NCBI GenBank assembly: GCA_937873155.1
Contig: CALMVZ010000019.1
Location: forward strand, 1 to 50,920
Source: an uncultured Bacteroidota bacterium
Lineage (GTDB): Bacteria > Bacteroidota > Bacteroidia > B-17B0 > Aurantibacillaceae
Length of the DNA: 50,920 nt
Reading direction: 5' to 3'
Part shown: positions 1 through 50,920 of the stretch, piece after piece
How the letters are laid out: each line of letters starts with the position of its first letter
How positions within the stretch are numbered: position 1 is the stretch's first letter
The notes under the pieces: model-generated
Told to the model about the DNA's origin: nothing
Databases searched by the model: none
The model's input: only the letters and a program-made list of their open reading frames with translations
Translations under genes and position numbers: made by a program

Positions 1-1088
1 CAACTGTAATTGGTAAATGCTAAGCTATCATTTGTGCCAAGCTGCGTATACTCTCCGATGCAAATTGTTTTATCATTACCTGCATTAGCTTGTGTTGTTG
101 GGGTTAATACTACAACCGTAACACTATCAATTGTTGTTGCACTACATTGCTGTTTGGTTAAATAATATTTTGTTGTAACAAGTGGTTTTGCAATTGGGTT
201 GGGGCAGTTGGTACAGCTTAAAGCCGCGAGACCTGCGGCTGTGCTAGACCAAGTGTAGGTTGCAAATTCGGTGCTGTCCGTCCCAAGAAGAACACTATCC
301 AAAGCACATTTTGTAATTGAATCTTTTATCGCAGCGCTGGCGTTGTTTATTTCTACAACACTTATGTCATCAATATAATAATATGCAAAATTTTGTCCTG
401 AAGGAAGTGTTCCCGGTTTAACCTGAACACTAAAAGTAGATGCGTCATTACGAAAGTTACCAATAGTAATAAAACGCTCGGTACCATCAGATGAGTAAGT
501 GCTTTGTATTTGAACCCAATTAAGTGTGTCCGATATAATGTTAGTATTTTCAAAATCTGGGGTTAAAAACAATGATTCGCCCAACCAAGGTAAATTTCTA
601 TTCAAAATACTGTCTTTACTTAATATTACACCTATGTTAGCTGAAGCAAATCGACTCTTGTCGGCTAAATTTACATAATAAGTTACGCAATATAATGAGT
701 TGTTTTTTAATTGTTGCTTCAAACCATTTCCAAGATATTCTCTATATTCTTGCCACGGGACTTGTCTATCTCCACAACTAATAAAACCAAAATATGCGTT
801 TCCAGTTCGAGGAATTTGAGTGCCAAAAAAATTTGTTGGCACCGAAACTTGAGTAGAAGTATTGCAGGAATTATAATAATCAGTACTGCCAGGATAACCA
901 GTAGGTAAATACCAATAAGTTGCCCTGTACGCTTGACCTAATGAATTTGGACACATTGTGTATTGCTCGGCAGAATGGTTATTAACAAGGTTTGTAACAC
1001 TTTGAGAAAAAGAATATAAACTAAACAAAACGCAAAAAAGGGCATAAGCCCCTTTTTGCGTCAATAATCTATGTTTTTTAAAATACAT
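1..1088 (-). CDS. Secreted T9SS-type cargo protein, C-terminal part outside the window
   Basis: An open frame runs from an ATG at 1088 leftwards to the window edge without a stop, so only about 362 N-terminal residues are visible. Residues 1-30 form a signal peptide (KKHR, a hydrophobic AYALFCVLFSLYSF stretch, then SQS). Next comes a beta-sandwich or carbohydrate-binding-like domain of the kind found at the N-terminus of Bacteroidota gliding-motility and OmpA-like proteins (NHSAEQYTMCP near the start, YYYIDDISVVE at the end). Ig-like segments follow, with the pattern TYTWSS and SCTNCPNPIAKP. A T9SS sorting domain is expected beyond the edge but is not seen. The start codon overlaps the upstream stop (TAATG), so translation is probably coupled to the 1088-4774 gene. 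A terminator-like hairpin lies inside the signal-peptide codons. Confidence 0.8.
   Translation of the reverse strand, partial: MYFKKHRLLTQKGAYALFCVLFSLYSFSQSVTNLVNNHSAEQYTMCPNSLGQAYRATYWYLPTGYPGSTDYYNSCNTSTQVSVPTNFFGTQIPRTGNAYFGFISCGDRQVPWQEYREYLGNGLKQQLKNNSLYCVTYYVNLADKSRFASANIGVILSKDSILNRNLPWLGESLFLTPDFENTNIISDTLNWVQIQSTYSSDGTERFITIGNFRNDASTFSVQVKPGTLPSGQNFAYYYIDDISVVEINNASAAIKDSITKCALDSVLLGTDSTEFATYTWSSTAAGLAALSCTNCPNPIAKPLVTTKYYLTKQQCSATTIDSVTVVVLTPTTQANAGNDKTICIGEYTQLGTNDSLAFTNYS
1031..1060 (-). terminator. Terminator-like hairpin inside the start of the downstream gene
   Basis: Arms 1031-1043 and 1048-1060 are 13 nt long with one mismatch and a 4-nt loop. On the minus strand they are followed by TTTTG and more T-rich sequence. 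The form is that of an intrinsic terminator for the 1088-4774 gene, but it lies within codons of the next reading frame, about 30 nt after its start. Confidence 0.5.
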
Positions 1089-4000
1089 TATCTGTTTAAC
1101 AATAGCTTATCAGCTTTAAGTATAACGCCTTCCTGTACTACTTTATACAGGTAGGTACCATTGTTTAACGAATTAAGATCAACCTTGGTTTCGTTTTCGT
1201 TAAGTTTATGGCTCATTACTTTTTTGCCAATTACATCATATACCTCAAAGATACAGCTTTTACAGCCACTATTTACCATTAAATTGCCTGATGTAGGGTT
1301 TGGATAGACGGTTGGAAGCACTATTGAGTTCGCCTTCATTTTCTCGGCAAAACGAGCCGCATCATTAGCAAGATCGGGAACATTGTTTTCGCAAACATTA
1401 TAATAAAGTGTACTATCGTCCCATTTGCGAATCAAGGCACGCGCATTGTAAACGGCCAACCCTTCTGTAAACGGACAAAGTGTAGCAAGATCTTTTATGT
1501 CTTGTACCTGATTTGCCGTAACCAAACTATCATCTTCCAGATATACGCAATAAATAGAGTTAAAATCTTTCTGATTCTGCTCAATATTATTTACAGGAGT
1601 AATCGCGGCATTGATCGTTTTTGCTGAATTAATACTTGTACTGCTTCCTGATTGGGTGTAAGCGGTCATTAAACTATCCACCATCCAAAAAGCATCTTCA
1701 TTCGTTACGATTTGTTTTCCATTGGTATCGAATGTTCTCATTATGATACGTTTTTTGTATGGCTGATTATAATAGTTTACTGCTTCATTATTTTCTTGTT
1801 GCAGAGTAATACTTGAATTTTGACTATCATAGCCGGAAGAAAGATCACTACTTGTATTTTTACCGCCGCCGCTAACAGGAATACTCATAAATCTTGATGT
1901 TTCGCCGCATCCCTGACTATTTGTATTTCCATTTACAGTTGGGGAATAAGATTGTGACAGATCAAGACCTCCATTTGTGTTAATATTCAAAGAGGGTTGA
2001 TAAAGCGCTGCTGTTTTGGTGTTGTCATAATATATTTTATATGGTGCAGCAGGGGTAGGATTTGAACTAGTCTGACATTTGGTGTCTGCGCCCCCACTTC
2101 CATATAGAAAATCACCCCAAACATCATCACTCATTTGCCATTGACTTCCGTTATAATATCCAATATTACCAGTTTGTCCGCCTTGATCGAACCAAATACC
2201 ATACAAGCAAGGGTCTCCTGCCACGTTATTCAAAGTATTTGTATAAATAGTGGTTGGATCGCAAGCTCCCTGAAACTTCATACAAGAGCTAACCGCCGTA
2301 ATACTATTACATTTTACGGTGTTATTATAACTCGAACTTGCAAAAACACCAAAAGTATTCCAGCTTCCGCTGTTGGTAGGGCTACAGCTAATAATATTTC
2401 CTTTTACAAAACAATTATCGCTATTATCAAGCCAAACCCCACCGTTAAAAATACTTGTGGTTGTTGGCTTTTTAACCTGAACAGCGTTATTTACTGCGCG
2501 AGCATATTGGGTGTTTATAATATAAATTCCGTATTGCCCGCCGCTGAAATTATTACCGTTAATGCTATAAGAAGTAGTAGCAGGTTTAGCAATTTCATTA
2601 ATATAAGCTCCATATCCAGTGCTTGTATACGTAGGTTGAGATTGAACCAAGGTGTTGCTCGCCACCGTAGCCGTTATAGTTCGGTTGTCACTGGCATAGA
2701 AAGCGTAAGAAGTGGTGCTAAAACTATTGTTACTGACAACAACTGTTTGAGTAGCGGCATTTACGCCGGCTGACCAGGAAGTAACAGAAACACCGTATCG
2801 ATTTACATCATCAAAATTATTATACTGTACATCTAACTGACCTCCATAAGTTGCATTAACTCCGTCACGAACTTTGTTAAATAAGTTTGAATAAAAAGCA
2901 GTACAAGTTCCGGCCGATGCCGTTGGCCCCACTCTTGTTTCAGTTCCTCCGAAAACATTCAGATGGTAAATGGCGCCAAGAGTGTTTCCAAGTCCGGTAT
3001 TTATAATATTGCTAAAAATATTGTTGATAATTGAAACGCGGGTACTGCCTGTTACTATGCCTTCATTAACATAATCAAACCTGTTTGTGTAAGTTGCGTT
3101 TACACCAGAGGTACAGGAAACATCTCCGATTGTAAAATAATTTGGAGTAGTTGTGCTTATTAGTCCGATAAATAAAATTCCTACATCCGAACGAATAGTG
3201 TTTGCAGTGATGCTATAAATAGTTGAGCCTTTTAGTTTTGCGGGTGGTTTTGCCGAAGGATTCGGAAATAAAGCATTATACCTGGTTGTGGTTGTATAAT
3301 TTGGTGTACCGAATGCGCGCGAAGAAAATAAACAACCGGTGATTTTAAAATTCCCTGGTGTCATTGTAGAAGCGCCTGTAGCGATCGCATGGTAGTTTTT
3401 ATTAAACATTACGTTATCAATTATAATTTGCGGGTGATTATTAATACCTGTAAAAGTATTCCCATGATCAACAGCTTTGTATGCGTCCTCAATCCATGAG
3501 TTTGTAAAAGTAAGTGCCGCCATAGTTTGAATACCTGCCCATAATTTATCGCAACCCCATAAATAGGAATGATCAATCGTAGTGGCAGAATATTGTTTCA
3601 TAGCAGCAGCTTCTCCGAACGAAATATTACTGGTATTAAACGTAAGAGTCGCACTCACGGACATGCTCCCAATAACACTTAATGTGCTTGTTATAATACT
3701 ATTGGATGGAATGGCTACGTTTCCGGTATAAACCACAGTGCCGGATGCCAAAGCGGACCAAGGTATTGCTATGGCGGTGCTTGTCGAATAAGGCATTAAA
3801 TTAACATCCCGGAAATTAATTTTCCCACTATTCGGATTTAGACAACAGGTATATGGCGCAATTGTGATTGTGGCAGGCTCTGTTACACAACCTCCTGATG
3901 TAGTACCGACCACTGTGTAAGTTGTTGAAGAAGTAGGTGCAACAGTTGGACTTGATCCCGAAAGCCCTCCGGGATTCCATGTATATGTAGAAGCTCCGGT

Positions 4001-4774
4001 AGCAGTTAATGTAAAAGTTTCACCTACACATCCAGCATTAGAGCTAGCCGTAACTGTAGGAACCACATATTCTGTAATTGAAATATCATCCAAGAAATAG
4101 TATATATCATCATCCTCCGGCGGGCTAACAGCGACCGTTCCAGTACAATCAGATGCAGTTGTTGTATATGTTGTTCTTAGAGGTGCGGTAGTTAATGCGC
4201 CAAACTCAATTTGAGTTATGGTGTAAGGGGGTGTAAACGTGAAAGTATACTGAGCCCAACTGGTAGTAGCAGTACTAGTATTTACTGTTATATCAGTATA
4301 AGCAGGCATTGAGGTATTATGGAATCTAACTCCAACATTGTCGGTGTTTTCCAGTGATTTTGTAGAAAGCGTAGCCCAGAAACTAACTTTATAAGTTTTA
4401 GTCGTAATTAATGAACCATTTAAAGTTGTCACGACTGATTCCCTCCATGTGGCACCGTCGTTAGATATAATACCAACACACGCCGAGCCTGTATGAGTGG
4501 AGGTGTTGCCATGAAAGTTACATGGCAAATCGTAATTAGGTACACCACTTGTGGTAAAATAATCGGGTGTCGTATTTGGATTTGCCCTAGCCCAACCACA
4601 TGCTAACGCCACTTGATCTGGTCCTGTTGGGTTACCAATATTATATTCGAAGCTTCCATTGCAAACATATTCGCATGGAGGAGTAATAGTGCAAGAAGGA
4701 CACGATTGTGATTTTGCCAGCCATGTACTTGTTAAAAGCACAACAGCTGTAAGAAATAATTTGATTTTTTTCAT
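1088..4774 (-). CDS. Secreted parallel beta-helix protein with T9SS type A sorting domain
   Basis: Large surface or secreted protein, about 1228 residues from the chosen start. I chose the ATG at 4774 because it opens a standard signal peptide (MKKIKLFLTAVVLL, cleavage after AKS); the frame stays open further upstream to a TTG at 4846. An N-terminal sandwich domain (CNGSFEYN, ending DDISITEYV) is followed by an Ig-like segment. Roughly residues 330-900 then look like right-handed beta-helix turns, with repeated N- and G-rich stretches such as NNIFSNIINTGLGN. The C-terminal 75 residues are a T9SS type A domain (YPNPTSGNLMV, FEVYDVIGKKV, GTYLYKVV). The ligand or substrate is unknown; beta-helices of this kind often act on polysaccharides, but no catalytic motif was recognised. 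The stop overlaps the next ATG by one base. Confidence 0.85.
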   Translation of the reverse strand: MKKIKLFLTAVVLLTSTWLAKSQSCPSCTITPPCEYVCNGSFEYNIGNPTGPDQVALACGWARANPNTTPDYFTTSGVPNYDLPCNFHGNTSTHTGSACVGIISNDGATWRESVVTTLNGSLITTKTYKVSFWATLSTKSLENTDNVGVRFHNTSMPAYTDITVNTSTATTSWAQYTFTFTPPYTITQIEFGALTTAPLRTTYTTTASDCTGTVAVSPPEDDDIYYFLDDISITEYVVPTVTASSNAGCVGETFTLTATGASTYTWNPGGLSGSSPTVAPTSSTTYTVVGTTSGGCVTEPATITIAPYTCCLNPNSGKINFRDVNLMPYSTSTAIAIPWSALASGTVVYTGNVAIPSNSIITSTLSVIGSMSVSATLTFNTSNISFGEAAAMKQYSATTIDHSYLWGCDKLWAGIQTMAALTFTNSWIEDAYKAVDHGNTFTGINNHPQIIIDNVMFNKNYHAIATGASTMTPGNFKITGCLFSSRAFGTPNYTTTTRYNALFPNPSAKPPAKLKGSTIYSITANTIRSDVGILFIGLISTTTPNYFTIGDVSCTSGVNATYTNRFDYVNEGIVTGSTRVSIINNIFSNIINTGLGNTLGAIYHLNVFGGTETRVGPTASAGTCTAFYSNLFNKVRDGVNATYGGQLDVQYNNFDDVNRYGVSVTSWSAGVNAATQTVVVSNNSFSTTSYAFYASDNRTITATVASNTLVQSQPTYTSTGYGAYINEIAKPATTSYSINGNNFSGGQYGIYIINTQYARAVNNAVQVKKPTTTSIFNGGVWLDNSDNCFVKGNIISCSPTNSGSWNTFGVFASSSYNNTVKCNSITAVSSCMKFQGACDPTTIYTNTLNNVAGDPCLYGIWFDQGGQTGNIGYYNGSQWQMSDDVWGDFLYGSGGADTKCQTSSNPTPAAPYKIYYDNTKTAALYQPSLNINTNGGLDLSQSYSPTVNGNTNSQGCGETSRFMSIPVSGGGKNTSSDLSSGYDSQNSSITLQQENNEAVNYYNQPYKKRIIMRTFDTNGKQIVTNEDAFWMVDSLMTAYTQSGSSTSINSAKTINAAITPVNNIEQNQKDFNSIYCVYLEDDSLVTANQVQDIKDLATLCPFTEGLAVYNARALIRKWDDSTLYYNVCENNVPDLANDAARFAEKMKANSIVLPTVYPNPTSGNLMVNSGCKSCIFEVYDVIGKKVMSHKLNENETKVDLNSLNNGTYLYKVVQEGVILKADKLLLNR

Positions 4775-4964
4775 AGTTAAATAAGTTTTAATTTTTTTAA
4801 GTGTTTTGTAAAGAGCTAAAAAAAGCAACTCTTTAAGGGCAAACAAGTGTATTGCAAAAAACCGAAAGAAAAAACACCAGAAAAGTGGAGGAAAAAGTTG
4901 AAATAAAACAGGGTTTTATAAGTCAACCACTTGTAAAAAAACACCTACGGTTTTCCGATTAAAA

Positions 4965-4983
4965 TACTACGGTTACCGTAGTA
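4965..4983. promoter_or_regulatory. Perfect 8-3-8 inverted repeat between response regulator and T9SS gene
   Basis: TACTACGGTTACCGTAGTA is a perfect inverted repeat lying 3 nt beyond the stop of the response-regulator gene and about 190 nt upstream of the T9SS protein start. It could be a weak terminator of the regulator, since on the minus strand a TTTT run follows, or a binding site for a LuxR/NarL-type protein. The sequence alone does not decide between these. Confidence 0.45.
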
Positions 4984-4986
4984 GAA

Positions 4987-5643
4987 TTATTGAGAGTTTA
5001 AGCCTGTTAAACCTTTTCGAATAGCGTATTTTATCAGACCGGCTAGTGATTTAGAATTAGATTTTTTGAAGATATTCTTTCTGTGAAACTCGATAGTATT
5101 TTCAGAAATATTTAATTCCTTTCCGATTTCTTTGCTTGTTTTACCTTCGCAAATAAATCTCAAAACTTTTTCTTCAGTTTCTGTAAGTTCTACACTTTTC
5201 AAAGTTACGGGCAAATCTTTTTTATTGTCAAACAACAGAGATTTAGCTATGTTCTTATTAAAATAAAAACCGTCCTTTATTATTGCATGTAGAGCAACAC
5301 ATAATTCTGAGTCAGAAGAATTTTTACTTAAATAACCATTTGCTCCCATACTTATTAGTTCACGCGTGAGCGCCTCCTCTTCATGCATACTAACAATTAA
5401 AATTTTAACTTCCGGAAAACACTTTTTGATAATGGGTATAGCCTGGAAGGCATCCATTACGGGCATTTCAATATCAAGGATTAATATGTCAGCACTTTTT
5501 TCATCAAGTAATTCGATTGCCTCCTTTCCGTTATTAACTTCGCCGACAATCCAAAAATCCTTACGTTCTTTGAAAATAGAAATATAACCATCCCTCATTA
5601 GTTTTTGATCTTCGACAATAAGGACTTTAATTCTTTGGCTCAT
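4987..5643 (-). CDS. NarL/FixJ-family response regulator (REC + LuxR-type HTH)
   Basis: DNA-binding response regulator of 218 residues from the ATG at 5643. The frame extends to a TTG at 5667, but a consensus -7 box (TACCTTTG, 5672-5665) overlaps that extension, so the ATG is preferred. The receiver domain has the acidic pair E11/D12, phospho-acceptor D57 (LILDIEMP), a VSMHE segment at the Thr/Ser position and the conserved Lys in YLSKN. The C-terminal LuxR helix-turn-helix reads LTETEEKVLRFICEGKTSKEIG through NTIEFHRKNIFKK. No histidine kinase gene is adjacent, so the partner kinase is encoded elsewhere. An upstream inverted repeat overlapping the promoter suggests autoregulation (inference). 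Confidence 0.92.
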   Translation of the reverse strand: MSQRIKVLIVEDQKLMRDGYISIFKERKDFWIVGEVNNGKEAIELLDEKSADILILDIEMPVMDAFQAIPIIKKCFPEVKILIVSMHEEEALTRELISMGANGYLSKNSSDSELCVALHAIIKDGFYFNKNIAKSLLFDNKKDLPVTLKSVELTETEEKVLRFICEGKTSKEIGKELNISENTIEFHRKNIFKKSNSKSLAGLIKYAIRKGLTGLNSQ

Positions 5644-5664
5644 AAAACTAACCTGAGGTTTTTT

Positions 5665-5703
5665 CAAAGGTATTGTGTTATGTTATTTTTTAAGGACACA
5701 ATA
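5665..5703 (-). promoter_or_regulatory. Promoter of the response regulator with overlapping inverted repeat
   Basis: The minus-strand TACCTTTG (5672-5665) matches the Bacteroidota -7 element TAnnTTTG and would give a leader of about 18 nt. No good -33 TTTG is seen at the usual distance. Perfect 8-bp arms TATTGTGT (5671-5678) and ACACAATA (5696-5703) flank the upstream side, and one arm overlaps the -7 box. This arrangement suits a regulator-controlled promoter. Confidence 0.5.
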
Positions 5704-5778
5704 TATAACTGGAGACCTTTTTTGAATAATTGGCTTAATCCGCGCCAACCTTCTGGGGTTTTATTGTTCCAAAATGAG

Positions 5779-6411
5779 TTATTTAACCTCGATCTTCTCG
5801 CCAAGAAACTTTGGCTTTGCGTTTGTGTATACATCAATAAACACTTTTACCCGCGCAAATAATTCCCTTACCTTTGTTTTGAATCCGCTGTATGCATTCA
5901 CATCTTCTGCATTATAACCATAAGCTTCGATCCCGTATTTACGCGCAATAAAAACAGCCCGCTCGTTATGGAACTGCTGCGATACGACAATGAATTTAGT
6001 TTGCCCGAATACTTCTTTTGCCCTGATCATCGAATCAAAAGTGCGAAAGCCTGCATAATCTAAATAAATGACGGAGTCGGGGACACCGGCTTTTATTAAT
6101 TCTTTTTTCATGTCTGCGGGTTCATTATAATAACTTAAACTGTTATCTCCGCTGATAATGATGAACCGGATCTTCCCGGATCTGAATAATGTTCCGGCTG
6201 CAGTGATACGGTTGTAGAAAAAATAATTCTTCGTGCCGCTGCGCATGAATTTACTGGTGCCTAATAATACCGCTGTTTTGCACGGAGGAATAGAGTCTGT
6301 TCCGTTATATAAATATTGTTCGCTGAATGAATTGATCGTATAATTGGCCCAACACATAATGATGGCGCAAAAACACAATATACCTAATCCACAATATGCT
6401 AAACGTTTCAC
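5779..6411 (-). CDS. SanA/YdcF-like DUF218 membrane-anchored protein
   Basis: A 210-residue protein starting with GTG at 6411. The GTG is supported because it directly precedes a signal-anchor (KRLAYCGLGILCFCAIIMCW). The rest is a DUF218/SanA-type domain facing the periplasm: TAVLLGTSKF, then FFYNRITAAGTLF, IIISGDNS, AGVPDSVIYLDYAGFRTFDSM and FIVVSQQFHNERAVFIA match the family pattern. SanA in enterobacteria affects envelope permeability and vancomycin sensitivity; the biochemical reaction is not established. It is first visible in a minus-strand cluster ahead of the response regulator, separated from it by 111 nt that contain the regulator's own promoter. Confidence 0.85.
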   Translation of the reverse strand: MKRLAYCGLGILCFCAIIMCWANYTINSFSEQYLYNGTDSIPPCKTAVLLGTSKFMRSGTKNYFFYNRITAAGTLFRSGKIRFIIISGDNSLSYYNEPADMKKELIKAGVPDSVIYLDYAGFRTFDSMIRAKEVFGQTKFIVVSQQFHNERAVFIARKYGIEAYGYNAEDVNAYSGFKTKVRELFARVKVFIDVYTNAKPKFLGEKIEVK

Positions 6412-6470
6412 TTTTTATATTTTTTATAATGAAGTGTGATCTTGATGCCACTTTTATCAAGCCCTCTACT

Positions 6471-6917
6471 TCATTGCTTAATCAGTTTTTGAAAATGATG
6501 TCCGCGTATATTGTATCCTGCTTTTTTCCAGAATTCAACGCCTTTCACATTTTCTATATAAGCATTGAGTTCAATTGCTTCGTAATTATTCTCTTTGGCG
6601 TAATTATCCACCCATTCCATCATTAATTCTCCAATTCCTTTTCCCCTGTAATCCGGATGTATAACTACATTATCGGGCTCCAGGTGTTTGCCGTTATAGA
6701 ATTTCATTAAGGTCCACAAACCGCAAATGCCGATTAACTTTTCATTACTTTCGCCGGGCGATGCTGAAGTATCGTAAACACCCAGGCATTGATAATTATT
6801 TTGCATCATAACTTCGAGTCGTTGAAGCAGAATAGATTCATCAACACCGTTCAACAGGTGAACGAGCGGAATTATACTTTTTATATTTTGCTTTGGTATT
6901 AACCGGATATCTAACAT
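6471..6917 (-). CDS. GNAT-family N-acetyltransferase
   Basis: A 148-residue single-domain acetyltransferase. The acetyl-CoA-binding motif A is clear (NVVIHPDYRGKGIGELMMEWV), followed by the beta-strand and helix typical of the fold (EAIELNAYIENVKGVEFWKKAGY). The substrate is not predictable. The gene follows the TPR-SpoIIE gene by 21 nt and precedes the SanA-like gene by 59 nt, so the three are probably one transcript. An AGGGAG sequence lies just before the ATG and resembles a Shine-Dalgarno site, which is uncommon in this phylum. Confidence 0.88.
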   Translation of the reverse strand: MLDIRLIPKQNIKSIIPLVHLLNGVDESILLQRLEVMMQNNYQCLGVYDTSASPGESNEKLIGICGLWTLMKFYNGKHLEPDNVVIHPDYRGKGIGELMMEWVDNYAKENNYEAIELNAYIENVKGVEFWKKAGYNIRGHHFQKLIKQ

Positions 6918-6946
6918 AACTCCCTAAATCCTAAAATCCTATATCC
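6918..6946. repeat. Degenerate heptad-like repeat at a gene junction
   Basis: On the minus strand AGGATAT, AGGATTTT, AGGATTT and AGGGAGT follow each other with a 7-8 nt period. The stretch contains the stop codon of the TPR-SpoIIE gene and the spacer to the GNAT start. Confidence 0.4.
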
Positions 6947-9377
6947 TGACTCCTAATAAAGTGACATCATCCACTTGTTCGTAATTCAATTTCCACTCTT
7001 TGAAATTATTCTCAAGGATCTGTTTCTGTTCGTCAAGTGATCTGTCTTTGTTCGTTACAAGGAATGATTCAAGTTTTTTGTACTTCAATTTTTTTCCATG
7101 GGGTCCTCCGAATTGATCTGCATAACCATCTGTGATCAGGTAAATGATCTTTCCTTCAACATATGGAATAACATGCGTGGTGAAGGGCAGTGGATTGTCT
7201 GTTTTACCAATTGGCTGTTTGTTAGGTTTTATCTCCGATAAAATTTCATCGCCGGGTGAGATGAACCATAATGGATTGTTTGCTCCGGCCCAGGTAATAC
7301 TTTTCTTTTTGCGGTTAATGCAGAGTAAAGAAATATCCATCCCGTCTTTTACATCGCCTTCGCTTTTCGCAAATGTTTCCAATACTAATTCTCTTGCTTT
7401 ATCTAAAACCAATCCGGGATCTGTTAATTTAAATTCTTTTACACTCCTGTTAAGTGCATTCGAACAAACAACAGAGACCATCGCGCCCGGAACACCATGC
7501 CCGGTTGAATCTGCTGCAGCGAAAAAAGTAAAATCACCCGAATGTTCCATCCAATAAAAATCGCCGGCAATAATATCTTTGGGGATATACAGTACAAAAC
7601 TTTCAGGGAAAACCTCTTTCACCATTTTTATTGGCGGAAGAATGGCATCCTGCAGTCGTTTTGCATAAGTGATGCTATCAGTGATCTCTTTATTCTTTTC
7701 ATCAACAATTTCTTTTTGGTGCTCCACTTCTTTCTTCTGGGCCGTGATGATCTTGTTCTTCTTTTTATTTTCCTGTAAGTTGCGGAATACAACGATCACT
7801 AAGATCAATACTAATCCAAAACCAATAGTAAATGCGTAGCGAATTGTTTTCTGGCGTTTTAATTCTTCATCTTTTTGAGCCTGTTGTGCTTTATTGGTTT
7901 CTTCCCTTGCAATTTGTTCTGCCTTTAATCCGGCTTCTTTAGCTTTGTATTCTACTGCGGCAAGCTGTTTTATATTCTGTTCGTTATCAACTGAATCTTT
8001 CATAGTGATAAATAACTGAAGCATTTCCAGGGCTTGTGCGGGCTGATTCTGTTTTTCATATACCTTAGATAAAAGCCTTGCAGCGTTCTTTACATTATCA
8101 GGCACTTCACTTTCTTTTGCAGATGTGAATCCTAATTCTGCAGCAGTTTTTGCAGCAGCATAATTCTTATTCAATAAATGCAGTCCGCCCAAGGCATAAT
8201 AAGAATTGGATAATAAGCCTTTGTTTCCTGTCTCTTCTGCGATCTTAACAGCATTATTATATGCAGTTAAAGCATCATCATATTTTTTTCCGGATTGATA
8301 GATGTCGCCGATCACAGAATAACAGAACGCGATCTTATCTTTATTCCCTATTTCTTCGGCAATAGCCAGAGCTTTATTAAAACATTCCAATGCTTTTACT
8401 TCATCTTTAGTAATATGGTAAGTGAGCCCCATACTGCTTAAACTGTTACATTCCTGTAAGCGCGATCTCAGTTCTGATGCGATTTTATATGCATCTTCAA
8501 AATACGCCAAAGCTTTCTCGAAATCTTTTTGTGCCGTATAGATATCACCCATGCTGCTGTAACAAAATGCGATCTGTGTTTTATTCTTATTTTTCTTTGC
8601 GATCTCTAAGCCTTTATTGAAAAATTCTAATGCTTTAGGATAATTATTCTGGATCCTGTACAATTCTCCCATACTGTTATAACAGATCGAGATCTTATTC
8701 AGGTCGTTTATTTTTGTAGCATACCTGATCGCTTCATTATAGCAGTCAACAGCTTTAGGAAATTCAAAAGTTAAACGGTACGATTCACCTTTTGAAATAT
8801 TACAGAAAGCTAGTCGTTTGATATCTTTAACAGTATCGCACATAGCAATGACCTGATCCTGTATTTTTACAGATTCGTCAAATGACCCTGACAACCTGAG
8901 GATTTCCGCTTCCCATGACTTTGCTTGAGCGATATTTTCCTTTTTTGCTGCGGGCCCCGAAATTGCTTTTCCTAAATAATATTTCGCCGAATCAAAATTG
9001 AATTTACGGACGTAATAGATCCCGAATTTACAATAAGCATCGCCTTCGCCTAAAGTATAGTGCATTTTGATACTTTGGTCTAATTCTTCCCTGGCAATCT
9101 CATATGTATAAAGCCGCCAGTTTTCTGCCAACTCTCCCAAAATATTCAATTGATCTTCGGTCTTGGAATAGGCAAATTCTTTACGCAGACTATCGATCAG
9201 GGGATTAACCGAAGCGGTATCATTTAATAATTCAGCAACGTTCTTTGAAAGGCTGATCTGCCGGGAAGGTTTTTCCCTTGTTTTTACTTCATCTGAAGTA
9301 CAGGAATTAAAAAGTATCGAAACAAAACAAAACAGTAATGTTTTTGACAGCGTGTTCAATAAGTTCCGGTTGATCAT
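6939..9377 (-). CDS. TPR-repeat lipoprotein with C-terminal SpoIIE (PP2C-like) phosphatase
   Basis: Signalling protein of 812 residues. The N-terminus is a lipoprotein signal (LFNSC, Cys26). About residues 60-470 hold eight or more tetratricopeptide repeats (for example KALEFFNKGLEIAKKN, KALAYFEDAYKIASEL). A single transmembrane helix lies near 511-531, then a coiled linker (EKNKEITDSITYAKRLQDAILPP) leads to a cytoplasmic SpoIIE domain. Metal-binding and catalytic acids are present: AGDFYW, AADSTGHGVPGAMV, GMDISLLC and VDDVTLLG. The architecture suggests that a periplasmic TPR sensor controls dephosphorylation of a Ser/Thr-phosphorylated partner, probably an anti-sigma-factor antagonist; no such partner lies nearby. 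A truncated relative is at 16075-17409. Confidence 0.9.
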   Translation of the reverse strand: MINRNLLNTLSKTLLFCFVSILFNSCTSDEVKTREKPSRQISLSKNVAELLNDTASVNPLIDSLRKEFAYSKTEDQLNILGELAENWRLYTYEIAREELDQSIKMHYTLGEGDAYCKFGIYYVRKFNFDSAKYYLGKAISGPAAKKENIAQAKSWEAEILRLSGSFDESVKIQDQVIAMCDTVKDIKRLAFCNISKGESYRLTFEFPKAVDCYNEAIRYATKINDLNKISICYNSMGELYRIQNNYPKALEFFNKGLEIAKKNKNKTQIAFCYSSMGDIYTAQKDFEKALAYFEDAYKIASELRSRLQECNSLSSMGLTYHITKDEVKALECFNKALAIAEEIGNKDKIAFCYSVIGDIYQSGKKYDDALTAYNNAVKIAEETGNKGLLSNSYYALGGLHLLNKNYAAAKTAAELGFTSAKESEVPDNVKNAARLLSKVYEKQNQPAQALEMLQLFITMKDSVDNEQNIKQLAAVEYKAKEAGLKAEQIAREETNKAQQAQKDEELKRQKTIRYAFTIGFGLVLILVIVVFRNLQENKKKNKIITAQKKEVEHQKEIVDEKNKEITDSITYAKRLQDAILPPIKMVKEVFPESFVLYIPKDIIAGDFYWMEHSGDFTFFAAADSTGHGVPGAMVSVVCSNALNRSVKEFKLTDPGLVLDKARELVLETFAKSEGDVKDGMDISLLCINRKKKSITWAGANNPLWFISPGDEILSEIKPNKQPIGKTDNPLPFTTHVIPYVEGKIIYLITDGYADQFGGPHGKKLKYKKLESFLVTNKDRSLDEQKQILENNFKEWKLNYEQVDDVTLLGVRI

Positions 9378-9397
9378 TCTGCTTTAAAAATAATAAA

Positions 9398-9424
9398 AAA
9401 GGCTGCCAATTGAAAGCAGCCTTT
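9398..9424 (-). terminator. Intrinsic terminator of the 9446-10417 lipoprotein gene
   Basis: Perfect 9-bp arms AAAGGCTGC (9398-9406) and GCAGCCTTT (9416-9424) enclose a 9-nt loop. On the minus strand a run of T residues follows. It separates the lipoprotein gene from the TPR-SpoIIE gene. Confidence 0.85.
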
Positions 9425-9445
9425 ACAAATAAAATGTTTTTAAAC

Positions 9446-10417
9446 CTAAGGCAGTGAAGCTACGATAGTCCTCATCTGAGTCTGGGTAACAGCATTTAAA
9501 TTCAAATTCACTGTCGGTGCGCCGGGAGCAGGAATTGTATATGGCATTTCCGTACAGTAATATTGGCCGTTAACTGCAGCAATACCTATAATATGAGCTG
9601 CTTGCCCTTGCGGCATGTTTGAGATACGGAAAACACCGGGACTGATCTCAAATAAAGCGCCTACCGTCGGGCTTCCATCGAATGAAAGATAAACCAGAGT
9701 ATTAGCTTTAGTGAACATTGAGCCGGTTACACTAACCGTTACTGCAGTTTTTGGAGCGGGATCATTATTTTGAGCGCCAACATTTAACCAGATCAAAGTA
9801 TCAAGTGTTACTTTATGATAAAGACTTGGCCCCATGGTTACCTGGGGAATATCGCTTATATCTGCTTTCATAGCCCAGATCTGGGTTGAATCTACTGCTG
9901 TTACTTTTGTAGTATAGAATTTTTTCATTGGAGCAGAGGTAGGGCCGCTGAGATCTTTCACGTTGATAACAACGCTTGAACCGGGAACTAAACGTAGTGT
10001 TTGTGTATTTTGAGATGCAGTTGTTTTGATACAACCTTTTGTTACTACTAATTTACTGTTCGATGAGTTAGCACCGGCGCCATTTAAAATGATCTCACTT
10101 TTAGTTGTGGTTGTAATCGACTTAACTGATAATGTAACAATACCTGTAGCCAGGCCTGCACTTGATTCAAAAGAATTTGCAGGGATCTCAAATATGTTTC
10201 CTAAAACGGTCACTGTGGTTGAAACGGACGGATCTACGGTAAATGTGCTCACAGAAGAGCCATTCGCTGCAAGTATATCAGCTACAGAATTAGGTCCTGC
10301 AGGTGTAGTTGTTGCAGGGGTTTCTTCTGCCGGTTCATCTGTTTTTTTCTTGTTACACTGACTTGCCGCAAATACGATCATTGCCAATGCTAAAAATGAA
10401 GTAAATTTTGATCTCAT
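9446..10417 (-). CDS. Lipoprotein of unknown function
   Basis: A 323-residue predicted lipoprotein: signal peptide MRSKFTSFLALAMIVFAASQC with the lipidated Cys at 21, followed by a Lys/Glu/Pro/Thr-rich linker. The rest is rich in beta-strand and small residues. A segment IFEIPANSFESSAGLATGIV resembles the ZU5-like domains of many Bacteroidota surface lipoproteins; this is a weak match by eye. The C-terminal half may be a second sandwich domain. The gene stands alone, with a well-matched promoter, a leader of about 120 nt that can form a long stem, and its own terminator. Function is unknown. Confidence 0.8.
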   Translation of the reverse strand: MRSKFTSFLALAMIVFAASQCNKKKTDEPAEETPATTTPAGPNSVADILAANGSSVSTFTVDPSVSTTVTVLGNIFEIPANSFESSAGLATGIVTLSVKSITTTTKSEIILNGAGANSSNSKLVVTKGCIKTTASQNTQTLRLVPGSSVVINVKDLSGPTSAPMKKFYTTKVTAVDSTQIWAMKADISDIPQVTMGPSLYHKVTLDTLIWLNVGAQNNDPAPKTAVTVSVTGSMFTKANTLVYLSFDGSPTVGALFEISPGVFRISNMPQGQAAHIIGIAAVNGQYYCTEMPYTIPAPGAPTVNLNLNAVTQTQMRTIVASLP

Positions 10418-10432
10418 ATAATTTAGATTTTT

Positions 10433-10502
10433 AACCCGTTGGATGCATTCCTCAAGGCCATATTAATTTTGTTTTTTTTCGTAAGAACGCATCCTACGGT
10501 TT
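10433..10502 (-). promoter_or_regulatory. Long stem in the 5' leader of the lipoprotein gene
   Basis: Arms 10433-10446 and 10489-10502 are 14 nt each and complementary at 12 positions, including an unbroken GGATGC/GCATCC core. They enclose 42 nt. The element lies wholly between a consensus promoter and the ATG, so it would be transcribed as an untranslated leader. It may be a cis-acting regulatory RNA; no known riboswitch family was recognised. Confidence 0.45.
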
Positions 10503-10540
10503 AATTAATGTCTTTATGATCCAAGATGTGATCCTGTAAT

Positions 10541-10572
10541 CAAATTTAATAAATGGAACTGAATTAAGCAAA
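10541..10572 (-). promoter_or_regulatory. Consensus Bacteroidota promoter of the lipoprotein gene
   Basis: On the minus strand TTTG (10572-10569) is followed after 20 nt by TAAATTTG (10548-10541), an exact match to the TTTG / TAnnTTTG pattern. Transcription should begin near 10537, about 120 nt before the ATG. Confidence 0.7.
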
Positions 10573-10625
10573 AAAAGGCGGATTTATACAAAATCAATGG
10601 TTTATATGGTTTTAGCCTGAGCGGA

Positions 10626-10940
10626 CTATAAATTCAGATGAGGCGAGAGAGCTATGTTAAGTGAATCGATCAATTCAGGGTCCATGAATTTATATTCATC
10701 CGGAATCTCGAGAATAACCATTTCAGAATCAACAGAAAATTTTTCCTCTAAACGCTGTTTATGCTTTTTCTCCATTACAAAGATAATATCAGCCCAATCT
10801 AAAAGTTTTTGAGATACTTTAATTCTCGCACTGCTTTCAGTGCCGGCTGACCTTGCTTTATAAGTCGGATGATTCTTAAATATAGCTTCGGCAGTCGGAC
10901 TACGCCATTGATTACGACTACAAATAAAAAGAATGTTCAT
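10626..10940 (-). CDS. Small low-molecular-weight tyrosine-phosphatase-like protein
   Basis: A 104-residue protein with the phosphatase loop C-X5-R-S at the N-terminus (FICSRNQWRSPTAEAIF, Cys7 and Arg13) and a possible general-acid loop near YKFMDPELIDSL. It is shorter than standard LMW-PTPs (about 150 residues) and fits the short predicted tyrosine phosphatase group (COG4551-like, from memory). The substrate is unknown. Its ATG follows the dnaE stop codon with no spacer, so it is almost certainly translated from the dnaE mRNA. A role tied to replication is not implied by this alone. Confidence 0.85.
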   Translation of the reverse strand: MNILFICSRNQWRSPTAEAIFKNHPTYKARSAGTESSARIKVSQKLLDWADIIFVMEKKHKQRLEEKFSVDSEMVILEIPDEYKFMDPELIDSLNIALSPHLNL

Positions 10941-13900
10941 TTAAGTCAATTCCCTGGTAACATTTCCAATGCGATCTAATTCAAATAAAAAATCCTCACT
11001 TATCGCAACTTTATATCCTTTAGAATGAAGTTTCACAGAAATATTCTCGCTTTGGTCTTCCACAAAAAACTCAACATGGCTTTTGCCGTTGTATTGTTTA
11101 AAGAGATTTTCTAAATTGGTTACAAGTTCGTCTGTAAGATTGCTAAGATCGATTTTTACTTTAATATTATTAAAAGCACTTTCTTTTACATCAGCCAATA
11201 ATTCTATCTTCTGTAATTTTAATTCCAGGCTTCCGGGTTGATTATATCTTTCCTGAACTTTAGCTCTAATAAATACTGAAAGTCCTCTTGCTTCAATATT
11301 AGTAAACCTGATGTATTCAAGGAAATCTTTTCCAAACAACATAATTTCAACTGTTCCGTGATAATCTTCGATCATCAACTTGCCAAACTTATTTCCGGTT
11401 TTGCTTTCCCTTACTTCGTTTCCAACAATAATTCCTCCAAATATCACTTCCCGCCCCTTAAAAGGTTCTAATCCGGCTTTAAGCTGTAAACAATTAACAT
11501 TGCTTTTGTGTTCAATAACTAATTTATATTGATCCAGGGGATGTCCGCTGATAAAAAAGCCAACAACTTCCTTTTCCCGGTTTAATTGTTCAATTGTATT
11601 CCACGGCTCTACTTTCGGTAATTGAGGTTCTGTAACCTGGATCTCATCTTCACCACCAAATAAACTTGCCTGGGACGTATCAGTACCATTATTCATCTGG
11701 TTACCGTATTTAATAACGCGGTCTGTTAAAGTTGTATTATCGGCTTCCGGTTTAAAGAACATAGCACGGTGTAGTCCTTCAAAACTATCAAAAGCGCCGC
11801 TTAAAGCTAATCCTTCTATTGATTTTTTATTGATCGCTTTGCTGTCTAAACGTTTTGCGAGATCAAATACAGAGGTGAATTTTCCATTCTTCTTGCGTTC
11901 TTCAACTAACATATTGATCACATTCTCACCAACACCTTTGATACTTGCCATTCCGAAACGTATATCGCCATTCGGGTTTACTGAGAATTTTCCATAACCT
12001 TCATTCACATCAGGGCCAAGTACTTTTATTCCCATCCGTTTACATTCTTCCATAAAGAAGGCTATCGATTCAATACTTCCTGAGTGATTTAATGTGGAAG
12101 CCATGTATTCACTCGGATAATGCGCTTTTAAATATGCAGTTTGAAACGCCACATAAGCATAACAGGTGGAGTGGGATTTATTGAATGCGTAAGACGCGAA
12201 TGCTTCCCAATCCTTCCATACTTTTTCCAGGATCTTGGCATCGTGTCCGTTCTTAGTTGCATTCTCAATGAATAATGGCTTTAGTTTGTCAAGTGTCTTT
12301 TTATCTTTCTTCCCCATTGCTTTACGCAACACATCGGCATCACCTTTTGTAAAGCTTGCTAACTTCTGACTCAAACGCATTACCTGTTCCTGGTAAACTG
12401 TAATTCCATATGTTTCCTGCAGGAATTCATCCATTCCTTCAAGATCGTAAGTGATCTTTTCACGACCATGCTTACGTGCAATGTAATTTGGAATATACGC
12501 TAACGGTCCGGGACGGTATAATGCGTTCATAGCGATAAGGTCCGTAAAACTATCCGGTTTTAATTCCTTCAGGGATTTTTGCATACCGGCACTCTCATAC
12601 TGAAAGATACCATTCGTTTCACCGCGCTGGAATAACTGGTAAGTCTTTTCATCTTCGAGGGATATCGCGTCAATATCTATTTCAACATTGTGTATTGCTT
12701 TGATGAGTTTGAGAGTGTCTTTAATAATAGTAAGCGTACGTAAGCCAAGGAAGTCCATTTTTAATAATCCCGCGCTTTCAGCAACTGAGTTATCAAATTG
12801 GGTAACGAGCATGTCACTGTCTTTACCTTTTGTTACAGGAACATATTTTACCATTTCACCCGGCGTAATAATTACACCACAGGCGTGAATTCCGGTATTA
12901 CGTAAACAGCCTTCCAATTCATAAGCCTGTTTTAAAACATCAGCTTCAGGTGTTTTTTCTTCGGCTAATTTTCTGAAAGCATAAGATTGATCAATTACCT
13001 CGCGTTTGCCTTCTATCTTTCCAAGATATTTCTGGTCTATTCCTCCCGGTTTTAATAATGCTCTCAGTTTTGCATCTAAACTATCAGGGAACATTTTGGT
13101 GAGGCGGTTAGCATCATCCAAAGGAAGATCAAGAACACGCGCTGTATCTTTGATCGCAGATTTTCCGCCCATAGTACCATAAGTGATGATCTGCGCTACC
13201 TGGTCGGAACCATATTTTTTAATTACATAATCAATAACAGCACCGCGGCCTTCATCATCAAAGTCGATATCTATATCGGGCATCGAGATACGGTCCGGAT
13301 TTAAGAAACGCTCAAAGAGGAGGTCGAACTTGATAGGATCCACATTTGTAATTCCTAAACAATAGGCAATAGCAGAACCTGCAGCTGATCCACGGCCGGG
13401 GCCAACAGAAACTCCAAGTCTGCGTGCTTCACTAATAAAATCCGCAACAATTAAAAAGTATCCGGGATAACCCATTCTTTCAATGGTGGCTAATTCGAAA
13501 TCGATCCTTTCTTTTATTTCAGGGGTCAGATCAGGATAACGTTTTGCCGCGCCCTTGTATGTAAGTTCGGTCATATACACGAACTGCTCAGCAATAACTC
13601 TCACTTCAGCTTTTTCGTGTTTGATCGCGTCTTCACTTAATTTTTTCGCGGCCCAGTCTTTTTCTTTTAAAGCACAGATCCTTCCAAATGAATCCTGTAT
13701 TGCTTGTTCGTTCGCAGAAATAAATTCTGCGGCTATTTCAAATTTTGGTAATAATACCTCACGGCCTAATTTGAATTGTTCGATCTTGTCTACAATTAAA
13801 TTTGTGTTGGTCAAAGCTTCAGGCAGATCTTTAAAGAGAGCGGCCATTTCAGCAGGGGATTTGAAATAAAACTCCTGGTTAGGCATTCCGTATCTTAAAC

Positions 13901-15419
13901 CCCTTCCATTTCCGATCTGGGTGCTTTTCTTTTCCCCGTCTTTCACGCACAATAAAATATCATGCGCTTCTGAACCTTTTTTATCAATGTAATAATTACT
14001 GTTGGCGGCGAAATAAGGAACGTTATATTTTTTAGCCAAAGCTAACAATTGAGTATTGGCGTAATCCTCATCCTGATTTTTATACTGGCGGTTCAATTCA
14101 ACATAAAAATCTTCACCGAATTGTTCTTTATACCACAGGAAGGCATTCTCGCCTTGCTGCTCTCCTAAATTAATTATAGAATAGGGTACTTCCGAATTCA
14201 AAGAACCGGTTGTTGCAATTAAGCCTTCTTTATATTTTACAAGGATATCTTTATCAATACGCGGAACATAATAAGCACCATCTATCAATCCAATTGAACT
14301 GATCCTGCAAAGATTTTCGTAACCCGTACGGTTCTTGGCGATCAACACCTGTGTGAATCCATTATCTTTTTTGGTTTTGTCTTTATGGTTCTCACAAATA
14401 TTCACTTCGCATCCGATGATGCATTTCAATTCTGTTTTCTTTTCTCCAATGATCTCGCCTTTATCGATAGAAGCGTTGTATTCTTTTATCTTTTTATTCT
14501 GGCTATCTATTTCCTTCCAGAATAAAAAAGCACCGTACATATTCCCATGATCTGTTAAAGCAACACCCGGACTTTTAAATTCAATGGCTTTATTTACTAA
14601 TGAAGAAACATCACTCGTTGATTGTAAAACTGAAAACTGGGTATGATTATGGAGATGACTGAATTTAAAATCAACATCAGTATCTACTGCTTCAGAAATC
14701 TTCGCGGCTTCTTCTTTTTCTTTTGCAGCTGCTTCTTTTGCTTTGCGGTCTCTCCAGTACTGTTCGTGTTTTGAAAGTTCAGTAAAATCCGGAGCAACAT
14801 AATTAATAGTTGGTAAAAGCTCTGAAGTGATCTCAGCAACTTTTGTAATTCCCCTTTTAATGATCTCAAAGAAAACTTTAGAAGTAGCAGCCACGTCGAA
14901 TGCAGCGTTGTGAGCTTCTTCAAATGCCGTATTAAATAATTTATGATGAAGTTCGGTCAACGTAGGCCATTTGAATTTTCCGCCTCTTCCTCCCGGAATA
15001 GCGCAATATTCAGTGGTCTCATCATTCTTAGTATCAATAAAAGCTTTTCCCTGTAATACATTTGGCAAACCACAACGGAGAAATTCAGCTCCGATGATGT
15101 TCATGTCAAATTCAATGTTGTGTCCGCACAAATAAGTTGTTTTCGCGACTACATCGGCAAATTGCTGCAAAGATCCTTTTAAATTCTTTCCTTCTTCATT
15201 AGCACGCTCGTTAGTGATACCGTGGATCTGGATCGTAGCAAAAGGAATAGAATACCCTTCGGGTTTAATGATGATAGTGTCGTTATGTAAAAGATTACCT
15301 GTAGCATCATGCAATTGCCAGGCGATCTGCACCATTCTCGGCCAATTATCAAAATCAGTTAAAGGAGCGTTGTAATTCCTTGGTAAGCCTGTTGTTTCGG
15401 TATCGAATATTAAGAACAT
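10941..15419 (-). CDS. dnaE: DNA polymerase III alpha subunit with fused N-terminal proofreading exonuclease
   Basis: Replicative polymerase of 1492 residues, clearly longer than E. coli DnaE (1160). Residues 1-180 are a DnaQ-like DEDDh 3'-5' exonuclease with all key residues: D6 and E8 (FDTETTG), D105 (HNIEFD), H170 and D175 (AHNAAFD). A Lys/Glu/Ala-rich linker follows. The PHP domain starts near 253 and keeps the metal-binding HLHNHT motif and LTDHGN. The polymerase core shows GPGRGSAAGS and the catalytic PDIDIDFDDEGR; the C-terminal part has the OB fold (EVIFGGIIVGNEVRESK). Proofreading is therefore encoded in cis. The gene sits between a bPH2 gene (29 nt upstream) and a phosphatase gene (directly abutting). 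Confidence 0.97.
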   Translation of the reverse strand: MFLIFDTETTGLPRNYNAPLTDFDNWPRMVQIAWQLHDATGNLLHNDTIIIKPEGYSIPFATIQIHGITNERANEEGKNLKGSLQQFADVVAKTTYLCGHNIEFDMNIIGAEFLRCGLPNVLQGKAFIDTKNDETTEYCAIPGGRGGKFKWPTLTELHHKLFNTAFEEAHNAAFDVAATSKVFFEIIKRGITKVAEITSELLPTINYVAPDFTELSKHEQYWRDRKAKEAAAKEKEEAAKISEAVDTDVDFKFSHLHNHTQFSVLQSTSDVSSLVNKAIEFKSPGVALTDHGNMYGAFLFWKEIDSQNKKIKEYNASIDKGEIIGEKKTELKCIIGCEVNICENHKDKTKKDNGFTQVLIAKNRTGYENLCRISSIGLIDGAYYVPRIDKDILVKYKEGLIATTGSLNSEVPYSIINLGEQQGENAFLWYKEQFGEDFYVELNRQYKNQDEDYANTQLLALAKKYNVPYFAANSNYYIDKKGSEAHDILLCVKDGEKKSTQIGNGRGLRYGMPNQEFYFKSPAEMAALFKDLPEALTNTNLIVDKIEQFKLGREVLLPKFEIAAEFISANEQAIQDSFGRICALKEKDWAAKKLSEDAIKHEKAEVRVIAEQFVYMTELTYKGAAKRYPDLTPEIKERIDFELATIERMGYPGYFLIVADFISEARRLGVSVGPGRGSAAGSAIAYCLGITNVDPIKFDLLFERFLNPDRISMPDIDIDFDDEGRGAVIDYVIKKYGSDQVAQIITYGTMGGKSAIKDTARVLDLPLDDANRLTKMFPDSLDAKLRALLKPGGIDQKYLGKIEGKREVIDQSYAFRKLAEEKTPEADVLKQAYELEGCLRNTGIHACGVIITPGEMVKYVPVTKGKDSDMLVTQFDNSVAESAGLLKMDFLGLRTLTIIKDTLKLIKAIHNVEIDIDAISLEDEKTYQLFQRGETNGIFQYESAGMQKSLKELKPDSFTDLIAMNALYRPGPLAYIPNYIARKHGREKITYDLEGMDEFLQETYGITVYQEQVMRLSQKLASFTKGDADVLRKAMGKKDKKTLDKLKPLFIENATKNGHDAKILEKVWKDWEAFASYAFNKSHSTCYAYVAFQTAYLKAHYPSEYMASTLNHSGSIESIAFFMEECKRMGIKVLGPDVNEGYGKFSVNPNGDIRFGMASIKGVGENVINMLVEERKKNGKFTSVFDLAKRLDSKAINKKSIEGLALSGAFDSFEGLHRAMFFKPEADNTTLTDRVIKYGNQMNNGTDTSQASLFGGEDEIQVTEPQLPKVEPWNTIEQLNREKEVVGFFISGHPLDQYKLVIEHKSNVNCLQLKAGLEPFKGREVIFGGIIVGNEVRESKTGNKFGKLMIEDYHGTVEIMLFGKDFLEYIRFTNIEARGLSVFIRAKVQERYNQPGSLELKLQKIELLADVKESAFNNIKVKIDLSNLTDELVTNLENLFKQYNGKSHVEFFVEDQSENISVKLHSKGYKVAISEDFLFELDRIGNVTRELT

Positions 15420-15420
15420 T

Positions 15421-15448
15421 TTATATTTAAAGATTTAAGATTCAAAGA
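15421..15448. repeat. Short degenerate AAAGATT/TAAGATT repeat between bPH2 gene and dnaE
   Basis: The spacer consists of AAAGATT, TAAGATT and CAAAGATTA units with a period of 7-8 nt. It is of the same style as the junction repeat at 6918-6946. Confidence 0.3.
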
Positions 15449-15997
15449 TTATGGTTTTGTTTTTAAGATATTCTTTATTTCTGTTAATTCATTTTTAATA
15501 TCTAACAGAATTTTATCGTTACTATTATTTGTTGACGGAGCAGAGGAGAAGCCCTGTGATTTTTCTTTAATTACTTTTTCCCGTTGACTCAGAATTAGAC
15601 TTTTAAAATTCTCGGCATCATTTATACCCGGAATACTCATCATGTTAGATCCGTGTCCGCCACCTCCTCCGGCTGTCTCAATTTTAATTAGAGTTAGTCC
15701 AAGCGCTCTTAAGAAAGGACCACCGATAAATGAAAGATCCTGTATATTTTCTAAAGGAATTGTTTTTTCTATGTGCAGGATCAAACCCTTTGAGAATTTT
15801 AATTGCTTTTGTGTCAACTCACATTTAAGGGTGAGGAAAAATTTATTGCTCAACCATTGCCCTAAACCAAATAACCAGAAAGGAATTAAGACCCACCCGA
15901 TGAAAGTAACCACGAGATAAAAAAGTACTACCAGGAAAATGTAAGTTTTTACCTTCGGGTTAAAGGTAGCTGCCCTGATGAGTTCATTATTCTCCAT
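15449..15997 (-). CDS. bPH2 (YdbS/YdbT-like, DUF304) membrane protein
   Basis: A 182-residue protein with two closely spaced hydrophobic helices (about 18-60: YIFLVVLFYLVVTFIGWVLIPFWLFGLGQWL). A bacterial PH-like domain follows (CELTQKQLKFSKGLILHIEKTIPLENIQDLSF, GLTLIKIETAGG). The C-terminus is a charged tail with predicted helix (NDKILLDIKNELTEIKNILKTKP). The family is membrane-bound with no known enzymatic activity. It is first in a minus-strand operon with dnaE and the small phosphatase. Confidence 0.8.
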   Translation of the reverse strand: MENNELIRAATFNPKVKTYIFLVVLFYLVVTFIGWVLIPFWLFGLGQWLSNKFFLTLKCELTQKQLKFSKGLILHIEKTIPLENIQDLSFIGGPFLRALGLTLIKIETAGGGGGHGSNMMSIPGINDAENFKSLILSQREKVIKEKSQGFSSAPSTNNSNDKILLDIKNELTEIKNILKTKP

Positions 15998-16074
15998 ACC
16001 TTAAATTTATGAAGAAAGGCAACTTAAATCACCAATGTTAAAAACTAATAAAAATGGTTATATTAGAGAGCTAA

Positions 16075-17409
16075 TTGTTTGATATCAATTTGATTAAACG
16101 ACTCTCATATTCAACATTCATTTTCATCTTTCTTACCCTTTCAGTTTACGGACAGAAAACCAGCATAGAAGATCTTGCCAAAAGTGTTATGTCGGCGGGT
16201 AAGGAATTCAATAAAATGCAGGACCGTCATGTTGCCATTGTGGATAGTTTCAGCCAGCTCAATTCCTATAATGCCAATTACTATTATCTCGATACAATGC
16301 TGCATAAAGCCCAAAAGGTCGGGGACAAGAAATTAGAGGCGATCGTCCTGATGTCGAAAGGTAATTTTTTCCTCGGAACAGGTAACAGTTTTAAATCTAT
16401 TGAGGCATTCAGGCAGTCGATAGCTATAATGGAAAAGATCGATTATCCTTCCGGTCTTTGTAATGCCTACACGAACATGGGAAATACTTATTTCTATATG
16501 TTCGATTATGAAAAAGCGCTTTCATTTTACAAAACCGCGATCAGCTATGCCAAAAAAATAACAGATCCAACCAGCAATAAGGAAGCTAAACTGGCCAACC
16601 TGTATAATAATATGGGAGGAGTTTATTGCTCGACAAATGATTTTGTGTACGGGAAAACATATTTTTCGATGGCAATGGATATTTGGAGAAAGACGAAAGA
16701 TAGTGTGAGTCTTGCTTATGCTTTCAATAATTTCGCGCAGATCTTTCACGAACAAAACCAAAACGACAGCGCTGAATTTTATTATAATCTCGCTCTTAAA
16801 CTCAAACTGCGTCACGGGGATCTTGCGGATAAATCTGACGGTTACAGGATACTGGCTATGTTCTATATTAACCAGGGAAAGATCGAAAAAGCACTTGATT
16901 ATTGTCATACTTCTTTAACTTACCTGGATACAACTATTTTCAACCGTCAATTGATGCATGCTTACCAGTTACTGAATGAAATTTATCACCGTAAAAAAGA
17001 TTACAGGAATGAATTGAGGTATTTTAAACTTTATTCTTTAGCTAAAGATTCTGCTAACAGCCGTGAAAAAGTAAGCAGCCTTACCAAACTGGAAATGCAG
17101 TTTGAATTCAGTAAGATCCATTTGGCGGATAGTATCAAATCGGTAGAAGAGATCAAATTAAAGGATGCAACCATTTCATCCAAGAAACAACAAAGTTATT
17201 TCCTGATCTTTATTTTAGTACTGGCAGTTATTGTGTTAGGACTAATCTATTCGAGATTTAAATTAACTAAAAAACAAAAGATCATTATTGAAGAAAAGAA
17301 TAAAGAGATCACTGATAGTATCAACTACGCCAGGAAGATCCAGCAATCCATATTGCCAAGCGAAAAGTACTTCCAGAAAGAAATCGGGCGCTTAAAGGAT
17401 AAAAAGTAA
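16075..17409 (+). CDS. TPR-repeat membrane protein, apparent SpoIIE phosphatase relative without catalytic domain
   Basis: A 444-residue protein. An in-frame TAA precedes the TTG at 16075 and no ATG starts the frame, so translation begins at TTG 16075 or TTG 16090; the latter gives a compact signal peptide (IKRLSYSTFIFIFLTLSVYGQ). TPR repeats fill about 40-330, and a transmembrane helix is at about 372-394 (YFLIFILVLAVIVLGLIY). The tail repeats the linker seen in the 6939-9377 protein (EEKNKEITDSINYARKIQQSILPS) but ends about 15 residues later, exactly where the SpoIIE domain should begin. No remnant of that domain is visible downstream. It may be a signalling-dead sensor or may partner other proteins. 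Confidence 0.8.
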   Translation: MFDINLIKRLSYSTFIFIFLTLSVYGQKTSIEDLAKSVMSAGKEFNKMQDRHVAIVDSFSQLNSYNANYYYLDTMLHKAQKVGDKKLEAIVLMSKGNFFLGTGNSFKSIEAFRQSIAIMEKIDYPSGLCNAYTNMGNTYFYMFDYEKALSFYKTAISYAKKITDPTSNKEAKLANLYNNMGGVYCSTNDFVYGKTYFSMAMDIWRKTKDSVSLAYAFNNFAQIFHEQNQNDSAEFYYNLALKLKLRHGDLADKSDGYRILAMFYINQGKIEKALDYCHTSLTYLDTTIFNRQLMHAYQLLNEIYHRKKDYRNELRYFKLYSLAKDSANSREKVSSLTKLEMQFEFSKIHLADSIKSVEEIKLKDATISSKKQQSYFLIFILVLAVIVLGLIYSRFKLTKKQKIIIEEKNKEITDSINYARKIQQSILPSEKYFQKEIGRLKDKK

Positions 17410-17435
17410 AGCTTTAAAAGGTTAAACCGCTGAAA

Positions 17436-17484
17436 GCCCCTGTTTTAGGGGGTTCCGGGGCATCTCAATTTCTTTTTTTTATTT
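17436..17484 (+). terminator. Possible terminator after the truncated TPR gene
   Basis: GCCCC (17436-17440) can pair with GGGGC (17457-17461), or CCCC with the inner GGGG at 17447-17452. A long T run begins about 10 nt later. The distance from stem to T run makes this weak. Confidence 0.35.
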
Positions 17485-17535
17485 GTTTATATCAAAAAAA
17501 AGTTGTTATTTGGAAGGAAGAAATACCATTTGATT

Positions 17536-18603
17536 ATGACAGGTACTTTAGATATAACCATTGAAAAAACTGCAAAAAGCAGGATAAAAGATCAGGATGT
17601 GAATAACGTTCCTTTCGGGAAAGTTTTTTCTGATCACATGTTCGTAGTTGAATATGCTGATGGTAAATGGCAAAAAGGAATTATTACACCGTATAGGGAT
17701 ATCCCGATGAGCCTTGCGCTTTCTGCTTTGCATTATGGACAAGCTATTTTTGAAGGCATGAAAGCCTATAAAAATGAAGCGGGGGAAATAGCACTTTTCA
17801 GACCGTTAGATAACTTTAAACGTTTGAATATTTCAGCAGTAAGGATGGCAATGCCTGAAATTCCTGAGGAATTATTCATGGGTGGTTTAATTGAATTGTT
17901 GAAGATGGATAAAGACTGGGTGCCAAGTTCTGAATCCGGAAGTTTATATATCCGTCCGTTCATGATCGCTACTGACGAAGCTATTGGTGTAAAAGCAAGC
18001 GATACTTATAAATTCGTTATCATTACTTGTCCTGCCGGTAAATATTATTCCGAGCCGATCAAGGTAATGGTGGAAACTAATTATTTCCGCGCGGTTGAAG
18101 GTGGTGTGGGGTTTACAAAATGTGCAGGTAATTACGGAAGAAGTTTATTCCCGACAAAATTAGCCCAGCAAAAAGGATACCAGCAAGTGATCTGGACCGA
18201 CGCGAAAACGCATTCTTTCCTCGAAGAATCAGGAACTATGAACTTAATGTTCGTGATCGATAATATTTTAGTTACACCTGCAACCAGCGATACTATTTTA
18301 GCAGGTGTTACCCGCGACAGTGTTTTGCGTTTAGCAAGGGACTGGGGAATGTTAGTGGAAGAACGTAAAGTTTCAATTAAAGAAATTTTTGATGCGCATA
18401 AAGCAGGAAGATTACAGGAAGCATTCGGCGTGGGAACAGCTGCAACCATTGCGCAAATTGTTACTATTGGTTATGAAGGAAAAGATTATGAATTACCTCC
18501 TGTAGAACAACGTAAATTCTCACCTAAAGTGGACCAGGCTTTACGCGATATAAGAAAATGCAGAACGGACGATAAATTCCGTTGGACAATGAAGGTAGCT
18601 TGA
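17536..18603 (+). CDS. ilvE: Branched-chain amino acid aminotransferase
   Basis: PLP-dependent class IV aminotransferase that interconverts Leu, Ile and Val with their 2-oxo acids. I chose the ATG at 17536 (MTGTLDITIEKTAKSR, 355 residues); an 11-residue upstream extension from TTG is less likely. Family features: ALHYGQAIFEGMKAY, LYIRPFMIATDEAIGVK, the PLP-lysine region GFTKCAGNYGRSL, FLEESGTMNLMFV and EAFGVGTAATIAQI. Length and motifs fit the eukaryote-like (type II) BCAT group. The gene has its own strong terminator. Together with the 2-oxoacid dehydrogenase at 32367 it suggests branched-chain amino acid catabolism or branched fatty-acid precursor supply. Confidence 0.95.
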   Translation: MTGTLDITIEKTAKSRIKDQDVNNVPFGKVFSDHMFVVEYADGKWQKGIITPYRDIPMSLALSALHYGQAIFEGMKAYKNEAGEIALFRPLDNFKRLNISAVRMAMPEIPEELFMGGLIELLKMDKDWVPSSESGSLYIRPFMIATDEAIGVKASDTYKFVIITCPAGKYYSEPIKVMVETNYFRAVEGGVGFTKCAGNYGRSLFPTKLAQQKGYQQVIWTDAKTHSFLEESGTMNLMFVIDNILVTPATSDTILAGVTRDSVLRLARDWGMLVEERKVSIKEIFDAHKAGRLQEAFGVGTAATIAQIVTIGYEGKDYELPPVEQRKFSPKVDQALRDIRKCRTDDKFRWTMKVA

Positions 18604-18616
18604 TAATTTCGTGTTT

Positions 18617-18698
18617 GTTATTTCGGGTTTCGGGTTGTTCCGGAACCCGATTTTTTTTTTTACCATTATATAACCCGAAACTCTAAACCCGAAATAAC
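18617..18698. repeat. Inverted repeat around the ilvE terminator
   Basis: Perfect 14-nt arms GTTATTTCGGGTTT (18617-18630) and AAACCCGAAATAAC (18685-18698) enclose the ilvE terminator. The arms belong to a degenerate AACCCGAAACCCTAA-type repeat also present at 28291-28319 inside the WbqC-family gene. Confidence 0.6.
18631..18661 (+). terminator. Intrinsic terminator of ilvE
   Basis: CGGGTT (18631-18636) and AACCCG (18644-18649) form a 6-bp stem with a 7-nt loop, followed by eleven T residues (18651-18661). It lies 27 nt after the ilvE stop. Confidence 0.85.
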
Positions 18699-18706
18699 TA
18701 ATGTTA

Positions 18707-18911
18707 CTAGTGAACGAAATAATTAAGAATTCCTGTTAGAATAAGAACTACACCTGATGGTTCGGCAAGCTCACCATGACAACCTAGTGTATAAAGAAGT
18801 TCAACATACCTGTTAGGATTAGAACTATTCCTGACGGTTCGGCAAGCTCACCATGACAACCTAGTGTATAAAGAAGTTCAATATACCTGTTAGGATTAGA
18901 ACTATTCCTGA
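18707..18911 (-). repeat. Three 77-bp-period copies of a gene 3' end
   Basis: The last 16 codons plus stop of the transporter-like gene occur three times at an exact 77-bp period: 18707-18757, 18784-18834 and 18861-18911 (the last is the true gene end). A 26-nt spacer carrying CGGCAAGCTCACCATGACA separates them. Copies two and three are almost identical. The outermost copy differs at 14 of 51 positions, yet 8 of the 11 changed codons are synonymous and the other three are conservative (Val/Ile, Tyr/Phe). Confidence 0.9.
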
Positions 18912-19481
18912 AACAAGACCTGCATTGTGTTCTAATTTGTGAGCGTTTATTTTCTTTAAGATCTTTTTGGCAAATGAGAGCCAGATGATTATTCCCGCAA
19001 CAGAGATAACGATGTAAAGAATACTGATCAGGAAAATATATTTCACTCCTGCTGTTCCTGCCAAAACAAAATAACCTTCAATTTCGAGGCATGGTGATAA
19101 GAACATACTTGTGACCAAAACCGTAATGATCTTTTTGGAACTCATTTTTCGGATCTCATCTTCGTTGTGTAAATGAAAGTGATGATGTGTATGATGACGG
19201 ACAATGAATATCAAACCTAAAACAATTAAAATTATAGAAGATATCAGCTTTGAAATTTCCTCAAAATGTGCGCTTACTTTAAAACTTAACAAACCAATTG
19301 CTATTCCTAAAATAACTGTACTTAAAGCATGCGCAAGAGCTGAAATAATAGTGATCTTAAAAGTCTGTTGATTGGTCCATCCGAATTTTTTCTCAAACGC
19401 CAGGATAGGTATCCAATGACTTGGGATCAGAGCATGCAAAATGCTTATGGTTAAAGTACCTATGAGAAGTTGCGTTATCAT
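18861..19481 (-). CDS. Polytopic membrane protein with His-rich loop, possible metal-cation exporter
   Basis: A 206-residue protein with about six membrane segments. The first carries HALIPSHWIPI, and a cytosolic or periplasmic loop has many histidines (RHHTHHHFHLHNED). A second conserved-looking motif is MFLSPCLEIEGYF. The arrangement resembles the NicO/RcnA nickel-cobalt or LysE/TauE-like exporter superfamilies; I judge this by topology and the His loop, not by a firm motif. No metal regulator is adjacent. The 3' end is duplicated twice downstream in an array with a dispersed repeat, so the gene end has been rearranged. Confidence 0.7.
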   Translation of the reverse strand: MITQLLIGTLTISILHALIPSHWIPILAFEKKFGWTNQQTFKITIISALAHALSTVILGIAIGLLSFKVSAHFEEISKLISSIILIVLGLIFIVRHHTHHHFHLHNEDEIRKMSSKKIITVLVTSMFLSPCLEIEGYFVLAGTAGVKYIFLISILYIVISVAGIIIWLSFAKKILKKINAHKLEHNAGLVSGIVLILTGILNFFIH

Positions 19482-19533
19482 TTGAACGGGAAGGCGAAGT
19501 TACGGTTTTAATTGGTATTAAAAGGCATAAAAA

Positions 19534-19553
19534 AAACCGCCCGGAGGCGGTTT
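19534..19553 (-). terminator. Intrinsic terminator of the first M4 peptidase gene
   Basis: AAACCGCC (19534-19541) and GGCGGTTT (19546-19553) form an 8-bp stem with a 4-nt loop. On the minus strand a T run follows, 12 nt after the stop of the 19565-22828 gene. Confidence 0.9.
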
Positions 19554-19564
19554 AATTTGTAGTA

Positions 19565-22500
19565 TTATTGTTTGACTATTTTCTGACGGAATGTGTTTTT
19601 CGAGTTATCCTGTACTTCAATAAAATAAATACCTTTTGCTAATGTATTAATATCGATCCTGTTCGATCTTGCGTTCAATTGTTTTACGATCAATAATTTT
19701 CCGGTTGCATCAAAAACCCTGAAACTAAGTTCTGTTTCCTTATCGTTAGTTAATATTAAGAAATCATTGGCCGGATTAGGATACAAATTGATTGTTGCAG
19801 AACCATTCAATTCATTGATACCAACACAAGCTGATACTGAAATAGTTTTTGCTGTTGAGGCAAAACAACCTGAAACAGGATCAGAATAATTATAAGTTAT
19901 AGTATAAGTCCCAACACCTGTTGCAGGGTTGAAATTATTTCCGCTAACGCCTGTTCCTGTAAATATACCGCCGCTTGGCGATCCCGTTAATGTTACCATT
20001 CCATCATCTAAACAAGCTGTATTTGTACTTATTGTAGAAGTTGCAACAGGAGTTTGGGCCACCGTTACAGTTGCTGTTTCTACTATGATACCGCATGAAG
20101 AAGTTGATGCAGACACTGTATAAACCGTGGTCGCTAAAGGGCTAACACTAATAGAAGATGTAGTTGCACCGGTGCTCCATGAATAAGTAGGAGAGCCGCT
20201 CGCAATAAGATTTATACTTTGTCCGCTGCAAATTGAACCTGAATTAACAGTAATAGCTGACCCCGGAACAACAGTTCCTGTAACTACAACAGGCGCACTT
20301 TTACAATCACCCGGCTCAACCTGCCAGTTATAAAAATAGAAGTGATAATTTGGTCCCTGGCTGCTTCCTGTGATATCAACCATGCCGCCGATATTGTAAG
20401 GGTAGGTCACCCCACCGTTATTCCTGTATAATTGAGCGGTGCCCGAACCTAAACCTAAACGGTAGCCGTATCCCGGTGTTAAATTAAAATCAAGGGTTAC
20501 AGTGCTGATACCGGCGGGAATATTTACCACAGTACTTTGCAATACAGTATTCATTTTATCCCTTAACTGAATAGTACGCGTATTAGTTGTTGAAGCCTGA
20601 ACCATTACTGTTTTTAATTTACAAGGCTGGAGAACGGTTAATGAATCGTAAGCCGTAGTTCCGGGGAAATTGGCGCCTGTACCAATGGTTGGTGAAGAAG
20701 GGCCTCCAAAAACTGACGGATTTGTAAACGTATTAACTACATAATAACTGGTTGTTGTGCTGATAGTAGGTGTATAATTTGTGCCGATGAAAACCGGAGT
20801 GCCTGTCACTGTTGGAGTAGTATACCAAAATTGTTGCCCGGTTCCGTTTGCTGTCAGATTTACTGTTCCTGAACTGCATCTGAAATCATCTGTTCCGGTT
20901 GAAGAAGGAGGAGAACTAATTACGATATAGTTGTTCTTAATGATCGAATCAGGGGTAGCAGCACAGCTTGAAGTAGCTACTAATTTTACATTGTAAGTTC
21001 CGTTCGCCGTATAGGTATGAACAGGATTTAATGAGGTAGAAAGGGCAGAGCCATCACCGAAATCCCACGAATAAGTATCGCCGCCAATTGATGTGTTATA
21101 GAAGTTTGCAGTGAAAGGTAACGAACACATTAATGTACCGATAGATGTGAAATTAGCAACCGGTGTAGTTGTTCCTGATGGAGCAGGACCAACGCCAACT
21201 GCATACCATGCGTTTTTCACCTGGTAAACTTCATTAGAACATGCGCCGAAAAGATCGATGGCAGCTTGCGTAGATAAATTTCTTGCAGAAGCAAAATTCG
21301 TACTCGGACCATAATAATTAACCAAAGCACGGAAAGCAATTCTCGATGCGTCGGTCATTCCTAAACCTGTAACAGTATAACTGGTTGAAAGGTCGTTGAC
21401 ACCGCTACCTCCTATAGCTAAAAGATAGAACCAATAATTACTTACGCCACTATTGGAATGTACACCACATTGATCATTTGCGCCGCTAGGCGTACACCCA
21501 ACTGTATTCATCCATCCTGTTCCGCCATATGTATCCGGATCACCAAAAGCGCTTGGGTTAGCCATGTTTCTTATACCACCAACAGTTTCGCCTATCAGCC
21601 AATTGAAAGTCATTGGCTTTGCATAAAATTCGATACAAGCTCCAAAAATATCAGAGTAGCTTTCATTCAAAGCACCCGACTCACTGGCGTAAACCAAACC
21701 TGCATTCATGCTGGTTAAACCATGCGTTATCTCGTGACCTACTATATCAATTCCCGTAAAACCTCCTGAAGAACCTGAGCCATAGGTCATATAAGATCCG
21801 TTCCAGAACGCATTAGCATAGCTAACCCCATAATCAGCGTAACTGATCAGTTTAAAACCTGCGTTATTGATGCTGTTAAAACTATGCGCGTTCAAATAAT
21901 AATCATAGGTCATTTCAGCGCCCCAATGTGCATCAGTGCCTATCTGGTCAATAGTTGTAGTATTTGTCCAGGCAGTACTTGTATTGGTATAATCAACAGC
22001 AGCAGCGGTACTGGTTGAAGTATTAAGATCAAAAGTTTCAATTCCTAAACCACGGCCCGTTTCACGTAAACGGTAAAGGCCTGCCGAAACATTATCTACA
22101 GTGAACGATTGAACGCCGCTGAATTTAGTTGTTGCAGTAGCGGGTACATCTGCAGTATGAATTAATTGCTCTTCTGCTAAAACAACACCAGACTGAGCAT
22201 CAACAATAACATTCGCGCCATACAAAGGTTCATCAGCATAGATCGCGAATTTATATGCGTAATAAGACTTATTCTCTTTTGGATAAATGATCACTTCTGC
22301 TTTTGGATAATAAGAGAGGTCCGGATCATTAAAACTTTTTTGAAGCTGAACCTGAAGGGCTTTATCTTCCCATTTGTACTTTTTAGCCCCAACTTTTTTC
22401 AAAGCTATTTGTAAAGCTCTTTGAGATGAGATTGAAACAGCATTTGACGGTTTCGGAAGATCATTTAAAGTTCCGCTTAACGATACGATCTTTCCGTCGC

Positions 22501-22828
22501 GGCTATGTACAATGATCTGGCTGTTATGTACCGGAACATTATTATAGTTCAATTGATAACGGCTATGCGTAAACCCGATCTCGTCGTTTTGGCTTTTATA
22601 TTTCTTAGCTTTAAAATCATTTGTAAGAAATGTGTTGTCTAAAAAAGCCTGTGTATTACTTTCGTAAACAGGTGAAGACTTTTCCATCCTGATAAAATCG
22701 ATCTCATTTTTATCATTTACTGTATAATCTTTACTTATCGCAGCCAATCTTTGATTGGTTTGTGAAAGCATTAACTGAGTGGAAAATAATCCAAGGGTTA
22801 AAAGTACTAGAGTTGATCTTTTATTCAT
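19565..22828 (-). CDS. Secreted M4 (thermolysin-family) metalloprotease with PKD, Ig-like and T9SS type A domains
   Basis: Zinc endopeptidase of 1087 residues. A signal peptide (to about 23) is followed by a thermolysin-type propeptide (FTP/PepSY, about 30-220). The catalytic domain has HEITH near residue 364-368, the third ligand in ESGALNESYSDIFG and the second active-site His in CGVHSNSGVSNYWFYLLA. Then come a PKD domain (SWDFGDGSALSTSLNPVHTYTANGTYNVKL), Ig-like segments and a T9SS type A domain (LYPNPANDFLI, VFDATGKLL, KGIYFIEV). All catalytic residues needed are present, so it is probably active extracellularly after propeptide removal. The tandem paralogue lies directly upstream. It has its own terminator. 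Confidence 0.96.
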   Translation of the reverse strand: MNKRSTLVLLTLGLFSTQLMLSQTNQRLAAISKDYTVNDKNEIDFIRMEKSSPVYESNTQAFLDNTFLTNDFKAKKYKSQNDEIGFTHSRYQLNYNNVPVHNSQIIVHSRDGKIVSLSGTLNDLPKPSNAVSISSQRALQIALKKVGAKKYKWEDKALQVQLQKSFNDPDLSYYPKAEVIIYPKENKSYYAYKFAIYADEPLYGANVIVDAQSGVVLAEEQLIHTADVPATATTKFSGVQSFTVDNVSAGLYRLRETGRGLGIETFDLNTSTSTAAAVDYTNTSTAWTNTTTIDQIGTDAHWGAEMTYDYYLNAHSFNSINNAGFKLISYADYGVSYANAFWNGSYMTYGSGSSGGFTGIDIVGHEITHGLTSMNAGLVYASESGALNESYSDIFGACIEFYAKPMTFNWLIGETVGGIRNMANPSAFGDPDTYGGTGWMNTVGCTPSGANDQCGVHSNSGVSNYWFYLLAIGGSGVNDLSTSYTVTGLGMTDASRIAFRALVNYYGPSTNFASARNLSTQAAIDLFGACSNEVYQVKNAWYAVGVGPAPSGTTTPVANFTSIGTLMCSLPFTANFYNTSIGGDTYSWDFGDGSALSTSLNPVHTYTANGTYNVKLVATSSCAATPDSIIKNNYIVISSPPSSTGTDDFRCSSGTVNLTANGTGQQFWYTTPTVTGTPVFIGTNYTPTISTTTSYYVVNTFTNPSVFGGPSSPTIGTGANFPGTTAYDSLTVLQPCKLKTVMVQASTTNTRTIQLRDKMNTVLQSTVVNIPAGISTVTLDFNLTPGYGYRLGLGSGTAQLYRNNGGVTYPYNIGGMVDITGSSQGPNYHFYFYNWQVEPGDCKSAPVVVTGTVVPGSAITVNSGSICSGQSINLIASGSPTYSWSTGATTSSISVSPLATTVYTVSASTSSCGIIVETATVTVAQTPVATSTISTNTACLDDGMVTLTGSPSGGIFTGTGVSGNNFNPATGVGTYTITYNYSDPVSGCFASTAKTISVSACVGINELNGSATINLYPNPANDFLILTNDKETELSFRVFDATGKLLIVKQLNARSNRIDINTLAKGIYFIEVQDNSKNTFRQKIVKQ

Positions 22829-22872
22829 GTTTTTGTGTTCTGGGTTTATTAACTGTTACGTCTGTTCAACAA

Positions 22873-22902
22873 AAAAGTTTGGCCGAATTTAGCCAAACTT
22901 TT
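22873..22902 (-). terminator. Intrinsic terminator of the second M4 peptidase gene
   Basis: Perfect 11-bp arms AAAAGTTTGGC (22873-22883) and GCCAAACTTTT (22892-22902) with an 8-nt loop. The minus-strand product ends in a T run. It lies between the two M4 genes, so these are separate transcripts. Confidence 0.9.
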
Positions 22903-22920
22903 CTATATCTATTGAATTAA

Positions 22921-25900
22921 TTACTGTTTTACTAACTTAGTTTTAAAGATACGGGTATCACCATCCATGATCTCAACAAAATACAGGCCTTTAGAGTATT
23001 TACTCATATCAATTTGATCTTTATATAATGTGGTTTGCTTCGATACGATCAATTTACCTGTCACGTCGTATAAATTAATGCTGATCTTATCCGAAGTTAC
23101 AGTATTGAAGATCTCGATATAATTCTCAGCCGGGTTAGGGTATACGTTGATCATATTGGGAGTTGCCGTAGCGATCTCCTGTACGCCGGTACATAAACTA
23201 ACCGAAACAGTTGAGATCGCGCTTGAAGAACAATTGAACGAGTTGGTTCCGATCACTGTATATGTTGTGTTAGTTGTTGGACTTACAGCAGCAGGATTGG
23301 TTGTAATAGCGCCGGGATTGAAAGTATACGAAGCAGCGCCTGCTCCTGTTAAAGTAGCGGTTTGACCGGTACAAATATTAGGTGAGTTTACAGTTACAAC
23401 AGGCGTAGGATTTACAACAACACTTGCAACCTGGGTATTAGAACAACTTCCCGTAGTTCCTGTTACAGAGTATGAAGTGGTAGTGGAAGGACTTACTGAA
23501 ATACCTGAAGTGGTTTGACCTGAACTCCATGAATAAGTTGTTGCGCCGCTTGCTGAAATGTTTGCATTTTGACCATTACAAATAGTAGCAGACGTAGCAG
23601 AAACTGTTGGATTTGGATTAACTGTAACTGCTGTAGTTCTTGTTCCTATACACGAACCTGTTGTTCCTGTCACGGTATAAACTGTAGTAAGCGTTGGTGA
23701 TACTAAGATGCCTGATGTAGTTTGACCTGAACTCCAAGAATAAGTTGTTGCGCCGCTTGCTGTAATGTTTGCGCTTTGTCCGTTGCAGATAGTTGCAGAA
23801 GTTGCAGCGACAGTCGGGGTAGAGCCTACCGTAGCGGTTACAGCAACTGGCGCACTTGTACAGGCATTTTTTTGTAATTGCCAGTTATAATAGAAGTAAA
23901 AATAACCCGGAGTAGCTGCACTGGTTCCGGTCAGATCCACCAGGCCTCCGATGTTTGAAGGGAATGTAGGGCCGCCTGCACTTGTTCTGAATAAATTAAT
24001 TGCTGAAGTTGAACTTAAACCTAAACGGAATCCTGTACCAACGGTTAAAGGGAAATTAAGTGTTAAGGTGTTTGCCCCAACAGCCATGTTAATTACCGTA
24101 TTAGTGATAACAACGTTTGCGGAGTTCCTCAACTCAATAGTTCTGTTTCCTGCAACACTTGCGTAAGCAACCACTGTTCTTAAAGTACAAGGTTGAATAA
24201 CATCAAAAGTGTTATAAGCCCCATTGGTTGAATTATAATTAGATCCCGTTCCGCTTGCCGAACTTGTCGGTGCGCCAAAGATCGGTGCGTTAGTAGATGT
24301 ATTAACAACATAATAAGTTGTATTGCCGCTAATAGATGGTGTAGTATAAGTAGTGCCGATAGTGAGAGGTGTACCTGTTCCGGTTGGAGAAGCATACCAA
24401 TACAATTGCGATGTTCCGCTTGCCGTTAAGTTAACCGTTCCTGTTCCGCAACGAGAAGCACCTGTTGTAGTTGGATTAGCCGGTGTATTAACTGTTACAT
24501 ATGAAACTTTCGTGATAGAATCCTGTGCTGACAAACACCCTACAACTTTTAATTTAACTGAATAAGTTCCGTTAGCTGTATAAGTGTGAGCAGGATTAGT
24601 TGCCGTTGAAACCGCAGAGCCGTCACCGAAATTCCACTGGTAAGTTAAACCATTACCGGTTGTATTCGTAAAGTTCACATTTGCAGGTACAGAACAATAA
24701 GAAGTTCCTGCCGCTACAAAGTTAGGAGCAATTGCATTTGAATAAGCCGGACCAACGCCTACAGCGTACCATGCGTTCGTTACCTGGACAACTTCGTTAC
24801 TGCAATTTCCATAAAGATCTTTTGCAGCCTGGATAGATAATGTTCTTGCATTAGCGTAATTCGTAGAAGGGGTATAATAAACTGTTAATGCGCGGAAAGC
24901 AATACGCGAAGCTGCCGTCCATCCTAAAGCATTAACTGTATATGAATTCGAAATATCATTTGTTCCTGTACCGCCCTGTACCAATAGATAATACCAGAAG
25001 TTACTTACACCGCTATTCGTGTGAACTCCTCCGTTATCACCTGTTCCGGTGTACCAATTGGTTCCTAAGTATGTATCAGGGTCACCAAATGCATTTGGAT
25101 TAGCCATATTACGGATACCGCCAATGGATTCACCAAGGATCCATGAAGCGGTTAATGGTTTTGCATAATATTCGATAGAGTTACCGAAGATATCAGAATA
25201 ACTTTCATTGAGTGCGCCTGATTCATAACTGTAAACAAGGTTAGAAGTATTCTCAGTTAAACCATGACTAACTTCGTGGCCGCAAATATCAAGGCCAATA
25301 AAACCGCCGCCGCCGCCTGAACCGTAGGTCATTCTTAATCCATCCCAGAAAGCGTTGTTATAATTCACGCCATAATTGATATAGCTTAATAATTTAAATC
25401 CGGCATTATCTAAGCTGTTACGGCCATGATTGATGAAATAATAATCATAGGTTTTTTCACAACCAAAATGAGCATCTGTTCCTAATTGCTCAATTCCTGT
25501 GTTAGGCCAAACTGTATTTGTATAAGTTAAGTCAGTATTAGCATAAGTAGTATTTGTATTTAAATTGTAAGTTTCTATACCTAAACCACGTCCTGTTTCA
25601 CGTAAACGGTATTGACCCGCTGCATAATTATCAATTGTGAAAGATTGTACGCCGCTGTATTTTGTATTCGCGGTTCCCGGTACGTCGGCAGTACAGATCT
25701 GGTTTTCTTCAGCTAAAATGCTTCCTGTTGCAGCGTCTACGATCACATTTGCTTTGTATAGGGGTTTTTCAGCATAGATATTGAATTTGTATGCATATGA
25801 ATAATCAGCTGTCTCAACAATGTTTGGTTTTTTGTATAGTATCAATTCTCCTTTAGGATAATAAGAGAAGTTCGGATTGTTATAAACTTCTTTCATATGG

Positions 25901-26382
25901 TTCTCTTCAACTTTATTCTCCCATTTGTAGGTCTCAGCTCCTACTTTGTTCAAAGCAAATTGAAGTCCTTTTTGTACATTGATAGCAACACTATTGATAG
26001 GATCTTTTATAGGATTCAGATCTCCGTTCACAGAAACTACTTTTCCGTTTTGCGCATGTAACATAACTACAGTATTGGCAACAGGCGTGTTCTTATACAT
26101 CAACTGGTACTTAATATGCGTAAACCCTATATCGTCTTTTTCAAACTTTAATTTTTTAACGGTTGTATTTCCATTACCGAACACAACAGAGTTCAAAAAA
26201 TTCTCAGCGTTGTTCTCATAAACAACATAGTTATCACGAAGCCTGAATAATTCAACGTTATTATTCTTGTCAAGACTTACATCTTGCGCAATTTCTTTGA
26301 TACGTTGATTGTTTTGAGCAAAGGATGCATTACAGGACAGCAATGCTGATATTGCTAATCCAAGTGAATAGATTTTTTTCAT
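22921..26382 (-). CDS. Second secreted M4 metalloprotease with PKD, three Ig-like repeats and T9SS type A domain
   Basis: Paralogue of the neighbouring M4 gene, 1153 residues. Same order: signal peptide (SALLSCNASFA), FTP/PepSY propeptide, catalytic domain with HEVSH near residue 370 followed by ESGALNESYSDIFG, and active-site His in GVHTNSGVSNFWYYLLV. A PKD domain (QWNFGDGSAVSTATNPAHTYTANGTY) follows, then a lectin-like segment. It differs by carrying three Ig-like repeats (each CNGQ or CTGQ ... TYSW or SYTF ... TTYTV), two of them almost identical in DNA (about 23450-23800). The C-terminus is a T9SS type A domain (VYPNPAENYIEIF, YDVTGKLI, KGLYFVEI). Probably an active secreted protease used for peptide scavenging or surface processing (inference). 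Confidence 0.96.
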   Translation of the reverse strand: MKKIYSLGLAISALLSCNASFAQNNQRIKEIAQDVSLDKNNNVELFRLRDNYVVYENNAENFLNSVVFGNGNTTVKKLKFEKDDIGFTHIKYQLMYKNTPVANTVVMLHAQNGKVVSVNGDLNPIKDPINSVAINVQKGLQFALNKVGAETYKWENKVEENHMKEVYNNPNFSYYPKGELILYKKPNIVETADYSYAYKFNIYAEKPLYKANVIVDAATGSILAEENQICTADVPGTANTKYSGVQSFTIDNYAAGQYRLRETGRGLGIETYNLNTNTTYANTDLTYTNTVWPNTGIEQLGTDAHFGCEKTYDYYFINHGRNSLDNAGFKLLSYINYGVNYNNAFWDGLRMTYGSGGGGGFIGLDICGHEVSHGLTENTSNLVYSYESGALNESYSDIFGNSIEYYAKPLTASWILGESIGGIRNMANPNAFGDPDTYLGTNWYTGTGDNGGVHTNSGVSNFWYYLLVQGGTGTNDISNSYTVNALGWTAASRIAFRALTVYYTPSTNYANARTLSIQAAKDLYGNCSNEVVQVTNAWYAVGVGPAYSNAIAPNFVAAGTSYCSVPANVNFTNTTGNGLTYQWNFGDGSAVSTATNPAHTYTANGTYSVKLKVVGCLSAQDSITKVSYVTVNTPANPTTTGASRCGTGTVNLTASGTSQLYWYASPTGTGTPLTIGTTYTTPSISGNTTYYVVNTSTNAPIFGAPTSSASGTGSNYNSTNGAYNTFDVIQPCTLRTVVAYASVAGNRTIELRNSANVVITNTVINMAVGANTLTLNFPLTVGTGFRLGLSSTSAINLFRTSAGGPTFPSNIGGLVDLTGTSAATPGYFYFYYNWQLQKNACTSAPVAVTATVGSTPTVAATSATICNGQSANITASGATTYSWSSGQTTSGILVSPTLTTVYTVTGTTGSCIGTRTTAVTVNPNPTVSATSATICNGQNANISASGATTYSWSSGQTTSGISVSPSTTTSYSVTGTTGSCSNTQVASVVVNPTPVVTVNSPNICTGQTATLTGAGAASYTFNPGAITTNPAAVSPTTNTTYTVIGTNSFNCSSSAISTVSVSLCTGVQEIATATPNMINVYPNPAENYIEIFNTVTSDKISINLYDVTGKLIVSKQTTLYKDQIDMSKYSKGLYFVEIMDGDTRIFKTKLVKQ

Positions 26383-26544
26383 GCGCTGAGTTTTAGTTTT
26401 AGATATATGAAAATAGAGAATAGGATCGATAAAATCAAGTAATTCGACCGATTTTTGTCACTGAAGTTATTAAAGCACTAATAGTTAATAAAAGGGCTAT
26501 ATAACTGGAAATTAACACTTATGACTACTTAACTTCGTTTTATA

Positions 26545-28194
26545 ATGAAAGTTCCTAAATTCCTACTTTGTGTTTTAGTTTTTAGCTGCTTTTGGAGCCA
26601 TAGTCAGTCGCGGGTTACATGGCCGATTGACTCAGTAAACATCACTGGAAACTATGGGGAAATAAGGCCAAATCACTTCCATGCGGGACTCGATTTTTCG
26701 ACGAACGGACTCGAAAATCTACCGATTTATGCAATAAGGGACGGTTGGGTTTCACGGATCAAGGTTAGTCCTTTTGGGTACGGAAAGGTTATTTATATAA
26801 CACATAACGATGGTAAACTTACAGTTTACGCTCATCAAAACAGATTTAACGATACCCTGCAAAAATTTGTCAGGGATGAACAATTCAGGCAAATGAGTTT
26901 TGAGGTGGAGTTGTTTCCTGAAAAAGATCAATTTCCGGTTAAAGAAGGACAAATTATAGGATATAGCGGGAATACAGGCGGATCAACAGGTCCACATTTA
27001 CATTTTGAAGTGAGGGATGAATTGACGGAGATCCCTGTTAATCCGTTATTGCATTTCAACTTGGCCGATACAATTAAACCTACGATAAACAATCTTGCTA
27101 TTTATGATATGAGTGATGAGATGAACACTCAATTCATCTCGACATTTAAAGTAAAAACGAAAGGAGATAGCGTTTATTTATTAACGGACACAATTATTTT
27201 AAAGCGATCTGTCATTGGTGTTTCGTTCAATGGTGAGGACAAAGAGGTGTTCAAAGGAAATCCGAATAATATTTATGATGTGAGATTATTTCTCGACAGT
27301 AATTTAATTTATCATCATCAATTGAATTATATCAGTTTCGACCAGGCGCGGTATGTGAATGAATTCTCTGAAATAATTGATAAACAAAAATACCAGAGAT
27401 GTTTTACGCCGAAAGTTTACCCGGGAGAGATGTATAAAACACTTGTTAATTCCGGTAAGATCGATCTTAAGGATACATTATTTCATTTGGTAAACTTGCA
27501 ATTCACAGATGAGGCAGAGAATAAAACACAATTAAAATTCTTTTTGAAAAGCACAATGACTTCAATTATTCCGTCGCGAAAAGATAATGGTTCGTATGTG
27601 AATTGTACAAAAGTTTATAATTACAAGAGCAAGAATTTCGAATTTACTTTGCCTCCTAAAACTCTTTATAACGATGTTTTTATTAAAGTAACTGATGAAC
27701 TTAGCCAATTCAATTCATTTAGCATTATTCCTGAAGATGTGAATTTCCGTTGGCAGGGAACTATCAGGTTGAAAGTCCCGCAAAAGTGGATATCATTATC
27801 CAATAAACTTGTTTTGGTGAACGGTGGAAGTATTGCCAATCCAACCCAAACCGGAATTATAAGCGAGTATCCTTTAAAGAAATTCGGAACATTCAGATTA
27901 GTAGTTGACACACTTAGTCCGAAGTTAAAAACAAAAATACCCCTCAAAAAACTGAAGACATCACTAAAAAAAGCTGATCATCTTACGTTTGTTATGATCG
28001 ATAATTTAAGCGGGATCAGTAAATACAATTTATTTATCAATGATAAATGGGTCCTGGCTGAATACGACGGGAAATCTGATCTTTTAACCTATTGGTTCGA
28101 TGCGGAAACACCCACGGGTGAAATGAAGATCGAGTTGAAAGTAAGTGACAGGGTAGGGAACGAATCTGTTTTAAAATTGAACCTAAAGCGTTAA
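26545..28194 (+). CDS. M23 (LytM-type) peptidase
   Basis: A 549-residue exported protein with signal peptide (FLLCVLVFSCFWSHSQ). The M23 domain occupies about 25-160. Its zinc ligands are present: H46 and D50 (HFHAGLD) and the HLH motif at 151-153 (GPHLHFEV), with the catalytic-site His in YAHQNR, so an active peptidoglycan endopeptidase is likely. The remaining 390 residues are mostly beta-strand with no recognised domain and may anchor or regulate the enzyme; the protein ends without a T9SS tail. It converges on the WbqC-family gene and their coding ends overlap by 12 nt. It shares a 162-nt divergent promoter region with the second M4 gene. Confidence 0.92.
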   Translation: MKVPKFLLCVLVFSCFWSHSQSRVTWPIDSVNITGNYGEIRPNHFHAGLDFSTNGLENLPIYAIRDGWVSRIKVSPFGYGKVIYITHNDGKLTVYAHQNRFNDTLQKFVRDEQFRQMSFEVELFPEKDQFPVKEGQIIGYSGNTGGSTGPHLHFEVRDELTEIPVNPLLHFNLADTIKPTINNLAIYDMSDEMNTQFISTFKVKTKGDSVYLLTDTIILKRSVIGVSFNGEDKEVFKGNPNNIYDVRLFLDSNLIYHHQLNYISFDQARYVNEFSEIIDKQKYQRCFTPKVYPGEMYKTLVNSGKIDLKDTLFHLVNLQFTDEAENKTQLKFFLKSTMTSIIPSRKDNGSYVNCTKVYNYKSKNFEFTLPPKTLYNDVFIKVTDELSQFNSFSIIPEDVNFRWQGTIRLKVPQKWISLSNKLVLVNGGSIANPTQTGIISEYPLKKFGTFRLVVDTLSPKLKTKIPLKKLKTSLKKADHLTFVMIDNLSGISKYNLFINDKWVLAEYDGKSDLLTYWFDAETPTGEMKIELKVSDRVGNESVLKLNLKR

Positions 28195-28773
28195 AATTTC
28201 TACGCTTTCTAAACCTTTATTGAATAACAGATCGACCACGCTTAAGTTAGAAGTAAAGCCGAATTTGTCTCCGAAAACCTGGTAGTACTGTTTAGGGTTT
28301 AGGGTTTCGGGTTGTTCCGTTCTCAGGTCAGGTCCGTTAAATGTTTTATTGAATTCTGTTGTGAATTGTATTTCTTTTTTTTGCCTTAGGATATGCAGGA
28401 TCAATTTTGTCAGAGCCGTATTAAACTCCAGCAAAAATTCATGTTTTTCGAAATAGAATGGCTTGAACTCATCTTCAAAATATTCGAAATACGCAGAATT
28501 TTTATAAGAACTTGTAATAGCCCGCCAATGTTTTATTTGCCAGGGTTCAGTATAACTTATTCGTTTTTCAGAAATAATTTCTTTATCAGCATGTTTCTCC
28601 AACGGAATACTGAGATTTAATTTTCCATTGGCTCCCAAGATCTCACATCTGCTGCGGTGTGTTTGTTTTATAAAATGTTCGTGTTTCTCAATAAACACAA
28701 CATCACTTTTCAATAATTCAGAAAAATAATTTACCGGCGGTAAATAGGAGGTAGGAAGTAAAACCTGTTTCAT
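28183..28773 (-). CDS. WbqC-family protein
   Basis: A 196-residue protein of the WbqC-like family, seen in surface-polysaccharide loci and regularly placed after lepB in Bacteroidota. Recognised features: N-terminal [20 protein letters not shown], then [43 protein letters not shown] and C-terminal [25 protein letters not shown]. The molecular function is not firmly known; links to sugar-nucleotide or glycan modification are from context only. Its start overlaps the stop of the pseudo-signal-peptidase gene (ATGA), and its stop overlaps the convergent M23 gene. Codons for ETLNPK derive from a repeat-like sequence shared with the ilvE terminator region. Confidence 0.88.
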
Positions 28774-29663
28774 GCTCTTCTTTTTGAACGGATCTTACAC
28801 ATTACTTTCCCGATAATATTCTTTTCAGGTAAAAATCCCCAATGACGTGAATCGATGGCGTTATCGCGGTTATCTCCCAGCACGAAATAATAATTTTGCT
28901 TTAAGGTATACGTATTGCAAACCACACCATTAATATAAATACTGAACCCCTGTACTTCAAGCGTGTTCTGTTCAAACACTGTAATTATTTTCTTATATAA
29001 TGCGATATTGACCGTATCAAGCTTTAGAACATCTCCTTTTTTTGGAATGTATAATTTCCCGTAATTATGTTTGTTCCATTTAAAATTCGAATCATTCGGG
29101 AAGATGGCAGGATCGTGGAGACCCGTTTTTTCAATAGTCCTGCTCAATTCCATTATCATTTCATCCTGCCGCAAACTATCAGCCTGCGATTGCGTTAAAC
29201 TATAATTATAATCAAACTCATCAGATATCTTCCCGCCTTCGGTCAAACCATATTCCATCATAAGAGACGTATCTAATTTTAATTTGGCTTTGAAGTGATA
29301 ATTATGCTGGAGGACATCCATAAAACGGTCTTCATTGTTATTCACAAAAACAAAGCCGTTATCCAATTCCAAAGTGTCACCGGGAAGGGCCGCGCACCGC
29401 TGGAAGAACAGTAATGGTTTTGCTGCAGTAGTATCATCTGTAAAATAATTAAAAGCAAGAACATCATTTTTTTTATACTCAGAAGAAAATCTGTTTATCA
29501 AAACAAGGTCTCCGGGGGAATAACTGCTTCTCATATCAGCAGAAGGAATTACAGCTAACTGAAAAAAAGCCTGGTTGATGATAAAGAGTATAAGTACAGC
29601 AATAATTACCGGAGCTAACCAGGGAATGATCTTTTGAGATAATGCTTTATCTATTCTTAGCAT
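28770..29663 (-). CDS. Signal peptidase I-like protein lacking the Ser-Lys catalytic dyad
   Basis: A 297-residue S26-fold protein with one N-terminal transmembrane helix (about 14-34). It keeps the family boxes in order: [36 protein letters not shown] and [22 protein letters not shown]. The catalytic Ser of IPxxS(M/L) is Asp (D43), and the Lys of KRxxGxPGD is Gln (Q88). Both catalytic residues are therefore missing while the fold and substrate-site boxes remain. The gene overlaps the active lepB by 17 nt and the WbqC gene by 4 nt, so the three form one coupled operon. It may assist or modulate the active peptidase (inference). Confidence 0.9.
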
Positions 29664-31473
29664 TTGCCACTGCTTTAGATTTGCGGCGCCTGTTCCATTT
29701 ACTATAACCCCATAGACCCAAAATTATGGCGATAACGGGTATTTTAACGGATACCAGGCCATTATCACCTACATAACATAAAAAGCGTTCCCAGCGGAAT
29801 TTACCTTCTTTTGAGTTTTTAAGTAAAGAACCTAACACCGATTTACCGCTGATCGGATTGTTCTCGGCATATTTCATACTGAACCAAACGAACACCGGTT
29901 TACCAACTACGTGATCGAAAGGAACAAAACCCCAACTGCGCGAATCGGCAGAGTTGTGGCGGTTGTCGCCCATCATCCAGTAGTAATCTTGTTTAAACGT
30001 ATATTCTGTGATCGGGTTGCCATCATAATGTACTTTTCCGTTCTTTACTTCAACCGAGTGGATGCCATCATCATAAGTAGTTAAAATAGTTCTGTACAAA
30101 GAAATATTTCCGGTGTCGATCTTCAATGTCATTCCTTTTGCAGGAATTTGTAAAGGACCGAAATTATCATTGTTCCATTTATAGGCAGGATCGTGAGGGA
30201 AGACTGTAAGTTCACGTTCGCCTTTAGCAGTTATCTTTTTCTCAACTGAAATAACCCCTGCCATTTTTTTTACTTTCTCCACAACATCATTCGGCATGTT
30301 GATGTCATAAATACAGGTATCCGTTTTTGTATTGGCAAGATCAGCTTCTCCAACGTAAATATCCAGTTCGTCTAATAACGCAGCATTACTCAATACAACC
30401 TGGCCTAGTTTATTCTCCATCCGTTCACCAAACAAAGGGCCTTTTGTACTAACGTAATACCTGTGTTGGGAATGTTCAGGCATGGCCTGCAATTTTCCGT
30501 TGATGTAAATATCCCAATCTTTAATTTCAAGCATATCACCGGCAATACCAACACAACGTTTCACATAATGCTCACGTTTATCAGCAGGACGCGCCGCAAC
30601 TTCTCCAACCGGCCTGCCGTTTGAAGGGCTTTGATTTTGCGGTGTGTGCATGTATTCCCATGCTTCGTGCTGGTATGCTGCATCCGATTTTAACGGTTGG
30701 TTGTTGCTGTAATCCTGGTTCTTCAGCATGTGCGCCACCTGGCGGATGATCTCGTAATAACTTGGCACAGGATCATTAACAAAAATCGAGTCACCATCGG
30801 GATAATTGAAAACAACGATGTCTCCATTCTTAGGCTTACCAAATCCCGGTAAACGGAAATAAGGTAATTTGATCCATTCAACATATGATTTTGTTTTCTC
30901 TGTGAATGGCAAAGTGTGATGGGCAAATGGAAATGCTATCGGTGTTTGGGGAATTTTTGCACCGTAAGCTAATTTATTTACGAAGAGAAAATCTCCAACC
31001 ATTAACGATTTCTCTAATGAAGAAGTTGGAATTGTAAACGCTTCGAGGAAAAAAGTACGGATGATGGAAGCGGCTATAACAGCGAAAATGATAGGATCGA
31101 CCCAATTCTTTATAAAAGCACTTGGCTCTTTTTTATATTTATCTAATCCGACAAATTTTGCTTTCGGATCTAAACCTGCACTTACAAAGAATAAATATGG
31201 CATTAAAGAAGCGTACAATAATTCGCCATTTGAAGGTTTGTTGAACGCGCGGGCAACGTTGAAACCGTAAACACCGTACATCATTAAGTTCACGCCGGGA
31301 ACTATCATGATCAAACACCACCACCATGGTTTGTTCAGTAATTTAGAGAGTACATAAAAATTATAAAAAGGAACAAAGCCTTTCCAAGATTCAATTCCTG
31401 CTTTCGCAAACAGTTTCGACAGACCGAAAAATGAAATGAGAACAAGGCCAATGAAAATATAATTACCTATCAT
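29647..31473 (-). CDS. lepB: Signal peptidase I
   Basis: Membrane protease that removes signal peptides from Sec-exported proteins. At 608 residues it is almost twice the usual length. Residues 1-110 hold extra membrane segments and a DUF5684-like region ([24 protein letters not shown]). A further transmembrane helix precedes the S26 domain. The catalytic Ser152 ([14 protein letters not shown]), Lys305 ([11 protein letters not shown]) and box E ([21 protein letters not shown]) are all present. A long insert between the Ser and Lys boxes (about 175-295) and another after the Lys box are typical of Bacteroidota LepB. A C-terminal membrane segment is near 575-595. It leads the operon with the inactive paralogue and WbqC gene. 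Confidence 0.93.
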
Positions 31474-31580
31474 AGAATTTAAATGTTTTACAAATAACCT
31501 AAATATTGTTCTATTATTTCAAATTCTAAGTCAAAAATTGTTAACGTAATACCTTATATTGGATAAACGGCAAATACAGC

Positions 31581-31626
31581 CACGAATTTCACTAATTTTC
31601 ACGAATCAATTAGTGTTTTATTCGCG
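31581..31626. repeat. Imperfect palindromic intergenic repeat
   Basis: Inner perfect arms CACTAATT (31590-31597) and AATTAGTG (31608-31615). Outer arms CACGAAT (31581-31587) and ATTCGCG (31620-31626) match at six of seven. It resembles a CACGAATT-type repeat I recall from Bacteroidota intergenic regions. Confidence 0.5.
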
Positions 31627-31645
31627 TCATTCGTTAGTAAATAAA

Positions 31646-31672
31646 AAACCCCGAAGGCGATCTCCGGGGTTT
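31646..31672 (-). terminator. Intrinsic terminator of the L31 gene
   Basis: AAACCCCG (31646-31653) and CGGGGTTT (31665-31672) pair over 8 bp with an 11-nt loop. On the minus strand TTT and further T follow. It lies 20 nt after the rpmE stop. Confidence 0.85.
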
Positions 31673-31692
31673 ATTTATATAACTAACAAAAA

Positions 31693-31944
31693 CTATTTCT
31701 TTTTTGCATAACGGGTGCGGAATTTATCAACGCGGCCTGCAGTATCAACTAACATATGCTTACCTGTATAGAACGGGTGAGAAGTCATTGAAATATCTAA
31801 TTTTACCAATGGGTATTCGTTACCATCTTCCCACTTGGTAGTTTCTTTTGTTTCAGCACAAGAACGGGTTAAAAATGCATAACCATTACTCATATCTTTG
31901 AATACACAAAATCTGTAGCTTTCAGGGTGAATTTCTTTTTTCAT
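31693..31944 (-). CDS. rpmE2: 50S ribosomal protein L31, type B
   Basis: Ribosomal protein of 83 residues ([46 protein letters not shown]). The zinc-binding CxxC of type A L31 is absent, so this is the zinc-free type B form usual in Bacteroidota. It is monocistronic, with a consensus promoter 32 nt upstream and a terminator 20 nt downstream. Confidence 0.97.
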
Positions 31945-31975
31945 CTTTTTCTTTTTTAATCTTTAAAACGGGCTA

Positions 31976-32007
31976 CAAAATTAGTACAATTTCAGGGATT
32001 ATACAAA
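31976..32007 (-). promoter_or_regulatory. Consensus promoter of rpmE2
   Basis: On the minus strand TTTG (32007-32004), a 20-nt spacer and TAATTTTG (31983-31976) match the Bacteroidota promoter exactly. The predicted leader is about 28 nt. Confidence 0.75.
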
Positions 32008-32054
32008 ACTATCTGTAAATTATTGTTAATTAATAGGTTATAAACATATTAATT

Positions 32055-32309
32055 CTACAAATACTGAAACTTTCTCCAGGTATGTTTACAGGCTTTACAT
32101 TCGTAAAGATCTTCAACTTCAGTATGAACTAGATGATAATTTTCAAGGCTGCCTTCTATCAGTATTCTTTCGTAGATCAGAACCGGACTTTTTCCGCAGT
32201 CAGGACAATTACTATCAACGAATTCGTTCAAACGAACTGATACTGATTTTTCTCCTTCTGATGGTTTATAATCTTTACTTTCCACAACTAAAATTAACAC
32301 TAAAATCAT
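32055..32309 (-). CDS. Small protein with zinc-ribbon-like cysteine pairs
   Basis: An 84-residue protein that I do not recognise. Two cysteine pairs, CPDC (about 35-38) and CKAC (about 72-75), are spaced as in a zinc ribbon. The segment between them is strand-rich (LIYERILIEGSLENYHLVHTEVEDLYEC) and the tail is HTWRKFQYL. The first ten residues are hydrophobic (MILVLILVV), but the stretch is too short for a clear membrane helix and the true start could be later. It lies divergent from the E1 gene, 57 nt away. Confidence 0.65.
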   Translation of the reverse strand: MILVLILVVESKDYKPSEGEKSVSVRLNEFVDSNCPDCGKSPVLIYERILIEGSLENYHLVHTEVEDLYECKACKHTWRKFQYL

Positions 32310-32342
32310 AATTAATAATTTTTTTTAATCCGCCTCAAATTT

Positions 32343-32350
32343 TATATTTG
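32343..32350 (+). promoter_or_regulatory. -7 box upstream of the 2-oxoacid dehydrogenase E1 gene
   Basis: TATATTTG matches TAnnTTTG and lies 16 nt before the ATG, giving a very short leader. No TTTG is seen at the expected -33 position. The overlapping minus-strand TAAAATTTG could serve the divergent zinc-ribbon gene. Confidence 0.5.
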
Positions 32351-32366
32351 TAAGGTATACTCTGCA

Positions 32367-34793
32367 ATGGAAAAACAAGGAAATATCGGTACTGCAAAAG
32401 GCCTCTCGTTCGAAGATTTTAAGAAAATTGTCCTCGAAGATTACCGCGTTGTAAATGAAAGCCGCCAGGCCAGTTTGTTAGGGCGAAAAGAAGTCCTTAC
32501 GGGCAAAGCTAAGTTCGGTATTTTCGGTGACGGGAAAGAATTACCTCAAATTGCTTTATCAAAAGTATTTCAGAATGGGGATTTCCGTAGTGGTTATTAC
32601 CGTGATCAGACTTTCATGATGGCGATCGGTGCTGTTACATTACAGCAATGGTTTGCCGGGTTATATGCGCACACAGATATAGAACACGAACCGATGAGTG
32701 CAGGCCGTCAGATGGGTGGACACTTTGCAACAAGAAGTTTGAATGAAGATGGTTCGTTCCGTAATCTGATGGAACAAAAGAATTCTTCGTCTGATATTTC
32801 CCCTACCGGTTCTCAAATGCCGCGTTTATTGGGATTAGCTTATGCTTCTCATTTCTACAGAATAAACAAAGATCTTCAGCAAGGTGAATTCTTAAATTAT
32901 TCGGATAAAGGAAATGAAATTGCATTTGGTACCATTGGTGATGCAAGTACATCAGAAGGATTGTTCTGGGAAACTATAAATGCTGCTGGCGTATTACAAA
33001 TTCCAATGTTAATTTCCGTTTGGGATGATGGCCACGGTATTTCTGTTCCTAAAAAATATCAAACAACCAAAGAAAGTATTTCAGAGATCTTAAAAGGTTT
33101 CCAGCGTGAGAATGGCGGTAAGGGTTACGAGATATTCAAAACAAAAGGCTGGGATTATGCTCATTTATGTGAGACATACGAGAAAGCTGCAAAAGTTTGC
33201 CGCGAAGAACACGTTCCTGTTTTAGTTCACGTGGAAGAGGTAACTCAGCCGCAAGGGCACAGTACTTCAGGTTCACACGAACGCTACAAATCAAAAGAAC
33301 GCTTACAATGGGAAACAGATTTTGATTGCATCAGAAAAATGCGCGAGTGGATCATTCAAAACGCATTAGCGGATGCAGCTGTTTTAGATAAAATTGAAGA
33401 AGAGGCCAAGAATGCCGTTCGTGATAGCAAAACTGCTGCATGGTCAGCTTACTTAACGCCAATTAAAAATGAGATCGCCGAAGTTGGTGCTATTCTTGAT
33501 GAATTAGCAGGTGAGAGCGAAAAAGGTTCATTTATAATACCAATTAAAAATGAATTGACAAGTATTAAAGAACCGATCCGTAAAGATATTCAGACTGCTG
33601 TGAAAAAAGTTTTACGTTTGATAAAGAACGAAGAAACTGCAGGCAGGCAAAAATTAATTTCGTGGTTAAGTTTATCGAAGATAGAAAATCACGACCGTTA
33701 CAGTTCTTATTTGCATTCGCAGTCATCAAAAAATGTATTAAATATTTCTCCAATAGATGCTGATCTTTCAGGAGAATCAAAAATGATGGATGGCCGCGAA
33801 ATTTTGCGTGAGAATTTTGATGCGATCTTAAAAAAATATCCTGAAGTAATGATCTTCGGTGAAGACTCCGGAAAAATTGGCGGTGTTAACCAGGGATTAG
33901 AAGGCTTGCAAGCAAAATACGGAGAACACCGTGTGTTCGATACCGGGATCCGTGAAGCAACTATTATGGGACAGGCAATAGGATTAGCCATGCGTGGTTT
34001 AAGGCCAATTGCTGAAATTCAATATTTAGATTATTTGTTGTACGCGCTACAAGTGATGAGTGATGATCTTGCAACAGTACAATGGAGAACAAAAGGTTTA
34101 CAAAAAGCTCCTGTGATCATCCGTACACGAGGTCACCGTTTAGAAGGCGTTTGGCATAGTGGTTCTCCAATGGGAATGATCATTCACGCCTGCCGTGGTA
34201 TAAATGTTTGCGTGCCCCGTAACATGGTTCAGGCCGCGGGAATGTATAATTTATTGTTGGAAGCAGATGAGCCTGCTTTAATTATTGAGCCATTAAATGG
34301 TTACCGTTTAAAAGAACAAGCGCCGGCTAATATTGGTGAATATAAAATCGCATTAGGTAAACCGGAAGTGTTAGCAGAGGGAAGTGATGTTACTTTGGTA
34401 ACTTACGGTTCAAGTGTACGTATTGCACAGGAAGCAATGAAATTCTTATCTGAACATGGTATCTCAGTTGAGTTGATCGATGTTCAGACCTTATTACCAT
34501 TTGATATTGATCACAGTATTGTTGAATCGGTAAAGAAAACAAATCGTTTAGTGGTATTGGATGAAGATGTTCCGGGTGGAGGAAGTGCTTATATATTACA
34601 AAAGATCATGGAAGAGCAGGGCGGATATAAATATTTAGATTCAGCTCCAACAACAATTGCATCGAAAGAACATCGTCCTGCATATGGCAGTGATGGTGAT
34701 TATTTTTCGAAACCAAATCCGGATGATGTATTCGATATTATTTACAATTTAATGCATGAGGCCGATCCGCAACGGTTCCCGAAAATTTATTAA
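32367..34793 (+). CDS. 2-oxoacid dehydrogenase E1, fused alpha and beta subunits (probably branched-chain)
   Basis: Thiamine-diphosphate enzyme of 808 residues in which the alpha part (about 1-400) and beta part (about 470-808) are one chain. Alpha features: GYYRDQTFMMAIG, AGRQMGGHFA and the cofactor motif GDASTSEGLFWETIN. Beta features: GEDSGKIGGVNQGLEGLQAKYGEHRVFDTGIREATIMGQAIGLAMRGLRPIAEIQYLDYL, here running as one conserved block, and VVLDEDVPGGGSAYI near the end. It decarboxylates 2-oxo acids and passes the acyl group to an E2 lipoyl enzyme, which is not in this window. The branched-chain assignment rests on the fused form seen in Bacteroidota and on ilvE nearby; pyruvate cannot be excluded. 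A secreted-protein gene follows after 17 nt. Confidence 0.88.
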   Translation: MEKQGNIGTAKGLSFEDFKKIVLEDYRVVNESRQASLLGRKEVLTGKAKFGIFGDGKELPQIALSKVFQNGDFRSGYYRDQTFMMAIGAVTLQQWFAGLYAHTDIEHEPMSAGRQMGGHFATRSLNEDGSFRNLMEQKNSSSDISPTGSQMPRLLGLAYASHFYRINKDLQQGEFLNYSDKGNEIAFGTIGDASTSEGLFWETINAAGVLQIPMLISVWDDGHGISVPKKYQTTKESISEILKGFQRENGGKGYEIFKTKGWDYAHLCETYEKAAKVCREEHVPVLVHVEEVTQPQGHSTSGSHERYKSKERLQWETDFDCIRKMREWIIQNALADAAVLDKIEEEAKNAVRDSKTAAWSAYLTPIKNEIAEVGAILDELAGESEKGSFIIPIKNELTSIKEPIRKDIQTAVKKVLRLIKNEETAGRQKLISWLSLSKIENHDRYSSYLHSQSSKNVLNISPIDADLSGESKMMDGREILRENFDAILKKYPEVMIFGEDSGKIGGVNQGLEGLQAKYGEHRVFDTGIREATIMGQAIGLAMRGLRPIAEIQYLDYLLYALQVMSDDLATVQWRTKGLQKAPVIIRTRGHRLEGVWHSGSPMGMIIHACRGINVCVPRNMVQAAGMYNLLLEADEPALIIEPLNGYRLKEQAPANIGEYKIALGKPEVLAEGSDVTLVTYGSSVRIAQEAMKFLSEHGISVELIDVQTLLPFDIDHSIVESVKKTNRLVVLDEDVPGGGSAYILQKIMEEQGGYKYLDSAPTTIASKEHRPAYGSDGDYFSKPNPDDVFDIIYNLMHEADPQRFPKIY

Positions 34794-34810
34794 TCCTATT
34801 TTAATACAAA

Positions 34811-35485
34811 ATGAAAAAAGTAATCTTAGTTCTCGTTCTTTTCCTGTCCGGTTTCGTTGTGATTGCGCAGGAAAAAGAGGATGAAACGAAATTGATCCGT
34901 GAAGTTGTGAAATTACAGGTTGACAAAAACAAATTTGCTCCGCCAAAACCAGCAACACCTGAGCCTGTTGCTGAGACTAAAGGAAAAAAAGGAAAGAAGA
35001 AAGTTGAAGAACCGCCTCCGCCTGAAGCCGGAGAACCGGATACAACCAATCCATTCATTCCTGCACCACAAGCTGAAGTTTTAAAGCGTGCGCAGAACTG
35101 GTATACTTTAAAGGACAATAAGATCAAAAAAGCTAACGGTACGAACTCAGGTGAAAAAGTATCCTGTAATGTTACATTTCCATTCAAACAAAAAGTTTTG
35201 AATCCGGTTGATGATGTTGACGGAACTATTTCAATGGATCTTATCATTGAAGCGAAAGAAGGTAAATACAGATATACCATTAAGAATATTAAACACCAGG
35301 CCAGAAAATCAGGAATGTCGGGTGGCGATATATATGCTATTGTTCCTGAATGCGGCTCAATGAAAGTTTCAGATAAGACCTGGAAATTGATTAAGAAAGA
35401 GGCGTTTATCAACGCACAATTAGTTGCCGAAGATCTGAAGGAGAAAATGAACCGTGAGGTTGAAGGAAAAAAAGATGAGTGGTAA
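34811..35485 (+). CDS. Exported DUF4468-like protein, first of two paralogues
   Basis: A 224-residue exported protein: signal peptide (MKKVILVLVLFLSGFVVIAQ), then a low-complexity Lys/Pro/Glu stretch (about 45-90), then a DUF4468-like (TBP-fold) domain at about 95-210. Family-type features are the RAQNWYTLKDNKIKKA segment and GTISMDLIIEAKEGKYRYTIKNIKH. A motif shared with the neighbour, IVPECGSMKVSDKTWKLIKKEAF, follows, and both proteins end in KDEW. Function unknown. It lies 17 nt after the E1 gene and may be read from its transcript. Confidence 0.8.
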   Translation: MKKVILVLVLFLSGFVVIAQEKEDETKLIREVVKLQVDKNKFAPPKPATPEPVAETKGKKGKKKVEEPPPPEAGEPDTTNPFIPAPQAEVLKRAQNWYTLKDNKIKKANGTNSGEKVSCNVTFPFKQKVLNPVDDVDGTISMDLIIEAKEGKYRYTIKNIKHQARKSGMSGGDIYAIVPECGSMKVSDKTWKLIKKEAFINAQLVAEDLKEKMNREVEGKKDEW

Positions 35486-35494
35486 CCTTTCGGC

Positions 35495-35514
35495 ATCCCG
35501 ATAGCTATCGGGAT
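35495..35514. repeat. Perfect 20-bp palindrome
   Basis: ATCCCGATAGCTATCGGGAT lies 10 nt after the stop of the first DUF4468-like gene. It resembles a palindrome that I recall as scattered in Bacteroidota intergenic regions. There is no T run next to it, so it is not a typical terminator. Confidence 0.75.
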
Positions 35515-35620
35515 TTGGATGACTTTGTTATACTTAGCCTGAGTGTTCAAATAGAAATCCACAATGCAACGTTAAAAACCTGATTTCCAGCGTATCTTTA
35601 ATTTTTGTAACTTTACATTC

Positions 35621-36166
35621 ATGAATAAGTTACGTAAGTCTCTCTTTATCGTCCCATTCTTAGCGTGTTCTCTTTTCGCAGCGGCACAAGAAGGAAAAAG
35701 TGAACTTGATAAGCAATTCTCTGAAGTAGTTACTACTGATTCTGTTCCGGGTTCAAATCTTACCAAACGCGCCGTTAATTGGGTAAAAGCAGAATCTCCG
35801 CGTTTTAAAAAATCAATGGGTGTTGCCACAGGTTCAAAAGCAGAATGTCTTGCAACATTTAAAATAAAAGCAAAAGAGTTAAATCCAAATCCTGATTATA
35901 CCGGAATGATCACAATGCACGTAACTATTGAGTGCAAAGACAATAAATACCGCTATTCGATCACAAAAATGAAGCATACGGCTTCTAACGGAAAAGCGAG
36001 TGGTGGTGATATCACTAACATTGTTCCTGAATGCGGAAGTATGATCATGCCTGATAAGACGTGGAAACAAATAAAAGGCGAAGCTTTCAAAAGTGCTTCA
36101 ATGGTAATTTCTGAATTAAAAGATGGAATGACCAAGAATGCTACCGACTCTAAAGACGAGTGGTAA
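35621..36166 (+). CDS. Exported DUF4468-like protein, second paralogue
   Basis: A 181-residue paralogue of the upstream protein without the low-complexity insert. It has a signal peptide (KSLFIVPFLACSLFAAAQ), the KRAVNWVKAESPRFKKS segment, GMITMHVTIECKDNKYRYSITKMKHTA, then NIVPECGSMIMPDKTWKQIKGEAF and a terminal KDEW. The shared C-terminal block and tail show that the pair arose by tandem duplication. Function unknown. Confidence 0.8.
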   Translation: MNKLRKSLFIVPFLACSLFAAAQEGKSELDKQFSEVVTTDSVPGSNLTKRAVNWVKAESPRFKKSMGVATGSKAECLATFKIKAKELNPNPDYTGMITMHVTIECKDNKYRYSITKMKHTASNGKASGGDITNIVPECGSMIMPDKTWKQIKGEAFKSASMVISELKDGMTKNATDSKDEW

Positions 36167-36169
36167 TCT

Positions 36170-36199
36170 AGTTCGTAGTCGGTTGTTCGGAGTTCGTAG
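36170..36199. repeat. Short degenerate direct repeats AGTTCGTAG
   Basis: AGTTCGTAG occurs at 36170-36178 and 36191-36199, with the related TTGTTCGGA between. It lies just after the second DUF4468-like gene. Confidence 0.4.
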
Positions 36200-36252
36200 A
36201 ATATGATATCCTACTATTTATTTCTTTATTAATAACTTCAAATTTCATTTAC

Positions 36253-36456
36253 ATGTACATTTCTATAATATCAATCGATAAGTCAAAAGTTATGAGGCTT
36301 TCTAAAAGCTTAATTAAAAAATACAACATCAACGATAAAATCGAACTGATTCTTACTAAAGATTTCCTCATTTTTAAACCCATTAAAAAAGTAAGAATAG
36401 GCTGGGGAAAATCATTCAAAAAAATGCATGAAAATGGTGACGATAAACTATTATAA
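36253..36456 (+). CDS. Solitary MazE/AbrB-type antitoxin-like protein, C-terminally short
   Basis: A 67-residue protein of the MazE/SpoVT-AbrB swapped-hairpin DNA-binding family. It shows the core pattern SIISIDKSKVMRLSKSLIKKYNI, then DKIELILTKDFLIFKPIKK and the downstream GWGKSFKKMHENGDDKLL. Typical relatives continue with an acidic toxin-binding tail and are followed by a mazF toxin gene. Here the frame stops right after DDKLL, and the next gene is convergent 7 nt away, so neither tail nor toxin is present. It may be a relic or a free-standing regulator. Confidence 0.75.
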   Translation: MYISIISIDKSKVMRLSKSLIKKYNINDKIELILTKDFLIFKPIKKVRIGWGKSFKKMHENGDDKLL

Positions 36457-36463
36457 GCAGTTC

Positions 36464-37120
36464 TTACTTATCGTACGGTTTTGCAGGTGCTTTCTTTTTG
36501 AATTTCCCTTTTCGCCATGCATCAATAAATTGGGCCCATGCGATAGGGTTCAATAAACTTATGGTAGGATATTGTCCTGCCGTGTATACTTTAGTTAAGT
36601 ATTGCTGCATCGCGTAACGATAATTCGATTGCGAATCCATCTTCAGGTTACGCTCATTATAACTCAATTGATTTTTATCAAGATTCTTGTAGGCGCGGTC
36701 ATAATCATTTTCGCCAAGATCAAGATTTAAGAATGCCTTTTTGAATTCTTCTTTGGTGGGCCAGGGATAAACATCAATATTCGCAAGCATGATCGTATCC
36801 TTAACTAAGCGCTGAATGATATAATAATGCTTAAGACTTAAAGTATCATCTAATTTATAGATCGCATTCTGATGTGCTAAAGAAGCAAAATGTATCTCAT
36901 CACCAGGTTGAACAACCAAGGTAAAGAATCCATAATAATCGGTAATAGTAACAGGCTTCGAGCCTTTGTAAACAGAAACGAAAGGAACGCCTAGGAGACT
37001 ATCACCTTCAACAACCACGCCTGAGAGCTGGATATAATTATTCTTTACAGCTCCGTTGCCGTTTTGGGAAAACATGCTTCCGCAAATTAAGATCGCTAAT
37101 GCTAAAAATATATGTTTCAT
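36464..37120 (-). CDS. Exported protein with carboxypeptidase-regulatory-like domain
   Basis: A 218-residue protein: signal peptide (MKHIFLALAILICGSMFSQ), then a CarboxypepD_reg-like beta-sandwich (about 30-115: LSGVVVEGDSLLGVPFVSVYKGSKPVTITDYYGFFTLVVQPGDEIHFASLAH). The C-terminal part is helical with many charged residues and aromatic positions (KEEFKKAFLNLDLGENDYDRAYKNL, QQYLTKVYTAGQYP). This layout is common in periplasmic proteins of Bacteroidota; function unknown. The gene is monocistronic and converges with the MazE-like gene. Confidence 0.8.
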   Translation of the reverse strand: MKHIFLALAILICGSMFSQNGNGAVKNNYIQLSGVVVEGDSLLGVPFVSVYKGSKPVTITDYYGFFTLVVQPGDEIHFASLAHQNAIYKLDDTLSLKHYYIIQRLVKDTIMLANIDVYPWPTKEEFKKAFLNLDLGENDYDRAYKNLDKNQLSYNERNLKMDSQSNYRYAMQQYLTKVYTAGQYPTISLLNPIAWAQFIDAWRKGKFKKKAPAKPYDK

Positions 37121-37254
37121 TACACCTCTAAAATACTACTCTTTTTTCTCATCACCTCACCAAAATAAAGGCTTAACATATTTTATAAGGTTTACCGATT
37201 ATTTGAAAAATGCAACCACTTATTGTTAAACCGGTTAAAGTCGGAGTTAAATTA

Positions 37255-37275
37255 TCTATCTTTATAGAAGATAGA
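37255..37275 (+). promoter_or_regulatory. Small hairpin just upstream of an outer-membrane protein start
   Basis: TCTATCTT (37255-37262) and AAGATAGA (37268-37275) pair over 8 bp with a 5-nt loop, ending 9 nt before the ATG. It may affect translation start. TATCTTTA within it matches seven of eight positions of the -7 box, so it could instead be promoter sequence. Confidence 0.35.
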
Positions 37276-37284
37276 AGATAAAAT

Positions 37285-38022
37285 ATGAGGACTAATTACA
37301 TTTTCTTTCCGGCTATTATATTCTGTTTGCTGTTAGCTTACGAATCAGCCTATGCCCAAAAACCGGGTACCAGTATTGTAACTCCTTATAAAAAACCAAA
37401 AGCAAAAAAGAAAAAGGAAGAAGGTTATACTAATATCCAGATCGGCGGCGGTGTAATGGGAAGTGTTCTGTATTTAAGCCGGAATATAAACGAAAAGAAT
37501 GATGCCTTTGGCTCAACTTTTATATTCAATTATGGTGGTGGTAATCAAAAACTACTAAGATACAGCTTTCAATACACAAAATTTTTTCCAATTGATATAG
37601 CTCCGACATGGTATAATGTACACGCCCAAACTTTCGAATCAAATGTTGAAATGATGGTGTTCTTCAAAAATAAGAAGACTGTTCTTTATCCATTTGTGGG
37701 TCTTAGTTATAATACATTTAAAGGTTTTTTTACCGGAGCAAATGATTATCTTAATTTGTATCAGAAATATGGTTTTAATAACATAGTTTCCAATCGCTGG
37801 ATCGGTTTTAATATAGGTACAGGTGCCGAACATGCTTTTGGTCCAGTGGTGATCTTTGTTGATTATAAAATGAGAGTAGGAAAATTAGAAGAAAGGGCAA
37901 GTTTTACCATTATGGATATTTGTTACACTGGAGGAATAAGACTGAAATTAGCAGTTCCGGAGGCACATGTAGCCTTACGAAAACTATACCGTGGCATAAA
38001 TGATAAATATCATTGGTTCTGA
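37285..38022 (+). CDS. Putative outer-membrane beta-barrel protein
   Basis: A 245-residue exported protein with signal peptide (IFFPAIIFCLLLAYESAYAQ) and a lysine-rich linker (KKPKAKKKKEE). The remaining sequence shows alternating strands rich in Gly, Tyr and Phe (IQIGGGVMGSVLYLSR, FNYGGGNQKLLRYSFQYTKFF, YPFVGLSYNTFKGFF, RWIGFNIGTGAEHAFGPVVIFVDYKM). This is the look of a small outer-membrane barrel. No specific family was recognised. It is followed by a strong bidirectional terminator shared with the CCC-motif gene. Confidence 0.7.
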   Translation: MRTNYIFFPAIIFCLLLAYESAYAQKPGTSIVTPYKKPKAKKKKEEGYTNIQIGGGVMGSVLYLSRNINEKNDAFGSTFIFNYGGGNQKLLRYSFQYTKFFPIDIAPTWYNVHAQTFESNVEMMVFFKNKKTVLYPFVGLSYNTFKGFFTGANDYLNLYQKYGFNNIVSNRWIGFNIGTGAEHAFGPVVIFVDYKMRVGKLEERASFTIMDICYTGGIRLKLAVPEAHVALRKLYRGINDKYHWF

Positions 38023-38040
38023 TTGAAAGATCTTAAAACA

Positions 38041-38071
38041 AAAAGCCCTGAAAGAGAACTTCAGGGCTTTT
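38041..38071. terminator. Bidirectional intrinsic terminator
   Basis: Perfect 12-bp arms AAAAGCCCTGAA (38041-38052) and TTCAGGGCTTTT (38060-38071) with a 7-nt loop. T runs follow on both strands. It ends the barrel gene (plus) and probably the CCC-motif gene (minus). Confidence 0.9.
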
Positions 38072-38078
38072 TTATTAA

Positions 38079-38097
38079 TGTCATGGTGAGCTTGCCG
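38079..38097. repeat. Dispersed 19-nt repeat core next to a stop codon
   Basis: The reverse complement of CGGCAAGCTCACCATGACA, the core of the array spacers at 18763-18781 and 18840-18858. Here it lies directly after the CCC-motif gene stop, in the opposite orientation relative to that gene. Confidence 0.75.
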
Positions 38098-38103
38098 CAC
38101 AAC

Positions 38104-38481
38104 TTAGTGCATATTCTGCCAGGGGATCATTGAGAATGCTGTACCAAGTATCACTAAGTAAATGATCACAAAAACTAAATAAAGTGCGCCTAAACTTAAG
38201 CCGATGATAGCGCAGATCCTTCCGCCTTTCAGGTTATTGAAAGAAGATAAAGTAAATGCAGAAGGATTAGCTTTATATGCAGCCATACCTTTATTACCCA
38301 GAACTAATGCAATGATACCGCAAGTCAAAGAAACTATTCCGTAACACCAGCATAATGCAATTGATATGATACCTAAAACCAATACAGCTGTTGAGTTTGG
38401 TAATGGAACTTGTCCGTTGCCAAATTGCTGGCTGAATTGTTGGTTTATTTGTTGTTCGTTTGGGTTGTTTGAATTTTCCAT
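38104..38481 (-). CDS. CCC-motif (DUF4190-like) membrane protein
   Basis: A 125-residue protein with an Asn/Gln-rich hydrophilic N-terminus, then two hydrophobic segments: about 30-62 (STAVLVLGIISIALCWCYGIVSLTCGIIALVLG) and about 86-115. CWCYGIVSLTC and LGNKGMAAYKANPS are characteristic of the family. Function is unknown. The stop is directly followed by a dispersed repeat and then the bidirectional terminator. Confidence 0.85.
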   Translation of the reverse strand: MENSNNPNEQQINQQFSQQFGNGQVPLPNSTAVLVLGIISIALCWCYGIVSLTCGIIALVLGNKGMAAYKANPSAFTLSSFNNLKGGRICAIIGLSLGALYLVFVIIYLVILGTAFSMIPWQNMH

Positions 38482-38778
38482 ATAAAAATATTTTAAGCTA
38501 AAGTAAACATTATTCTTTCATACCTAAAACGGAACAGCCCATTTTTTTAAGGCCAAAAAGGTAGAAATGAACAATTTTCGGTTAATTAAATAAAGGCTTT
38601 AAAACATAACCCTTTTATTTTAAGCCCGTATAATCTTGTAGTAAAAACCCAAACAGGCTGAAACCCTTGTAAATACTGGTGTTCCGGAGGGTCAAGCCTT
38701 ATAAACCAATATAAATGAATAATAACATCAAAACACAGAAGCAAATGAAAACACACATTCATCTAAAACCCATTAGCC
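38482..38778 (+). promoter_or_regulatory. Leader region of the PKD protein gene with a predicted hairpin
   Basis: This 297-nt gap has no convincing gene. GTATAATCTTGTAG near 38629-38642 is close to a -7 box. Downstream, AGGCTgaaACCCT (38655-38667) can pair with AGGGTcaAGCCT (38688-38699) as two 5-bp helices around a small internal loop. The apical region contains TTCCGGAGG, which recurs in the leader of the NHL gene. Confidence 0.35.
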
Positions 38779-41700
38779 ATGAAAACCAAGATCTACATCA
38801 CAGCGGTGTTGGCTTTAACGTGTATCTTAAGCGTAAGTCAAACACATGTAAACTCCAATTATACGATTGACAGTTTACAGCACTTCAATAAAAGTCATTG
38901 GCTTAACTATATAAGCCAAAACCATCCTTCGCAAGCAGATGCGGCTGAGTTCATGAAAGCTCAGGAGAGACAATATATACGCGATACCTATTATCCATCA
39001 GCAAAATTATCTCCGTCACCGCCAACGATCCAACAAGCTTGCACCAATATCGATTTTGAAACAGGAAATTTTAACGGGTGGACATTAAGTACAGGATTTC
39101 ATCCTTTATTCAATGCTTCAGGTTGCTGCCCGACTGCGGGTGGAGCTCAAGCTATTATGACTGGTAACGGAACTGATCCTTGCGGTGGTTTTCCTGTTGT
39201 TAGTCCCGGAGGATTATTTTCTGTGAGATTAGGTAATAACGGAACGGGCGGTATTGCGGATCGTATGGAACAAACCTTTTCGGTAACAGCAGCAAATTTA
39301 AATTTCACATATAAGTACGCTGTAGTTTTCCAGGACCCGGGTCATGCTGTAGCAGACCAACCGGCTTTTACAATTCAGATGCTCGATTCAAACGGTAATG
39401 CAATTCCGTGTACATATTATAATGTATCGGCAGGACAAAACATTCCGGGTTTCCTGAACTCTGCAAATTGTCCGGGTGTTGTTTACAAGCCATGGACCAA
39501 TGTTGTTGTGGATCTTAGCGCATATTTAAATCAGAATGTGACCATCCGCTTCTCAACCTACGATTGTTCTTTAGGCGGGCATTACGGTTACGCTTATATA
39601 GACGGCTCTTGTTTAGCATTTCAGCAAACAGTTAACGATACACTTTGTGTTGGTTCAACAAAACAAATTTGTGCTCCTCCCGGATTTGGATCTTATGTAT
39701 GGAGCGGGGGAAATCTTACGGGAAACACTAACCAATGTGTGAACATGAGTGCTGCCGGAAATTATTCTGTAAACACAACTTTAGTGACAGGCTGTACAGG
39801 GCCAACTTTCTACTACAACATATTTAATAACCCTAAACCACTTGCTAATTTTACCACACAGAATAATACTTGTACAATGACCGTTAATTTTAATAACACA
39901 TCAAGTATCTCTGCAGGTTCCATTATAAGTAACAATTGGGATTTTGGTGATGGCAATACATCAACACTAGTAAATCCAACACATACCTATGCTAATCCCG
40001 GAACTTACCTGGTGCGTTTGATAACAGGATCGAATAAAGGATGTTTTGACACTATCATAAATCTTGTTCCTGTTAACTCTCCGCCCATTGCCAATTTTAG
40101 TCAGAATACAATTTGCCAGGGTTCACCTGTTACGTTTAATGATCTGAGTACAGGAAATCAAAGTACGATCAATAGCTGGAACTGGGATTTTGGCGACGGA
40201 TCTGTAAATTCTTTACTACAAAATCCTTCCCACATTTATTCTACACCCGGTACTTACTCAGTTACTTTACTTGTAGGAAGCACAAATAACTGCGCTGATA
40301 CTGCAATTCATTGGGTAACCGTAAACGCCTTGCCAAGCGTAAGTTTTAATACTGCAAACGGATGTTTAGGTACTCAAACCAATTTTAATAACACATCTAC
40401 AATTATCAGCGGTAATATCACCGGTTGGAATTGGGATGCCAATGGCGATGGCATCATAGATGCTAATTCACAAAACCTGATCTTCAATTATACCGCTCCG
40501 GCAACTTATACCGTCATTTTAACGGCATCAAGTAACGCGAACTGCATCAATTCATTCTCTACAACCGTAACTATACATCCTTTACCTGTTGTTAATTTCA
40601 GCGGGAATAATGTTTGTCATAACGCTGTAACAAATTTTACAAACAATTCATCAATCGGAAACGGAAATCAAATCACCAATTACTCGTGGACGTTTGGCAA
40701 CAGTACAAGTTCAATGCAAACCAATCCGATGGTGATCTACAGTAACCCCGGAAATTACATTGTCAACCTGACCGCCACTTCCAATAATAGTTGCGTGAGC
40801 ACCGGCACTACATTAGTTTCCGTATGGCCGAATCCAAATGTAAACTTTACTGCACCAAATGTTTGTCAGGGCGCTACTACTAATTTCAATAACAGTACTA
40901 CAATTGCAAGCGGTAATATAAATTACTGGATGTGGGATGTGAATGGCGACAATAACACTGATAGCACAAGTCAGAATCCTACTTACGTTTATCCTGCAGC
41001 TGGAAATTACATTGTGAGTTTAACCGCTGTAAGTAACAATAATTGTGTGAGGACTTTTACCAATACTGTTACAGTTAATGCGCTTCCTGTTTCGAATTTT
41101 GCAGCTAATAATACCTGTATGGGTGCAATGACCAGTTTCACCAACAACTCCAATATTGCTGCGGGAAATGTGATCACAACATCTTTCTGGAATTTCGGGA
41201 ATGGTAACACAACTTACAATGCTAATCCTTCGATCATCTATTACACGGTCGGAAATTATACTGTAACACTTACTTCAACATCCAATAACAATTGTATAAG
41301 CACATATTCAACAGTTGTTTCTGTATATGCCAATCCGGTTGTGAATTTTACTGCTAATACAGCTTGTTTGAACCAGGCGACCCAATTTACAAACTCAAGT
41401 ACTATCCAGGCAGGAACTATAAGTAAATACCGCTGGGATTTTGATGATGACTTTATCTGGGATGATTCAACGGCTAATCCAACATACATTTATCCAAACT
41501 TTGGTGTAAAAAATTGCAAACTGCAGGCTATAAGTAATTACAATTGTTACGGACAAAAGATCAGTCCTGTTGTTGTCCATGGTAACCCGGTTGCCAATTT
41601 CAAAGCTAATTCAACCTGTTTAGGTGATGTGACCAATTTCCAGAATTTTTCTACCTCGGTGGATGGAACCATAACAAGTTATATGTGGGATTTTAACGGC

Positions 41701-42624
41701 GATAATATCACTGATAACATTTCTGTTAATCCGACTCTTACCTATACAGCAAACGGAATTTACCTTACAAAATTAGAAGTGCAGACTCAGTACGGTTGTG
41801 TGAACGTAATTTCGAAACCGGTGTATGTGAATGCAAAACCTGTTGCTCAATTTACGGCTACAAACAAACAAGGTTGTCCAAGCCTATGTGTTCCTTTTCA
41901 TAACAACTCTTATATCAACAATGGAACGATAGTTACTTACCAATGGGATTTTGGAGATGGCAGCGGACCATTATATTTAAAAGATCCGACTCATTGTTAC
42001 GAAAGCGGAACTTTCAATGTCACATTAAACTGTGTTTCAGACAGCGGATGTATCAGTTCTTACAAATCGAATGCTTTGGTAAATGTGTATCCAAAACCAA
42101 TGGCTGGATTTAATGTCAGTCCGGAAGAGATAAATGAATTCGATCCTCAAATTGAGGTTACAAGTACAGCATTAAATGCAAATTCTGTCATCTATCAATT
42201 GAATCCCGGTCCGGTTTATAATACACCAAATTTCACTCACACAATGAATAATGATAAACCCGGTAAATTACTGATAGCTCAGATCGCCACAAATATTTAC
42301 GGTTGTCATGATACCATTATAAAAATACTCGATATAAAACCGGTATTTGTGATCTATATTCCAAACACATTCACACCAAACTCCGACGGATTGAATGATG
42401 GTTTTGGTGCAAAAGGAGAGGGGATACTTCAATTCGAAATGCAGGTGTTCGACCGTTGGGGACATGTGGTATTTGAATCGAATGACATTTACAACTATTG
42501 GGACGGCACTGTAAAAGGCGGCAATGAACCGATAAAAGATGATGTATATACCTGGAAAGTACAAGTACTGGATATAAATCATAAGAATCACGACCTGGCA
42601 GGACACGTAACAGTATTAAAATAA
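38779..42624 (+). CDS. Surface protein with nine PKD-like repeats and T9SS type B sorting domain
   Basis: A 1281-residue exported protein. A signal peptide (YITAVLALTCILSVSQ) and a propeptide-like region precede a lectin-like sandwich (CTNIDFETGNFNGWTL through YGYAYIDGSCLAF). From about residue 355 to 1115 nine PKD-like repeats follow, each opening with a PxxxF-type motif and carrying a conserved Cys pair (Cys about 8 residues in and near the end). Three repeats have an Asp/Asn loop WDxNGDxxxD at about 552, 719 and 970 instead of WDFGDG. The C-terminus is the gliding-motility type B domain (IPNTFTPNSDGLNDGFG, VFDRWGHVVFES, DDVYTWKVQVLD). Probably a large adhesin-like or matrix protein. Confidence 0.92.
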   Translation: MKTKIYITAVLALTCILSVSQTHVNSNYTIDSLQHFNKSHWLNYISQNHPSQADAAEFMKAQERQYIRDTYYPSAKLSPSPPTIQQACTNIDFETGNFNGWTLSTGFHPLFNASGCCPTAGGAQAIMTGNGTDPCGGFPVVSPGGLFSVRLGNNGTGGIADRMEQTFSVTAANLNFTYKYAVVFQDPGHAVADQPAFTIQMLDSNGNAIPCTYYNVSAGQNIPGFLNSANCPGVVYKPWTNVVVDLSAYLNQNVTIRFSTYDCSLGGHYGYAYIDGSCLAFQQTVNDTLCVGSTKQICAPPGFGSYVWSGGNLTGNTNQCVNMSAAGNYSVNTTLVTGCTGPTFYYNIFNNPKPLANFTTQNNTCTMTVNFNNTSSISAGSIISNNWDFGDGNTSTLVNPTHTYANPGTYLVRLITGSNKGCFDTIINLVPVNSPPIANFSQNTICQGSPVTFNDLSTGNQSTINSWNWDFGDGSVNSLLQNPSHIYSTPGTYSVTLLVGSTNNCADTAIHWVTVNALPSVSFNTANGCLGTQTNFNNTSTIISGNITGWNWDANGDGIIDANSQNLIFNYTAPATYTVILTASSNANCINSFSTTVTIHPLPVVNFSGNNVCHNAVTNFTNNSSIGNGNQITNYSWTFGNSTSSMQTNPMVIYSNPGNYIVNLTATSNNSCVSTGTTLVSVWPNPNVNFTAPNVCQGATTNFNNSTTIASGNINYWMWDVNGDNNTDSTSQNPTYVYPAAGNYIVSLTAVSNNNCVRTFTNTVTVNALPVSNFAANNTCMGAMTSFTNNSNIAAGNVITTSFWNFGNGNTTYNANPSIIYYTVGNYTVTLTSTSNNNCISTYSTVVSVYANPVVNFTANTACLNQATQFTNSSTIQAGTISKYRWDFDDDFIWDDSTANPTYIYPNFGVKNCKLQAISNYNCYGQKISPVVVHGNPVANFKANSTCLGDVTNFQNFSTSVDGTITSYMWDFNGDNITDNISVNPTLTYTANGIYLTKLEVQTQYGCVNVISKPVYVNAKPVAQFTATNKQGCPSLCVPFHNNSYINNGTIVTYQWDFGDGSGPLYLKDPTHCYESGTFNVTLNCVSDSGCISSYKSNALVNVYPKPMAGFNVSPEEINEFDPQIEVTSTALNANSVIYQLNPGPVYNTPNFTHTMNNDKPGKLLIAQIATNIYGCHDTIIKILDIKPVFVIYIPNTFTPNSDGLNDGFGAKGEGILQFEMQVFDRWGHVVFESNDIYNYWDGTVKGGNEPIKDDVYTWKVQVLDINHKNHDLAGHVTVLK

Positions 42625-42666
42625 CGGACGGGTAAATAATTATTTATCTACTAATGGGGGATCCGG

Positions 42667-42700
42667 AAAAGAGGGTTGAATAAAATTGCAGCCCTCTTTT
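42667..42700 (+). terminator. Intrinsic terminator of the PKD protein gene
   Basis: AAAAGAGGGTTG (42667-42678) pairs with CAGCCCTCTTTT (42689-42700), with one G-U pair and a 10-nt loop, followed by T residues. It lies 42 nt after the stop. Confidence 0.85.
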
Positions 42701-42787
42701 TGTTGCTTTTGGTCGACCTAAAATAGTAATACATCGTTTAGGTGAATCATATTTTGTTTGTTTCAATTTAATTGCGAATTTAGGTCA

Positions 42788-42816
42788 GTTTTCCGGAGGA
42801 ATGCCCTCGGCAAAAC
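42788..42816 (+). promoter_or_regulatory. Leader hairpin that buries a GGAGG sequence
   Basis: Arms GTTTTCCGGAGG (42788-42799) and CCTCGGCAAAAC (42805-42816) match at 10 of 12 positions with a 5-nt loop. The hairpin ends 24 nt before the NHL gene ATG and holds GGAGG in its stem. Confidence 0.45.
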
Positions 42817-42840
42817 CCCAAAATCCTAAAAAAACAGAAT

Positions 42841-44127
42841 ATGAAAAAAACTTTACTATCCATTTCCCTTATTGCACTTACTACAATAGCATTTGCACAA
42901 AATGTGACCAGCCTTGCAGGTTCAGGTTCGCAAGGTACTGTTAATGCAACAGGGCCAGCAGCAAGCTTTAATGCTCCATCAGGCACTTGTTCTGATCCTT
43001 CAGGGAACATTTATGTTGCAGACCGCGGCAATCACACAATCCGTATGGTTACTCCCGGAGGAGTTGTAACTACAATTGCGGGGCAAGCAGCAGTAGCAGG
43101 AACAGTTGATGCCACCGGAACTGCAGCAAGCTTTAATATGCCTTTTGGTGTTTGCAGGGATGCTTCAGGAAATTTATTTGTTACCGACGAACAAAATCAT
43201 ACGATCCGTAAGATCACTCCTGCCGGTGTTGTAACTACTTTTGCAGGCCAGGTTGGAGTTACAGGTTCAACAGATGCAACGGGAACTGCTGCCAGTTTCA
43301 ATTTCCCGAGAGGGATTTGTATTGACGGTTCCGGAAATCTATATGTTGCTGATTTCTTCAATCACAAGATCAGAAAGATCACTCCTGCAGGTGTAGTAAC
43401 AACTTTTGCAGGTACGGGTTCTTCAGGAAATGTGAATGCAACAGGCACAGCCGCAAGTTTCAACCGTCCTTCAGGTGTTTGTATTGATTTTGCAGGCGAT
43501 CTTTATGTAGCAGATCAATTAAATCACCGTATCAGAAAAATTACTCCGGCTGCGGTGGTAACAACTTTAGCAGGTTCAACTTCAGGGTTCGTAGATGCAA
43601 CCGGGACAGCTGCAAGATTCAATCTTCCTTATGGCGTTTGTGCTGATGCAAGTAATACGATCTATGTTTGTGATTTCAATAATCAAAGAGTTAGAAAAAT
43701 AACTCCGGCAGGAGTAGTAACAACTTTCGCCGGTAATGGAACTGCAAGTGGTGTTGATGGAGTAGGGACAGGAGCAACTTTCAATGGTCCTATCGGTCCA
43801 TGTATAGATGCCATAGGGAATATTTACCTGGCTGATCAATTCAATCATAAGATCAGGAGGATCTCTAATCCTACAGCAGGAATTACTGAGAATACGGCTA
43901 ATACTAAAATTGAAGTTTATCCTAATCCAACAACCGATGTGATCAATATTGATCTGAAATCAGCTTCTAAAGTTACAGTAACAAATTCATTAGGACAGAT
44001 CGTAACCGAACAAACAATGAATGCAGGAAAACAGACTATCAGTTTACAAAACCATGCTAAAGGTATCTATTTCGTAACTATTTTACAGAACGAAAAACAA
44101 CAAACTACTAAAGTGGTTAAAGATTGA
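42841..44127 (+). CDS. Six-bladed NHL-repeat protein with T9SS type A sorting domain
   Basis: A 428-residue exported protein: signal peptide (MKKTLLSISLIALTTIAFAQ), then six NHL repeats (about 21-345), each built as ATGTAASFNxPxGVCxDxSGNLYVADxxNHxIRKITPAGVVTT or a close variant, enough to close one beta-propeller. The C-terminal 75 residues are T9SS type A (VYPNPTTDVINI, SLGQIVTEQ, KGIYFVTIL). The ligand is unknown. The DNA repeats follow the protein repeats. A bidirectional terminator is shared with the M48 gene. Confidence 0.93.
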   Translation: MKKTLLSISLIALTTIAFAQNVTSLAGSGSQGTVNATGPAASFNAPSGTCSDPSGNIYVADRGNHTIRMVTPGGVVTTIAGQAAVAGTVDATGTAASFNMPFGVCRDASGNLFVTDEQNHTIRKITPAGVVTTFAGQVGVTGSTDATGTAASFNFPRGICIDGSGNLYVADFFNHKIRKITPAGVVTTFAGTGSSGNVNATGTAASFNRPSGVCIDFAGDLYVADQLNHRIRKITPAAVVTTLAGSTSGFVDATGTAARFNLPYGVCADASNTIYVCDFNNQRVRKITPAGVVTTFAGNGTASGVDGVGTGATFNGPIGPCIDAIGNIYLADQFNHKIRRISNPTAGITENTANTKIEVYPNPTTDVINIDLKSASKVTVTNSLGQIVTEQTMNAGKQTISLQNHAKGIYFVTILQNEKQQTTKVVKD

Positions 44128-44150
44128 TTTTTCAGTTGATGATATAAACT

Positions 44151-44180
44151 AAAAAGGCTTGAATTTCTTCAAGCCTTTTT
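44151..44180. terminator. Bidirectional intrinsic terminator
   Basis: Perfect 13-bp arms AAAAAGGCTTGAA (44151-44163) and TTCAAGCCTTTTT (44168-44180) with a 4-nt loop and T runs on both sides. It ends the NHL gene and the convergent M48 gene. Confidence 0.95.
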
Positions 44181-44990
44181 TTATTTCTTAACAGATGCTT
44201 CATAGTATGGAAGTGCATCTTTCATGAATCCTCTCAGATCATTGATACGTTTTTCATCATGTGGGTGGGTGCTTAATAATACAGGAGGCTTTTCACCACC
44301 TTGTGCAGACATCCGTTCCCAAAACGAAATTGCTGCTCTTGGATCATAACCTGCCATCGCAGCGAAAATAATTCCCATTTTATCAGCTTCACTTTCATGA
44401 GTACGGCTATATTTAAGCATGCCTAATTGAGATCCAATACCATAAGATTGAAGAAAAAGATCATGAACTAATTGAGGTTTTGTTGATAGAGCGACTGATA
44501 GAACAGCACCTCCTAATTGGGCTGCCACTCCTTGCGACATACGTTCGTTACCATGTTGTGCAACGGCGTGCGCAATTTCATGTCCCATAACAACAGCCAG
44601 GCTTTTTTCATCCTGGGTAACAGGTAATATACCGGTATACACAACAACTTTTCCCCCGGGCATACACCATGCGTTCACAACAGGATCTTCAACTACATTA
44701 AATTCCCAGGCGAAACCTTCTAATTGTTTGCTTAATCCTTTATCAGCGTAATATTTTTCTACAGACTTCTGAATACCCGTTCCTAATCTTCGCACCATTT
44801 CAACTCTCGGATCACTCGCGGGTAAAGTTTTATTCTCCTTTAAAAATTTATCATACTCTGTCATACTCATACTTATCAATTCACTTTCGGCAATAAGACT
44901 TAATCCCGTACGTCCGGTAACGGCATTTTTATGACAAGAAATAAATAAGGAGGAAATTAATGAAGCAACTAAAAGATATTTGATTCTCAT
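44181..44990 (-). CDS. M48-family metallopeptidase lipoprotein (BepA/Oma1-like)
   Basis: A 269-residue lipoprotein (signal MRIKYLLVASLISSLFISC, Cys19). The zinc motif HEIAH (137-141) and the third ligand region RTHESEADKMG (about 202-212) are present, as is the family's NAWCMPGGKVVVYTGIL. Such proteins act in the periplasm in outer-membrane protein quality control. The gene follows clpS with a 3-nt gap, so two protein-quality genes share one transcript. Confidence 0.93.
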   Translation of the reverse strand: MRIKYLLVASLISSLFISCHKNAVTGRTGLSLIAESELISMSMTEYDKFLKENKTLPASDPRVEMVRRLGTGIQKSVEKYYADKGLSKQLEGFAWEFNVVEDPVVNAWCMPGGKVVVYTGILPVTQDEKSLAVVMGHEIAHAVAQHGNERMSQGVAAQLGGAVLSVALSTKPQLVHDLFLQSYGIGSQLGMLKYSRTHESEADKMGIIFAAMAGYDPRAAISFWERMSAQGGEKPPVLLSTHPHDEKRINDLRGFMKDALPYYEASVKK

Positions 44991-44993
44991 AAA

Positions 44994-45275
44994 TTACTCA
45001 ATTTTAGCGGTGAGTCCGCGTTCCAATAGAGCCTCACACATTGGTTTCAGTTTTTTATAATCCGCAGTTTTTACAGCGCATTTTCCGGCAAAGTGAACTA
45101 AATAAGTACATTGCTCGGCCTGAATAGTATCATGTTTACAGACTTTGATGAGACTATCAGTTACAAAATCGAAAGTGTTCACATCGTCGTTATAAAGTAC
45201 AAGGTTCTTTTCTTTTTCTGTTTTGAGTTTAACATCAGCTAACTCAATTTCCTGTAATTCTGTATTATTGAACAT
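44994..45275 (-). CDS. clpS: ATP-dependent Clp protease adaptor ClpS
   Basis: Adaptor that delivers N-degron substrates to ClpAP-type proteases. It is 93 residues long from the ATG at 45275; an upstream GTG at 45290 would add five residues but lies beyond the promoter -7 box. The core NLVLYNDDVNTFDFVTDSLIKVCKHD and the C-terminal YLVHFAGKCAVKTADYKKLKPMCEALLERGLTAKIE are family-typical. The usual Met in the substrate pocket region cannot be assigned with certainty by eye. Confidence 0.92.
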   Translation of the reverse strand: MFNNTELQEIELADVKLKTEKEKNLVLYNDDVNTFDFVTDSLIKVCKHDTIQAEQCTYLVHFAGKCAVKTADYKKLKPMCEALLERGLTAKIE

Positions 45276-45279
45276 AGTA

Positions 45280-45311
45280 CAAATGTACACAATTTACCAG
45301 ATATTGGTCAA
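45280..45311 (-). promoter_or_regulatory. Promoter of clpS, predicted nearly leaderless
   Basis: On the minus strand TTG (45311-45309), a 21-nt spacer and TACATTTG (45287-45280) match the Bacteroidota pattern. The -7 box ends 4 nt before the ATG, so transcription would begin at or next to the start codon. Confidence 0.55.
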
Positions 45312-45399
45312 GTGCTGCCACTTACAAATTAATGCATAAAAACAAGGGAATTGAACAAGTGAAAATAGAGGTTTTTATTATATTTACTATCTGTGATAC

Positions 45400-45535
45400 C
45401 CGTTTAAAAACGGATGTCACGCTGACCAAAGTCAGCATCTATTCGGAGTAAAGAGCTTATTAGAAAGAGTTTGCTTCGAAAATTCAGAACAATGAAAGAT
45501 CTTGGCTTCGTCAGGATGGCGGCTTGGATCTTTAG
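45400..45535. repeat. Intergenic region with dispersed-repeat-like hairpins
   Basis: The 45291-45544 gap holds no gene. It contains CCGTTT/AAACGG (45400-45413) and GCTGAC-CAAA-GTCAGC (45421-45436). A later CTTCGTCAGGATGGCGG stretch also resembles the REP-like repeats of the form TGTCACGCTGA...TCAGGATG that I recall from Bacteroidota genomes. Confidence 0.4.
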
Positions 45536-45544
45536 AGTAAATTT

Positions 45545-48454
45545 ATGAAAAGGGTAGGATTCATATTCATTTTGGCCAGCTTTCTCTCGAAGGCAGGAAA
45601 CCCTCCTGCAATTATTTTCAAAGAGAACAAAGGCCAGTGGCCGGAAAAGGTTTTGTTTGGAACAGAAATCTACAATACAAAATTTTATGTCAACAAAAAC
45701 TCTTTTAATTATTGTGTTTATGATTATTCTGACCTTCAGAAACTTCATGAATACATGCATCACAGAAATGAAGAGCCTAAACAGAGCAGGGTAGTACATG
45801 GACATAATTACGAAGTTGAATTTATTGGAGCTGATCTTACTACTGTAACAAAGGCAAAAGAGCAGCCTGAGTATTACAACTATTTTTTAGGAAACAACAA
45901 AAGTAAGTGGGCAAATTCTATAAAAGCCTTCGGAAATTTACTATTTAACGAGATATATCAAGGTGTTGATCTGAAATTATATTCAAATGGAGCTAATTTA
46001 AAATATGATCTTGTGGTAAAATCCACTGCTGATATTAATTCTATAAGACTTAATTACAAATACATTAATGGGATAGAATTAGTAAATAACGAATTGATCA
46101 TTAAAACATCGGTTGGAAATGTAATTGAAAAAGAACCTTTCGCCTATCAGATAATTAATGGAAAACAAAAGCAAGTTAAATGCAAATACGTTTTACTATC
46201 CGACAATTCAGTGGGCTTTGTTTTGCCTGAAGGTTACAATAAAAATTATGATTTGGTAATTGATCCTGTGGTAGTGGTTTGTTCTTTTTCAAACACTTCT
46301 CAGCATGGCGATGCTTCTGCTTGCACTTATGATTCAAATGGAAACATTTATAGTTTTGGTTATGCTGATAGTAGTTATCCTACAACTACCGGCGCATTTG
46401 AAGTAAATTACAATGCACATTTCGATTATGCACTTTCGGTATATAACACTACCGGATCGTCTAAATTGTTTTCAACCTATATGGGTGGTGATTCTTTAGA
46501 TTTCCCATTAACCGCCATCGTAAAAAATAACGAGATCGTTCTGTTCGGCCAGGTACTTTCCAGAGATTTCCCTTGTACAACTGCTGCTTTTGACACCACC
46601 TATAACGGCGATTATGATTTTGCAGTTTCTAAATTGGATTTGTCAGGGACAAGTTTGTTAGCTTCGACCTATATAGGAGGGAATGGCAAAGATGGCTTAA
46701 ATAATTTTTCAAGTAATTTAAATGATTTTGGATATTACGGTGAAATGGTATGTGACACTTCAGGAAACAGTTACATAATTTCAGCGACAACATCAACAAA
46801 TTTTCCTATAAGCAGTTCTGCGATTTCAACAACCAGAACCGGATTAACCGACGCGTGTGTTTTTAAATTGAACAAAACCTTAAGCAATTTGGTATGGAGC
46901 ACTTATTTAGGTGGTAATAGGGACGAAAGCGGAAAAAGCATTCGTCTGGACGGAACAGGCGGAGCTTATTTATTTGGTATCACAACAAGTTCAACATTCC
47001 CCATAACAAGTGGCGCAATTCAAACAACAAAAAACGGTGGTGTAACAGCTGCCGACTTATTTATTAGTCATATTAATTCAACCGGTTCCGCTCTGATCGC
47101 CTCAACATATCTGGGAACTATAGGTTTTGACTATGCAAGGATAATGGATCTTGACGAAAGTAACAATGTTTATTTGCTTTCGCATTTGCAGACACCATCC
47201 CAACTTACTCCATCACCAAGCGGAATCTACAATAACCCGAATGGATATAATGCTATTTACAAACTAAACCCTGCGTTAAGCACCGAATTATTCAAAACTA
47301 AATTCGGTAATTATATTCCCGGACCCTCACCCGGAACTATTCCTTACTTAAATGCCTCGGCTTTTAAAGTTGACAGCTGTAAAAATATTTATATTGCCGG
47401 TTATGCACAAAATTCGATGTTTACAACTCCAAATGCTTTTCAACCCGCATATGGCGGGGGGCCAACTGATATGTACTTTGCTGTATTCAGTACGAATTGC
47501 AGTTCTCTGAAATTTGCTTCGTACTATGGTGGCAAAAGTCCGGGCTATAGTTTCCCTATATCCTATGGAGAGCATACGGATGGAGGCATCAGTCATTTCG
47601 ATAACAGAGGTTTTCTTTATCATGGCATTTGCATTAATGGCGGACTACCAACGACCCTAGGTGCATTTCAAACTACAAAACTAAGTGATTCGTTGCATTG
47701 GAATGATGCATTTATGAAAATTGATTTTCAAACGTTCATAAACGCCAGTACGTCCTACGGTGCCAACATCACAGGTTGCCCGCCATTCACGCCAACATTT
47801 GTTAGTACAACAAATACAGGAACAACTTATTGGAACTTTGGAAATGGTTTTACTTCAACTCAGGATACAGCTTCTACAACGTACACAAATCTTGGAATAT
47901 ACAATGTTTTGTTATTGGTAACAGACACAACAACCTGTAATCGCTATGATTCCATAAAAAGCGTTTTGAATGTCATTAACCCCACAGATTTTGAGCTGGG
48001 TGAAGACATTCCAACTTGCATAACAACTCCGGTTTTAATAAAATCTAATGTTTCCGCAGTCACTTACAGTTGGAGTACAGGACAAACATTTCCAAATATT
48101 TATGCGTTACCCGGAACCTATACGCTAACGATCAACAATGGTGGATGTAATTCAAGTGATGTGGTGAATGTTGTGATAGGAGAAAAGAAATTATCAGAAC
48201 GGTTCCCAAATGTAATTACACCTAACGGCGATAAAATAAACGACTGGATCTTTTTTACAAATTATGATTTTGAAGAACTCGAATTCATTATCTACGACCG
48301 ATGGGGCAAAGAACGTTTAAAGATCACGAACCCCTATGAAAAGTGGGAGCCAAACGAACTTGAGAACGGAACCTATTTTTATGTTGCCAATTACAAGTCG
48401 AGTTGTATAGGGAAGTTTGCCACTGATAAGGGGTTCATTACCGTTCTCAAATAA
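45545..48454 (+). CDS. Secreted propeller-like (SBBP/DUF7948-type) protein with PKD and T9SS type B domain
   Basis: A 969-residue exported protein. A short signal peptide (MKRVGFIFILASFLSKAG) is followed by a DUF7948-like domain (about 20-240: NPPAIIFKENKGQWPEKVLFG, LGNNKSKWA, NEIYQGVDLKLYSNGANLKYDL, IEKEPFAYQ). SBBP-like propeller repeats come next (for example STYMGGDSLDFPLTAI, STYIGGNGKDGLNN, STYLGGNRDESGKSI). A PKD domain (YWNFGNGFTSTQDTASTTYTNLG) and a further Ig-like segment precede the type B sorting domain (FPNVITPNGDKINDWIFF, IYDRWGKERLK, NGTYFYVANY). It is the intact member of a tandem pair; function unknown. Confidence 0.9.
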   Translation: MKRVGFIFILASFLSKAGNPPAIIFKENKGQWPEKVLFGTEIYNTKFYVNKNSFNYCVYDYSDLQKLHEYMHHRNEEPKQSRVVHGHNYEVEFIGADLTTVTKAKEQPEYYNYFLGNNKSKWANSIKAFGNLLFNEIYQGVDLKLYSNGANLKYDLVVKSTADINSIRLNYKYINGIELVNNELIIKTSVGNVIEKEPFAYQIINGKQKQVKCKYVLLSDNSVGFVLPEGYNKNYDLVIDPVVVVCSFSNTSQHGDASACTYDSNGNIYSFGYADSSYPTTTGAFEVNYNAHFDYALSVYNTTGSSKLFSTYMGGDSLDFPLTAIVKNNEIVLFGQVLSRDFPCTTAAFDTTYNGDYDFAVSKLDLSGTSLLASTYIGGNGKDGLNNFSSNLNDFGYYGEMVCDTSGNSYIISATTSTNFPISSSAISTTRTGLTDACVFKLNKTLSNLVWSTYLGGNRDESGKSIRLDGTGGAYLFGITTSSTFPITSGAIQTTKNGGVTAADLFISHINSTGSALIASTYLGTIGFDYARIMDLDESNNVYLLSHLQTPSQLTPSPSGIYNNPNGYNAIYKLNPALSTELFKTKFGNYIPGPSPGTIPYLNASAFKVDSCKNIYIAGYAQNSMFTTPNAFQPAYGGGPTDMYFAVFSTNCSSLKFASYYGGKSPGYSFPISYGEHTDGGISHFDNRGFLYHGICINGGLPTTLGAFQTTKLSDSLHWNDAFMKIDFQTFINASTSYGANITGCPPFTPTFVSTTNTGTTYWNFGNGFTSTQDTASTTYTNLGIYNVLLLVTDTTTCNRYDSIKSVLNVINPTDFELGEDIPTCITTPVLIKSNVSAVTYSWSTGQTFPNIYALPGTYTLTINNGGCNSSDVVNVVIGEKKLSERFPNVITPNGDKINDWIFFTNYDFEELEFIIYDRWGKERLKITNPYEKWEPNELENGTYFYVANYKSSCIGKFATDKGFITVLK
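47774..47834 (+). repeat. 61-nt exact repeat, first copy
   Basis: This stretch of the PKD-domain codons is identical over 61 nt to 50678-50738 in the downstream paralogue, well above the similarity of the flanking codons. It suggests recent gene conversion or local duplication. Confidence 0.85.
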
Positions 48455-48481
48455 GCCTTGTGTGGTTTCGATAAAAGAAGA

Positions 48482-50848
48482 TTGAAAAAAATAGCATTCA
48501 TATTTATATTATTAGGCTTTTTAAGTAAGGCAGGAAACCCTCCTGCTATTATTTTCAAAGAGAACAAAGGCCAATGGCCGGAGAAAGTATTGTTTGGGGC
48601 GGAGTTTTTGAATACAAAGTTTTACGTCAACAAAAACAGTTTCAATTATTGTGTTTATAATAATGAAGATCTAAAAAGAGGCAAGGAACTTCATCACATA
48701 TATTCGGGTAAGAGCTCGGCTCTTCACGGACACAACTATGAAGTAAATTTGGTTGGAGCCAATTTAAATAGTGTTTCAAAAACTAAAGAACAAAAAGAAT
48801 ATTATAATTATTTTCTTGGCAACAACCGCAGTAAATGGGCAAGTGAAATAAAAGCTTATGAAGATCTTTTGTATAATGAAATTTATGAAGGAATTGATTT
48901 GAGAATTTATAGCAACGCTTTAAATTTAAAATACGATTTTATTGTAAAGCCAGGTGCCAATGTAAATTCACTCCGATTAAATTATAAATATATTGAGGAA
49001 ATTAAAATTGTAAATAAAGAATTAGTAATAAAAACTTCAGTCGGCATCATTATTGAAAAAGAGCCATTCGCTTATCAAACCATAAACGGAAAACAAAAAA
49101 ACATAAACTGTAAATATACTTTACTGAAAAATAATGTAATTGGTTTTGAATTCCCTGAAGGATATAATAAGAATTATGAATTAACAATTGATCCGACAGT
49201 TGTAGTTTGTTCGTATTCAGGGTTTACAGGAACAGGAGCTAATAGTGCCTGCGGATATGATGATAATGGAAATATTTATGTTACAGGTTGGTGCGGTGCA
49301 GGGTACCCGGTTAGTACAGGTGCCTTTTCAATAGTTTATAGCGGCTATTATGATATAGCTCTTTCTAAATATAATAGTACCGGTTCTTCTAAAATCTACT
49401 CAACTTATTTGGGAGGAGATTCCATTGAACTTGTGAAAAATATTTTAATAAAAAACAATCAAATAATTATAGCAGGAGTTACAAACTCACATAATTATCC
49501 TTGTAGCATTAATGCCTTTGATTCAACTCATAATGGCTTAGGAGATTTATGCGTGACTAAATTAAATTTATCCGGCAACCTGCTTTTAGCATCAACATAT
49601 ATCGGAGGTTCTAAAAATGATGGGTTAAATTTAACTGGTCCGTCAATTCAAGGAAACGTTGATTATATGAGAAATACAGAAATGGTTTGCGATGGCTTGG
49701 GAGATGTTTTTGTTATTTCTACAACTGCTTCATCTAATTTCCCCGTTTCCTCGGGTGCAATTTCTAATACAATTAAAGGTAATTTGGATGCTTGTGTTTT
49801 TAAATTTAATAACACATTAACAACTCTTTTATGGAGTACTTATCTTGGCGGAACACATGATGAAACCGGAAAAGGGATTCGAATTGAGTCTACCGGTGGC
49901 GTGTATGTTCTCGGTACAACTACAAGTACAAATTTTCCTACGACTGCGAGCGTTATTTCTCAAACAAAGTCAGGTGTAAGTATTTCCAGCGACATTTTCG
50001 TATCTCATATTAATTCTAATGGAACTTCATTAATTCAATCTACATACCTCGGAACATCAGCTAATGATTATGGAGGTTTGCTGGACATAGACCAAAATAA
50101 TGATTTATATATATGTGGTAATGTTAGTGTTCCTTCTGGTTTTATTTCAAGTAGCGGTACTTTTAGCAACCTTAATGGGTTTAACACAATTTACAAAATA
50201 AATCCAGGGTTGAATACTATTATTTACAATACTAAGTTTGGATTTAATCCTCCTCCAATGGGTGGTTCAAGCCCTTATTTGAATTATTCAGCTTTTAAAG
50301 TGGATAGTTGTCAAAATTTATATATTGGTGGATTTGGACAGAATTATTTTCCAACAACTGCAAACCAATTAATGCCTTTTGCCGGCGGAATGAGTGATCT
50401 ATATATCGCTGTATTTAATGCTAACTGTTCATCATTGAAGTTTGGCTCATTTTGGGGTGGTAGCACATTTGATCATTCAGATGGCGGAGTTAATTATTTT
50501 GATAGTAAAGGGTGCCTATACCACGCTTTGTGTTCAAACAGTGGTTTACCAACTACTTCGAATGCGTATTGCCAAACTTTTACCAGTTCGGGTGATTCAA
50601 TTTATAATGATGCATTTGTTAAAATAGATTTACAAATTGTTGTCAACGCTAATTCTTCCTACGGCGCAAACATAATCGGTTGCCCGCCATTCACGCCAAC
50701 ATTTGTTAGTACAACAAATACAGGAACAACTTATTGGAGTTTTGGAAATGGGGTTACGTCAACCCAGGATACAGCTTCTACTACGTACACAAATCTCGGA
50801 ACGTACAATGTTTTACTTCTGGTAACTGATACAACAACCTGTAACTGA
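48482..50848 (+). CDS. Tandem paralogue of the propeller protein, truncated and lacking its sorting domain
   Basis: About 788 residues from a TTG at 48482, which aligns with the ATG of the paralogue and opens the same signal peptide (KKIAFIFILLGFLSKAGNPP). The frame stays open to TTG 48458, 3 nt after the previous stop. The DUF7948-like region, SBBP-like repeats and PKD domain match the 45545 protein throughout. The frame then stops with TGA right after TDTTTCN, where the paralogue continues for 170 residues including the T9SS type B domain. No remnant of that tail follows. Without it the product should reach the periplasm but not be sorted by the T9SS, so this is probably a decaying gene. 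Confidence 0.85.
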   Translation: MKKIAFIFILLGFLSKAGNPPAIIFKENKGQWPEKVLFGAEFLNTKFYVNKNSFNYCVYNNEDLKRGKELHHIYSGKSSALHGHNYEVNLVGANLNSVSKTKEQKEYYNYFLGNNRSKWASEIKAYEDLLYNEIYEGIDLRIYSNALNLKYDFIVKPGANVNSLRLNYKYIEEIKIVNKELVIKTSVGIIIEKEPFAYQTINGKQKNINCKYTLLKNNVIGFEFPEGYNKNYELTIDPTVVVCSYSGFTGTGANSACGYDDNGNIYVTGWCGAGYPVSTGAFSIVYSGYYDIALSKYNSTGSSKIYSTYLGGDSIELVKNILIKNNQIIIAGVTNSHNYPCSINAFDSTHNGLGDLCVTKLNLSGNLLLASTYIGGSKNDGLNLTGPSIQGNVDYMRNTEMVCDGLGDVFVISTTASSNFPVSSGAISNTIKGNLDACVFKFNNTLTTLLWSTYLGGTHDETGKGIRIESTGGVYVLGTTTSTNFPTTASVISQTKSGVSISSDIFVSHINSNGTSLIQSTYLGTSANDYGGLLDIDQNNDLYICGNVSVPSGFISSSGTFSNLNGFNTIYKINPGLNTIIYNTKFGFNPPPMGGSSPYLNYSAFKVDSCQNLYIGGFGQNYFPTTANQLMPFAGGMSDLYIAVFNANCSSLKFGSFWGGSTFDHSDGGVNYFDSKGCLYHALCSNSGLPTTSNAYCQTFTSSGDSIYNDAFVKIDLQIVVNANSSYGANIIGCPPFTPTFVSTTNTGTTYWSFGNGVTSTQDTASTTYTNLGTYNVLLLVTDTTTCN
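50678..50738 (+). repeat. 61-nt exact repeat, second copy
   Basis: Identical to 47774-47834. It lies about 110 nt before the premature end of the second paralogue, so the converted tract and the truncation point are close together. Confidence 0.85.
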
Positions 50849-50857
50849 AAGCTTCCC

Positions 50858-50920
50858 TATAAACTGTAGCGTTTATAACTAGAAAAATAAACGTTAACTT
50901 TAAAAAGGGAAAACATGAAA
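50858..50920 (+). promoter_or_regulatory. Hairpin, possible promoter and start of the next gene at the window edge
   Basis: TATAAAC (50858-50864) and GTTTATA (50871-50877) form a 7-bp stem. TAACTTTA (50895-50902) matches seven of eight -7 box positions. AAGGGA precedes an ATG at 50915, of which only ATGAAA is in the window. This suggests that a new gene begins here. Confidence 0.4.

Follow-up and report, generated by a model that had tools for sequence, protein, structure and literature searches.

Three copies of a gene end around a dispersed REP-like repeat, with probable mixed ancestry, in an uncultured Bacteroidota bacterium

A membrane-protein gene of an uncultured bacterium in the family Aurantibacillaceae terminates in a tandem array that presents its last 16 codons and stop three times, with a dispersed repeat in each spacer. 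The array is probably the meeting point of two species-level alleles. One would comprise the gene body and the gene's own end, the other the outermost end together with its downstream flank, which resemble a congener. Such a site would stem from allele exchange between related bacteria, after which the 77-bp unit was duplicated. Coordinates refer to the window, the whole stretch of 50,920 nucleotides that was analysed. Its source genome is G000 and the seven congeners are G001 to G007.

Anatomy of the array and its counterparts in the genus

The gene (18861..19481, minus strand, from the ORF list) encodes a transporter-like membrane protein of 206 amino acids with a His-rich loop. It has no confident family assignment; Pfam matches fall only below cut-off, NCBIfam gives none, and for four distant homologues the family matches are likewise below cut-off or absent. 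On the same strand the final 16 codons of the gene and its stop, termed c3 (18861..18911), are followed by a spacer (18835..18860), a middle copy c2 (18784..18834), a second spacer (18758..18783, identical to the first at 25 of 26 positions) and an outermost, diverged copy c1 (18707..18757). The three ends are spaced 77 and 77 bp apart, and the coordinates thus confirm the exact period claimed in the sequence-only reading of this DNA. With E the 51-bp gene end and U the combination of E and a 26-bp spacer carrying the repeat, the array has the form U-U-E. A terminator-like intergenic inverted repeat (18614..18701, no strand assigned), partly common to G002, separates c1 from the convergent gene for a branched-chain amino acid aminotransferase (17536..18603, plus strand). 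Because the membrane-protein gene is left with an intact end at every stage, the array is probably neutral.

The middle copy is 50/51 identical to c3. With spacers included (18759-18834 against 18836-18911) one base in 76 differs, in agreement with the single change in more than 70 bases noted earlier. It is a young tandem duplicate, as the proposal of a repeat-mediated duplication had it. The outermost copy is of a different kind. It departs from c3 at 14 of 51 bases spread over 11 codons, with ten of these changes at third positions. Eight of the changed codons are synonymous and the other three conservative (Ile/Val twice, Phe/Tyr), counts that match those given previously. When 14 changes were placed at random, three or fewer amino-acid changes resulted with a frequency of 0.0002 (100,000 placements).

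The membrane-protein gene is present in 13 of 60 genomes including its own, among them all eight of the genus. Each of these 13 has a single match, apart from G004, in which two contigs each hold part of the gene. A paralogue, which had been offered as one source of the replacement, is therefore unlikely as the origin of c1 or c3. The search for a relative whose full gene ends in the outermost version, put forward as a check, was successful in G002. The intact G002 end matches c1 at 47/51 bases and 16/16 amino acids, the four differences all being at third positions, and differs from c3 at 15/51 bases. The ends of the other congeners are 14 to 21 of 51 bases distant from c1. For comparison, the ends of G002 and G003 are separated by 14 differences, those of G003 and G004 by 12 and c3 from that of G004 by 13, each of 51. 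Because the intact end of G002 matches so closely and with no amino-acid difference, c1 probably served as a functional gene end, constrained as coding sequence, until not long ago. The ends c1 and c3 have separate coding histories. We considered c1 as a fossil, the unchanged ancestor of c3, and rejected this since outgroup states are mixed at the 14 sites that separate the two.

No second gene end was found within 400 bp downstream of the gene in G001, G002, G003, G005, G006 or G007. The downstream-copy scores of these six are 7 to 11, with shuffle maxima of 13 to 16, against 49 for both G000 and G004. In G004 the order is gene end, 12 nucleotides, repeat, gene end, the two ends being 50/51 identical; gene end, repeat, orientation and place all agree with those of the duplication in G000. 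The array repeats of the two genomes differ at 2/25 or 3/25 positions. Neither this structure nor the presence of the dispersed repeat in every spacer had been mentioned in the sequence-only reading, which named as its refutation a three-copy array with equal divergence in relatives; none of the seven congeners has one.

On both sides of the array the gene order in G000 is that of G002. The intergenic block beside c1 is common to G002 only (five congeners aligned, G001 left out), and in G003 about 730 bp of different sequence occupy the site.

The dispersed repeat

Both 26-bp spacers are copies of a dispersed repeat with the core GGTTCGGCAAGCTCACCATGACA on the plus strand; in the spacer next to the gene, TGTCATGG starts 2 nucleotides past the stop codon. 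The source genome holds 26 copies at up to three mismatches, while a reversed control gives none, and the window has three matches against none in 100 shuffles. The repeat occurs in five of the eight genomes of the genus and, at up to two mismatches, in 11 of 87 in the family. Inverted pairs, most of them spanning 140-150 bp, account for many of the copies; others are single. The third copy in the window, which is degraded, abuts the stop of a 137-codon open frame at 38079-38103.

Single copies tend to lie at the stop codons of genes (for example L001 2170-2194, L018 625-649, L021 639-663, L023 668-692 and L024 611-635). Considering open frames of at least 60 codons, or 40 where cut by the end of a stretch, a stop codon falls within 5 nucleotides of the CCAT side in 13 of 26 single copies as opposed to one of 45 paired copies in the fetched loci (Fisher 2e-6). 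In nine of the 26 the stop is at distance zero or overlaps. At the TGTC side a stop is found in three of the 26, two of them from the G000 array. Behind one pair of orthologous genes the repeat (L005 1499-1523 in G000, L082 1501-1525 in G002) has a core identical at 22/22 positions in surroundings that are 82-86% identical, and the repeat may be under constraint there in the mRNA end.

A single copy folds weakly, at -0.4 to -3.8 kcal/mol (four forms, calculated without shuffle control). GTAG, the terminal tag of REPs, is present in two of 26 single copies (L001 and L024), and ATGG or GTGG in 17. No copy of the repeat lies within 1.5 kb of the four Y1_Tnp genes of the genome (22-mer, up to seven mismatches). 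With many copies, a weak hairpin of its own and Y1 transposase genes that do not have it nearby, the repeat is REP-like, and for the latter two reasons we stop short of calling it a proven REP. The array has the repeat and its flank reiterated head to tail, as in a tandem REP cluster.

We examined 49 repeat elements in the genus, excluding one more at a contig edge, and clear duplication of the flank is seen at the membrane-protein gene only. The two G000 array copies score 49.5 and 15.5 and the G004 element 49.0. Of the other 46, L066 (13.0) and L059 (12.5) are just above a shuffle maximum of 12.0 each and 44 are at or below theirs, which leads us to reject the idea that the repeat duplicates its flank as a rule. 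Outside the genus four of 18 copies, from 12 stretches in six genomes, score well above shuffles (L130 1005, L131 1245, L131 1798 and L132 633). These are not clean cases because repeats of similar kind adjoin one another there. At L130 960-1200, in a genome from another genus of the family (G093), a related repeat and its flank form a 121-bp tandem duplication; the flank is 58 bp, with 53 matches, and itself holds further repeats.

Two alleles in one array

Where the ancestry of the sequence changes was assessed from third-position identity with G002. This is 13/16 for c1, 6/16 for c3, 96/190 for the gene body and 213/355 for the aminotransferase gene. The outermost copy differs from the body (Fisher p = 0.020) and c3 does not (p = 0.44), so the ancestry step appears to lie at c1 rather than between body and c3. 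Such a position would speak against replacement of the gene end alone. The body is less similar to G002 than is the aminotransferase gene (p = 0.037). Counting against our preferred explanation, the difference between c1 and the aminotransferase gene is not significant (p = 0.12). Without the stop codon c1 is identical to G002 at 45/48 bases. This level is reached by 2.4% of 340 16-codon windows of the aminotransferase gene aligned between G000 and G002, by 1.8% of 1471 windows of dnaE and by none of 191 windows of the membrane-protein gene.

The trees are less decisive, and synonymous sites are near saturation between most of the seven congeners. The body tree sets G000 outside the group of G002, G003 and G004, though with low support (65/82), and a constraint that unites the four is not rejected (p-AU 0.21). 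For the aminotransferase gene the tree has G000 together with those same three (64/74). The contrast between the two genes is weak because the aminotransferase data do not reject G002, G003 and G004 grouped without G000 (p-AU 0.3). Both genes reject G000 and G002 as sisters (p-AU 0.006 for the aminotransferase gene, 0.021 for the gene body) and c1 therefore agrees with neither neighbour. The rpoB gene, present in six of the eight genomes and missing in G002 and G004, was left out. In dnaE (10941-15419) G000 goes with G002 (86% amino acid identity) and G003 with G004, unlike in the aminotransferase gene; the genes of the genus have conflicting histories.

Since c1 was probably constrained until recently, and its distance from c3 is like that between the ends of different species, we think it probable that two species-level alleles meet in the array: the body with c3, and c1 with the G002-like downstream flank. 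At the outset the repeat would have stood next to the stop codon of one allele, probably in the E-repeat-E arrangement that G004 shows. Recombination with an array-free allele would then have joined the repeat to the end of the other allele at TCAGG, the start of E, and c1 would have been stranded outside the gene. Finally, slippage or unequal exchange would have doubled the 77-bp unit to give c2. The repeat-to-end junctions read CCATCAGG and CCGTCAGG in G000 and CCATCTGG in G004. In G000 TCAGG directly follows the repeat at both outer ends and also opens the end inside the gene; the corresponding words in G004 are TCTGG and TCGGG. With both outer ends beginning in this way, slippage or exchange at TCAGG would explain the 77-bp unit and c2. 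A copy of the repeat downstream of a different gene in G002 is followed by CAGG, giving CCATCAGG there also.

The order of these steps and the donor are what we infer; either the gene body or the outer tract may be the newcomer. Of the earlier suggestion that c1 is the end of a diverged homologue, once under selection and left behind when the gene body was replaced, the first part is supported in the form of a G002-type allele. Replacement of the body is not established by its tree; the data agree nearly as well with a short stretch of G002-like sequence that came in from downstream.

Several other explanations should be considered. Could reads from two co-occurring species have been merged to give a chimeric end? 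Short repeats can mislead assembly, the G000 assembly is rated 4.29% contaminated and its contig C20 carries a second, distant rpoB (L122, 72-74% identical to the genus type), apparently a sign that some DNA of another organism has entered the bin. The matching duplication in the separate assembly of G004 argues against assembly error, as does the G002-type gene order on both sides, with the caveat that both are still compatible with two merged strains. We regard an artefact of assembly or binning as unlikely.

Equally, G000 and G004 might have acquired the repeat at one place in separate insertions, through a site-directed mechanism that copied the last 16 codons on each occasion. The gene is indeed the same in both, as are the orientation and the position of the junction, and the ends are one base in 51 apart within each genome against 13 between c3 and G004, when the repeats have only two or three differences in 25. 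However, G000 and other congeners also retain the repeat, little changed, at orthologous sites; between G000 and G002 it has stayed in place where the surroundings diverge. The two arrays may accordingly be shared by common descent and homogenised by turnover, or may have two origins; shared ancestry with array turnover explains the data equally well, and no other gene among the 49 elements shows the duplication. Independent insertion is to our minds also an unlikely event. A broader proposal has site-directed insertion at gene ends bringing a copy of the target tail and leaving the gene intact, independently at the same place in two species, with recombination among the stored ends able to swap the C-terminus between alleles. 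This we hold to be quite improbable.

A single old duplication in one lineage would require no gene transfer and no second allele, the outer copy having drifted free while the gene's own end changed synonymously, and G004 does offer a duplication with two near-identical ends. A free copy should gain amino-acid changes though, and c1 has none compared to G002 and three compared to c3, making this hardly probable. Integrative elements such as prophage e14 in icd duplicate the 3′ end of a gene, and an element targeting this gene with its own synonymous version of the end would leave c1 as the displaced original. The likeness is real, in that a displaced end, with synonymous differences, lies beyond the gene. 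A scar of this type is nevertheless very improbable given that the ends are separated by no more than 26 bp, which contain a dispersed repeat, hence no element, integrase or cargo, and that there is no ancestry step between body and c3.

Comparison with described REP arrays

Tandem REP and REPIN clusters that include flanking DNA are on record in PMC3116915 and PMC3733652. Their likeness to the present array is in a short dispersed repeat reiterated in tandem with its flank in near-identical units. The array differs in having the terminal part of a coding gene as its flank and, on our preferred reading of two alleles, a last end that derives from another species-level allele. Single REPs that touch a stop codon or lie a few bases from one also appear in PMC12306157 and PMC3733652, and the former discusses REPs within 15 nucleotides of stop codons and ribosome stalling. 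The single repeats of the G000 type, at or near stops, resemble these. The array repeat is unlike them, facing the opposite way with its TGTC side to the stop and being followed by another copy of the gene end.

Preserved by the dispersed repeat at its junction, the array is a condensed trace of what was probably recombination between related species at the end of a gene. Should there be further arrays of this kind, dispersed repeats would act as recombination joints from which past exchanges of alleles can be read. Judged by its sequence, the array is a variant of the described REP arrays, made distinct by a gene end as the repeated flank and by apparently mixed ancestry.
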